This document shows positions 1 through 35,163 of a DNA stretch of 35,163 bases, piece by piece (within the stretch, counting starts at the first letter, position 1; the number at the start of each line of letters is the position of its first letter). This DNA is from an uncultured Lachnospiraceae bacterium. GTDB lineage: Bacteria > Bacillota > Clostridia > Lachnospirales > Lachnospiraceae. Made by a program: the position numbers and the translations under genes. The stretch covers positions 1 through 35,163 of the forward strand of contig CAKSBI010000025.1 of NCBI GenBank assembly GCA_934437985.1, in the 5' to 3' direction. The notes below the pieces were generated by a model. It made no database searches, had not been told where the DNA came from, and saw only the letters and a list, made by a program, of their open reading frames with translations.

Positions 1-66
1 TCTCATCGCATTCCAGAACTGAATATCATATTCTGGCTGTGCCGTAATCTGTGTATTACTAATCAT
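1..66 (-). CDS. N-terminal 22 codons of an unidentified protein, cut by the window edge
   Basis: An ATG at 66 reading leftwards gives MISNTQITAQPEYDIQFWNA followed by Met-Arg, open to the edge. A good ribosome binding site (AAAGGAGAA on the minus strand, 71-79) lies about 4-9 bases upstream, which makes this a likely real gene start. I do not recognise the protein from so few residues. It is divergent from the gene starting at 333. Confidence 0.5.
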   Translation of the reverse strand, partial: MISNTQITAQPEYDIQFWNAMR

Positions 67-255
67 GTTCTTCTCCTTTGTAAACATTATATGGTATATA
101 ATATGCCATAATATCAATTATCCATTTAAAATAATCATACCGAACTATTTCCCTAAGAAACGTGTCGCAAGTGTGTGGTAGAGCACTTTTTCAACCCCAA
201 AATAGCTTATTTATGGGCTTTGTAACAGTAATATGATAACTACCGGAAATTAACT

Positions 256-309
256 GCCATAACAACTGTTGCCATAACAATGACAAACGCTTATACTATT
301 CTGTATAAT
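256..309 (+). promoter_or_regulatory. Promoter with upstream 10-bp direct repeat for the GHL10 gene
   Basis: ATGACA (280-285) and TATAAT (304-309) are separated by 18 bases, a good sigma-A type promoter. The decamer GCCATAACAA occurs twice (256-265 and 271-280), 15 bp apart, abutting the -35 box. That is a plausible regulator site, but its identity is unknown. The start codon is 24 bases past the -10 box, so the leader is very short. Confidence 0.55.
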
Positions 310-332
310 CATAATATACATCGGAGGATATA

Positions 333-1679
333 ATGAAGTACATAATCAAGCTAATACCTGACACACCGGAATCAGGCATTAATGCACGTAATAATCAGGG
401 ATTACATAATCCATGCATTTTTGCCATCAGTTGTCTTTTTATAATATTCACCCTAAGTCTTTTCCGGGATACTCCATCAGCCAGGGCCGCCGTACACCAT
501 GGTATATGGCTTTCATATGTTGATTTTGAGGATGCAGGCTTATATAACAAAACTGAGGAAGAATTTACTGATGCAGCAGAATACATATTCACAAACCTTG
601 AAACATATGGCTTTAATAACGTGTATTTTCATGTCCGTGCGTTCGATGATGCGATATATCCCGGCAGTTCATTTGACTGGTGCGGATATCTGTCCAAAAA
701 GCCTCTCATATACGACACGCTCAGCATTCTTATTGATGCTGCCCACAGGCATAACATTAAGTTTCATGCGTGGATAAACCCTTACCGTATAACGCTTGAC
801 GATATATACGATCCGTCAGAGGAATCTACAACAGAGCATATCACAGCCGGTGTCCGCGAGATCATCGAAAACTATGATGTTGACGGAATACATTTTGACG
901 ATTACTTTTATCCTGCTGCACATAAAGGTAATCAGTTCTTCAAGGTCTCTGCCAAAGACAGGATGAACAATGTTAACAAAATGATCCATACCGTATATGA
1001 AACGATCAAGAGCTATGATAACAATATCCTTTTCGGCATAAGTCCGGCAGGTAATATCGAATACGCAAAAAGCATAGGCTGCGACCTTGACACCTGGTTT
1101 TCCAAAGAAGGCTATATTGATTACATAATCCCTCAATTATACTGGTCAGACAACTATCGTATAGGCGGTAAAAAGGTAAAATACTTCACACAGACACTTA
1201 ATGAATGGACAAGCCTTAACACAGGCAATATACCAATGTATATCGGACTTGCACTGTACAAGGCAGGTACCAGACGTGAGGAAGACCCTGGCTGGATCAA
1301 GTCCGGGCATAATATTGCCGACCAGCTGCGGGCAATAAAACCATACAAGTGTAATGGTGAAGTGTTATTCAGCTACAAATATCTGTTCACACCTGATGGT
1401 AAAAAAGAGGCAGCAAACTATGTCAGATACATATCAGGCCTTAAAATCAGCAAGACAGCCATATCCCTGAAAAAGGGCAAAAAGTATAATCTTGCAAAGC
1501 AAATCTCTGTTAAAAAGCATTTTAAGACCGTATTCAGGTACACCTCTGCTAACAAAAAAATCGCAGCTGTCACCAAAACAGGTATAATAACAGCACGTAA
1601 AAAAGGACGCACACGTATTACCGTAAAGGGCATTGCACAAAGTAAGGTAAGCTTCATTGTGAAGGTTTTATCACACTGA
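333..1679 (+). CDS. Secreted glycosyl-hydrolase-like family 10 (GHL10/DUF187) protein with C-terminal Ig-like domain
   Basis: 448 aa. The start is set by GGAGG at 323-327. An N-terminal hydrophobic stretch around residues 28-45 (CIFAISCLFIIFTLSLF) predicts export after an unusually long charged leader. Residues about 55-370 match the GHL10/DUF187 TIM-barrel family: HHGIWLSYVDF at the first strand, NNVYFHVRAF, KFHAWINPYR, and DGIHFDDYFYP, which is the expected acidic active-site strand. The family is linked to cell-envelope or polysaccharide glycan cleavage, but the substrate is not predictable here. The last 80 residues (from about 370) form a Lys-rich Big_2-like Ig module (ISKTAISLKKGKKYNL, KGRTRITVKGIA), as in the xylanase and esterase of this window. 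No LPXTG or membrane anchor is visible. Single-gene transcription is likely, since the next gene is convergent. Confidence 0.85.
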   Translation: MKYIIKLIPDTPESGINARNNQGLHNPCIFAISCLFIIFTLSLFRDTPSARAAVHHGIWLSYVDFEDAGLYNKTEEEFTDAAEYIFTNLETYGFNNVYFHVRAFDDAIYPGSSFDWCGYLSKKPLIYDTLSILIDAAHRHNIKFHAWINPYRITLDDIYDPSEESTTEHITAGVREIIENYDVDGIHFDDYFYPAAHKGNQFFKVSAKDRMNNVNKMIHTVYETIKSYDNNILFGISPAGNIEYAKSIGCDLDTWFSKEGYIDYIIPQLYWSDNYRIGGKKVKYFTQTLNEWTSLNTGNIPMYIGLALYKAGTRREEDPGWIKSGHNIADQLRAIKPYKCNGEVLFSYKYLFTPDGKKEAANYVRYISGLKISKTAISLKKGKKYNLAKQISVKKHFKTVFRYTSANKKIAAVTKTGIITARKKGRTRITVKGIAQSKVSFIVKVLSH

Positions 1680-1754
1680 CATTTTTTTCTTATTCTGGTG
1701 TCTTTAATACAATGCAGCAGGTTCTATATCAGGATCCGCAAGACATGCCCAATA

Positions 1755-4226
1755 TTATTCATCAACCGGTTTTGCCGTAAGCTTATATACATTGCCGGCA
1801 ACCGTCGGAAATGATATTGCATCGTTACCAATCACTGTAGGTGTAATCCTTGTTCCTGCGGTAATATTAACGACATTATATCTGCTGATATCATTATACT
1901 TCAGGGCACATACGCTTCCACTGCCGGATTTCACTACTATATAATCAGCTACATGGTCACTCCATTCTACAGACACATCAAAATTACCTCTTGCCCTGAT
2001 TCCAGAATAGCTTCCATCGCCCCAGTCATCAGGAAGTGCGGCAAGCGGTTCAATATAACAACCCTGACTTTGAAGCAGCATCTCTGCCATACCCGATGTT
2101 GCACCAAAGTTTCCGTCTATCTGGAACGGTGGGTGGGTATCAAACAGATTCTTAAGCGTAGATGACTTAAGCTGTTCACCAAGAAGCTTCTTGGCTCTGT
2201 TACCATCACGGAGCCTTGCCCACATATTAATCTTCCACGCCTTGCTCCATCCTGTGCCGCCATCACCACGTTTTTCAAGTGTAACCTTTGCTGCTTCGGC
2301 AAGCCTATCATCCTTCTCACTTCTGCCGCATACCACATAAGTACCCGGGTGGAGCACATACAGCTGATTCTGGTGTCTGTGGCCATCACTGTTCTCTATC
2401 TCAAGCCTGGTCTCATCCTTCCACTCCCTGAACTGGCCTCCAAGCGTATCGGTCTCCGGCATATATAGCTTCGCTTTTGCAGCTGTAATCTCCCCAACCT
2501 CAGAGTCCGAAGCCCTGCCAAGGACTTCTGCAGCCTTTTCAACCTCATCAAACAGCTCCCATATAACTGCCTGGTCACATACACAGCCCATTGTAAATGT
2601 TCCATGCTCAGGCGAATATGATGGATTAGCAACAAGTAAACCATCTCTTTCATCCGTCCACAGGTTATCTGTCCAGAACAATGCTGCTTCAAGCATTGTG
2701 TTGTAATATTTTTCCAGTACGTTCTTATCCTTAGTAAACTGATATGCCTCCCACATGTCCTGGCACTGCCATGCAGCCGCTGCCGGAAAATAAAATGCGG
2801 TTGTCCAGTCACTTGGATTAGTGTTACCCCATATATTATTCTCATGATGTATGACCCATCCGCGTACTTCTGATCCATCCTGCTTACAGTAATACTTCTT
2901 CGCTGTCCTCTTACCCTTTTCAACCATATCATTGATATAATCAAGCAGGACCTTATGGCATTCAGAAAGACCGGTCTGCTCTGCCAGCCAGTAATTCATC
3001 TGGAGATTAATATTGGTATGAAAATCCGAATTCCACATTGGCGACAGCCCCTGCGCCCATATACCCTGCAGATTGGCAGGAAGCTTTGAATTCTCTCTTG
3101 AAGCAGATATAAGAAGATATCGTCCATACTGGAAAAAAAGTGTCTCAAGATACCTGTCTTCTTCCTCAGTATTGCCATTGTCATATTCTGCAAGAAGTTC
3201 ATCCGTCATCTTTTGCGGAACCTCCGCTGCACCGATATTAACAACACATTTATCAAATAATGCCTTATAATCCGCAACATGCTCAGCATATAAGCTGTCA
3301 AATCCCTTTTGGACAGCCTTTGTAACAGTATCGGTAACTTTAATTACCGGTTCCTCATCTTCAAAATAGTTATATTCAGCCGACGCATCACTCTTATAAT
3401 TAGTTCCGGCACCCATAATTATGACAACAGAATCTGCATTTTGTACCTTAATCCCATTACCACCATCAGCAGCAATACTTCCACCCTCATTAAGCACCCT
3501 GATAACCTGGGCAAACTTAAGCCCATCAGCCCTCTGGCCATCAGGCTGTCCTTCCATAACAATAGCCGCTTCAGCTTCATTTACAACTATATTCTTATTG
3601 TTATGCTCCGTTGTAAGCCTGACTGTATTATTAATCTTACAGCCTTCACTTGCTGTTAATCTGCATACTATGACATTAGAAGGATTATTTGCAAAATATT
3701 CCCTTTTATAGCTTACGCCATCAACATCATAGCTTACGGTCTGTACAGCATTACCAATATCCGACTTTCTTAAATAATTACTGTATCCACTGCCCACAGG
3801 TTCGCTATTAACAATATTGATGTCACTTAGTGACTGATATGTACCAAAATTATCCTTAACGCCCTTAAGGATATTCAGATTATCCATAAATCCGGCTTCA
3901 TCTGTAAGCTCCGGATAATCATATGCGGCTATATTACCATTATCATCCCTATGTGCGGCCTTGTTAGCAGCAAAATCATCAGACATATCCTGTATTCTCT
4001 GCCTGACCTTCTGCAAAGCCTCATGCACCTGCCCTGCGCTATATAGATTACTTCCGCCATCATAATCACTGTCAGAACCCGGTCCGCCTGACCATACTGT
4101 ACTCTCATTTATCTGAAGCCGCTCATTATCAACCCCTCCAAATACCATAGCACCTATACTTCCATTACCAATCGGAAGTGCCTCCGATTCCCAGTCATCA
4201 GCCGGTTCATCATATTGAATAATCAT
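1755..4226 (-). CDS. GH95 family alpha-L-fucosidase, cytoplasmic
   Basis: About 823 aa from the ATG at 4226; a GTG two codons earlier (4232) is also possible, and AGGAGA lies upstream. The N-terminal beta domain begins with ALPIGNGSIGAMVFGG and NERLQINESTVWSGGPG, diagnostic of GH95. The helical catalytic domain has SSRENSKLPANLQGIW-type sequence, FHTNINLQMNYW (the two conserved Asn), NPSYSPEHGTF (acid Glu about residue 540) and PPFQIDGNFGAT (Asp about residue 704), corresponding to the catalytic set known from Bifidobacterium AfcA. The family hydrolyses alpha-1,2-fucosyl linkages by inversion; some members act on alpha-L-galactosides. No signal peptide is seen, so it probably acts on imported oligosaccharides. 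It is divergent from the xylanase and shares a 170-bp regulatory gap with it. Confidence 0.9.
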   Translation of the reverse strand: MIIQYDEPADDWESEALPIGNGSIGAMVFGGVDNERLQINESTVWSGGPGSDSDYDGGSNLYSAGQVHEALQKVRQRIQDMSDDFAANKAAHRDDNGNIAAYDYPELTDEAGFMDNLNILKGVKDNFGTYQSLSDINIVNSEPVGSGYSNYLRKSDIGNAVQTVSYDVDGVSYKREYFANNPSNVIVCRLTASEGCKINNTVRLTTEHNNKNIVVNEAEAAIVMEGQPDGQRADGLKFAQVIRVLNEGGSIAADGGNGIKVQNADSVVIIMGAGTNYKSDASAEYNYFEDEEPVIKVTDTVTKAVQKGFDSLYAEHVADYKALFDKCVVNIGAAEVPQKMTDELLAEYDNGNTEEEDRYLETLFFQYGRYLLISASRENSKLPANLQGIWAQGLSPMWNSDFHTNINLQMNYWLAEQTGLSECHKVLLDYINDMVEKGKRTAKKYYCKQDGSEVRGWVIHHENNIWGNTNPSDWTTAFYFPAAAAWQCQDMWEAYQFTKDKNVLEKYYNTMLEAALFWTDNLWTDERDGLLVANPSYSPEHGTFTMGCVCDQAVIWELFDEVEKAAEVLGRASDSEVGEITAAKAKLYMPETDTLGGQFREWKDETRLEIENSDGHRHQNQLYVLHPGTYVVCGRSEKDDRLAEAAKVTLEKRGDGGTGWSKAWKINMWARLRDGNRAKKLLGEQLKSSTLKNLFDTHPPFQIDGNFGATSGMAEMLLQSQGCYIEPLAALPDDWGDGSYSGIRARGNFDVSVEWSDHVADYIVVKSGSGSVCALKYNDISRYNVVNITAGTRITPTVIGNDAISFPTVAGNVYKLTAKPVDE

Positions 4227-4271
4227 ATCCACATTCTCCTCATATAATATTTTTCATCTGCGGCACATGCA

Positions 4272-4306
4272 ATTGTATTACATTTTTGTATCAAAGTCAA
4301 TACAAT
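4272..4306. promoter_or_regulatory. Perfect 8-bp inverted repeat in the fucosidase/xylanase divergent spacer
   Basis: ATTGTATT (4272-4279) and AATACAAT (4299-4306) form a perfect dyad with a 19-bp centre, between two divergently transcribed polysaccharide genes. There is no U-tract, so a regulator binding site is more likely than a terminator. A possible xylanase -10 (TAAAAT, 4352-4357) lies downstream without a convincing -35. Confidence 0.4.
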
Positions 4307-4403
4307 CCAAAAATATCAGAATATCTGGTAGAATAGCTCAATAAAATATGTTAAAATATCGTTGTCTTTATGATTAATATTTCAGGAGAAGGAGATGCAT
4401 ATA

Positions 4404-6143
4404 ATGAAAAAGTCATTCAAAAGAATCATGGCAGCCGCGCTCGCATGCACGCTTAGTATCCCTGCTGTATTTAACAGCTCTGATGTATCTGTGGCAAAGG
4501 CAGCAAAGGCACCAAAGCTAAGCACTTCAAAGATTTCATCACTTGAAGCAGGGGCCGCAAAAAAGGTTACGCTTAAGGCAAATGGCGTTAAAAAGATTGT
4601 CAGGGTCACTTGGAAATCCAACAAAAAAAACATATCCCTGAGCAAAAAAAGTAAAAAAGGGGTTACAATCAGGGGCGTACGTGCCGGCAAAGCAACATTA
4701 ACAGCTAATGTAAAATACAGGGTAAAGGCAAAAACAAAAGTTATCTCAAGGAAGCTCACATGTAAGGTAACTGTAACAGACGCCGCTAAGACGACGCCAG
4801 CTGTAACAGTTACACAGACACCTGCCGCAACGACCGCTACGGCTTCACCGGTACCGGATCCGACACTCTCCCCGACACCATCACCAACACCGGGTCCGGC
4901 CAATCTGTTATCAGCACTTGGAAAGTTCGTTAAAAATGTAGGTTCCTGCATATCATACGGCGGAGGCTGGGGAGGAACACCTGCAATAGTAGCAGATGCA
5001 GATACAACTGCATTTATCAAAGAGAATTACAACAGCCTTACAGCCGAAAATGAGATGAAACCGGAATCAATCCTTGGGTACCAGGCTAATACAATCAAAG
5101 TTGAGGAAGCTAGAAAGCAGGGCTTCTACATTCCTGCCGGTTATACAGAATCAAAGGTACCGGTTCTTAACTATGACAACATTGATACTCTCTGCAAATA
5201 TGCCATGGACAATGGTCTAAGAATCAGATATCACGGTCTTCTCTGGCACGAGCAGACCTCTAACTGGTTTTTCCGCAAAAACTATGATGGCAATGCAGCA
5301 TATGTTACACCTGAGATTATGGATGAACGTATCGATTATTACATAACTAACGTCATGAAACACGTCTATAGCAGCAAATACAGGGATATCGTATATTGCT
5401 GGGACGTTGTTAATGAATACCATCACATGACAGAATGTATATGCAGAATTCAGGGAACATCAAGTCCACTTGACCCGGAGGGAATAAGCAAGGACAAACC
5501 GGAAACCGTGAAATGCTTCTATGAAGTATATAAGGACGCCATCTTTGAAGATCCATCTGACCCGGCACACTCACCGGTAAAGACCAATCCGGCATATGTC
5601 AAAAAAGCATTTATGGCTGCATATAAGGTTCTTGAAGAATATGGTCTTACAGACAGTGTTGAGCTTGTATATAATGATTATGATACCAACTGGCCGGAAG
5701 TACGGGCAACTGCTCTCGCAGTAACATCATACATCAACACAAAGGATGAGCTTAACCCTAATGGCGACAAACTTGTAACAACAATCGGAATGCAGACACA
5801 TGACAGGCTTGGTGATACAAGATGGTCAATTACAAGCCATGAAGCTGCAATGGAAGCATTCAGGGAAGCCGGAATGAACTTCCAGGTTACAGAGATGGAT
5901 CTTAATAGAAATGGCCGGTCTGACGCTGAGCAGCTTCAATACTGGAGCGACTTTGTTGCCCTTATTATCAAAGAAGCAAAGAAAGGCGCTAACATAACAG
6001 GGTTCACATGGTGGGGTCTTTATGATTCCAAATCATGGCTTGGTACTAACGGAAGCCCGCTCCTTTGCGGAACATCCGTAAAAGACAAAAAGCCTGCTTA
6101 CTATAAGGTAATAAGCACGGCTTATGAGCATTACTGGGATTAA
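4404..6143 (+). CDS. Secreted GH10 endo-1,4-beta-xylanase with N-terminal Ig-like domain
   Basis: 579 aa from the ATG at 4404, preceded by AAGGAG at 4389-4394; an in-frame ATG at 4395 is an alternative. Residues about 1-33 form a signal peptide (MKKSFKRIMAAALACTLSIP). A Lys-rich Ig-like Big_2-type module covers about 37-125, and a Thr/Pro/Ala linker (SPTPSPTPGP) about 130-165. The GH10 barrel follows: TAENEMKPES, RYHGLLWHEQTSNWF, the acid/base Glu in WDVVNEYHH (about residue 338), and the nucleophile Glu in FQVTEMDLN (about 497), then GFTWWGLYDSKSWL. An insert after WDVVNEYHH (roughly 50 residues with ECICRIQGTSSPLDPEG) is longer than in minimal GH10 enzymes. Predicted role: extracellular xylan depolymerisation. 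A strong terminator follows at once. Confidence 0.93.
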   Translation: MKKSFKRIMAAALACTLSIPAVFNSSDVSVAKAAKAPKLSTSKISSLEAGAAKKVTLKANGVKKIVRVTWKSNKKNISLSKKSKKGVTIRGVRAGKATLTANVKYRVKAKTKVISRKLTCKVTVTDAAKTTPAVTVTQTPAATTATASPVPDPTLSPTPSPTPGPANLLSALGKFVKNVGSCISYGGGWGGTPAIVADADTTAFIKENYNSLTAENEMKPESILGYQANTIKVEEARKQGFYIPAGYTESKVPVLNYDNIDTLCKYAMDNGLRIRYHGLLWHEQTSNWFFRKNYDGNAAYVTPEIMDERIDYYITNVMKHVYSSKYRDIVYCWDVVNEYHHMTECICRIQGTSSPLDPEGISKDKPETVKCFYEVYKDAIFEDPSDPAHSPVKTNPAYVKKAFMAAYKVLEEYGLTDSVELVYNDYDTNWPEVRATALAVTSYINTKDELNPNGDKLVTTIGMQTHDRLGDTRWSITSHEAAMEAFREAGMNFQVTEMDLNRNGRSDAEQLQYWSDFVALIIKEAKKGANITGFTWWGLYDSKSWLGTNGSPLLCGTSVKDKKPAYYKVISTAYEHYWD

Positions 6144-6183
6144 TATTGATACACTATATATGCAATAATATGATATAAAAAAC

Positions 6184-6228
6184 CGCAGGGCAAAATCATT
6201 CATACCGGATTTCTGCCCTGCGTTTTTT
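6184..6228 (+). terminator. Rho-independent terminator of the xylanase gene
   Basis: CGCAGGGCA (6184-6192) pairs perfectly with TGCCCTGCG (6214-6222) and is followed by six T. An A-run precedes the left arm, so it may also stop transcripts arriving from the minus strand. Confidence 0.85.
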
Positions 6229-6239
6229 CGCATATTACA

Positions 6240-6468
<229 letters not shown>

Positions 6469-6477
6469 CTGCTATTT

Positions 6478-6942
6478 TCATGACGCCTCAATATCCATGT
6501 TGCAGCCAAGCCGGTAGACCGGCACTACATTGCGCATACGTTCTATGAGGGAAAGTGTCTGCTTCATTCCGTCTGACGACAGACTGCGGTTAGTCTGCCG
6601 GACAATCATCGGATATGCGGCATGTGGCTCTGCCTGCTTGATATGATTTGTGATGTCTCTTGTCAATATACAGATGCCATTTAACGGTACTGCGGTATTT
6701 GTGCTGAGTCTGTGCTTGCCATCCCAGGGTGTACCATATGCAGTCACGCCGGAGTCTATGATATGAAGAAGCGGCTTGTCATCGTTTACCATGACGGCAC
6801 GCTCCCCGAAATATTCTCTCCACAGTCGTGTATGGGTGGACTTGCCGGTACCACTTTTGGCTGTAAAAAGATAGCCTTCGCCATCTACAGCGATGACCGA
6901 TCCATGAAAAAGCGGTAGTTCTGTTTCTTTTTCTTCTGCCAA
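6478..6942 (-). pseudogene. HprK-like (HPr kinase/PEP carboxykinase fold) kinase, truncated at both ends
   Basis: 154 codons ending at 6478. Visible are FHGSVIAVDGEGYLF, the P-loop TAKSGTGKSTHTRLW (about residues 27-41), MVNDDKPLL and YGTPWDGKHRLSTN, all typical of the HprK-like kinases common in Lachnospiraceae accessory loci. From memory such proteins have roughly 80-100 residues before FHGS and continue past the CNMxxEA motif. Here the frame reaches back only to a TTG at 6942 without a ribosome binding site, and it stops right after CNMDIEAS. Its first 58 bases overlap the end of the LRR gene in another frame, which looks like a deletion junction. Related kinases phosphorylate proteins or, in some lasso peptide clusters, the peptide product. 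If translated at all it would depend on coupling to the upstream gene. Confidence 0.65.
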
Positions 6943-7928
6943 AGGAATATACCGCCTATGACTGCAAGAAGCACTACAACTACGACAACTATGATAATGC
7001 CTATCATAGAAGACTTCTGCTCATCCTGCTTCTCATCTTCCCTTGTCACCGTATTTCCGTCTTTATCTGTATAGGTCAGTGTTTTTCCATCTTTATTGAG
7101 ATTTACCTGTGTTCCGTCATTATCCTTGATGACTGTCTCTCCACTGTCATCTGTTGATATGGAATACTTGTGGTCTCTGTCTATTACCTTTATATCACCA
7201 TTTTCGTCAATCTTGATTAAGTTGTTTGTATCGTCTACTGTGATCAGCTTATTGTCAGAGGTTTTTATTCCCGGTCTGTCCTGCATAGCATCGGCATTCT
7301 CTGCTACTGCTTCAAAGCCTACTCCTGCGCTGTCATTGTTGTTACTTCCGCTATTATCTGTATCATTATTACCATTGTTACTGCTATTGCCGATATCTTT
7401 GCCGGAACTATTATTGCCGGAGCTATGACTTCCTGAACCGGCTTCGCTATTGTTGTCTTTATTCCGGTTCTTATCCGTTGTGTTCTGATTATTGGTGTTG
7501 CTGTCACCATCCGGATTCACATAGACCGGATAATCCTGTGTCACTGTACAGCCGGACGGAACCTTAACCTTGACACCGGTTGACTGCACGACAACTTCCT
7601 TAAGCTGCTTCATATCGGCAAACACATTGTCCCCGATTTCTGTAATAGTATCCGGGATGGTTATCTTCGTAACGGTTCCTGCATCAGCAAATGCAGCATT
7701 TTCTATCTTCGTCATAGGCAACGCTGCAATATGGTCCGGTATCACCACCTCGCTCTCAGAACCAAAATACGATTCAATTGTGACACTATCCCCCGATATG
7801 GAATACTCAAAATATCCTTCGGTATGATGATTTCCTGCTGCGTATACGGTTATCTGTGTGCCTGTCCATAACATCAGGCAGATTGCTAATATGGTAACAA
7901 TCCATGTTTTCTTCCTAACCTGTCTCAA
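6885..7928 (-). CDS. Exported leucine-rich-repeat (BspA-like) protein with C-terminal membrane anchor
   Basis: I choose the TTG at 7928 (347 aa) because GGAGG (7938-7942) lies 9 bases upstream and the sequence then starts with a clean signal peptide (RQVRKKTWIVTILAICLMLW, cleavage near VYAAG). The open frame continues to 8108, but that part overlaps the short peptide gene and a hairpin. Residues about 35-120 carry an LRR_5/BspA-like module (VVIPDHIAALPMTKIENAAF, ITIPDTITEIGDNVFADM). An Asn/Ser/Asp-rich spacer (about 135-215) and acidic KDGNTVT-type repeats follow. The protein ends with a strong transmembrane helix (IGIIIVVVVVVLLAVIGGIF) and a short Lys-rich tail, so it should display the LRR on the cell surface. 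It is third in the minus-strand operon after the surface protein and the small peptide. Confidence 0.75.
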   Translation of the reverse strand: MRQVRKKTWIVTILAICLMLWTGTQITVYAAGNHHTEGYFEYSISGDSVTIESYFGSESEVVIPDHIAALPMTKIENAAFADAGTVTKITIPDTITEIGDNVFADMKQLKEVVVQSTGVKVKVPSGCTVTQDYPVYVNPDGDSNTNNQNTTDKNRNKDNNSEAGSGSHSSGNNSSGKDIGNSSNNGNNDTDNSGSNNNDSAGVGFEAVAENADAMQDRPGIKTSDNKLITVDDTNNLIKIDENGDIKVIDRDHKYSISTDDSGETVIKDNDGTQVNLNKDGKTLTYTDKDGNTVTREDEKQDEQKSSMIGIIIVVVVVVLLAVIGGIFLWQKKKKQNYRFFMDRSSL

Positions 7929-7994
7929 TTTGTTTTTCCTCCAAAATGCTTTACAGACTTCTGATATTCCTGCTGCTTTTGTAAATGTAAGAAT

Positions 7995-8013
7995 GGCAGG
8001 CGAAACGCCTGCC
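7995..8013 (-). promoter_or_regulatory. GC-rich hairpin between small peptide and LRR gene (attenuator or processing element)
   Basis: GGCAGGCG (7995-8002) and CGCCTGCC (8006-8013) form a perfect 8-bp stem with a three-base loop. The minus-strand sequence after it (ATTCTTACATTTAC) lacks a real U-tract. A partial terminator or mRNA 3'-end stabiliser that makes more peptide than downstream products is a reasonable reading, but inferred. Confidence 0.5.
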
Positions 8014-8037
8014 ACCCTGCCTTGGGATGTAATACTT

Positions 8038-8157
8038 TTATTCTTCAAAACCACTATCAACATCATATCCCGGTATATTACTTGTAGTAATAATATCCTC
8101 TGTTTCAAATTCTACAATTTCCATTTCTACTGCTTCATACTTTTCTTTCATGGTCAT
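8038..8157 (-). CDS. Small acidic peptide (37-39 aa), candidate RiPP-like precursor or signalling peptide
   Basis: ATG at 8157 (39 aa) or, better spaced from the GAAAGG site at 8161-8166, ATG at 8151 (37 aa). The peptide is MKEKYEAVEMEIVEFETED (from the second Met), then IITTSNIPGYDVDSGFEE. It starts 18 bases after the stop of the 1631-aa surface protein, so it is in the same operon. It resembles short Firmicute peptides with a conserved E(x)3IVEFxTEDxITTS core and an acidic, poorly conserved tail, which I recall near HprK-like kinases. The leader-core appearance, the Thr-Thr-Ser in the middle and the kinase remnant downstream suggest a modified peptide, but no modification enzyme other than the kinase is visible. 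It is not a shadow: a ribosome binding site, tight spacing and a following hairpin support it. Confidence 0.6.
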   Translation of the reverse strand: MTMKEKYEAVEMEIVEFETEDIITTSNIPGYDVDSGFEE

Positions 8158-8175
8158 AATCCTTTCTTTGAATAA

Positions 8176-11100
8176 TTAATTATTATATACATTTGATGTA
8201 AATGTGTCTGTATATACTGTTATCACTTCTCCTGATACAACGTTCCGATATGTTAAATATCCTCTTGCATAGAGATTTTTCTGTGCTGATACAGCACCTA
8301 ATGTCAAGGTGTATGTCATCGTGCCCCCTGCTGTAATAAGCTTAGACGGATTCTTCTTAACATTCGTTTTATCAACTTTATCAAGTTCAAGCTGATTTGA
8401 ATATGCATCCTCTAACGTTCTTACAAGTCCGGCTTCTATCATTTCATAGCCTTCCGGAATTGACCAGGTTACATTCATAACAACAGTCTGTTTGCCATCT
8501 GTAAGTGTTGTTCTATCACCCATAGTCATATTGACAAGCGGTTTCTGTGTAATAACTTCATCACCTTCATATTTCGCTGTGATTTCTGTGTTTCCGGTAA
8601 TATAGAACGAATATGCTTTCTTATCACTTACCAGTTTATCGCCAATATACCAGCCAGAGAAATATTTATTATCCTTACTCTCATCTGCTGTTACTGTGAC
8701 AAGTGAGCCATAGGAATATGTCTTTTCGCGCTGTGCTCCATCCACAGTAAGTGTAAGTCCGGATTCTGCTTCATACTCCGCATAGATGGTAACTGCCTCA
8801 GTAATTTTGATACAACCATTATCATCGACAGTCATCACCTTTCCGGATGCATCCTTCCATTGTTTGAAGGTATAGCCGGTAAAGGTGCCATGTGCCGGAG
8901 CTGTGACAGTTCCGTATTTTGTGCCATCTGCTTCCTTATCCATAGTTACATCACCAGACCAGAGAATCTTTCCGCTCATATCCTTAAAGATTACATATTG
9001 CGATTCTGCCTCACTGCTTTCCGTTTTCTTATAGCAAGCCTGAAGTTCCATGTTATCTCCCAGATAGAAGCTGTAGGTCAGTGAATCTGAAATCACCCTG
9101 CCATCCTGATTGATCCAATATAGGAAAGTATATCCATCACTAGGCTTGGCTGTTAGTGTAAAATAAGAGCCTCTGGCAAATCCATTATTTGTAAAGTCGT
9201 TGTTCCATGTACCGGTTTGCGTTCCGTTCTGATAGCTGTACTCTACGCTACCATTGCCTACTGTTACGCTGAGTTTTCTATTTTCATTTGATTTATAAAC
9301 CGCATACAATGAAATCTCAGAAGGTGTCTGTTCATTCACTGATCCATAAGTGTAAGTCGTCTCTTTAGACAGTGGTTTAGCAGACTCTGTAATCTGTTCT
9401 GTATCATACCAACCAACAAATACAAATCCATCGACTGCCTGTGCTTTCAGTATGATTTCATCACCAATCTCATACTTGCCACCGCCATCTAAGATACCGG
9501 AATTGGCAGGATTGCAAGATACCGTTACTATGGTATGTGCATTTTTAAGACCGTTTAAGGCATTTAACAGGTTGTCACTGGCAGTCTTAATCTCGTCCTG
9601 TGAAGAAGCATCATTAATATTCCTTGCATTATCAAGTACCTTCTGCAAACTCTCTATTGCAACTTTAGAATAGGTATTGTTCACATCGATAATGATAGTC
9701 TCTGCCTTTGTGATCAGGACATTCAGATATCCAAGACTGGCATAAGATGTACCGCACTTATCACAGAATCCATCCGGCTCATTTGTTTCATTACCTTCAC
9801 TGTCTGTGCCTTTTTCATCCACATGATTGCAGTTGTTTGGGTCTGCGATTCTTACTGTGACCGTCTTTTTGCCGATTTCTCCATCCTTATTTTTGAGATA
9901 ATAGGTAATTTCTCTGCCATTGTCATCGGTCGCCTCCGAATAGGTAAATGAGGAACCATATGTGCCATCTGCAGCATCATTGATCGTATATCCTTCCGGT
10001 GCTGTCAATGTTACCGAAGTTGCCCACCATTCCATATCAGGATTTAGTGTTTTGCCATTCTGGTCTGTTAATGTAGCAGCTACATCATCCAAATACAGCC
10101 ATTTAATCTCAAGTGTCATAGTACCTTCTGCTGCAGTGTAATTACCGCTTGCCGGTATTGATGCCTTGATCTCATAGGTACCACGTTCTGTCGGCAGACC
10201 GGAACTGAACTCTCCGGATGCTATACCATATTCTAATTCACGATAAGAATAACTGATGTTGTCTGTATCACTGAAGGTTTCGCCATTCAAGAGTGTGACC
10301 GTTGGTGCTGTGAGCTTGGATACATCAATCTCATCTCCTGTATAAGCAACAGACTGTTTTGTCTGGTCTTCTGCCCATGCAATCGTCGGTGTTGCCTGCT
10401 CAATGGTAAAGGTTACACTGACTGTTGCAGTATTATTATCTGCACCGGTCAGAGAAACCGATGCTGTATAACTTCCTGCATCCATCGGTTTTACTCCTTC
10501 GCTTAATGTCTCTGTCGTATCCGAACCATCCGCCTGATAGGTATATATAACTTTTGGCTTTACTCCTTCGATCGTATTCTCTACCTTTACATCCTTCGCA
10601 CTTCCATCATAGGTAACTGCCTTCTCCCCTTCCGGATATTCCGGTGCGGTAATCATAAGCGAACCTCTGTCCTCGCTGCTGTCATACAGACAGCTTGCTG
10701 TTATCTTGTGGTTATCTTCCTCCACAGAATATACATTTTCGTGCTCCTGCTCGGAACCACATACAGAGCAGACATGCTTTCCTTCTTCATTTTCGTTCCA
10801 TTGGAATTGAGTGACAAATTCCGGCTTCGTCTGCGTATTACCAAACGAATATTCTATAACTCTATTGGCATTTTTCTCATCTGCATAATCAGTTGGCTCT
10901 TTGACATGCTCACACACCTGATACTTACTCACATTGCGGTATACTGCATTTCCTAAGCTTTCCTGATAAGCCGATGGATAAGAGGTCTGATTCTCTCCAG
11001 TCAGGACTTGTCCCCAAACCATTTTAGCATCCTTCATATAATCGTAGTCCTTAATGCTATCATTATACTTATAGGTCACATTATTCTGATTCAGCCGCCA

Positions 11101-13071
11101 TGCCGCCTCACCGCTTGCAAGTGCTTCCGCACTTACCGCCTCAATTCCCTGATAACTTTGTATATTCTGAGAATCGATACAATAGCAATTACGAATAAGG
11201 CTACCTTTCTTCGCTTCTCCTATCAGTCCATATGTTGAATGAGCTTGTTGCATAATTAGAATTCCCTGAAAATAGCAATTATATATCTCGCCACTATAAT
11301 CTATTATTCCTGCAATTCCTCCTACCCCAGAAGAATCACTTGCCATAACAAAACAAGAATTGACAACTCCCAGATTTTTTACCTTGCCCCCACAATCTCC
11401 GAGAAATCCTGCATATCGTCCACATTGACCATTATACAACCCACTGATCGTATGATATTGTCCATCTATTATGCCTGAATAGCTGTTATGATTTCCTCCA
11501 ATCGGAGTCCATTCCCTTGGCTTATTTGAATCCGAAATCGCCTCACCATTATACAGCAGTTTTCCATCTTCCGTCTGTGTAAATGTCCCTTCATTGACTA
11601 CGATATCCTTCATAATACGTGCTTTTAAGGTGTCCCTTCCACCATTGACCTGTTCGGCAAACCAGTATAACTCCCCTGCATTCGTGATCTCATAATATTT
11701 ATCCGTAGATAGATGCGGTTCTGCATACTTGCCGCAAACCGTACAGATTCCAAACGCATCAATCTTATGTGCGGTATATTTGACAGACTCATCGATCTGT
11801 TCATTAGTATATCTACTTTCCTCACTAGGGGTTCCATCACAGTTAATCACCGCCTGAGCATATACCTCCTTGCTGCCCTGTGCAAGAACCGGATACGAAT
11901 CTTCCCCTATCGTCTGACGGAATCTTATCGTCTGCTTCTTTTTGTTATATATATTCAGCAGATACGCCGCCTCTCCACTTGCAAAGGCCTCTGCATTCAG
12001 ACCGGTTGCACAGGTATCGTCCGCACCACTGCTGTTATCATAATAGCAGTCAGAGATACATGCTTCCGATGCTGCATCCACCCATCCCGCTATCATATGT
12101 ACATTGTCTTTCTTGCCGCTTACCCTGCCTGTATTATAGCAGTTCCGCATGCGCACCATACTTCCAGCAAAACTTCCTGTGATACCCCCCACATAATCTG
12201 CTCCTGTTACACTGCCCCTGTTATAGCAATAGGTAAAATCATTGTATGTACTGTTTGATGTAAATTTTCCCTGAATACCGCCGGCATACTTCCCTGCTGC
12301 CACCACTGTTCCGGTATTGTAACAGGCATAGACACTTGCATAACTAAGACCTGCCAGTGCTCCCACATAATTGTTCCCTTTGATATAGGAATCCTCGATT
12401 CCAAGCTGCTCCACCGATACACAATAATAGTTGCCGCCACTATATGAAACATATGTATTTGACTTTCCAATCAAGCCCACATAGTCTCTATCCTCATCGG
12501 CATATAAGCCGCGGATCACATGATGGTTTCCATTGATCGCACCATAGAATGTATTGCCATCCCCGCCAATCGGCGTCCATTTGAGAAAAGACGACTTATC
12601 CGCTTCATTCAGTTGTCCATCTGTTGTCAGCACGTTCTGGTTGATGGTAATATCTGCCGTCAGTATAGCATTGACTCTTGTATTCTTCGGCACACCCCCC
12701 TTGCAGACGTTCTCATCACCATTCACCACTCCCGCAAACCAGTAGAGCTGACCAGCATTTGCAATCTCATAGGCGGATGGCAATGTAACCTCTTCTTCAA
12801 AAGTATCATAAAATTTAACTTTCTCCTTTAGCACCGCCGGCTCATAGCCGCAGCAGCCACCATAACTGCAATCTGCGTTATGGACATATACCCCATTCTC
12901 TACCTTACCATTGACACAGAAGCCGTTCTGGTAATGGTCGTTCTCCGCACGCAGTTCATTGCCCGATGTGGTCTCCTCCGCCCCTGCCTGCACCGGTGTC
13001 ATACCAAACACCAGGCAGGCACTTAAGAGTACTGCCAGTCCTCTTTTTATGCTTCTTATTCCATTCATCAT
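8176..13071 (-). CDS. Giant secreted surface protein with GLUG, MBG-like, FIVAR and Listeria-Bacteroides-type repeats
   Basis: 1631 aa. ATG at 13071 after AGGAGG-taattt. A signal peptide covers residues 1-30 (IKRGLAVLLSACLVFGM, cleavage near QAGAEE). Two blocks of GLUG-type repeats (about 100-370 and 455-690) contain ELYWFA, GTIDG/YHTISGLY-like and GGIAG-CYN units. Ig/MBG-like domains follow (AVTYDGSAKDVKV, DAGSYTASVSLTG, then TPTIAWAEDQT). A FIVAR-type helical segment lies around 1130-1190 (LQKVLDNARNINDASS). Repeats of the type GYTFLYWINQDGR, GYTFKQWKDASGK and KYFSGWYIGDK follow to about 1530, then a unique C-terminal domain. CxxC knuckles recur (CTVCGKY, CSVCGSE, CDKCGTS). No LPXTG sorting signal or C-terminal helix is seen, so the mode of surface attachment is unknown. 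Likely an adhesin or matrix-like protein. It heads the operon with the small peptide and LRR protein. Confidence 0.8.
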   Translation of the reverse strand: MMNGIRSIKRGLAVLLSACLVFGMTPVQAGAEETTSGNELRAENDHYQNGFCVNGKVENGVYVHNADCSYGGCCGYEPAVLKEKVKFYDTFEEEVTLPSAYEIANAGQLYWFAGVVNGDENVCKGGVPKNTRVNAILTADITINQNVLTTDGQLNEADKSSFLKWTPIGGDGNTFYGAINGNHHVIRGLYADEDRDYVGLIGKSNTYVSYSGGNYYCVSVEQLGIEDSYIKGNNYVGALAGLSYASVYACYNTGTVVAAGKYAGGIQGKFTSNSTYNDFTYCYNRGSVTGADYVGGITGSFAGSMVRMRNCYNTGRVSGKKDNVHMIAGWVDAASEACISDCYYDNSSGADDTCATGLNAEAFASGEAAYLLNIYNKKKQTIRFRQTIGEDSYPVLAQGSKEVYAQAVINCDGTPSEESRYTNEQIDESVKYTAHKIDAFGICTVCGKYAEPHLSTDKYYEITNAGELYWFAEQVNGGRDTLKARIMKDIVVNEGTFTQTEDGKLLYNGEAISDSNKPREWTPIGGNHNSYSGIIDGQYHTISGLYNGQCGRYAGFLGDCGGKVKNLGVVNSCFVMASDSSGVGGIAGIIDYSGEIYNCYFQGILIMQQAHSTYGLIGEAKKGSLIRNCYCIDSQNIQSYQGIEAVSAEALASGEAAWRLNQNNVTYKYNDSIKDYDYMKDAKMVWGQVLTGENQTSYPSAYQESLGNAVYRNVSKYQVCEHVKEPTDYADEKNANRVIEYSFGNTQTKPEFVTQFQWNENEEGKHVCSVCGSEQEHENVYSVEEDNHKITASCLYDSSEDRGSLMITAPEYPEGEKAVTYDGSAKDVKVENTIEGVKPKVIYTYQADGSDTTETLSEGVKPMDAGSYTASVSLTGADNNTATVSVTFTIEQATPTIAWAEDQTKQSVAYTGDEIDVSKLTAPTVTLLNGETFSDTDNISYSYRELEYGIASGEFSSGLPTERGTYEIKASIPASGNYTAAEGTMTLEIKWLYLDDVAATLTDQNGKTLNPDMEWWATSVTLTAPEGYTINDAADGTYGSSFTYSEATDDNGREITYYLKNKDGEIGKKTVTVRIADPNNCNHVDEKGTDSEGNETNEPDGFCDKCGTSYASLGYLNVLITKAETIIIDVNNTYSKVAIESLQKVLDNARNINDASSQDEIKTASDNLLNALNGLKNAHTIVTVSCNPANSGILDGGGKYEIGDEIILKAQAVDGFVFVGWYDTEQITESAKPLSKETTYTYGSVNEQTPSEISLYAVYKSNENRKLSVTVGNGSVEYSYQNGTQTGTWNNDFTNNGFARGSYFTLTAKPSDGYTFLYWINQDGRVISDSLTYSFYLGDNMELQACYKKTESSEAESQYVIFKDMSGKILWSGDVTMDKEADGTKYGTVTAPAHGTFTGYTFKQWKDASGKVMTVDDNGCIKITEAVTIYAEYEAESGLTLTVDGAQREKTYSYGSLVTVTADESKDNKYFSGWYIGDKLVSDKKAYSFYITGNTEITAKYEGDEVITQKPLVNMTMGDRTTLTDGKQTVVMNVTWSIPEGYEMIEAGLVRTLEDAYSNQLELDKVDKTNVKKNPSKLITAGGTMTYTLTLGAVSAQKNLYARGYLTYRNVVSGEVITVYTDTFTSNVYNN

Positions 13072-13110
13072 AAATTACCTCCTAGCCACAATTTTCATTG
13101 TAATCCGTGT

Positions 13111-13133
13111 TTTATAATTATCTGGTAACTGTT
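13111..13133 (-). promoter_or_regulatory. Possible LytTR-controlled promoter of the surface-protein operon
   Basis: On the minus strand an AACAGTTACC motif (13124-13133) resembles LytTR-family half sites and sits just upstream of a TATAAA -10-like box (13111-13116). The hexamer expected for the -35 box (GCTCTG) is poor, as in activator-dependent promoters. The neighbouring gene encodes a LytTR regulator. Only one half site is evident. Confidence 0.3.
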
Positions 13134-13148
13134 CAGAGCCAAGCAGAT

Positions 13149-13256
13149 TTATCTATTTGGCAGATACGCCACACCGACGAAATGCAAAGCATTTTGGAGG
13201 TGGGCTTTGAACATCTGCATAAATCTTACCACTTCATCTCGATTTTTTTCAAGATA
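13149..13256 (-). other. Short open stretch and nested inverted repeats upstream of the surface-protein gene
   Basis: The 289-bp spacer holds a minus-strand frame without an initial ATG that ends at TAA 13149 and reads EKNRDEVVRFMQMFKAHLQN then ALHFVGVAYLPNR. The first Met is internal. The same DNA can form GCAGAT/ATCTGC pairings, two right-hand copies competing for one left copy, and CAAAGC/GCTTTG (6 bp, 13-nt loop). It looks compositionally different from ordinary spacer and may be a gene remnant, a leader peptide or a structured RNA. I cannot decide which. Confidence 0.3.
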
Positions 13257-13286
13257 TTATGTGACTATTTGTTCTTTTTTTTCTAA

Positions 13287-13332
13287 AAAAAATGTCATTC
13301 CACCACTTTTTTGTGATGAAATGACATTTTTT
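13287..13332 (-). terminator. Terminator of the LytTR regulator gene
   Basis: A 20-bp stem: AAAAAATGTCATTCCACCAC (13287-13306) against the segment 13313-13332. The two non-Watson-Crick positions become G-U pairs only in the minus-strand RNA, and a U-run follows on that strand. This fixes the direction and separates the regulator transcript from the surface-protein operon. Confidence 0.8.
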
Positions 13333-13360
13333 AGTCCATTTACGTAATTCGTCACAGCAT

Positions 13361-14149
13361 TTATTCCTGCTTTAACAGGTAATTCTTCCATATCTGTGAC
13401 AGCTCATCTTGTTTTTGTGCACAGTGTATCTCGTCCAACGGGAATAACATACATCCGCAGTGTCCCGAAAATGTCGGGAAACAGATAATCTTAAGTTCGG
13501 TATCTATCTCCGGACTATATGCCATAATCTCAAGACGTTCTCCATACAGTGTTGCCCGTTCATAGGTACACAGCCATTTATCGTCCATATTGGAGAAGAT
13601 ACTGCCGAAGGTATTCCCGATGAGTCCACTTAGAGGTACATGCTCCACCTCTGCCAGCTTCTCATTGCCATAGCGGAATATCCAGTCCACTGCATGCCTG
13701 TCCTCATTGAATATCATTTCAATATCCGCAAAGGCAAACGGCATCTGATCAAAGCTCCGATAGAACGCATGATACTCTTCCGGTGTCTTTGGTGTATTTG
13801 GCAGGGCAAAGCTCTCAATCAATTTTTTCTGCTTCTCCTGCAGCTGGGCAAGGATTTCCTTTCTCCTGCGGGTTGCGTAGTTGAGCTCTTCCCCATTGAT
13901 AAGTGTCAGCGTATCTTCTAATGCATGGATTGCCATGATACTCACCAGATAGGTACGGTGCACTTTCAGAAAATATTCCCCGACCTGTGCCTCCATTGCC
14001 TCCAAGGTGCTTCTGGTCTTATATACGCTTCCGCTTGTCACATGAATGTAACAGTCATTCACCGATGCCTTGATATATAGGATATCTGCGACATCGATCT
14101 CCATATGCTTATGATTTGCCTTGATTTCCAGTGTTCTCTTAAACTGCAT
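13361..14149 (-). CDS. LytTR-family DNA-binding regulator with C-terminal PAS-like domain
   Basis: 262 aa. Residues about 1-100 are a LytTR DNA-binding domain: DVADILYIKASVNDCYIHV, VYKTRSTLEAMEAQV, FLKVHRTYLVSI and the NGEELNYATRRRKEIL end. A short coiled segment (LQEKQKKLIESF) links to a C-terminal domain of about 140 residues (FYRSFDQMPFAFADIEMIF, VDWIFRYGNEKLAEVE, GNTFGSIFSNMDDKWL). This looks like a PAS-type sensor for a small ligand or redox signal. The order is the reverse of classical response regulators, which carry LytTR at the C-terminus, and no phosphoacceptor domain is present. It ends in its own terminator. The promoter of the surface-protein operon 230-280 bp downstream is the obvious candidate target, by proximity only. 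Confidence 0.8.
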   Translation of the reverse strand: MQFKRTLEIKANHKHMEIDVADILYIKASVNDCYIHVTSGSVYKTRSTLEAMEAQVGEYFLKVHRTYLVSIMAIHALEDTLTLINGEELNYATRRRKEILAQLQEKQKKLIESFALPNTPKTPEEYHAFYRSFDQMPFAFADIEMIFNEDRHAVDWIFRYGNEKLAEVEHVPLSGLIGNTFGSIFSNMDDKWLCTYERATLYGERLEIMAYSPEIDTELKIICFPTFSGHCGCMLFPLDEIHCAQKQDELSQIWKNYLLKQE

Positions 14150-14378
14150 GATAACTGTTACTCCTTGTGTCTTACGTATTTGTTGTTATTTTACTGTATT
14201 TTAAGAATTATGGCAATTGGAAGTTTAGTCAAGTCTTGGAATATATGACGATTTTTTCACCATGCGGTATCCATCAAGGGATAGTGTATTGGTTGGTTGG
14301 TTTCTTTCTCCACCCACGCCTGCCTGATTCTCTTAGGTTTACGTTGTGTTTATTCTGCTAACACTAATGGTATATCCA

Positions 14379-14427
14379 TTGATTTCATAGAAAAATTTGT
14401 GTATAATTTTGTCATCAAACAAGGAGG
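14379..14427 (+). promoter_or_regulatory. Promoter and ribosome binding site of the wrecked toxin-antitoxin module
   Basis: TTGATT (14379-14384) and TATAAT (14402-14407) are spaced by exactly 17 bases, followed by AAGGAGG at 14421-14427. The promoter looks intact although the gene behind it is broken. Confidence 0.6.
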
Positions 14428-14431
14428 TGTT

Positions 14432-14708
14432 TTCTACGAAGAACTGACCAGCCGCCTTGAACTTTACAGCCAAATTAAAGAAGGAATGGACGATATTGCC
14501 ACAGGCAATACAAGACCATTTTCCGAAGCTATGGCTGATATCACGATATTATGCGTGCTGCGGATTACATCGAATTTACCCTCAAAAATCCAACTGCCGC
14601 AGATAATCTGTTAGATGTTGCGACTGAACAGATAGGCTCATTAGCCGACCTGCCACAGAAGTTCCGTCTAGTAGATGATCCGGTACTGGCAAGCTGGGGC
14701 ATTCGTTT
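14432..14708 (+). pseudogene. Fused remnants of a ParD/RelB-type antitoxin and a ParE/RelE-type toxin
   Basis: Downstream of a good promoter and ribosome binding site, one frame reads EELTSRLELYSQIKEGMDDI then ATGNTRPFSEAMADI (to about 14543), an antitoxin-like helix-rich sequence. The frame then shifts, and from 14539 another frame reads YHDIMRAADYIEFTLKNPTA, ADNLLDVATEQIGSLADLPQ and FRLVDDPVLASWGIRFA. This is the body of a ParE/RelE-superfamily toxin without its N-terminus and last strands. No start codon sits at the right distance from the ribosome binding site, an internal deletion fuses the two genes out of frame, and the toxin is cut at about 14708 by an insertion sequence end. It has no plausible function now. 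Confidence 0.65.
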
Positions 14709-14738
14709 TGCTATTAGCCCTATAAGGGCTATGTTACC

Positions 14739-15056
14739 GCTCGCCCAAAAGGCTTTACTCCACTTACTTTGAAGTTCAGGATGCTTATCATATATCATCA
14801 ATGCACTTTTACCCTTTAAATATCCCATAATACTTGAAACACTCATTTTAGGCGTAATACATACACATAAATGAACATGATTACTGCACACTGCTCCTTG
14901 AACCATCTCAACATTTTTATAAGCACATAACGATTTTATTATACTCCTAACATCTTCTCGCAATCTTCCATATAATTGTTTTTTGCGATATTTTGGAATG
15001 AATACAATATGGTATTGGCATTTCCATCTTGTATGTGATAAACTTTTACTGTCCAT
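14739..15056 (-). pseudogene. tnpA: IS200-type Y1 transposase (tnpA), truncated at the C-terminus
   Basis: The start is ATG at 15056 after AAAGGAGG (15064-15071). The protein MDSKSLSHTRWKCQYHIVFI, then PKYRKKQLYG, contains the HUH motif in CSNHVHLCVCI and GYLKGKSALMIYDKHPELQ. Sequence identity to the family ends at WSKAFWASG. After that the frame runs through the element's end hairpin and on into the toxin remnant (nominal stop at 14565). The missing C-terminal helix carries the catalytic Tyr and the QKYIREQ-like region, so this transposase should be inactive. Confidence 0.75.
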
Positions 15057-15062
15057 ATGGAC

Positions 15063-15119
15063 GCCTCCTTTACAATGAAATATGGCTTGCGACACCATTC
15101 TCATTGTATCACAGGAGGC
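15063..15119 (-). promoter_or_regulatory. Inverted repeat sequestering the tnpA ribosome binding site
   Basis: GCCTCC (15063-15068) pairs with GGAGGC (15114-15119), and ACAATGA (15072-15078) with TCATTGT (15101-15107). On the transcript the tnpA Shine-Dalgarno GGAGG is buried in this stem, matching the translational repression known for IS200 leaders. Confidence 0.65.
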
Positions 15120-15250
15120 TTTTTCATGCCGTCCTTATCGCTACTGCTTACTCTATTCTCCACAGCATAGCTGGGGGATTAGCGTTTTCATTTATAAACT
15201 CTGCTGCTCAGCTTCATATTATTATTCCTCTCAAAGTATGATAAATGTAT

Positions 15251-15293
15251 AAAAAGACCATTCGGCCTGTATTAACTCCAGGTCGAATAGTCT
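15251..15293 (-). terminator. Terminator of the gap-pgk-tpiA cluster
   Basis: AGACCATTCGGCCTG (15255-15269) against CAGGTCGAATAGTCT (15279-15293) gives a 15-bp stem. In the minus-strand RNA it has one mismatch and one G-U pair, and it is followed by UUUUUA. It lies 50 bases after the tpiA stop. Confidence 0.75.
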
Positions 15294-15342
15294 CTGATAT
15301 CATTTTTCTGTATAAAAATACACAAACACTTCTTAAAAATGA

Positions 15343-16086
15343 TTAGTAATTAACAATCTTACCAAAATCAGCCTTAAGTGAAGCTCCACCAACAAGACCA
15401 CCATCGATATCAGGCTGTGCAAAGAGCTCTGCTGCATTACCTGCGTTAACGCTTCCACCATACTGGATACGTACTGCATCAGCTGTTGCCTGGTCATACA
15501 TCTCAGCTACACACTCGCGGATTCCCTTACATACTTCCTCAGCCTGCTCTGTTGTAGCTGTCTTACCTGTTCCGATAGCCCAGATTGGCTCATAAGCAAT
15601 TACCATCTCTTTAACCTGGTCAGCTGTTACACCAACAAGGTCAGACTTGATCTGGAATCTGATCCAGTCCATTGTAACGCCCATTTCCCTCTGCTCAAGT
15701 GTCTCACCGCAGCAAAGGATAGGTGTAAGACCAGCCTCAAATGCCTTCTTAACCTTCTTATTAAGAAGCTCATCATCCTCTTTGAAATAATCACGACGCT
15801 CTGAATGACCAATGATCACATACTTAACGCCTGCATCCACAAGCATAGCTGCTGAAATCTCGCCGGTGTAAGCACCTTTCTCTTCAAAGTACATATTCTC
15901 TGCACCGACTTCTACGTTAGTACCCTTAACAGCCTCAACAACAGGTACGATATCAATAGCCGGAACACAGTAAACTACATCTACAGAATCACTCTTAACA
16001 AGATCCTTAAGCTCATCACAGAGAGCTACTGCCTGGCTAGGAGTCATGTTCATTTTCCAGTTACCTGCAACAATCTTCTTACGCAT
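15343..16086 (-). CDS. tpiA: Triosephosphate isomerase
   Basis: 247 aa, the usual family length. Contains [12 protein letters not shown] (catalytic Lys), [13 protein letters not shown] (catalytic His), [15 protein letters not shown] (catalytic Glu and start of the flexible loop) and [12 protein letters not shown] (phosphate binding). Interconverts dihydroxyacetone phosphate and glyceraldehyde 3-phosphate in the cytoplasm. Preceded by AGGAAG. It is the last gene after gap and pgk, in the canonical Firmicute order, 70 bp after pgk. Confidence 0.97.
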
Positions 16087-16156
16087 AATAACTTCCTCTA
16101 CTTTCTTATTATATTAATTTTATTAAAAATGATATTGGGGTCAAAAGCCTCAAACA

Positions 16157-17362
16157 TTATTTATCATTAGCTGCTGCAATACCAGGAAGCTCTTTTCCCT
16201 CTAAGAATTCAAGAGAAGCTCCGCCACCTGTTGAAATATGGCTCATCTTATCGCCATATCCAAGCTGGTTAACAGCCGCAGCTGAATCTCCACCACCAAT
16301 AATTGTAGTAGCGTCTGCATCTGCCATTGCTTTAGCAACTGCAAGAGTTCCCTTGGCAAGTATAGGATTCTCGAATACACCCATTGGTCCATTCCATACA
16401 ACTGTCTTAGCATTCTTAACTGCATCTGCAAAAAGCTCTGCTGTCTTAGGTCCAATGTCAAGACCTTCCATATCAGCCGGAATATGCTCTGAATCTACAA
16501 CAGATACTTCAATCTCAGCATCGATCGGATTAGGGAAATCTGCAGCTACTGTGGTATCGATTGGAAGAAGCAGCTTCTTGCCGGCCTTCTCTGCTTTAGC
16601 CATCATTTCCTTACAATACTCAATCTTCTCATCATCAACAAGCGACTTTCCAATCTCATATCCCTTAGCCTTAAGGAATGTATATGCCATACCACCACCA
16701 ATGATAAGTGTATCACATTTATCAATAAGGTTGTTGATAACATTAAGCTTGTCCGCTACCTTAGCTCCACCAAGAATAGCTACAAAAGGTCTTACAGGGT
16801 TATTAACTGCATTGCCAAGGAATTCAATCTCTTTCTGGTTAAGATATCCGACAACTGCAGTGTCAACAAGCTCAGCTACACCTACATTAGAGCAGTGGGC
16901 TCTGTGGGCTGTACCAAATGCATCATTAACGAATACATCACAAAGTGAAGCAAGCTCCTTAGAGAAAGCTTCCCCATTCTTAGTCTCCTCAGCACGGTAA
17001 CGTGTATTCTCAAGAAGAATAACCTCACCATCCTTCATAGCCTCTACAGCAGCTTTAGCGTTTGGTCCAACTACCTCAGGATCTGCTGCAAACTTAACCT
17101 CCTGTCCAAGAAGCTCTGTAAGTCTCTTAGCTACAGGTGCAAGTGAAAGCTCCGGCTTTGGCTCTCCCTTTGGCTTACCAAGATGTGAGCAGAGAATAAC
17201 CTTTCCACCATCAGCAATAAGCTTCTTAATTGTAGGAAGTGCAGCTGTAAGACGGTTCTCATCAGTAATCTTTCCATCCTTTAAAGGTACATTAAAGTCA
17301 CAACGGACAAGTACCTTCTTACCCTTTACATTAATGTCATCAACGCTCTTTTTGTTCAACAT
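16157..17362 (-). CDS. pgk: Phosphoglycerate kinase
   Basis: 401 aa, full length. Seen are [16 protein letters not shown] (substrate-binding Asp/Asn), [23 protein letters not shown], the nucleotide-binding stretch [12 protein letters not shown] and [18 protein letters not shown] near the end. It makes ATP from 1,3-bisphosphoglycerate. It lies 118 bp downstream of gap, with a hairpin between them (17402-17423), so it may be partly transcribed from the gap promoter. Confidence 0.97.
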
Positions 17363-17401
17363 TGTAATAATACTCCTTTCAGTATCATATAAATAAATAG
17401 A

Positions 17402-17423
17402 GCCCGGTCCTTTCAGACCGGAC
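17402..17423 (-). promoter_or_regulatory. Intercistronic hairpin between gap and pgk
   Basis: On the minus strand GTCCGGTC and GACCGGGC form an 8-bp stem with one G-U pair and a 6-base loop, followed by TCTATTTATTTA. The T-tract is too broken for an efficient terminator. Partial termination or mRNA stabilisation, tuning high gap over pgk expression, is the likely role (inferred). Confidence 0.5.
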
Positions 17424-17480
17424 CCTGAAGGTCTTATAGTTATATAAGTTACAGATACAACCTGTATATCTGTATGATAA

Positions 17481-18497
17481 TTAGTTCAATTCAGCAAAGT
17501 ACTTAATTGTTCTAACCATCTGGCTTGTGTATGAATTCTCATTGTCATACCATGAAACTACCTGAACAAGGTTGTCTTCTCCAACCATTGTCTGTGTAGC
17601 ATCGAAGAGTGAACCAAATCTCATACCAACGATATCTGATGATACGATCTCTTCCTCATTGTAACCATATGACTCGTTAGCTGCTGCCTTCATAGCTGCA
17701 TTGATCTCTTCCTTAGTTACTGACTTCTCTACTGTAGCAACAAGAATTGTTGTTGATCCTGTAGGAGTTGGAACACGCTGTGCTGATCCGATAAGCTTAC
17801 CATTAAGCTCTGGGATAACAAGTCCGATAGCCTTAGCAGCACCTGTTGAGTTAGGAACGATATTAACAGCACCTGCACGTGCTCTTCTCTTATCACCCTT
17901 TCTCTGTGGTCCGTCAAGGATCATCTGGTCACCTGTGTAAGCATGGATTGTTGACATAATACCTGACTTGATTCCTGCAAGGTCATTAAGAGCCTTAGCC
18001 ATAGGAGCAAGACAGTTAGTTGTACATGAAGCAGCTGAGATGATCTTGTCATCCGGTGTAAGTGTCTCATGGTTAACATTATAAACGATTGTAGGAAGAT
18101 CATTTCCAGCCGGAGCTGAAATAACAACCTTCTTAGCACCTGCATTAATATGAGCCTGAGCCTTAGCCTTTGATGTATAGAATCCTGAACACTCTAATAC
18201 AACATCTACATCAAGGTCTCCCCATGGGCAGTTATTAGCATCCGGCTCACTGTAAATCTTAAGAGTCTTACCTTTAACTGTGATTGTTCCAGCCTCATCA
18301 TCAGCTGTAACCTGGTCTTCTTCACCAATACCAACGTATCTTCCCTGTGATGAATCATACTTTAAAAGATGAGCAAGCATTGATGGCTTTGTTAAGTCGT
18401 TGATTGCTACTACATCATAACCCTCTGCCTCAAACATCTGTCTGAAAGCAAGACGTCCAATACGTCCAAATCCGTTGATTGCAACTTTTACTGACAT
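17481..18497 (-). CDS. gap: Glyceraldehyde-3-phosphate dehydrogenase, type I
   Basis: 338 aa. NAD-binding start [19 protein letters not shown], active-site Cys in [14 protein letters not shown], the conserved [13 protein letters not shown] loop, [20 protein letters not shown], and [16 protein letters not shown] at the end. Oxidises glyceraldehyde 3-phosphate with NAD+ to 1,3-bisphosphoglycerate. Strong AGGAGG ribosome binding site and its own promoter upstream. First gene of the glycolytic cluster. Confidence 0.97.
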
Positions 18498-18572
18498 TTT
18501 AAATTCCTCCTAAAAAAGTAATTTACTAATCAGTTTGGGAGATTGATAAATTTTCCACAAACTTTGATTATC

Positions 18573-18601
18573 ATTGTACATAATAAAGCATAAAATTTCA
18601 A
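18573..18601 (-). promoter_or_regulatory. Promoter of gap
   Basis: On the minus strand TTGAAA (18596-18601), a 17-base spacer and TACAAT (18573-18578). About 70 bases of untranslated leader follow before AGGAGG and the gap ATG. Confidence 0.7.
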
Positions 18602-18699
18602 GGGGTAATTTTAAACTTTCTTAATATATTAAGCAAAATCTCCATAAATATAATTAAAATCCGTCTGGTTTACTGTCCGCAGGTTAAACCGGTATTACC

Positions 18700-20145
18700 T
18701 TAGCATCCCAGTAATTCATCATACAGCTGCCCATACTCCTTCGCAGACCTTCTCCAGGAGAAATCTGCGAGCATCCCCCTGTCTGCGATCTTATTCCACT
18801 CACGTTTTCTGTTATAAAATACATCCTTGGCATAATTAACTGTTGCAAGCATCTCATGTGCATTATAATTATGGAATGAAAAGCCTGTTCCGGTGGACTC
18901 ATATTCATTATAAGGTTCAACCGTATCCTTAAGCCCTCCTGTCTCCCTTACTATAGGTACCGTGCCATATCTGAGACTCATAAGCTGGCTCAGTCCACAC
19001 GGCTCAAACAGTGAAGGCATAAGAAATGAGTCACACGCCGCATATATCTTATGTGACCTTTCATTATTGTAGTAAATGCTTGATGATACCCTGTCATGAT
19101 ACTTCCATTCATAGTGCCTGAACATATTCTCATACTTAGCCTCTCCTGTACCAAGTATTACAAGCTGGACATCCTCTGCACATAGCTCTTCCATAACATA
19201 ATCAACAAGGTCAAAGCCCTTCTGGTCAGTAAGTCTTGATACCATACCGATCATAAACACCTTTTCATCCTCTTTGAGCCCAAGCTCCTTCTGAAGCATA
19301 CGCTTATTCTTCGGCTTGTCTTTACGGAAGGTCTTCCGGTCATAATTCTTATATATATACGGATCAGTTGCCGGATTATATTCATCATAGTCAATTCCGT
19401 TAACTATTCCCACGAGGGAATTGGCCCTTGCATTGATAAGTCCGTCAAGACCCTCCCCATAGAATGGATACCTGATCTCTTCAGCATAGGTCTTACTTAC
19501 GGTTGTTATCTTATCCGCATATACAAGCCCGCCCTTAAGGTAGTTGGCGCTTCCATAGGCCTCAAGCTTATCAGGCGTAAAATATGACTCATTAAGTCCT
19601 GTAATGTCCTTAACAGTATCAACATCCCATATACCCTGGAACTTAATATTATGAATTGTCATTACTGACTTAATGCCACGGAAGAATTCCCCCTGGCTGA
19701 ATGTATCCTTAAGATATACAGGAACAAGTCCGGTCTGCCAGTCATGGCAATGTATAATATCAGGCCTGAACCCGATAAGCGGCAGTGCCGACAATGCAGC
19801 CTTGCAGAAAAACGCAAACTTTTCAATATCTTCATATATATTGCCATATGGTTTGTCACCGGCAAAATAAAATTCATTGTCAATGAAATAAAATATAACT
19901 CCTTCATACTCCATCTCAAGTACGCCCACATACTGCTTTCTCCATGCAAGCTCAAGATAAAAATGTGTCTTATACTGCATCTGCTGCTTGTATTTTTCAG
20001 GTATGGCCATATATTTAGGTAAAACCACCCTGACGTCATAATTATCCTTATCAAACTGTCTTGGCAGCGTTCCCACAACATCTGCAAGCCCACCTGTCTT
20101 GATAAATGGAACTGCTTCAGAAGCAATATACAGAATATTCTTCAT
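18700..20145 (-). CDS. glgA: Glycogen (starch) synthase, ADP-glucose dependent, GT5 family
   Basis: 481 aa from ATG 20145, six bases after the AAGGTGG site; the ATG at 20151 would leave no spacing. Starts MKNILYIASEAVPFIKTGGL with ADVVGTLPRQF, the KxGGLADV ADP-glucose loop. The GT-B C-terminal half has IGMVSRLTDQKGFDLVDYV, VILGTGEAKYE and PSLFEPCGLSQLMSLRYGTV (conserved E-x7 motif region) with ETGGLKDTV. Elongates alpha-1,4-glucan storage polymer. It stands alone here, without glgC or glgD neighbours. Confidence 0.95.
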   Translation of the reverse strand: MKNILYIASEAVPFIKTGGLADVVGTLPRQFDKDNYDVRVVLPKYMAIPEKYKQQMQYKTHFYLELAWRKQYVGVLEMEYEGVIFYFIDNEFYFAGDKPYGNIYEDIEKFAFFCKAALSALPLIGFRPDIIHCHDWQTGLVPVYLKDTFSQGEFFRGIKSVMTIHNIKFQGIWDVDTVKDITGLNESYFTPDKLEAYGSANYLKGGLVYADKITTVSKTYAEEIRYPFYGEGLDGLINARANSLVGIVNGIDYDEYNPATDPYIYKNYDRKTFRKDKPKNKRMLQKELGLKEDEKVFMIGMVSRLTDQKGFDLVDYVMEELCAEDVQLVILGTGEAKYENMFRHYEWKYHDRVSSSIYYNNERSHKIYAACDSFLMPSLFEPCGLSQLMSLRYGTVPIVRETGGLKDTVEPYNEYESTGTGFSFHNYNAHEMLATVNYAKDVFYNRKREWNKIADRGMLADFSWRRSAKEYGQLYDELLGC

Positions 20146-20310
20146 ATACATCCACCTTCCATAAACTATGTAAAATAACTTTCATATAATTCAAAATTTC
20201 TGAAAACACATCAAAATATAAGGAAATTATACAACATTATCAACGCTTTTGGAAGATATTATTTCTATATTTTATTTTTTATTATTTTTTCATGGGCTTT
20301 TATATGTCCC

Positions 20311-21108
20311 CTATGCCCTGAGCTTATATTCAAGCCTGATCTTATCTGCAATAAGTGCAACAAATTCAGAATTAGTAGGCTTGCCCTTCCCATTATTAAC
20401 AGTATATCCGAAAAGCTCGTCTATCGTATCCATTTTCCCCCTGCTCCACGCTACTTCAATCGCATGTCTTATGGCACGTTCCACCCTGCTCGGTGTGGTC
20501 TTGTGCCGCTTTGCAATTGACGGATATAACAGTTTGGTTATTGAATTAAGCATCTCCCCATCATTTACAGACATCATGATAGCATCCCTCAGATACTGAT
20601 AACCCTTAATATGCGCCGGAACGCCTATCTCATGGATTATATTGGTTACATCAGATTCAAGATTATGCTCTCTTCTGTTAATATTATTTTCATGCATCGC
20701 AGATGCCATAGTTATATAACTGCCTTTAAAGCTTGACCGTAATTTTCTTATCCTTGATATAACTACCCGGTCATCAAACGGTTTTAATATATAATATGAA
20801 GCCCCAAGCTCAAATGCATTTTCAGTTACAATATCCTGCCCAATCGCAGATATAACAATAAATTCCGGATGTTTAAACGACTTATCGGACTTGCCGACAT
20901 ACTCCATGACACCCAGCCCATCTAACCCCGGCATAACAATATCAAGCAGAACCACATCCGGCTTACATTCCCCTATCTTCTTGCATGCATCATTTCCATC
21001 AGCCACTACAGCCACAACCTCCATATCCGGTTCTGCATTAATAATTTCCTCAAGATGCTTATTCATTCTCTCATTATCATCAGCAATCAACACACTAATC
21101 TTAGACAT
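20311..21108 (-). CDS. spo0A: Sporulation master regulator Spo0A
   Basis: 265 aa. Receiver domain at residues 1-125 with acidic pocket Asp10/Asp11, phosphoacceptor Asp56 in [14 protein letters not shown] and the Lys of YILKPFDDR. The C-terminal Spo0A_C effector from about 145 shows [40 protein letters not shown] and [11 protein letters not shown], the recognition helix that binds 0A boxes. This pairing is unique to Spo0A and indicates an endospore-lineage Clostridium-class genome. The usual neighbour spoIVB is not upstream. Preceded by AGGAGG. Confidence 0.96.
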
Positions 21109-21145
21109 AATACTTTTCCTCCTGATTTTGAAATTTTACCTTCTC

Positions 21146-21162
21146 GGTAATTTATGGTAATT
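21146..21162 (-). repeat. GGTAATT direct repeat in the spo0A leader
   Basis: GGTAATT occurs at 21146-21152 and 21156-21162, exactly 10 bp apart, between the promoter and the ribosome binding site of spo0A. A one-turn spacing is compatible with a regulator contacting one DNA face. It does not match a 0A box. Confidence 0.3.
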
Positions 21163-21176
21163 ATTGTTACTTTTAC

Positions 21177-21205
21177 AATATAACCAATTATTGCCATTTT
21201 TTCAA
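21177..21205 (-). promoter_or_regulatory. Promoter of spo0A
   Basis: On the minus strand TTGAAA (21200-21205), a 17-base spacer and TATATT (21177-21182). This is sigma-A like. I see no clear sigma-H promoter or TGTCGAA-type 0A box. Confidence 0.6.
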
Positions 21206-21268
21206 GAGGTTTTTTCGCTTTTTTCAATTTTTTTCTATTATATCCTTATAAATATCAATTTTTATATG

Positions 21269-22138
21269 TCAGATTTCTGACGAACCTGTGGACTTTGCTA
21301 TAAAAAGGACCCCAAGTGTTCCCGGACCGCAGTGGGATGATATGACCCCGCCCGCTCTTGTAATATGGATCTCTTTAAAATAACCAAGCTCCTTAAGATA
21401 CGTATAAACTTCATTGACCACAGCTTCTTTACAGCCCGAGTGCGTGATAAATACTCTCTCCGGCTCTGCAGATAACAGCTCATTTTCAAGATCCTTAGCA
21501 TAATTAACTATAATATTGCTGTATCGCCCCCTGTACTTTTTACCGACGTCCATCCGTCCGTCCTCTACAACTATCATAGGGTGCAGCTTCAGTGCTGTAC
21601 CAAGAAGGGCGGCAACCCCGTTACATCTTCCGCCACGATATAGATATGTCATCGTATCAACAACAAAGCTTGACCTTACCCTTGGAATTATATCTGTGAC
21701 TGATTCATATATTTCAGGTGCACATATTCCTGCCTGTGCCATCTGCGCCGCCTTTAACACAAGAAGACCCACTCCTGTAGACAGATTCCTGGAATCAACA
21801 GTAAAAACCCTGTCTGCGGCCTCAAGCTCCTCTGCGGCAAGCTTCATATTATTAACGCTCGATGACATATCACCTGATATTCCAAAGCATACTACTCCGT
21901 CAGCTCCGCATAATGTCTCCTTAAGTATATCCATTGCCTCACCAATACCCGGAGCTGCCGTCTTAGGTGTTGTTTTATATCTGTCAGAGTATTCATATAT
22001 ATATTCCGGTGTAATATTCTTACCGTCAAGATAATCTTCTTCACCAAGAACAACATGAAGCGGAAGAATTGTAATGTCATATTTTTCAATCAGCTCCTGT
22101 GACAGGTCACATGTACTGTCAGCAATAATTCTAACCAT
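21269..22138 (-). CDS. DegV family fatty-acid-binding protein
   Basis: 289 aa from ATG 22138 with GGAGA upstream; a longer open frame to 22315 runs inside the ABC-F gene and is not the start. Begins MVRIIADSTCDLSQELIEKY, with the DegV signature STCDL and TSxPxxxxxxxx-like KTTPKTAAPGIGEAM, then VCFGISGDMSSSVNNM, VFTVDSRNLSTGVGLLVLKA and FITHSGCKE near the end. DegV/FakB proteins bind a fatty acid and can present it to the FakA kinase. No fakA is seen here. It lies 13 bp after the ABC-F stop, so it is co-transcribed. Confidence 0.9.
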   Translation of the reverse strand: MVRIIADSTCDLSQELIEKYDITILPLHVVLGEEDYLDGKNITPEYIYEYSDRYKTTPKTAAPGIGEAMDILKETLCGADGVVCFGISGDMSSSVNNMKLAAEELEAADRVFTVDSRNLSTGVGLLVLKAAQMAQAGICAPEIYESVTDIIPRVRSSFVVDTMTYLYRGGRCNGVAALLGTALKLHPMIVVEDGRMDVGKKYRGRYSNIIVNYAKDLENELLSAEPERVFITHSGCKEAVVNEVYTYLKELGYFKEIHITRAGGVISSHCGPGTLGVLFIAKSTGSSEI

Positions 22139-22151
22139 TTTATATCTCCTC

Positions 22152-23705
22152 TCACCTTTTTGTAGTCCATTCACTGCAATCCCATTTTTTATCAACAATA
22201 TCCATATAGAATTCCGGCTCATGGCATATAAGTAAAATACTGCCTTTATATGCCTGCAGCGCCCTCTTAAGTTCATCCTTTGCATCCTGGTCCAGATGAT
22301 TAGTCGGCTCGTCAAGCAGCAGGATATTCGTCTCTTTGTTAATAAGCTTACACAGCCTTACCTTTGCCTGCTCCCCACCACTCAATACCCTTACCTGGCT
22401 TTCAATATGCTTCGTTGTAAGTCCGCACCTTGCAAGTGCCGACCTCACCTCATACTGTGCCATAGAGGGATATTCCGACCACATCTCTTCAATACAGGTC
22501 GTGCGGTTATTATAATCACCCTCCTGCTCAAAATACCCGATATACAGATAGTCCCCAAGTACAGCCTTGCCACCAAGTGCAGGAATTAATCCGAGAATAC
22601 TTTTTAAAAGTGTCGTCTTGCCAATACCATTAGCCCCGGTAAGCGCAATCTTCTCACCACGCTCCATGCGTATATTAAGCGGCTTTGAAAGCGGTTCATC
22701 ATATCCGATAACAAGGTCCTGCGTCTCAAATATCACCTTTCCCGGTGCCCTTGCCTCAAGGAAATTAAATTCAGGCTTTGGCCTCTCAGCCATTAATTCA
22801 ATCTTTTCCATCCTGTCCAGCTTCTTTTGCCTGGACATTGCCATATTACGCGTAGCAACCCTTGCCTTGTTACGTGCAACAAAGTCTTTCAGCTCACTTA
22901 TCTCCTGCTGCTGTCTGCGGTAAGCTGCCTCTAACTGCGCCTTCTTAACCTCATACACCTCCATGAACTTATCATAATCACCAACATAACGGTTAAGCTC
23001 CTGATTTTCCATATGATATATAAGATTAATTACACTGTTAAGAAATGGAATATCATGTGATATAAGAATAAATGCATTCTCATATTCCTGCAGATATCTC
23101 TTAAGCCATTCGATATGCTGCTCATCAAGATAATTCGTCGGCTCATCAAGAAGAAGAATATCAGGCTTTTCAAGTAACAGCTTTGCGAGAAGGACCTTCG
23201 TACGCTGTCCCCCGCTAAGCTCAGATACATCGCTGCCAAGCCCGGCCGCATCAATACCAAGTGCCTTTGAAACCTCTTCAACCTTTGAATCTATCAGGTA
23301 AAAATCGTGCACATCAAGCATCTCCTGTATCATTGCAAGCTCTTCCATGTATTTTTCCATTGCCGCCTCATCTGCATCACCCATATTATCGCATATTTCA
23401 TTCATCCTTGCTTCCATATCAAATAAATATGTAAATGCAGATTTCAGCACATCCCTGATCGTCATTCCTTTTTCAAGGGCTGCATGCTGGTCAAGGTATC
23501 CGACCCTTACATTTTTTGCCCATTCAATCCTGCCCTCATCCGGCTGCAGCTTTCCGGTAACAATATTCATAAATGTTGATTTGCCTTCTCCGTTAGCTCC
23601 AATAAGCCCGATATGTTCACCCTTTAACAGTCTGAATGATACATCATTAAATATAGCCCTGTCACCAAAGCCATGTGATAAATGTTCGACATTTAAAATA
23701 CTCAT
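22152..23705 (-). CDS. ABC-F family ATPase (translation-associated)
   Basis: 517 aa from ATG 23705, with GGGAGG just upstream; an upstream in-frame start at 23717 overlaps that site. Two ATP-binding domains and no membrane segments. First: GLIGANGEGKSTFMNIV, LSGGQRTKVLLAKLLLEKP, DILLLDEPTNYLDEQHIEWL. Linker of about 80 residues rich in Lys/Arg/Glu. Second: ALTGANGIGKTTLLKSI, LSGGEQAKVRLCKLINKE, ILLLDEPTNHLDQDAKDEL. Such proteins act on the ribosome in translation or antibiotic protection. This sequence alone does not show a resistance role. It forms an operon with degV. Confidence 0.92.
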   Translation of the reverse strand: MSILNVEHLSHGFGDRAIFNDVSFRLLKGEHIGLIGANGEGKSTFMNIVTGKLQPDEGRIEWAKNVRVGYLDQHAALEKGMTIRDVLKSAFTYLFDMEARMNEICDNMGDADEAAMEKYMEELAMIQEMLDVHDFYLIDSKVEEVSKALGIDAAGLGSDVSELSGGQRTKVLLAKLLLEKPDILLLDEPTNYLDEQHIEWLKRYLQEYENAFILISHDIPFLNSVINLIYHMENQELNRYVGDYDKFMEVYEVKKAQLEAAYRRQQQEISELKDFVARNKARVATRNMAMSRQKKLDRMEKIELMAERPKPEFNFLEARAPGKVIFETQDLVIGYDEPLSKPLNIRMERGEKIALTGANGIGKTTLLKSILGLIPALGGKAVLGDYLYIGYFEQEGDYNNRTTCIEEMWSEYPSMAQYEVRSALARCGLTTKHIESQVRVLSGGEQAKVRLCKLINKETNILLLDEPTNHLDQDAKDELKRALQAYKGSILLICHEPEFYMDIVDKKWDCSEWTTKR

Positions 23706-23736
23706 AATTCCTCCCATATATCTGTAGTCAAAGACA

Positions 23737-23760
23737 CCTCATGAAATTGCTTCCATGAGG
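23737..23760 (-). terminator. Hairpin after the CheX-receiver gene, probable terminator
   Basis: CCTCATG (23737-23743) and CATGAGG (23754-23760), a 7-bp stem with a 10-base loop. On the minus strand GTGTCTTTG follows, a weak T-run. It sits 22 bases after the stop at 23783. Confidence 0.45.
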
Positions 23761-23782
23761 CACATATTATCAAATATCCTGA

Positions 23783-25087
23783 TTAAGCAAAATAACTGTC
23801 TATTGCTTTAATAACTTCCTCACCCTGAAATGGCTTGACAACAAAATGCCCTGCACCAATCCTTATTGCCTCGATTACCCTCTTCTCCTGTCCGGCTGCG
23901 GTAATCATTACCGCATTCGCATCATGGTCAAAATCCTTAATCTGCCTTAACGCCTCAACCCCATCCATAACCGGCATTGTAATATCAAGGGTTATGATAT
24001 CCGGTATATACTTTTTGTACACTTCAATTGCTTCCATGCCATTAACAGCCTCACATACGACTGTATATCCCTCATTCTCAAGTATCTCACGGAGCACCTT
24101 TCTCGCAAGTGCAGAGTCATCAACAATGACTATCCTGCCCTTACTGTACTCACTGGCAATACTTCCCTGTGTTGTCCTGATATTAAGGGAAAGCGGTTCT
24201 TTGTCAAATGTAAGCTCACTGTCAACTGCAATATATATATTCAGCCTTGCGCCATGAATATATATAGGAACTACATATGCCCTGCCATGTACCGTCTGGT
24301 CTCCGTATGCACATGGCGGCTCCATATCCATTGTAATCCCCTCATATGACAGCCTGGTTGCAAACAGGCCACTTATGGTATTGATAAACTCACTAAGTGA
24401 ATCATATACCATACCGCTCATATCCCTGTAGTTATCCCTTGCGTACTCAGCAGCCGTGGCAAAAAAACACTCGTCCGTATCTGCCGCGGCAAGTCCGAGG
24501 TATATGGAATAATCACCAAATGTATGCTGCATTACCATTGCACTGCTTGTAAGCTCATCTACACGCTCTATATGTCCAATATAATAATCATCCGTTATAA
24601 ATCTGGTAATATTACGCAGCAGCAATGCAGTCAGATCTGTTACATGTGCCTTGGATGCAAATGCGAACAAATTAACGATCTGGTCAATATCTTCATGCTT
24701 AAGGGCATCCATATCAGCATCCGTAAACCCATTCTGTTCCTGGAAATCCCCAAGCATCCAGTCAAGCTCTGTTGACGAAATACATCCTTCATCGAACAGT
24801 ATCTGTATAAACTTCATAAACGGATTCCCCTGAAGGGACAAAAGATAATCTACCTGTTCCCCATCAAGATATCCCTTTTCAACAGCTATATCCCCGAACC
24901 TCTTATCGTAGGTTGCCTGCAGATGATTGATCTCATCAGCCTGCTTCTCTGTAAGATAGCCCTCCGCTACGGCAATCGTTCCAAGCTTAACCCTTTCTTT
25001 ACTTGTCTTTTTTAAAACTTCATTTAATTTATCAGATGATATTTTATTTTCATTAACAAGATATTCCCCAAATAACTGACTAAACAT
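23783..25087 (-). CDS. CheX-like phosphatase domain fused to a C-terminal receiver domain
   Basis: 434 aa from ATG 25087 (GGGAGG upstream); the open frame to 25150 has no ribosome binding site. Residues about 1-95 hold two copies of an FGEYLVNENKISSDKLNEVL / FGDIAVEKGYLDGEQVDYLL motif resembling the N-terminal module of type II secretion/pilus ATPases (MshEN-like). The middle (about 165-300) is CheX/CheC-like with the phosphatase signature DSLSEFINTISG (D-xxx-E-xx-N) and a Pro about 21 residues after the Asn. The C-terminus from about 315 is a CheY-like receiver: IVIVDDSALARKVL, phosphoacceptor Asp368 in PDIITLDITMPVMDG, and VKPFQGEEV. It could dephosphorylate its own or a partner receiver in chemotaxis or a c-di-GMP-type circuit. 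No chemotaxis genes are adjacent. Confidence 0.75.
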   Translation of the reverse strand: MFSQLFGEYLVNENKISSDKLNEVLKKTSKERVKLGTIAVAEGYLTEKQADEINHLQATYDKRFGDIAVEKGYLDGEQVDYLLSLQGNPFMKFIQILFDEGCISSTELDWMLGDFQEQNGFTDADMDALKHEDIDQIVNLFAFASKAHVTDLTALLLRNITRFITDDYYIGHIERVDELTSSAMVMQHTFGDYSIYLGLAAADTDECFFATAAEYARDNYRDMSGMVYDSLSEFINTISGLFATRLSYEGITMDMEPPCAYGDQTVHGRAYVVPIYIHGARLNIYIAVDSELTFDKEPLSLNIRTTQGSIASEYSKGRIVIVDDSALARKVLREILENEGYTVVCEAVNGMEAIEVYKKYIPDIITLDITMPVMDGVEALRQIKDFDHDANAVMITAAGQEKRVIEAIRIGAGHFVVKPFQGEEVIKAIDSYFA

Positions 25088-25277
25088 ATATACATTCCTC
25101 CCATAAATATTGCTTAGTTTTATTTTACATTTTATTGTTTTAAAGGTCAATCATTTCACATAATATTTAAAATATTCAAAAAAAATATGCAAAAAAGCTA
25201 CACAAAAACAGGTAAATGTATTATATTGTACTGCCGGAGGCACAATAATGATATACAGGAATGAAAGGGGTATTGGC

Positions 25278-26252
25278 ATGTGTACTGCAGTAACTTATAA
25301 GACTAAGGATTTTTACTTTGGAAGAACTCTTGATTATGAATTTTCTTATGGTGATGAGATAACAATCACACCACGCAATTATATATTCAGGCTTGCCCAT
25401 ATGGGTACCCTGGATTCCCATTACGCAATGATAGGTATGGCACATGTCGCATGCGGCTATCCGCTGTATTATGAGGCCGTTAATGAGAAGGGACTGTGCA
25501 TGGCAGGTCTTAACTTCGTTGGCAATGCACACTACAATGGACCACAGCAGGGCAAAGATAATGTTGCAGTTTACGAGTTAATACCATGGATTCTTGGAAA
25601 ATGTGCGAGTGTAGCTGATGTACGTGGTCTCCTTGACAGCATCAATATATGTAATACTCCATTTAACGAACAGTATCCTGCTGCCAGTCTCCATTGGATC
25701 ATTGCAGACAGTTACGGAGCCATTACCTTAGAATCAGTTAAAGAGGGGCTTCTGGTATATGATAACCCTTTTGGTGTGCTTACTAACAATCCTCCATTCG
25801 ACAGACAGATATCTGCACTCAATAATTACAGACATCTGTCACCACGAACGCCTGTCAGTTCATTTTCGCCTTCATATGCGCTTGATGCTTACAGCCGTGG
25901 GATGGGCGCAATCGGCCTTCCGGGCGACCTGTCTTCGCAGTCACGCTTTGTAAGGGCTGCATTCGTCAGGGCTAATTCTGTCTCAGATGACAGCGAGGAA
26001 GCAAGCGTCAGCCAGTTTTTCCATATACTCGGTTCGGTTGACCAGCAGCGCGGGCTCTGCGGGCTTGATGACGGCAAATATGAGATAACTATATATACCT
26101 CCTGCTGTAATGCAGCAAAAGGTATATACTATTACACTACTTATAACTGCCACCAGATCAATGCGGTTGACATGCACAGGGTGGAGCTTGATGGTAATAA
26201 GCTCAGCAGGTACAGACCGGTTACAGGCGAAAATATTAATCTTCAGAATTAA
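25278..26252 (+). CDS. bsh: Choloylglycine (bile salt) hydrolase family enzyme
   Basis: 324 aa from the ATG at 25278, chosen because these N-terminal nucleophile hydrolases begin Met-Cys and expose Cys2: MCTAVTYKTKDFYFGRTLDY. An ATG at 25248 has a better site (GGAGG) and would add ten residues (MIYRNERGIG) needing removal. Catalytic set as in bile salt hydrolases: Cys2, Arg16, Asp19, Asn in GLCMAGLNFVG, Asn in VLTNNPPFD, Arg in SRFVRAAFV. Likely deconjugates glyco- or tauro-bile acids in the cytoplasm; a penicillin V acylase-like or other amide substrate cannot be excluded. Single gene, convergent with the BlaR1-like gene. Confidence 0.85.
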   Translation: MCTAVTYKTKDFYFGRTLDYEFSYGDEITITPRNYIFRLAHMGTLDSHYAMIGMAHVACGYPLYYEAVNEKGLCMAGLNFVGNAHYNGPQQGKDNVAVYELIPWILGKCASVADVRGLLDSINICNTPFNEQYPAASLHWIIADSYGAITLESVKEGLLVYDNPFGVLTNNPPFDRQISALNNYRHLSPRTPVSSFSPSYALDAYSRGMGAIGLPGDLSSQSRFVRAAFVRANSVSDDSEEASVSQFFHILGSVDQQRGLCGLDDGKYEITIYTSCCNAAKGIYYYTTYNCHQINAVDMHRVELDGNKLSRYRPVTGENINLQN

Positions 26253-26266
26253 TATTTCCGCCTGTA
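26222..26266. terminator. Long hairpin spanning the hydrolase stop codon
   Basis: A 19-bp stem with one mismatch (26222-26240 against 26248-26266) and a 7-base loop; the TAA of the hydrolase (26250-26252) is in the right arm. No T-run follows on either strand. It lies between convergent genes and may stabilise 3' ends or terminate weakly in both directions. Confidence 0.45.
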
Positions 26267-26321
26267 TGTCTGCCCTGTCCAGCGCACTTTCAGACCGTAT
26301 TTTTACTTTATTTACTATATT

Positions 26322-28157
26322 TTACTCCAATGCTTTCGTCCCTATCACTACCGTATCGTCAAGCATATCATCCATACTGCTGCTAAAAAAGCTTTTGTCC
26401 ACCTTTTCAAATGTTATATTCTTATTGTTGGTGAGCACAATATACTTTGAATCACAGGCAGCATTAGGAGACCTGCCCGTAAGCACCTTCTTATATCTGA
26501 ATACCATATCACCATCTACAACATAGTGCCCTTCACTGCCTTCATACACTATACCCATATTTTCGTCAGACAGGTCATTGAACACAGACTGATATGACGA
26601 CCTGCTAAGCGCATCAGAATACCCAAGCTCGCCAATCGTATAATCATTTACCAGAATAATATCCTTAACCTTCCCATCCTCTTCATATGATGCAAGCTTT
26701 GTACCAAATTCATCAGTACTCTGTCTGTTCTCATACAGTTCATAGCCATCAAGGTTATAATCCTTCAGATACATTGTATTCTTTGCAACGTTATACTCGT
26801 ACATCTCTTTTGTGCCAATCGGATGCAGTAATACAGTCATTCCATTCTTAGTTACATTTACCTCACATGCATTATCCCCCTGGGTATAATTACAACCGAC
26901 AGGCTTTAAGTCTACACTTCTTATTACACGTTTTTTAACCATATCATAGACAAATAAACCATAACAGCCTCCAAATATGAACTTATCCTTATCCGCATAA
27001 TATATAGAACTTCCATCCGCACCGGTTGTATCCGTCATATCCAGTGCCGGAACACTGACCTCAACCTTTTCTCCCTGTATATCTTTATGTCCGTCCTCCT
27101 CTGTCTGTGTCTGCTCCCGGGGTTCCTGCTGCCCGGAGACCATGTCCCGGCCTGCGCCGTCCGCAGCATTGTCTGTGGTGTTACCGTTCTGTCTATTCTT
27201 CCCATCTGAACCGGCTTTGGGACTTGTCATAAATAATGCTGATGATATTACGACCGCAGCAATGGCAGCCGCTATTATCCAAAATGATGGTTTTTTATAA
27301 TTCATAACTGACCTTATCCTTTCTCTAACTCCTATCTCACCAAACGCAAGCGGACAGACTGAAATATGCTTTTTCGGCTCACTGAATGATAAAAGGACTC
27401 TTGAATATACCTTTCTCTGTTCAGTATCCATATCCTTAATTACCTTTTCATCACACGCAAGCTCAATATCCCTGCATAACATAATATATGCAAACCAGCA
27501 CAACGGATTAAACCAGTATACTGATAAAATCACATAACCGAATGGCTTCCACATATAATCATATCGTTTTATATGGGCTTTCTCATGTGCAGCCACGCTT
27601 CCAAGCTGCTCGTCTGTGATTGAAGACGGCACATATATCCGCGGTCTTATTATTCCGAATATAAATGGGGAACCAATATTATCACATGCATATATATTAT
27701 CTCTGATCCTGATTGATAACCGTATTCTCCTGTACACCCTGAAGCTGCTGATAAATGCATAACCGAGCATTACTATAAGCCCTGCTATCCAGCCTGCAGC
27801 AAGCACCTTTGCCGGGTTAATGCTTTCCGGACCTGCACCCTTAAAATCCGCATTCCTGTTTTTGCTGTCCTGCGGCAGTACAGCTTTTGGATCCGTATTG
27901 ACGTTATCCCCTGCATGAACATCCGGGCTGACAATGAAATTATCCATATCTATCACTGTATCTGCCGGAGCCATGCTGACATTGCTCTCCAGCGAAAACG
28001 GACAGACCAGCCTTAAAGCTACAAGTCCCCACAAAAGACAATGAATCCATTTTGGGGATTTTCTCAAAACTACCCTTAACAATGCAACAACTGCAATAAG
28101 TATTGAAGCCTGTATGCTCATATTAAGTAACTTAAAAAATACCGCTTCCATCATCAT
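26322..28157 (-). CDS. BlaR1/MecR1-like M56 membrane metalloprotease with non-PBP sensor domain
   Basis: 611 aa. Its ATG overlaps the stop of the repressor gene (ATGA), so the two are translationally coupled. The N-terminal 300 residues carry hydrophobic helices (LLNMSIQASILIAVVALLRV, WIHCLLWGLVALRLV, WIAGLIVMLGYAFISSF) and the M56 zinc motif HEKAH in VAAHEKAHIKRYDYMWKP, plus RDIELACDEKVI with the third zinc ligand Glu. A further helix lies near 305-325 (FWIIAAAIAAVVISSALFM). The extracellular C-terminal part (about 360-611) has no penicillin-binding SxxK/KTG motifs. It looks like a beta-rich, possibly propeller-like sensor (SIYYADKDKFIFGGCYGLFV, YEYNVAKNTMYLKDY). Known family logic: ligand sensing activates the protease, which leads to cleavage of the BlaI-type repressor. 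The ligand is unknown here. Confidence 0.85.
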   Translation of the reverse strand: MMMEAVFFKLLNMSIQASILIAVVALLRVVLRKSPKWIHCLLWGLVALRLVCPFSLESNVSMAPADTVIDMDNFIVSPDVHAGDNVNTDPKAVLPQDSKNRNADFKGAGPESINPAKVLAAGWIAGLIVMLGYAFISSFRVYRRIRLSIRIRDNIYACDNIGSPFIFGIIRPRIYVPSSITDEQLGSVAAHEKAHIKRYDYMWKPFGYVILSVYWFNPLCWFAYIMLCRDIELACDEKVIKDMDTEQRKVYSRVLLSFSEPKKHISVCPLAFGEIGVRERIRSVMNYKKPSFWIIAAAIAAVVISSALFMTSPKAGSDGKNRQNGNTTDNAADGAGRDMVSGQQEPREQTQTEEDGHKDIQGEKVEVSVPALDMTDTTGADGSSIYYADKDKFIFGGCYGLFVYDMVKKRVIRSVDLKPVGCNYTQGDNACEVNVTKNGMTVLLHPIGTKEMYEYNVAKNTMYLKDYNLDGYELYENRQSTDEFGTKLASYEEDGKVKDIILVNDYTIGELGYSDALSRSSYQSVFNDLSDENMGIVYEGSEGHYVVDGDMVFRYKKVLTGRSPNAACDSKYIVLTNNKNITFEKVDKSFFSSSMDDMLDDTVVIGTKALE

Positions 28158-28516
28158 TCCTCCCCATACGAATCTATCATCTTCCTTATCTGTTCAACCT
28201 CTTCTTTACTAAGCTTCTTTCTTTTTGTAAATGCTGCAAGAAATGCCGGCAGCGAACCATGAAATGTCTCTTCAACAAACTTCTCACCCTGTGCCGCACA
28301 AAACTCTTCCTTACTCATTAGCGACGAAACAATTCCACCGTTATTTTGGAATAATCCACGTCCACATAATCTTTTTAACATTGTGTACGTTGTGGACTTC
28401 TTCCACTCAAGCTCCTTTTCACATATCTTAACAAGCTCACCTGACGGTACGGGCTCATTAGCCCATATAATATCCGCAAAATGTGACTCAACGGCTCCAA
28501 GCCTTAATTCCTCCAT
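28154..28516 (-). CDS. BlaI/MecI/CopY-family transcriptional repressor
   Basis: 120 aa, preceded by AAAGGAGA. Winged-helix start RLGAVESHFADIIWANEPVP, SGELVKICEKELEWKKSTTY, TMLKRLCGRGLFQ, the classical BlaI recognition helix (KKSTTYTMLKRL). The C-terminal dimerisation helix is EEVEQIRKMIDSYGE. It should repress its own operon and be inactivated by the adjacent M56 protease. The five palindromes upstream are the likely operators. Confidence 0.92.
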   Translation of the reverse strand: MEELRLGAVESHFADIIWANEPVPSGELVKICEKELEWKKSTTYTMLKRLCGRGLFQNNGGIVSSLMSKEEFCAAQGEKFVEETFHGSLPAFLAAFTKRKKLSKEEVEQIRKMIDSYGEE

Positions 28517-28587
28517 ATTAATCCATCTCCTTTCCGGTGGAGTGATTTAATAATCCAGTGCAACGATTTAGTTAAAATGTATAACGT

Positions 28588-28740
28588 TGGTCTACAACCG
28601 TTAGACTTTAAATGTAACGTTAGTCTACAGACGTTAGACTTTAAATGTAACATTAGTCTACAACCATTAGACTTTAAATGCAATATCGGTCTACAGCTGT
28701 TAGACTTCCGTTATAATGTTAGTCTACAGCTTTTAGACCG
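28588..28740. repeat. Five tandem 33-bp units, each with a GTCTA-N7-TAGAC palindrome: likely operator array
   Basis: Units start at the invariant GTCTAC at about 28590, 28623, 28656, 28689 and 28722. Every copy keeps the 17-bp core GTCTACARMYRTTAGAC (arms invariant, centre variable). The linking sequence (TTTAAATGTAACGTTA) drifts in copies 3-5. 33 bp is about three helical turns, so the dyads sit nearly on one face. The copy nearest blaI lies roughly where its -35 region would be. Together with the adjacent BlaI-type gene this suggests a multi-site operator. The unit length is a multiple of three, so a plus-strand frame gives 11-residue repeats; that frame has no ribosome binding site. Confidence 0.7.
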
Positions 28741-28803
28741 ATATGTCAAGTTATATTTTTCATGGATTAATACAATACATAATTTTCACAGATCAATACA
28801 TTC

Positions 28804-30525
28804 TTATCCTTCATATAATGAATAGTACACTCCGCCTTTTCTGATCAGTTCTTCATGGGTACCGGTTTCTTCAATTCCGTTTTCAGTAAGCACAAGTATC
28901 TCCTCAGCATTCTGTATCGTTGAAAGTCTGTGCGCAATAACAAATGTTGTTCTGTTTTTGGCAAGTCTTTCAAGCGAATTCTGTACAACTCTCTCACTCT
29001 CATTATCTAGTGCGGAGGTTGCCTCATCAAATATGAGTATCGGAGGATTCTTAAGAAATACCCTTGCAATTGATATTCTCTGCTTCTGTCCTCCCGAAAG
29101 CTTGATCCCACGCTGTCCGATATCTGTATCATAGCCATCGTGGAATGACATAATGAATTCATGGGCATTAGCATTCTTCGCCGCCTCTATCACTTCTTCC
29201 CTTGATGCATCCGGTTTACCATACAGAATATTGTCGTATATCGTTCCCGCAAACAGATATACGTCCTGCTGTACAACACCGATATGTCTTCTGAGGCTGC
29301 CAAGTGTTATATCCCTGACATCTGTTCCATCAATCTTTACTGCGCCTGCCGTAACATCATAAAATCTTGGGATAAGCGAACACAGGGTAGTCTTACCACC
29401 ACCCGATGTTCCAACAAGTGCCACATATTTACCGGCTTCAACATTAAGATTAACGTTATTTAATACATTAACAATTCCATCATTATATCTGAATGAAACA
29501 TTATCAAACTCCACACTTCCCTTAACATTATGAATATCCCGGGCACCCTCCCTGTCCCTTATCTCAGGCACAATATCCATTATCTCGCTGAATCTCTCAA
29601 ATCCTGTATATCCATTTTGGAACTGTTCAGTAAAATCAACCAGTGTTCTGATAGGTTCAGTAAATACACCGATGTATAAAAGGAATGTTATCAGGTCTGA
29701 TACATCCAGACTGTTATTCGCTATCAAAACCGCGCCAACAACGATTACACTTACCTGGATCAGCGTTGTAAAGCTCCCTACACCTGACTGGAATGTTCCC
29801 ATGTATCTGTAACTGTCTTTCTTTGCTTTAAGGAAATTATCATTGCCAACACCAAATTTTTTCATCTCTATATCTTCATTGGCAAAGGATTTGACCACCC
29901 TTATTCCTGACAGATTATCCTCAATCTGTGCATTAATTTCAGCAATTGTTTCCCTGTTTCTCCTGAATGCACGCCTCATTTTTTTGTTAAGAAAATACGC
30001 AAATATAAACATCACCGGAAGTACGGCAAATGCTGCGAGTGTAAGCCATCCGCTTATTCCGGACAGTATAACAAGTGCCCCGGTAATCTTAAGAAGTGAA
30101 AGTATAATATTTTCAGGTCCATGATGCAAAAGCTCTGTAATATCAAACAGGTCTGTTGTAATCCTGCTCATTAATTTTCCAACTTTGGCATCATCATAAA
30201 ATGAAAACGAAAGCTTCTGCATATGCCCAAATAATTCCCTGCGCATATCATATTCCATCTTCGCACCCATTACATGTCCGTAATTACCTATAAAGAACCT
30301 GCTGTAGCAGTCAACTGCTATAAGTACAAGCAGCCCCGCAAGTATAAACAGAATCTCCCTGATTATAGTGTCAGAATCCTTATAAATCAGCGTACCGGTA
30401 ATATATCTTACAATTAACGGTATTACAAGTGCTGTTCCGGCAGATATCGCTGCAAAAAACATATCAGCAAGAAATATTGCCATATAAGGCTTATAATAGC
30501 CAAGCATCTTTTTTAAGTTATTCAT
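28804..30525 (-). CDS. ABC exporter half-transporter (permease-ATPase fusion)
   Basis: 573 aa, ATG after GGAGGTACAAA. Residues 1-320 form a six-helix type IV exporter domain (MFFAAISAGTALVIPLIV, ILFILAGLLVLIAVD, VILSGISGWLTLAAFAVLPV). The ATPase from about 335 has Walker A GTSGGGKTTLC, Q-loop GVVQQDVYLFAGT, signature LSGGQKQRISIAR, Walker B ILIFDEATSALD and the H-loop in IAHRLST. It works as a homodimer or as one half of a heterodimer. No partner half-transporter is adjacent, so homodimer is more likely. It lies upstream of, and in the same direction as, the operator array and blaI. The substrate is unknown. Confidence 0.92.
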   Translation of the reverse strand: MNNLKKMLGYYKPYMAIFLADMFFAAISAGTALVIPLIVRYITGTLIYKDSDTIIREILFILAGLLVLIAVDCYSRFFIGNYGHVMGAKMEYDMRRELFGHMQKLSFSFYDDAKVGKLMSRITTDLFDITELLHHGPENIILSLLKITGALVILSGISGWLTLAAFAVLPVMFIFAYFLNKKMRRAFRRNRETIAEINAQIEDNLSGIRVVKSFANEDIEMKKFGVGNDNFLKAKKDSYRYMGTFQSGVGSFTTLIQVSVIVVGAVLIANNSLDVSDLITFLLYIGVFTEPIRTLVDFTEQFQNGYTGFERFSEIMDIVPEIRDREGARDIHNVKGSVEFDNVSFRYNDGIVNVLNNVNLNVEAGKYVALVGTSGGGKTTLCSLIPRFYDVTAGAVKIDGTDVRDITLGSLRRHIGVVQQDVYLFAGTIYDNILYGKPDASREEVIEAAKNANAHEFIMSFHDGYDTDIGQRGIKLSGGQKQRISIARVFLKNPPILIFDEATSALDNESERVVQNSLERLAKNRTTFVIAHRLSTIQNAEEILVLTENGIEETGTHEELIRKGGVYYSLYEG

Positions 30526-30562
30526 TTTGTACCTCCATTACATTAACCATTTGCATTGAAAA

Positions 30563-30612
30563 GCCCGGGAATTATATTTTAAAACTTTCACTTTAAAATA
30601 TAATTCCCGAGC
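30563..30612 (-). terminator. 21-bp near-perfect inverted repeat after the esterase gene
   Basis: Arms 30563-30583 and 30592-30612 (GCCCGGGAATTATATTTTAAA type) match with a single mismatch that is a wobble on one strand; the loop is 8 bases. On the minus strand the stem ends in GCCCGGGC-like pairs followed by TTTT, fitting a terminator for the esterase gene 87 bases upstream. The AT-rich, unusually long stem could also be a small mobile-repeat relic. Confidence 0.55.
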
Positions 30613-30698
30613 AGTGTTAAGAATTTCATCATCTATCTTACATATATTATTCCGTGAATACCGGACAAAATACCTGAACAATAAAATCTCTATAGAAC

Positions 30699-32843
30699 TT
30701 ATTCTTTAGTAAAAAATATCTTTAATGTGTTGTACAGATGGATGTGCCACTGATTCATATCATGCTTTGCCCCCTGTATCAGCACAAAATCATAATTACG
30801 TCCCGGAACTAAAGTTTTTGAGCGGGTCAGTGCTTTTTCCATAAGATCCAAATGCGGATTCAGTGCAAGATCTTCAGTTCCATTACCACAATACATGTAT
30901 CCAAGCGGCATGCCATTGGCTTCCCCATCCTCAATTATCTTGTTAATCTTATCTGCATCATAATCATTACCTTCCTCTGTTGCAAAGTATCCTGAATAAG
31001 GTGCAAACCACGCAAACAGGTCATAGTTTCCAAAAAATGCAGACTGATATGTTGTTGCAGAACCCATTGACAAACCGGCAAAACCACGATGCATACGGGT
31101 AGCCTTCAGGTTTTCAACAGACACATTTCCACCTGCATATGTAGAATACTTAGATTCAACAGCCGGAATCAGGTCATTACGAAGCTCATCGCGGAACAGC
31201 TTTGTAAGATCCTTTATATCATCAGGATTTTTTACCCCTTCCGGACGATAAAATGTAGGATTAACAATAATACATGGCTCACAATAGCCTTCCTGGAACA
31301 ATAGATTGATCATATCCTGGTTACGTGTATAATCACCATATCCACCATCTTCCTTATCACCCTTAATCCATGTATTGGCATTCTCTCCGCCGCCATGCAT
31401 CAGATAAAGCACATTATATTGCTTATCAGGATCATAATTATATGGCAGATATACATTAGCCCACTTATGAATTGCTTCCGAGCCATCAGGATCATATGTC
31501 TCCGTATCATATTCAATTCTCTCAATCGTACCTCTATGAGTAGCTGAATCCAACCTGTTAGTGACTGAATCAGGCACTTTTGTAACGAATCCATTTACAA
31601 TGCTCTCATCTTCCGTTCCACGTTTAAAAATACGTCTTATAAAATTATACAGTCCTGCCTTGTATAATTCCTGATCATGAATTCCCTCCACTTCAAGATA
31701 CAGGCAGTCCGATCCGTTATCTGTCAGCGCCTTATTATATGATTCGCATGCCTCTCCGGCAACATCATCGTTTTTTCCTTTCTCAATCATAAGCAATGTC
31801 TTATCTTTGTATCTGTCATCAATACGGAAGCTGGCATTATTAAAATAACCATCTAATAATCCTGCTGCCGGGGCAAATGCACCCATATATGCAATCTCAT
31901 CCGGAAGTGACAATCCAAGATTAAGTGCAATACGTCCTCCAAGATCATATCCGGCTACTGCCGTGTTGTGACGACCCTTCGCTACGGAATACTTTGCTTC
32001 CACTGCCGGTTTAAGATCAGCAGCAAAATCCTTAATAAAGTCTTCATCCTTATCTCCACTGATATCAGGCATAACTACAATCATTTTTCTGGCAGCTTTA
32101 AATGCTATCGCATTATCAATAATCCGGTCTGCCGACATATTTTTCCATGTACTTTCCGAATCATCTGCTCCATGAAGAAGATATAATACAGGATACTGAT
32201 TATCAGCTGAATAGTCAGCCGGAAGCTGTACAAGTGTCTTATGCGTCTTTCCGGTAGCCTTTGATGTATAAGTAAACTCCTCAACCTTTCCCATCTGTGC
32301 ATTCTCTGTAACATCAGCAAAATTACATGGCACATCAGAGAACTTATCTGTCTCCGGGAATGGTCCAACTGTAGGTTCTGGTGTTGCGGTTGGTACAGGT
32401 GTCTTTGAAGCTGATGCCGATGCAGTTGCAGGAACAGCTGTAGATACACCAGTATTATTTACCGGTGCCGCCGTAGTACGGATAATATTTTTATTGTTCT
32501 TATTAACTTTAACTGTGCATGTCAGGTTTGTCTTTTTCTTGCCCTTTTTCACTGTACATATCACCTTAGTCCTGCCTTTTTTTATTCCTTTTACTAAAAA
32601 TGCCATTTTACCCTTTTTTGATACAGCCGCAATTTTCTTATTCTTTGACTTAACTGTAACCTTGTAACCTTTTGCATTTTTTACAGTAACCTTTTTCTTC
32701 ATCCCTTCATTAACTGTAACCTTCTTAGTTGAAAGCACCGGCTTTGATGCCTTCTTTGCATCAGCAGCTGAACCCGGTATAACTGCCTGCATTACTAATG
32801 CTGCTGCAAGCAAAAAACCAATACATCTCTTAGTATGTTTCAT
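30699..32843 (-). CDS. Secreted protein with Ig-like module and two esterase (feruloyl/acetyl esterase-like) domains, the first lacking the catalytic Ser
   Basis: 714 aa from ATG 32843 (GGGGAGGAATTATAAC upstream). Signal peptide 1-26, Lys-rich Ig-like module about 34-115, Thr/Ala/Pro linker about 122-165 (VPTATPEPTVGP). Esterase D-type alpha/beta hydrolase domain 1 covers about 175-410: PVLYLLHGADD, MIVVMPDISG, then GYDLGG, where GxSxG is expected, so residue 300 is Asp. Domain 2 covers about 430-714: YNVLYLMHGGGENANTW, the intact nucleophile Ser592 in GFAGLSMGSA and the active His in LIQGAKHDMNQWHIHLYN. Similar domains in xylanolytic clostridia release ferulic or acetyl groups from xylan. 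Domain 1 may be non-catalytic, for example carbohydrate binding. It complements the GH10 xylanase of this window. Confidence 0.82.
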   Translation of the reverse strand: MKHTKRCIGFLLAAALVMQAVIPGSAADAKKASKPVLSTKKVTVNEGMKKKVTVKNAKGYKVTVKSKNKKIAAVSKKGKMAFLVKGIKKGRTKVICTVKKGKKKTNLTCTVKVNKNNKNIIRTTAAPVNNTGVSTAVPATASASASKTPVPTATPEPTVGPFPETDKFSDVPCNFADVTENAQMGKVEEFTYTSKATGKTHKTLVQLPADYSADNQYPVLYLLHGADDSESTWKNMSADRIIDNAIAFKAARKMIVVMPDISGDKDEDFIKDFAADLKPAVEAKYSVAKGRHNTAVAGYDLGGRIALNLGLSLPDEIAYMGAFAPAAGLLDGYFNNASFRIDDRYKDKTLLMIEKGKNDDVAGEACESYNKALTDNGSDCLYLEVEGIHDQELYKAGLYNFIRRIFKRGTEDESIVNGFVTKVPDSVTNRLDSATHRGTIERIEYDTETYDPDGSEAIHKWANVYLPYNYDPDKQYNVLYLMHGGGENANTWIKGDKEDGGYGDYTRNQDMINLLFQEGYCEPCIIVNPTFYRPEGVKNPDDIKDLTKLFRDELRNDLIPAVESKYSTYAGGNVSVENLKATRMHRGFAGLSMGSATTYQSAFFGNYDLFAWFAPYSGYFATEEGNDYDADKINKIIEDGEANGMPLGYMYCGNGTEDLALNPHLDLMEKALTRSKTLVPGRNYDFVLIQGAKHDMNQWHIHLYNTLKIFFTKE

Positions 32844-32914
32844 GTTATAATTCCTCCCCAATTAATTATATATAGTGTCCAAAACACAAGGATACATAGT
32901 CTACTCTATCGTTT

Positions 32915-33145
32915 TTAACATGTAATGTCAAGTAGCAGCATATCTTTTCCTGGATCAGCATTACCGCCCGAAAAATATTTTGCAAACGATGCGCAGATGC
33001 TGAGCAGCGACATCTGTACAGCATTTCCATCTTCATCCTCAACCTCTAAAGCACTCCTGTTCAATTGATAAACACTTTCCACTGTGCCACGGATCCGATT
33101 CTCTCCTACAATCATAAGTATGGAGTTGTCCGTCAGAATTTTCAT
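32915..33145 (-). CDS. Small hypothetical protein (76 aa)
   Basis: MKILTDNSILMIVGENRIRG then TVESVYQLNRSALEVEDEDG, ending in LLLDITC. I do not recognise it. No membrane segment or known motif. The ATG has no Shine-Dalgarno and sits inside a 6-bp inverted repeat (CCGTCA 33130-33135 / TGACGG 33147-33152). The terminator of the upstream gene (33163-33197) lies just before it, so it would need its own promoter. It could be a fragment of a larger gene. Confidence 0.35.
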   Translation of the reverse strand: MKILTDNSILMIVGENRIRGTVESVYQLNRSALEVEDEDGNAVQMSLLSICASFAKYFSGGNADPGKDMLLLDITC

Positions 33146-33162
33146 ATGACGGTACAGACTTG

Positions 33163-33197
33163 ATAAAAGGCAAATGCAGAGTGCAAATGCCTTTTAT
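33163..33197 (-). terminator. Terminator of the Uma2-type gene
   Basis: ATAAAAGGCA (33163-33172) and TGCCTTTTAT (33188-33197) form a perfect 10-bp stem with a 15-base loop 4 bases after the stop of the Uma2 gene. The stem ends in A/U pairs that give the minus-strand RNA a UUUUAU end. Confidence 0.7.
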
Positions 33198-33201
33198 TTG
33201 T

Positions 33202-33765
33202 TTAGATGTTCAACATATCGGCAATTTCTGAGAAGTTGATCATCAAATCATCATAAATATTGACCTTGATAATGGAATCAAAAGAGTATTGGATATTAAG
33301 CATATTTCCTTCGAAGTAGTTTATGGTAACGGTTCTTCTTCTCGGATCTACAATCCAGTATTCACGCACTCCTGCATTTTTGTAGTAGTAGAGCTTACGG
33401 ATATAATCGTCTGCCGGATTGCCAGGGGAAACTATTTCGATAATGAAATCAGGTGCACCATTACATCTCTTTCCGTCCAATTTGTCTTTATCACAGACAA
33501 CCATTATGTCAGGCTGAACAATGGTAAGAGGCATATCAGAGAGTTTAACATCAAATGGAGCATGAAACACTCTGCACAAGCTTTTTTTGCCTTTAATGTA
33601 GGCATTAAGCATAGTTGATAGTTCCATTGATATGGTCTGGTGTTCCTGTGACGGACTGGCCATGTCATAAATAACACCATCGAAGACTTCCACTCTTTTA
33701 TCTTCGGGAAGAGCTTCGTACTGCTCCAAAGTGATTAACTGTACTTGTGGTTGCAATGCTGGCAT
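33202..33765 (-). CDS. Uma2 family (DUF820) restriction-endonuclease-fold protein
   Basis: 187 aa from ATG 33765, nine bases after AAGGAA; the GTG at 33774 would abut that site. Features of the family: LEQYEALPEDKRVEVFDGVI, YDMASPSQEHQTISMELS, VQPDIMVVCDKDKLDGKRCN with the PD of a PD-(D/E)XK site, APDFIIEIVSPGNPADDYIR (E-V-SP) and Lys/Tyr-rich LYYYKNAGVREYWIVDP. These proteins have a nuclease fold. Their biological role is not settled, and many copies travel with mobile DNA. It lies 32 bp after a small gene in the same direction and within an insertion-rich stretch. Confidence 0.85.
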   Translation of the reverse strand: MPALQPQVQLITLEQYEALPEDKRVEVFDGVIYDMASPSQEHQTISMELSTMLNAYIKGKKSLCRVFHAPFDVKLSDMPLTIVQPDIMVVCDKDKLDGKRCNGAPDFIIEIVSPGNPADDYIRKLYYYKNAGVREYWIVDPRRRTVTINYFEGNMLNIQYSFDSIIKVNIYDDLMINFSEIADMLNI

Positions 33766-33797
33766 AAGATACACTTCCTTTCTTTGTGTGTGGTGCT

Positions 33798-34109
33798 TTA
33801 TTCAGTAAAACTTATATTTTTCATAAACAATTCGTTGCGGCTTTGAATGTAGTAGAAAACTATATCATTTATAGAATCACTACGGTCCTGCCTTAATTTG
33901 TTGTGAGCATCTGAAAGCTCTTTATCAGTAATTTTGGGATAGACCACTCTGACTATTGTATCAAATACTTCCTCTGCGAATTCGATGGAATCTGTATCCA
34001 GATATATTCGGATGTTCTGATCATAGAGGAAATCACTTGTGCTGACAACATCAATGGATGTATAGTATAACAGCAGACCGCCGATAAAGCAATAAAAATT
34101 TAGGTGCAA
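33798..34109 (-). CDS. Hypothetical protein, probably N-terminally truncated (103 aa or shorter)
   Basis: The recognisable-looking part is IRIYLDTDSIEFAEEVFDTI, VRVVYPKITDKELSDAHNKL and RSDSINDIVFYYIQSRNELF, a soluble helix-rich sequence I cannot assign to a family. The first 30 residues (MHLNFYCFIGGLLLYYTSID) come from AT-rich DNA touching the IS3-type remnant, and there is no clear ribosome binding site. The true 5' end may have been lost when the insertion sequence arrived. It is followed closely by the Uma2 gene. Confidence 0.4.
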   Translation of the reverse strand: MHLNFYCFIGGLLLYYTSIDVVSTSDFLYDQNIRIYLDTDSIEFAEEVFDTIVRVVYPKITDKELSDAHNKLRQDRSDSINDIVFYYIQSRNELFMKNISFTE

Positions 34110-34443
34110 AGCTGCTTGGAATCAACCGTACCAGTGTGTATTACGGTGTACTCCCTGTTTCTCAGAAAGAATTGGAATACAAAGCTATCATTGACCATCT
34201 GCATACGGATAATCCTGCCTGGGGAGCCTGTCAGATGTCTGCCCAGCTTAAACTACGCGGATATCAGGTTGGTCGCAGTAAAGCAGGCAAAAGTTTGTCC
34301 ATATCTGCTTCGTAACGCAGTCATAGACCGTCCCAATCAGGCATGGTCGATTGACAATTACATACATTCCAATGAAGCACGGATTTCTTTACCTGACAGC
34401 CATTATCGACTGGTACAACCGTTGCCATTTCTTTACCTCCTGA
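34106..34443 (+). pseudogene. Remnant of an IS3-family orfB transposase
   Basis: Pieces of one transposase in two or three frames. Frame A from 34106: KLLGINRTSVYYGVLPVSQ, then AIIDHLHTDNPAWGACQMSA and QLKLRGYQVGRSKAG. Frame B from about 34280: KQAKVCPYLLRNAVIDRPNQ, AWSID. After one extra A near 34352, frame C continues ITYIPMKHGFLYLTAIIDWY, NRCHFFTS, stop at 34441. An out-of-frame internal deletion at the GRSKA/KQAK joint and the single-base insertion both kill it. It also lacks the rest of the DDE catalytic domain after DWY. It was typical of IS3/IS150-like elements. No terminal inverted repeats were identified. Confidence 0.75.
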
Positions 34444-34490
34444 CTTTATATCCATACTTTCTATATTGGAATATATTATCTGCTTCCATA

Positions 34491-35163
34491 CTAAAACTCT
34501 AAACTATCCACATTTAACAGAAAATACTTCATTCCTATAATTACAAAGCCTTCATCATTCCTCCACGGCTTTTTAGTTCCGTTTACTATCACGACCTTCT
34601 TAAATGAATCCGGGATATTTCTAAATGAATTAAGTTCCTGTGTCTGTTTTTCCTCAGAAGTCATATCATACGCTACCTGAATATAGTATCTCTGACTGCC
34701 CTGGTTTACTACGAAATCAACCTCTAACTGCTTATGAATTCTCTTTCCTTCACCATTCTTTGCAAAAACATCAACTATACCAACATCCACATTATAACCT
34801 CTGATAAGCAACTCGTTATACACGATATTCTCCATAATGCGAGCAGGCTCCTGCTGTCTGAAATTCAGTCTGGCATTTCTAAGTCCTATATCTGAAAAAT
34901 AGTATTTCAGATTTGCCCCCACATATTTCCTACCTTTAATATCATACCGATCCGCCTTAGAAATCAAAAATGCTTCAGCGAGATAATCTATATGGTTGGA
35001 TATAGTCTTATTGCTGTAATTGATACTCCGTTCACTTTTAAAGGTATTTGATATTTTGGTTGGATTAGTCTGGGCTCCTATTGCAGAAGCGAGAATATCT
35101 ACCAATGTACCTATTTCATCAACATTTTGAATCCTGTTTCGCTCTACTACATCTTTGATGTAA
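34491..35163 (-). CDS. C-terminal part of an AAA ATPase / DUF4143 protein, cut by the window edge
   Basis: The frame is open to the right edge, with YIKDVVERNRIQNVDEIGTL just inside it, so this is the C-terminal two-thirds of a longer protein. Residues VDILASAIGAQTNPTKISNT, SNKTISNHIDYLAEAFLISK, LKYYFSDIGLRNARLNFR, NIVYNELLIRGYNVDVGIVD and QLEVDFVVNQGSQRYYIQVA match DUF4143, the winged-helix plus PD-(D/E)XK-like tail that follows an AAA_14 ATPase domain. The E-(x)n-D-F-x-x-x-Q-V pattern is the nuclease-like core. The ATPase domain would lie beyond the window. Such proteins are common accessory genes of unclear role. Confidence 0.88.
   Translation of the reverse strand, partial: YIKDVVERNRIQNVDEIGTLVDILASAIGAQTNPTKISNTFKSERSINYSNKTISNHIDYLAEAFLISKADRYDIKGRKYVGANLKYYFSDIGLRNARLNFRQQEPARIMENIVYNELLIRGYNVDVGIVDVFAKNGEGKRIHKQLEVDFVVNQGSQRYYIQVAYDMTSEEKQTQELNSFRNIPDSFKKVVIVNGTKKPWRNDEGFVIIGMKYFLLNVDSLEF

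What the first reader, a model, noticed from the sequence alone, without database searches (positions are those of the whole stretch)
6478..14149. Peptide / LRR / kinase / giant surface protein locus under a LytTR-PAS regulator
A 37-39-aa acidic peptide with an EFETEDIITTS core lies 18 bp after a 1631-aa surface protein and before an LRR membrane-anchored protein and an HprK-like kinase (seen). HprK-like kinases are known tailoring enzymes in some lasso peptide clusters (established). I infer a locus where a ribosomal peptide is phosphorylated or otherwise modified, or acts as a signal, linked to surface display. I know of no described system with this composition.
Basis: partly seen in the sequence, partly recalled or inferred. 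Interest (0 to 1): 0.75.

Follow-up and report, generated by a model that had tools for sequence, protein, structure and literature searches.

The report
Phosphopeptide precursor behind giant surface protein
A gut-type bacterium carries a tiny gene for a peptide of a recently described phosphorylated kind, placed directly behind the gene of a giant, probably secreted protein; relatives repeat this pairing so often that it offers a clue to what such peptides do, although in this genome the modifying kinase is broken.

Summary
The 39-aa peptide is real and belongs to a widespread family in Clostridia (KYxxPExEIxEFExEDVITTS plus a variable acidic tail). Related loci carry an HprK-like kinase, a PqqD-type protein, an S26-like peptidase, an ABC exporter and an NTP_transf_5 protein, without a lasso cyclase beside them. 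This is the gene set of the linear polyphosphorylated peptides (LPPs) published in 2026 (PMC13381572), whose role is unknown. In the window the kinase has lost about 95 N-terminal residues by an inherited deletion fused to the LRR gene and the other genes are missing, so the window holds an orphan precursor. New here: precursors sit directly behind large, mostly signal-bearing proteins (90 of 116 against 12% of random intergenic positions), most with one of two C-terminal domains (69 of 84; the giant has one). One or a few blocks seem to serve many scattered precursors, and a neighbouring lipoprotein can end in the peptide's own tail. Best reading: a phosphopeptide dedicated to surface proteins; its exact job is inferred.

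The parts
8038..8157 (-). LPP-like precursor peptide, 39 aa: MTMKEKYEAVEMEIVEFETEDIITTSNIPGYDVDSGFEE
8089..8157 (-). leader-like part (Y at residue 7 to DII); the cut after DII is inferred from the Ser+3 position in LPP
   Evidence: inference
8041..8088 (-). predicted core TTSNIPGYDVDSGFEE; the Ser at 8080-8082 is the predicted phospho-acceptor
   Evidence: inference
8176..13071 (-). giant InlB-repeat / GLUG-type protein, 1631 aa, signal-like N-terminus by eye, partner gene upstream of the peptide
8179..8658 (-). C-terminal domain CTD-B of the giant protein, predicted all-beta
6885..7928 (-). small LRR (BspA-type) protein with C-terminal membrane helix, 347 aa from TTG 7928; its last about 10 codons come from kinase DNA
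6478..6942 (-). HprK-like kinase fragment, 154-aa ORF; DNA similarity to the relative's kinase gene starts at 6909
6240..6404 (-). internal fragment of a macro-domain gene, gene remnant behind the kinase fragment
   Evidence: Macro 2.3e-10, profile 30-69 of 118
13361..14149 (-). LytTR protein, 262 aa, probably a separate transcription unit
13285..13335 (-). terminator-like hairpin between the LytTR gene and the giant gene

Best explanation
The peptide is the precursor of a Clostridia branch of LPP-like (linear polyphosphorylated peptide) RiPPs, and it is dedicated to the large protein encoded directly in front of it. In intact relatives the PqqD-type protein is expected to bind the Y-containing leader, the HprK-like kinase to phosphorylate the invariant Ser of D[VI]Ix[TA]S, the S26-like peptidase to remove the leader, the ABC protein to export the core, and NTP_transf_5 to decorate the phosphate. 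Leader binding, phosphorylation and leader removal are shown experimentally only for the Paenibacillus LPP; export and the NTP_transf_5 step are inferred. At the cell surface the charged core is inferred to act with the partner protein, as ligand, anchor or assembly factor of its C-terminal domain; a lipoprotein carrying a copy of the core tail would compete for or share the same site. One or a few enzyme blocks serve many such pairs. In the window the pair survives, but the kinase is truncated and the rest of the block is gone, so the peptide is either served by a block elsewhere in the genome or is unmodified and decaying.
For: Family. Ser in 124 of 124 peptides although the scan pattern allowed S, T, R, C or W there, and 20 of 124 tails have no other S/T/Y; Ser in 34 of 35 distinct peptides outside the pattern. 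In LPP only Ser works (S3T and S3Y not phosphorylated). Gene block; S26-like Ser and His invariant with the 39-residue spacing of LppS S29/H68; GKST and NDDKP invariant in the kinase. No Asn_synthase or B2-type match near the peptide-linked kinases of 12 genomes. Kinase co-occurrence. Pairing: 90 of 116 against 2368 of 20000; two C-terminal domains in 69 of 84 partners; in 12 genomes chosen for carrying the peptide, 34 of 40 domain-bearing proteins are followed by a peptide. Machinery apart from precursors: strain Y1 has 1 kinase, in a block with no peptide in the 13 kb fetched, and 8 peptides on other contigs. Tail sharing. Truncation.
Against: No product, expression or binding data. No sequence of LppA, LppB, LppS or LppK was at hand, so homology to the published proteins was not tested; the leader after YxxP differs from the LPP consensus, and the window's own peptide has V in place of the motif's P. 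The S26-like proteins match signal peptidase models only below their cut-offs, and the Asp of the published triad is not invariant here. The kinase cut-off does not separate LPP from lasso kinases: in G007 a second kinase (1.2e-76) lies beside an Asn_synthase gene. CTD-B is not exclusive: 3 of 9 CTD-B genomes lack the close kinase. 26 of 116 peptides have no close upstream partner. The tail covariation rests mainly on about 6 of 22 loci, and the cognate is the best match in only 4 of 22. 14 of 28 close-kinase genomes show no peptide at the cut-off; 3 of 11 inspected have diverged ones. Related genomes are not independent.
Confidence: 0.5

Rival explanations
1. The window locus is a decaying remnant. 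The LPP block was lost by deletion; the peptide and LRR gene persist only because loss is recent, and nothing is modified in this organism.
For: Kinase N-terminus lost by a fusion deletion whose junction is also in P0046, P0081 and P0082, so it is inherited. The window kinase also lacks the C-terminus that P0082 keeps. A macro-domain fragment lies right behind it. No PqqD, S26 or NTP_transf_5 ORF was found in the window by profile, and its best ABC scores 521 bits against 760-925 for 11 block ABCs.
Against: The conserved part of the peptide is still intact; P0001 is 95% identical. Precursors apart from a block are common in Ruminococcus flavefaciens. No whole genome is held to check.
Confidence: 0.35
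2. The LPP is a secreted signal or antagonist. The lipoprotein with the same tail is its immunity protein or decoy and the surface protein its receptor or delivery scaffold.
For: Conserved leader with a variable core, exporter, patchy distribution, and lipoproteins ending in the core tail next to the peptide. The LPP authors note gain and loss typical of conflict genes.
Against: Tails as short as 4 residues after the Ser; up to 14 precursors per genome, at many loci directly behind a different large protein. Nothing shows activity on other cells.
Confidence: 0.2
3. The peptide is a lasso peptide precursor, as the HprK-like kinase link first suggested.
For: YxxP leader, PqqD, HprK-like kinase, NTP_transf_5 and ABC are shared with lasso clusters; our PqqD profile matches lasso RREs TbiB1 and TfuB1. 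One of 12 genomes (G007) has a B2-type match and Asn_synthase genes, on another contig than its peptide.
Against: In the other 11 genomes there is no B2-type match, and no Asn_synthase match lies within 10 kb of a peptide-linked kinase, as far as the contigs reach. Tails of 4 to 39 residues after the Ser.
Confidence: 0.03

Closest known systems
LPP, linear polyphosphorylated peptides (Popov et al. 2026, PMC13381572; abstract, sections 6, 7, 9, 11, 12, 16 and passages read; supplement not seen)
   Same: Gene set: archaeal-type signal peptidase, discrete RRE, HprK-like kinase, NTP transferase, MsbA-like exporter, no cyclase; YxxP leader, conserved Ser, variable C-terminus.
   Different: Leader continues ExEIxEFExEDVITTS instead of xVLxHQxIxFETxxS; precursors tied to large proteins with CTD-A or CTD-B, many precursors per block, tail-sharing lipoprotein. 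The paper's experiments use Paenibacillus and its genome mapping is of Bacilli; its main text has no hit for surface, secreted, Ruminococcus, Clostridi- or Lachnospir-, but its supplementary member list was not seen.
Paeninodin-type lasso peptides with HprK-like kinase (passages of PMC8498205 and PMC7533575 read)
   Same: Kinase, PqqD-type B1, NTP transferase and exporter families.
   Different: Lasso clusters have a cyclase and peptidase B2, paeninodins a WxxP leader, and phosphate on the C-terminal Ser.
HPr kinase/phosphorylase (TIGR00679, PF07475)
   Same: P-loop kinase region.
   Different: Matches far below the curated cut-offs.

Membership tests
LPP RiPP (family-level loci such as L171, L172, L173) | core set SpI + discrete RRE + HprK-like kinase + NTP transferase + MsbA-like transporter | tested here: met
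   the S26-like protein matches signal peptidase models below their cut-offs, and homology to LppS itself was not tested
LPP RiPP (family-level loci) | no macrolactam cyclase with the block | tested here: met
   Asn_synthase and Transglut_core3 searched in 12 genomes: none within 10 kb of a peptide-linked kinase as far as contigs reach; G007 has them elsewhere
LPP RiPP (family-level loci) | precursor with YxxP leader motif and variable C-terminus | tested here: met
   (Y at least 90%, P majority); the window peptide has YxxV
LPP RiPP (family-level loci) | full leader consensus YxxPxVLxHQxIxFETxxS | tested here: not met
   consensus here YxxPExEIxEFExEDVITTS; hence reported as an LPP-like variant, not a typical member
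LPP RiPP (family-level loci) | polyphosphorylated Ser and leader cleavage by the S26-type peptidase | not testable with these tools
   needs mass spectrometry; the Ser is kept
LPP RiPP (window locus itself) | core gene set in the locus | tested here: not met
   only precursor and a kinase fragment
Lasso peptide | cyclase and peptidase B2 with the precursor | tested here: not met

The most novel reading that the evidence does not exclude
In Clostridia, polyphosphorylated LPP-like peptides are dedicated partners of surface proteins: proteins ending in CTD-A or CTD-B carry their own phosphopeptide gene, one or a few enzyme blocks serve up to 14 precursors per genome in trans, and a lipoprotein displays a copy of the core tail on a stalk, so that surface proteins are docked or assembled by private phosphopeptide codes.
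Probability: 0.3. Interest if true: 0.85.

Novelty: new variant of a known kind. Interest (0 to 1): 0.62.

Why it matters
The role of LPPs is stated as unknown in the one paper on them found here. A recurrent genetic pairing with large surface-type proteins, through two C-terminal domains, turns that open question into direct tests: does the modified peptide bind the domain, and is the surface protein misplaced without the kinase? It would also be a new way for gut and rumen Firmicutes to handle giant surface proteins.

Tried and rejected
Lasso peptide: no cyclase or B2-type gene beside the peptide-linked blocks of 12 genomes. Control by the LytTR protein: a terminator lies between them and a relative occurs at 1 of 123 other peptides. 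Signal-peptidase -3/-1 rule for TxS: dropped, because the residue before [TA]S varies (T, C, E, F, R, M, V, S, L); a cut after D[VI]I, placing Ser at +3 as in LPP, is kept as inference only. Closest genome: 244 relatives of G008 gave none closer than G008 (LRR 52% identical over residues 5-201). Solved structures: none for the peptide or CTD-A, one weak hit (E 0.77) for CTD-B. Fold search: CTD-B resembles ApaG-like beta sandwiches (best E 9e-5, TM 0.40-0.48 in the top ten), CTD-A has no match (best E 0.28): not used as evidence of function. A window ABC (28807-30525) is not the block exporter.
Full report
1. What is in the window. The peptide ORF (8157-8038, minus strand) starts 18 bp after the stop of the 1631-aa ORF. 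The motif used later as a scan pattern occurs once in the window and in 0 of 100 shuffles. The giant protein has InlB-type repeats and a weak GLUG match; the next gene is a small LRR protein with a membrane helix (helix by eye). The 154-aa HprK-like ORF starts at the P-loop half of the kinase.

2. The kinase is broken. Aligned with 23 relatives it lacks about 90-100 N-terminal residues and 10 or more C-terminal ones. In the closest whole genome found (L064/L169, genome G008) the order is giant protein, peptide, LRR-like protein, three other ORFs, a 277-aa kinase, a further ORF, PqqD, S26 and the start of the ABC gene, where the contig ends. Window DNA similar to the LRR gene is followed directly by DNA similar to the middle of the kinase gene. 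The fused LRR tail KKKKQNYRFFMDRSSL recurs in P0046 (90% identical) and the kinase fragment in P0081 (98%) and P0082 (90%), while other relatives keep the LRR end KKKKQKYA, or full-length kinases 90-92% identical. So the deletion is inherited and not an assembly fault. P0082 still has the kinase C-terminus that the window copy lacks. A macro-domain fragment follows. Profiles found no PqqD, S26 or NTP_transf_5 ORF in the window.

3. The peptide family. Of the 80 titles shown, most name Ruminococcus, Oscillospiraceae, Clostridia/Clostridiales or Lachnospiraceae; exceptions include an Alistipes-titled and a Coriobacteriaceae-titled MAG contig (L019, L044), perhaps misbinned. Of the 124 peptides (123 plus the window) all carry Ser at the last motif position, although the pattern allowed S, T, R, C or W; 20 tails have no other S, T or Y; tails are 4 to 39 residues, median 13. 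Conservation of EF[ED]xED[VI]IT[TA] in this set is built into the pattern. Among 35 distinct peptides found by HMM outside the pattern, 34 keep the Ser (exception in L178) and the residue before [TA]S is free (counted by eye).

4. The enzyme block. Within 6 kb of the 124 peptides, on contigs often cut short, the same clusters recur: kinase at 29 (window included), PqqD at 19, S26 and/or NTP_transf_5 at 36, ABC at 18. Profiles support PqqD (7.7e-14 in L019, 3.4e-14 in L171), NTP_transf_5 (2.2e-46, 9.9e-36) and ABC; the S26-like proteins match archaeal or bacterial signal peptidase I only weakly (4.7e-7 in L019, 2.4e-5 in L172, 9.4e-4 in L171), below the cut-offs. Complete blocks of kinase, PqqD, S26, ABC and NTP_transf_5 are mapped in L149, L152, L159, L171, L172, L173, L174, L178 and L179; L157 has kinase, PqqD and S26 only. 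L171 and L172 have the window's order surface protein, peptide, LRR-like protein (LRR_5 5.4e-6 and 1.6e-5, just under the cut-off), then the block. In 12 genomes, Asn_synthase matches lie within 10 kb of a kinase only in G007, at its second kinase (contig C97, not the peptide-linked C90), and the single B2-type match is also on that contig: that genome seems to hold a lasso-type cluster as well, as the LPP authors describe for Bacilli. In 299 genomes of one family (it includes G010, titled Lachnospiraceae bacterium UBA3804), 15 have the peptide at E 1e-5 (G007, the centre, and G010 were known to) and 28 a close kinase (E at most 1e-48, a cut placed at a gap after seeing the list; lasso-type kinases are not excluded): 14 of 15 with the peptide, 14 of 284 without (Fisher 1.5e-15; genomes are related, so nominal). 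Of the 14 without, 11 were inspected; 3 have diverged peptides at the kinase locus (L191, L197, L200).

5. Machinery apart from precursors. Peptide and kinase matches in 12 genomes chosen for carrying the peptide: 14/3, 7/2, 8/1, 5/1, 2/1, 10/3, 1/2, 1/1, 1/1, 2/2, 2/3, 1/1. R. flavefaciens Y1 has one block (L159) with no peptide in the 13 kb fetched and eight peptides on other contigs of the draft. ND2009, with 14 peptides, has three kinases.

6. Pairing with large proteins. 90 of 116 peptides (12 more dropped at contig edges) lie at most 60 nt behind a same-strand ORF of 150 aa or more; random intergenic positions in the same loci do so in 2368 of 20000. Those proteins have signal-like N-termini in 47 of 60 cases that could be judged, against 133 of 355 other ORFs (a simple hydrophobicity rule). 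The last 160 residues of 84 such proteins fall into one family of 55 (CTD-A) and one of 14 (CTD-B, with the window's giant); 10 fall in four small families and 5 are single. In the 12 genomes 33 CTD-A proteins were found (36 matches, 3 duplicates merged) and 27 are followed by a peptide; CTD-B 7 of 7 (coordinates compared by hand; in at least 4 the domain match is not at the very end of the protein; these genomes were chosen for having the peptide and several supplied alignment rows). In the 299 genomes CTD-A occurs in 11, of which 10 have the close kinase; CTD-B in 9, of which 6 do.

7. Tail-sharing lipoproteins. 24 of 28 lipoprotein-like ORFs near peptides end in LPxx or [SF]PxTP tails, a rule framed after seeing some of them, against 60 of 1202 ORFs overall. 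In several loci the tail equals or resembles that of the peptide (PIELPLVPLR in L160 and L177; DDGLEWSPLTPIN and DDGLNWSPLTPI in L162; NLDENEWA and NIDENEWA in L157; PPEGEE in L106), in L161 it differs, and in L118 a whole peptide is fused to the lipoprotein. Over 22 pairs the cognate score is 23.9 against 17.1 (sd 1.3) when permuted, 0 of 20000; the signal comes mainly from about six loci, and the cognate is best or tied in 4 of 22.

8. Comparison with the literature. Popov et al. 2026 (PMC13381572; abstract, sections 6, 7, 9, 11, 12, 16 and passages read; supplement not seen) describe LPPs: SpI-like peptidase, discrete RRE, HprK-like kinase, NTP transferase and MsbA-like exporter; a kinase that puts several phosphates on Ser3 of the core; RRE-assisted leader removal; a leader motif YxxPxVLxHQxIxFETxxS; and an unknown biological role. 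Our blocks have the same gene set and mostly YxxP, but a different leader continuation, so they are reported as a variant. The strings EDVITTS, DVITTS and EDIITTS were found in no held paper; VITTSG once, in a mosquito paper. The other searches showed no account of this pairing in their listings; RRE-Finder (PMC7470986) was only searched for six terms, with no hit. Subscription papers are mostly, and bioRxiv preprints wholly, outside that library.

9. Verdict. Shown by computation: the family, the block, the pairing, the truncation. Taken from the LPP paper by analogy: recognition, phosphorylation, leader removal. Inferred: export, NTP_transf_5 action, the cut after D[VI]I, and any action on the surface protein. 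For the window, an orphan precursor with its partner gene, either served in trans or decaying.

Noticed in passing
window 14565-15104 (-): IS200-type transposase (Y1_Tnp 7.4e-28) upstream of the LytTR gene; the surroundings look rearranged.
   Followed up: no
window 1755-4232 (-): Glycoside hydrolase family 95 protein, near a 582-aa protein at 4395-6143 that looks like a xylanase by eye (not searched).
   Followed up: no
L118, lipoprotein ORF of 153 aa: A whole EDIITTS peptide is fused in frame to the C-terminus of a Thr-rich lipoprotein.
   Followed up: partly
G007, contig C97 about 21.8-24.1 kb and 47.0-48.8 kb: A second HprK-like kinase beside an Asn_synthase gene, and a B2-type match beside another: probably lasso-type clusters in a genome that also has the LPP-like locus.
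   Followed up: partly
L187 6614-8244: Three different peptides lie around one kinase gene in a complete block.
   Followed up: no
L156: R. flavefaciens ND2009 locus with peptide, PqqD and NTP_transf_5 but no kinase, S26 or ABC in the 7.5 kb fetched.
   Followed up: no
L169 5039-5823 and 6840-8411: Block interrupted by a methyltransferase-like piece, a RelB-like ORF and a 524-aa ORF (names by eye), as if the locus takes up insertions.
   Followed up: no
kinase homologues P0081-P0200: Nearly all listed carry the precomputed label PF27840.1, yet 3 of them scanned against the Pfam copy here gave no family.
   Followed up: partly
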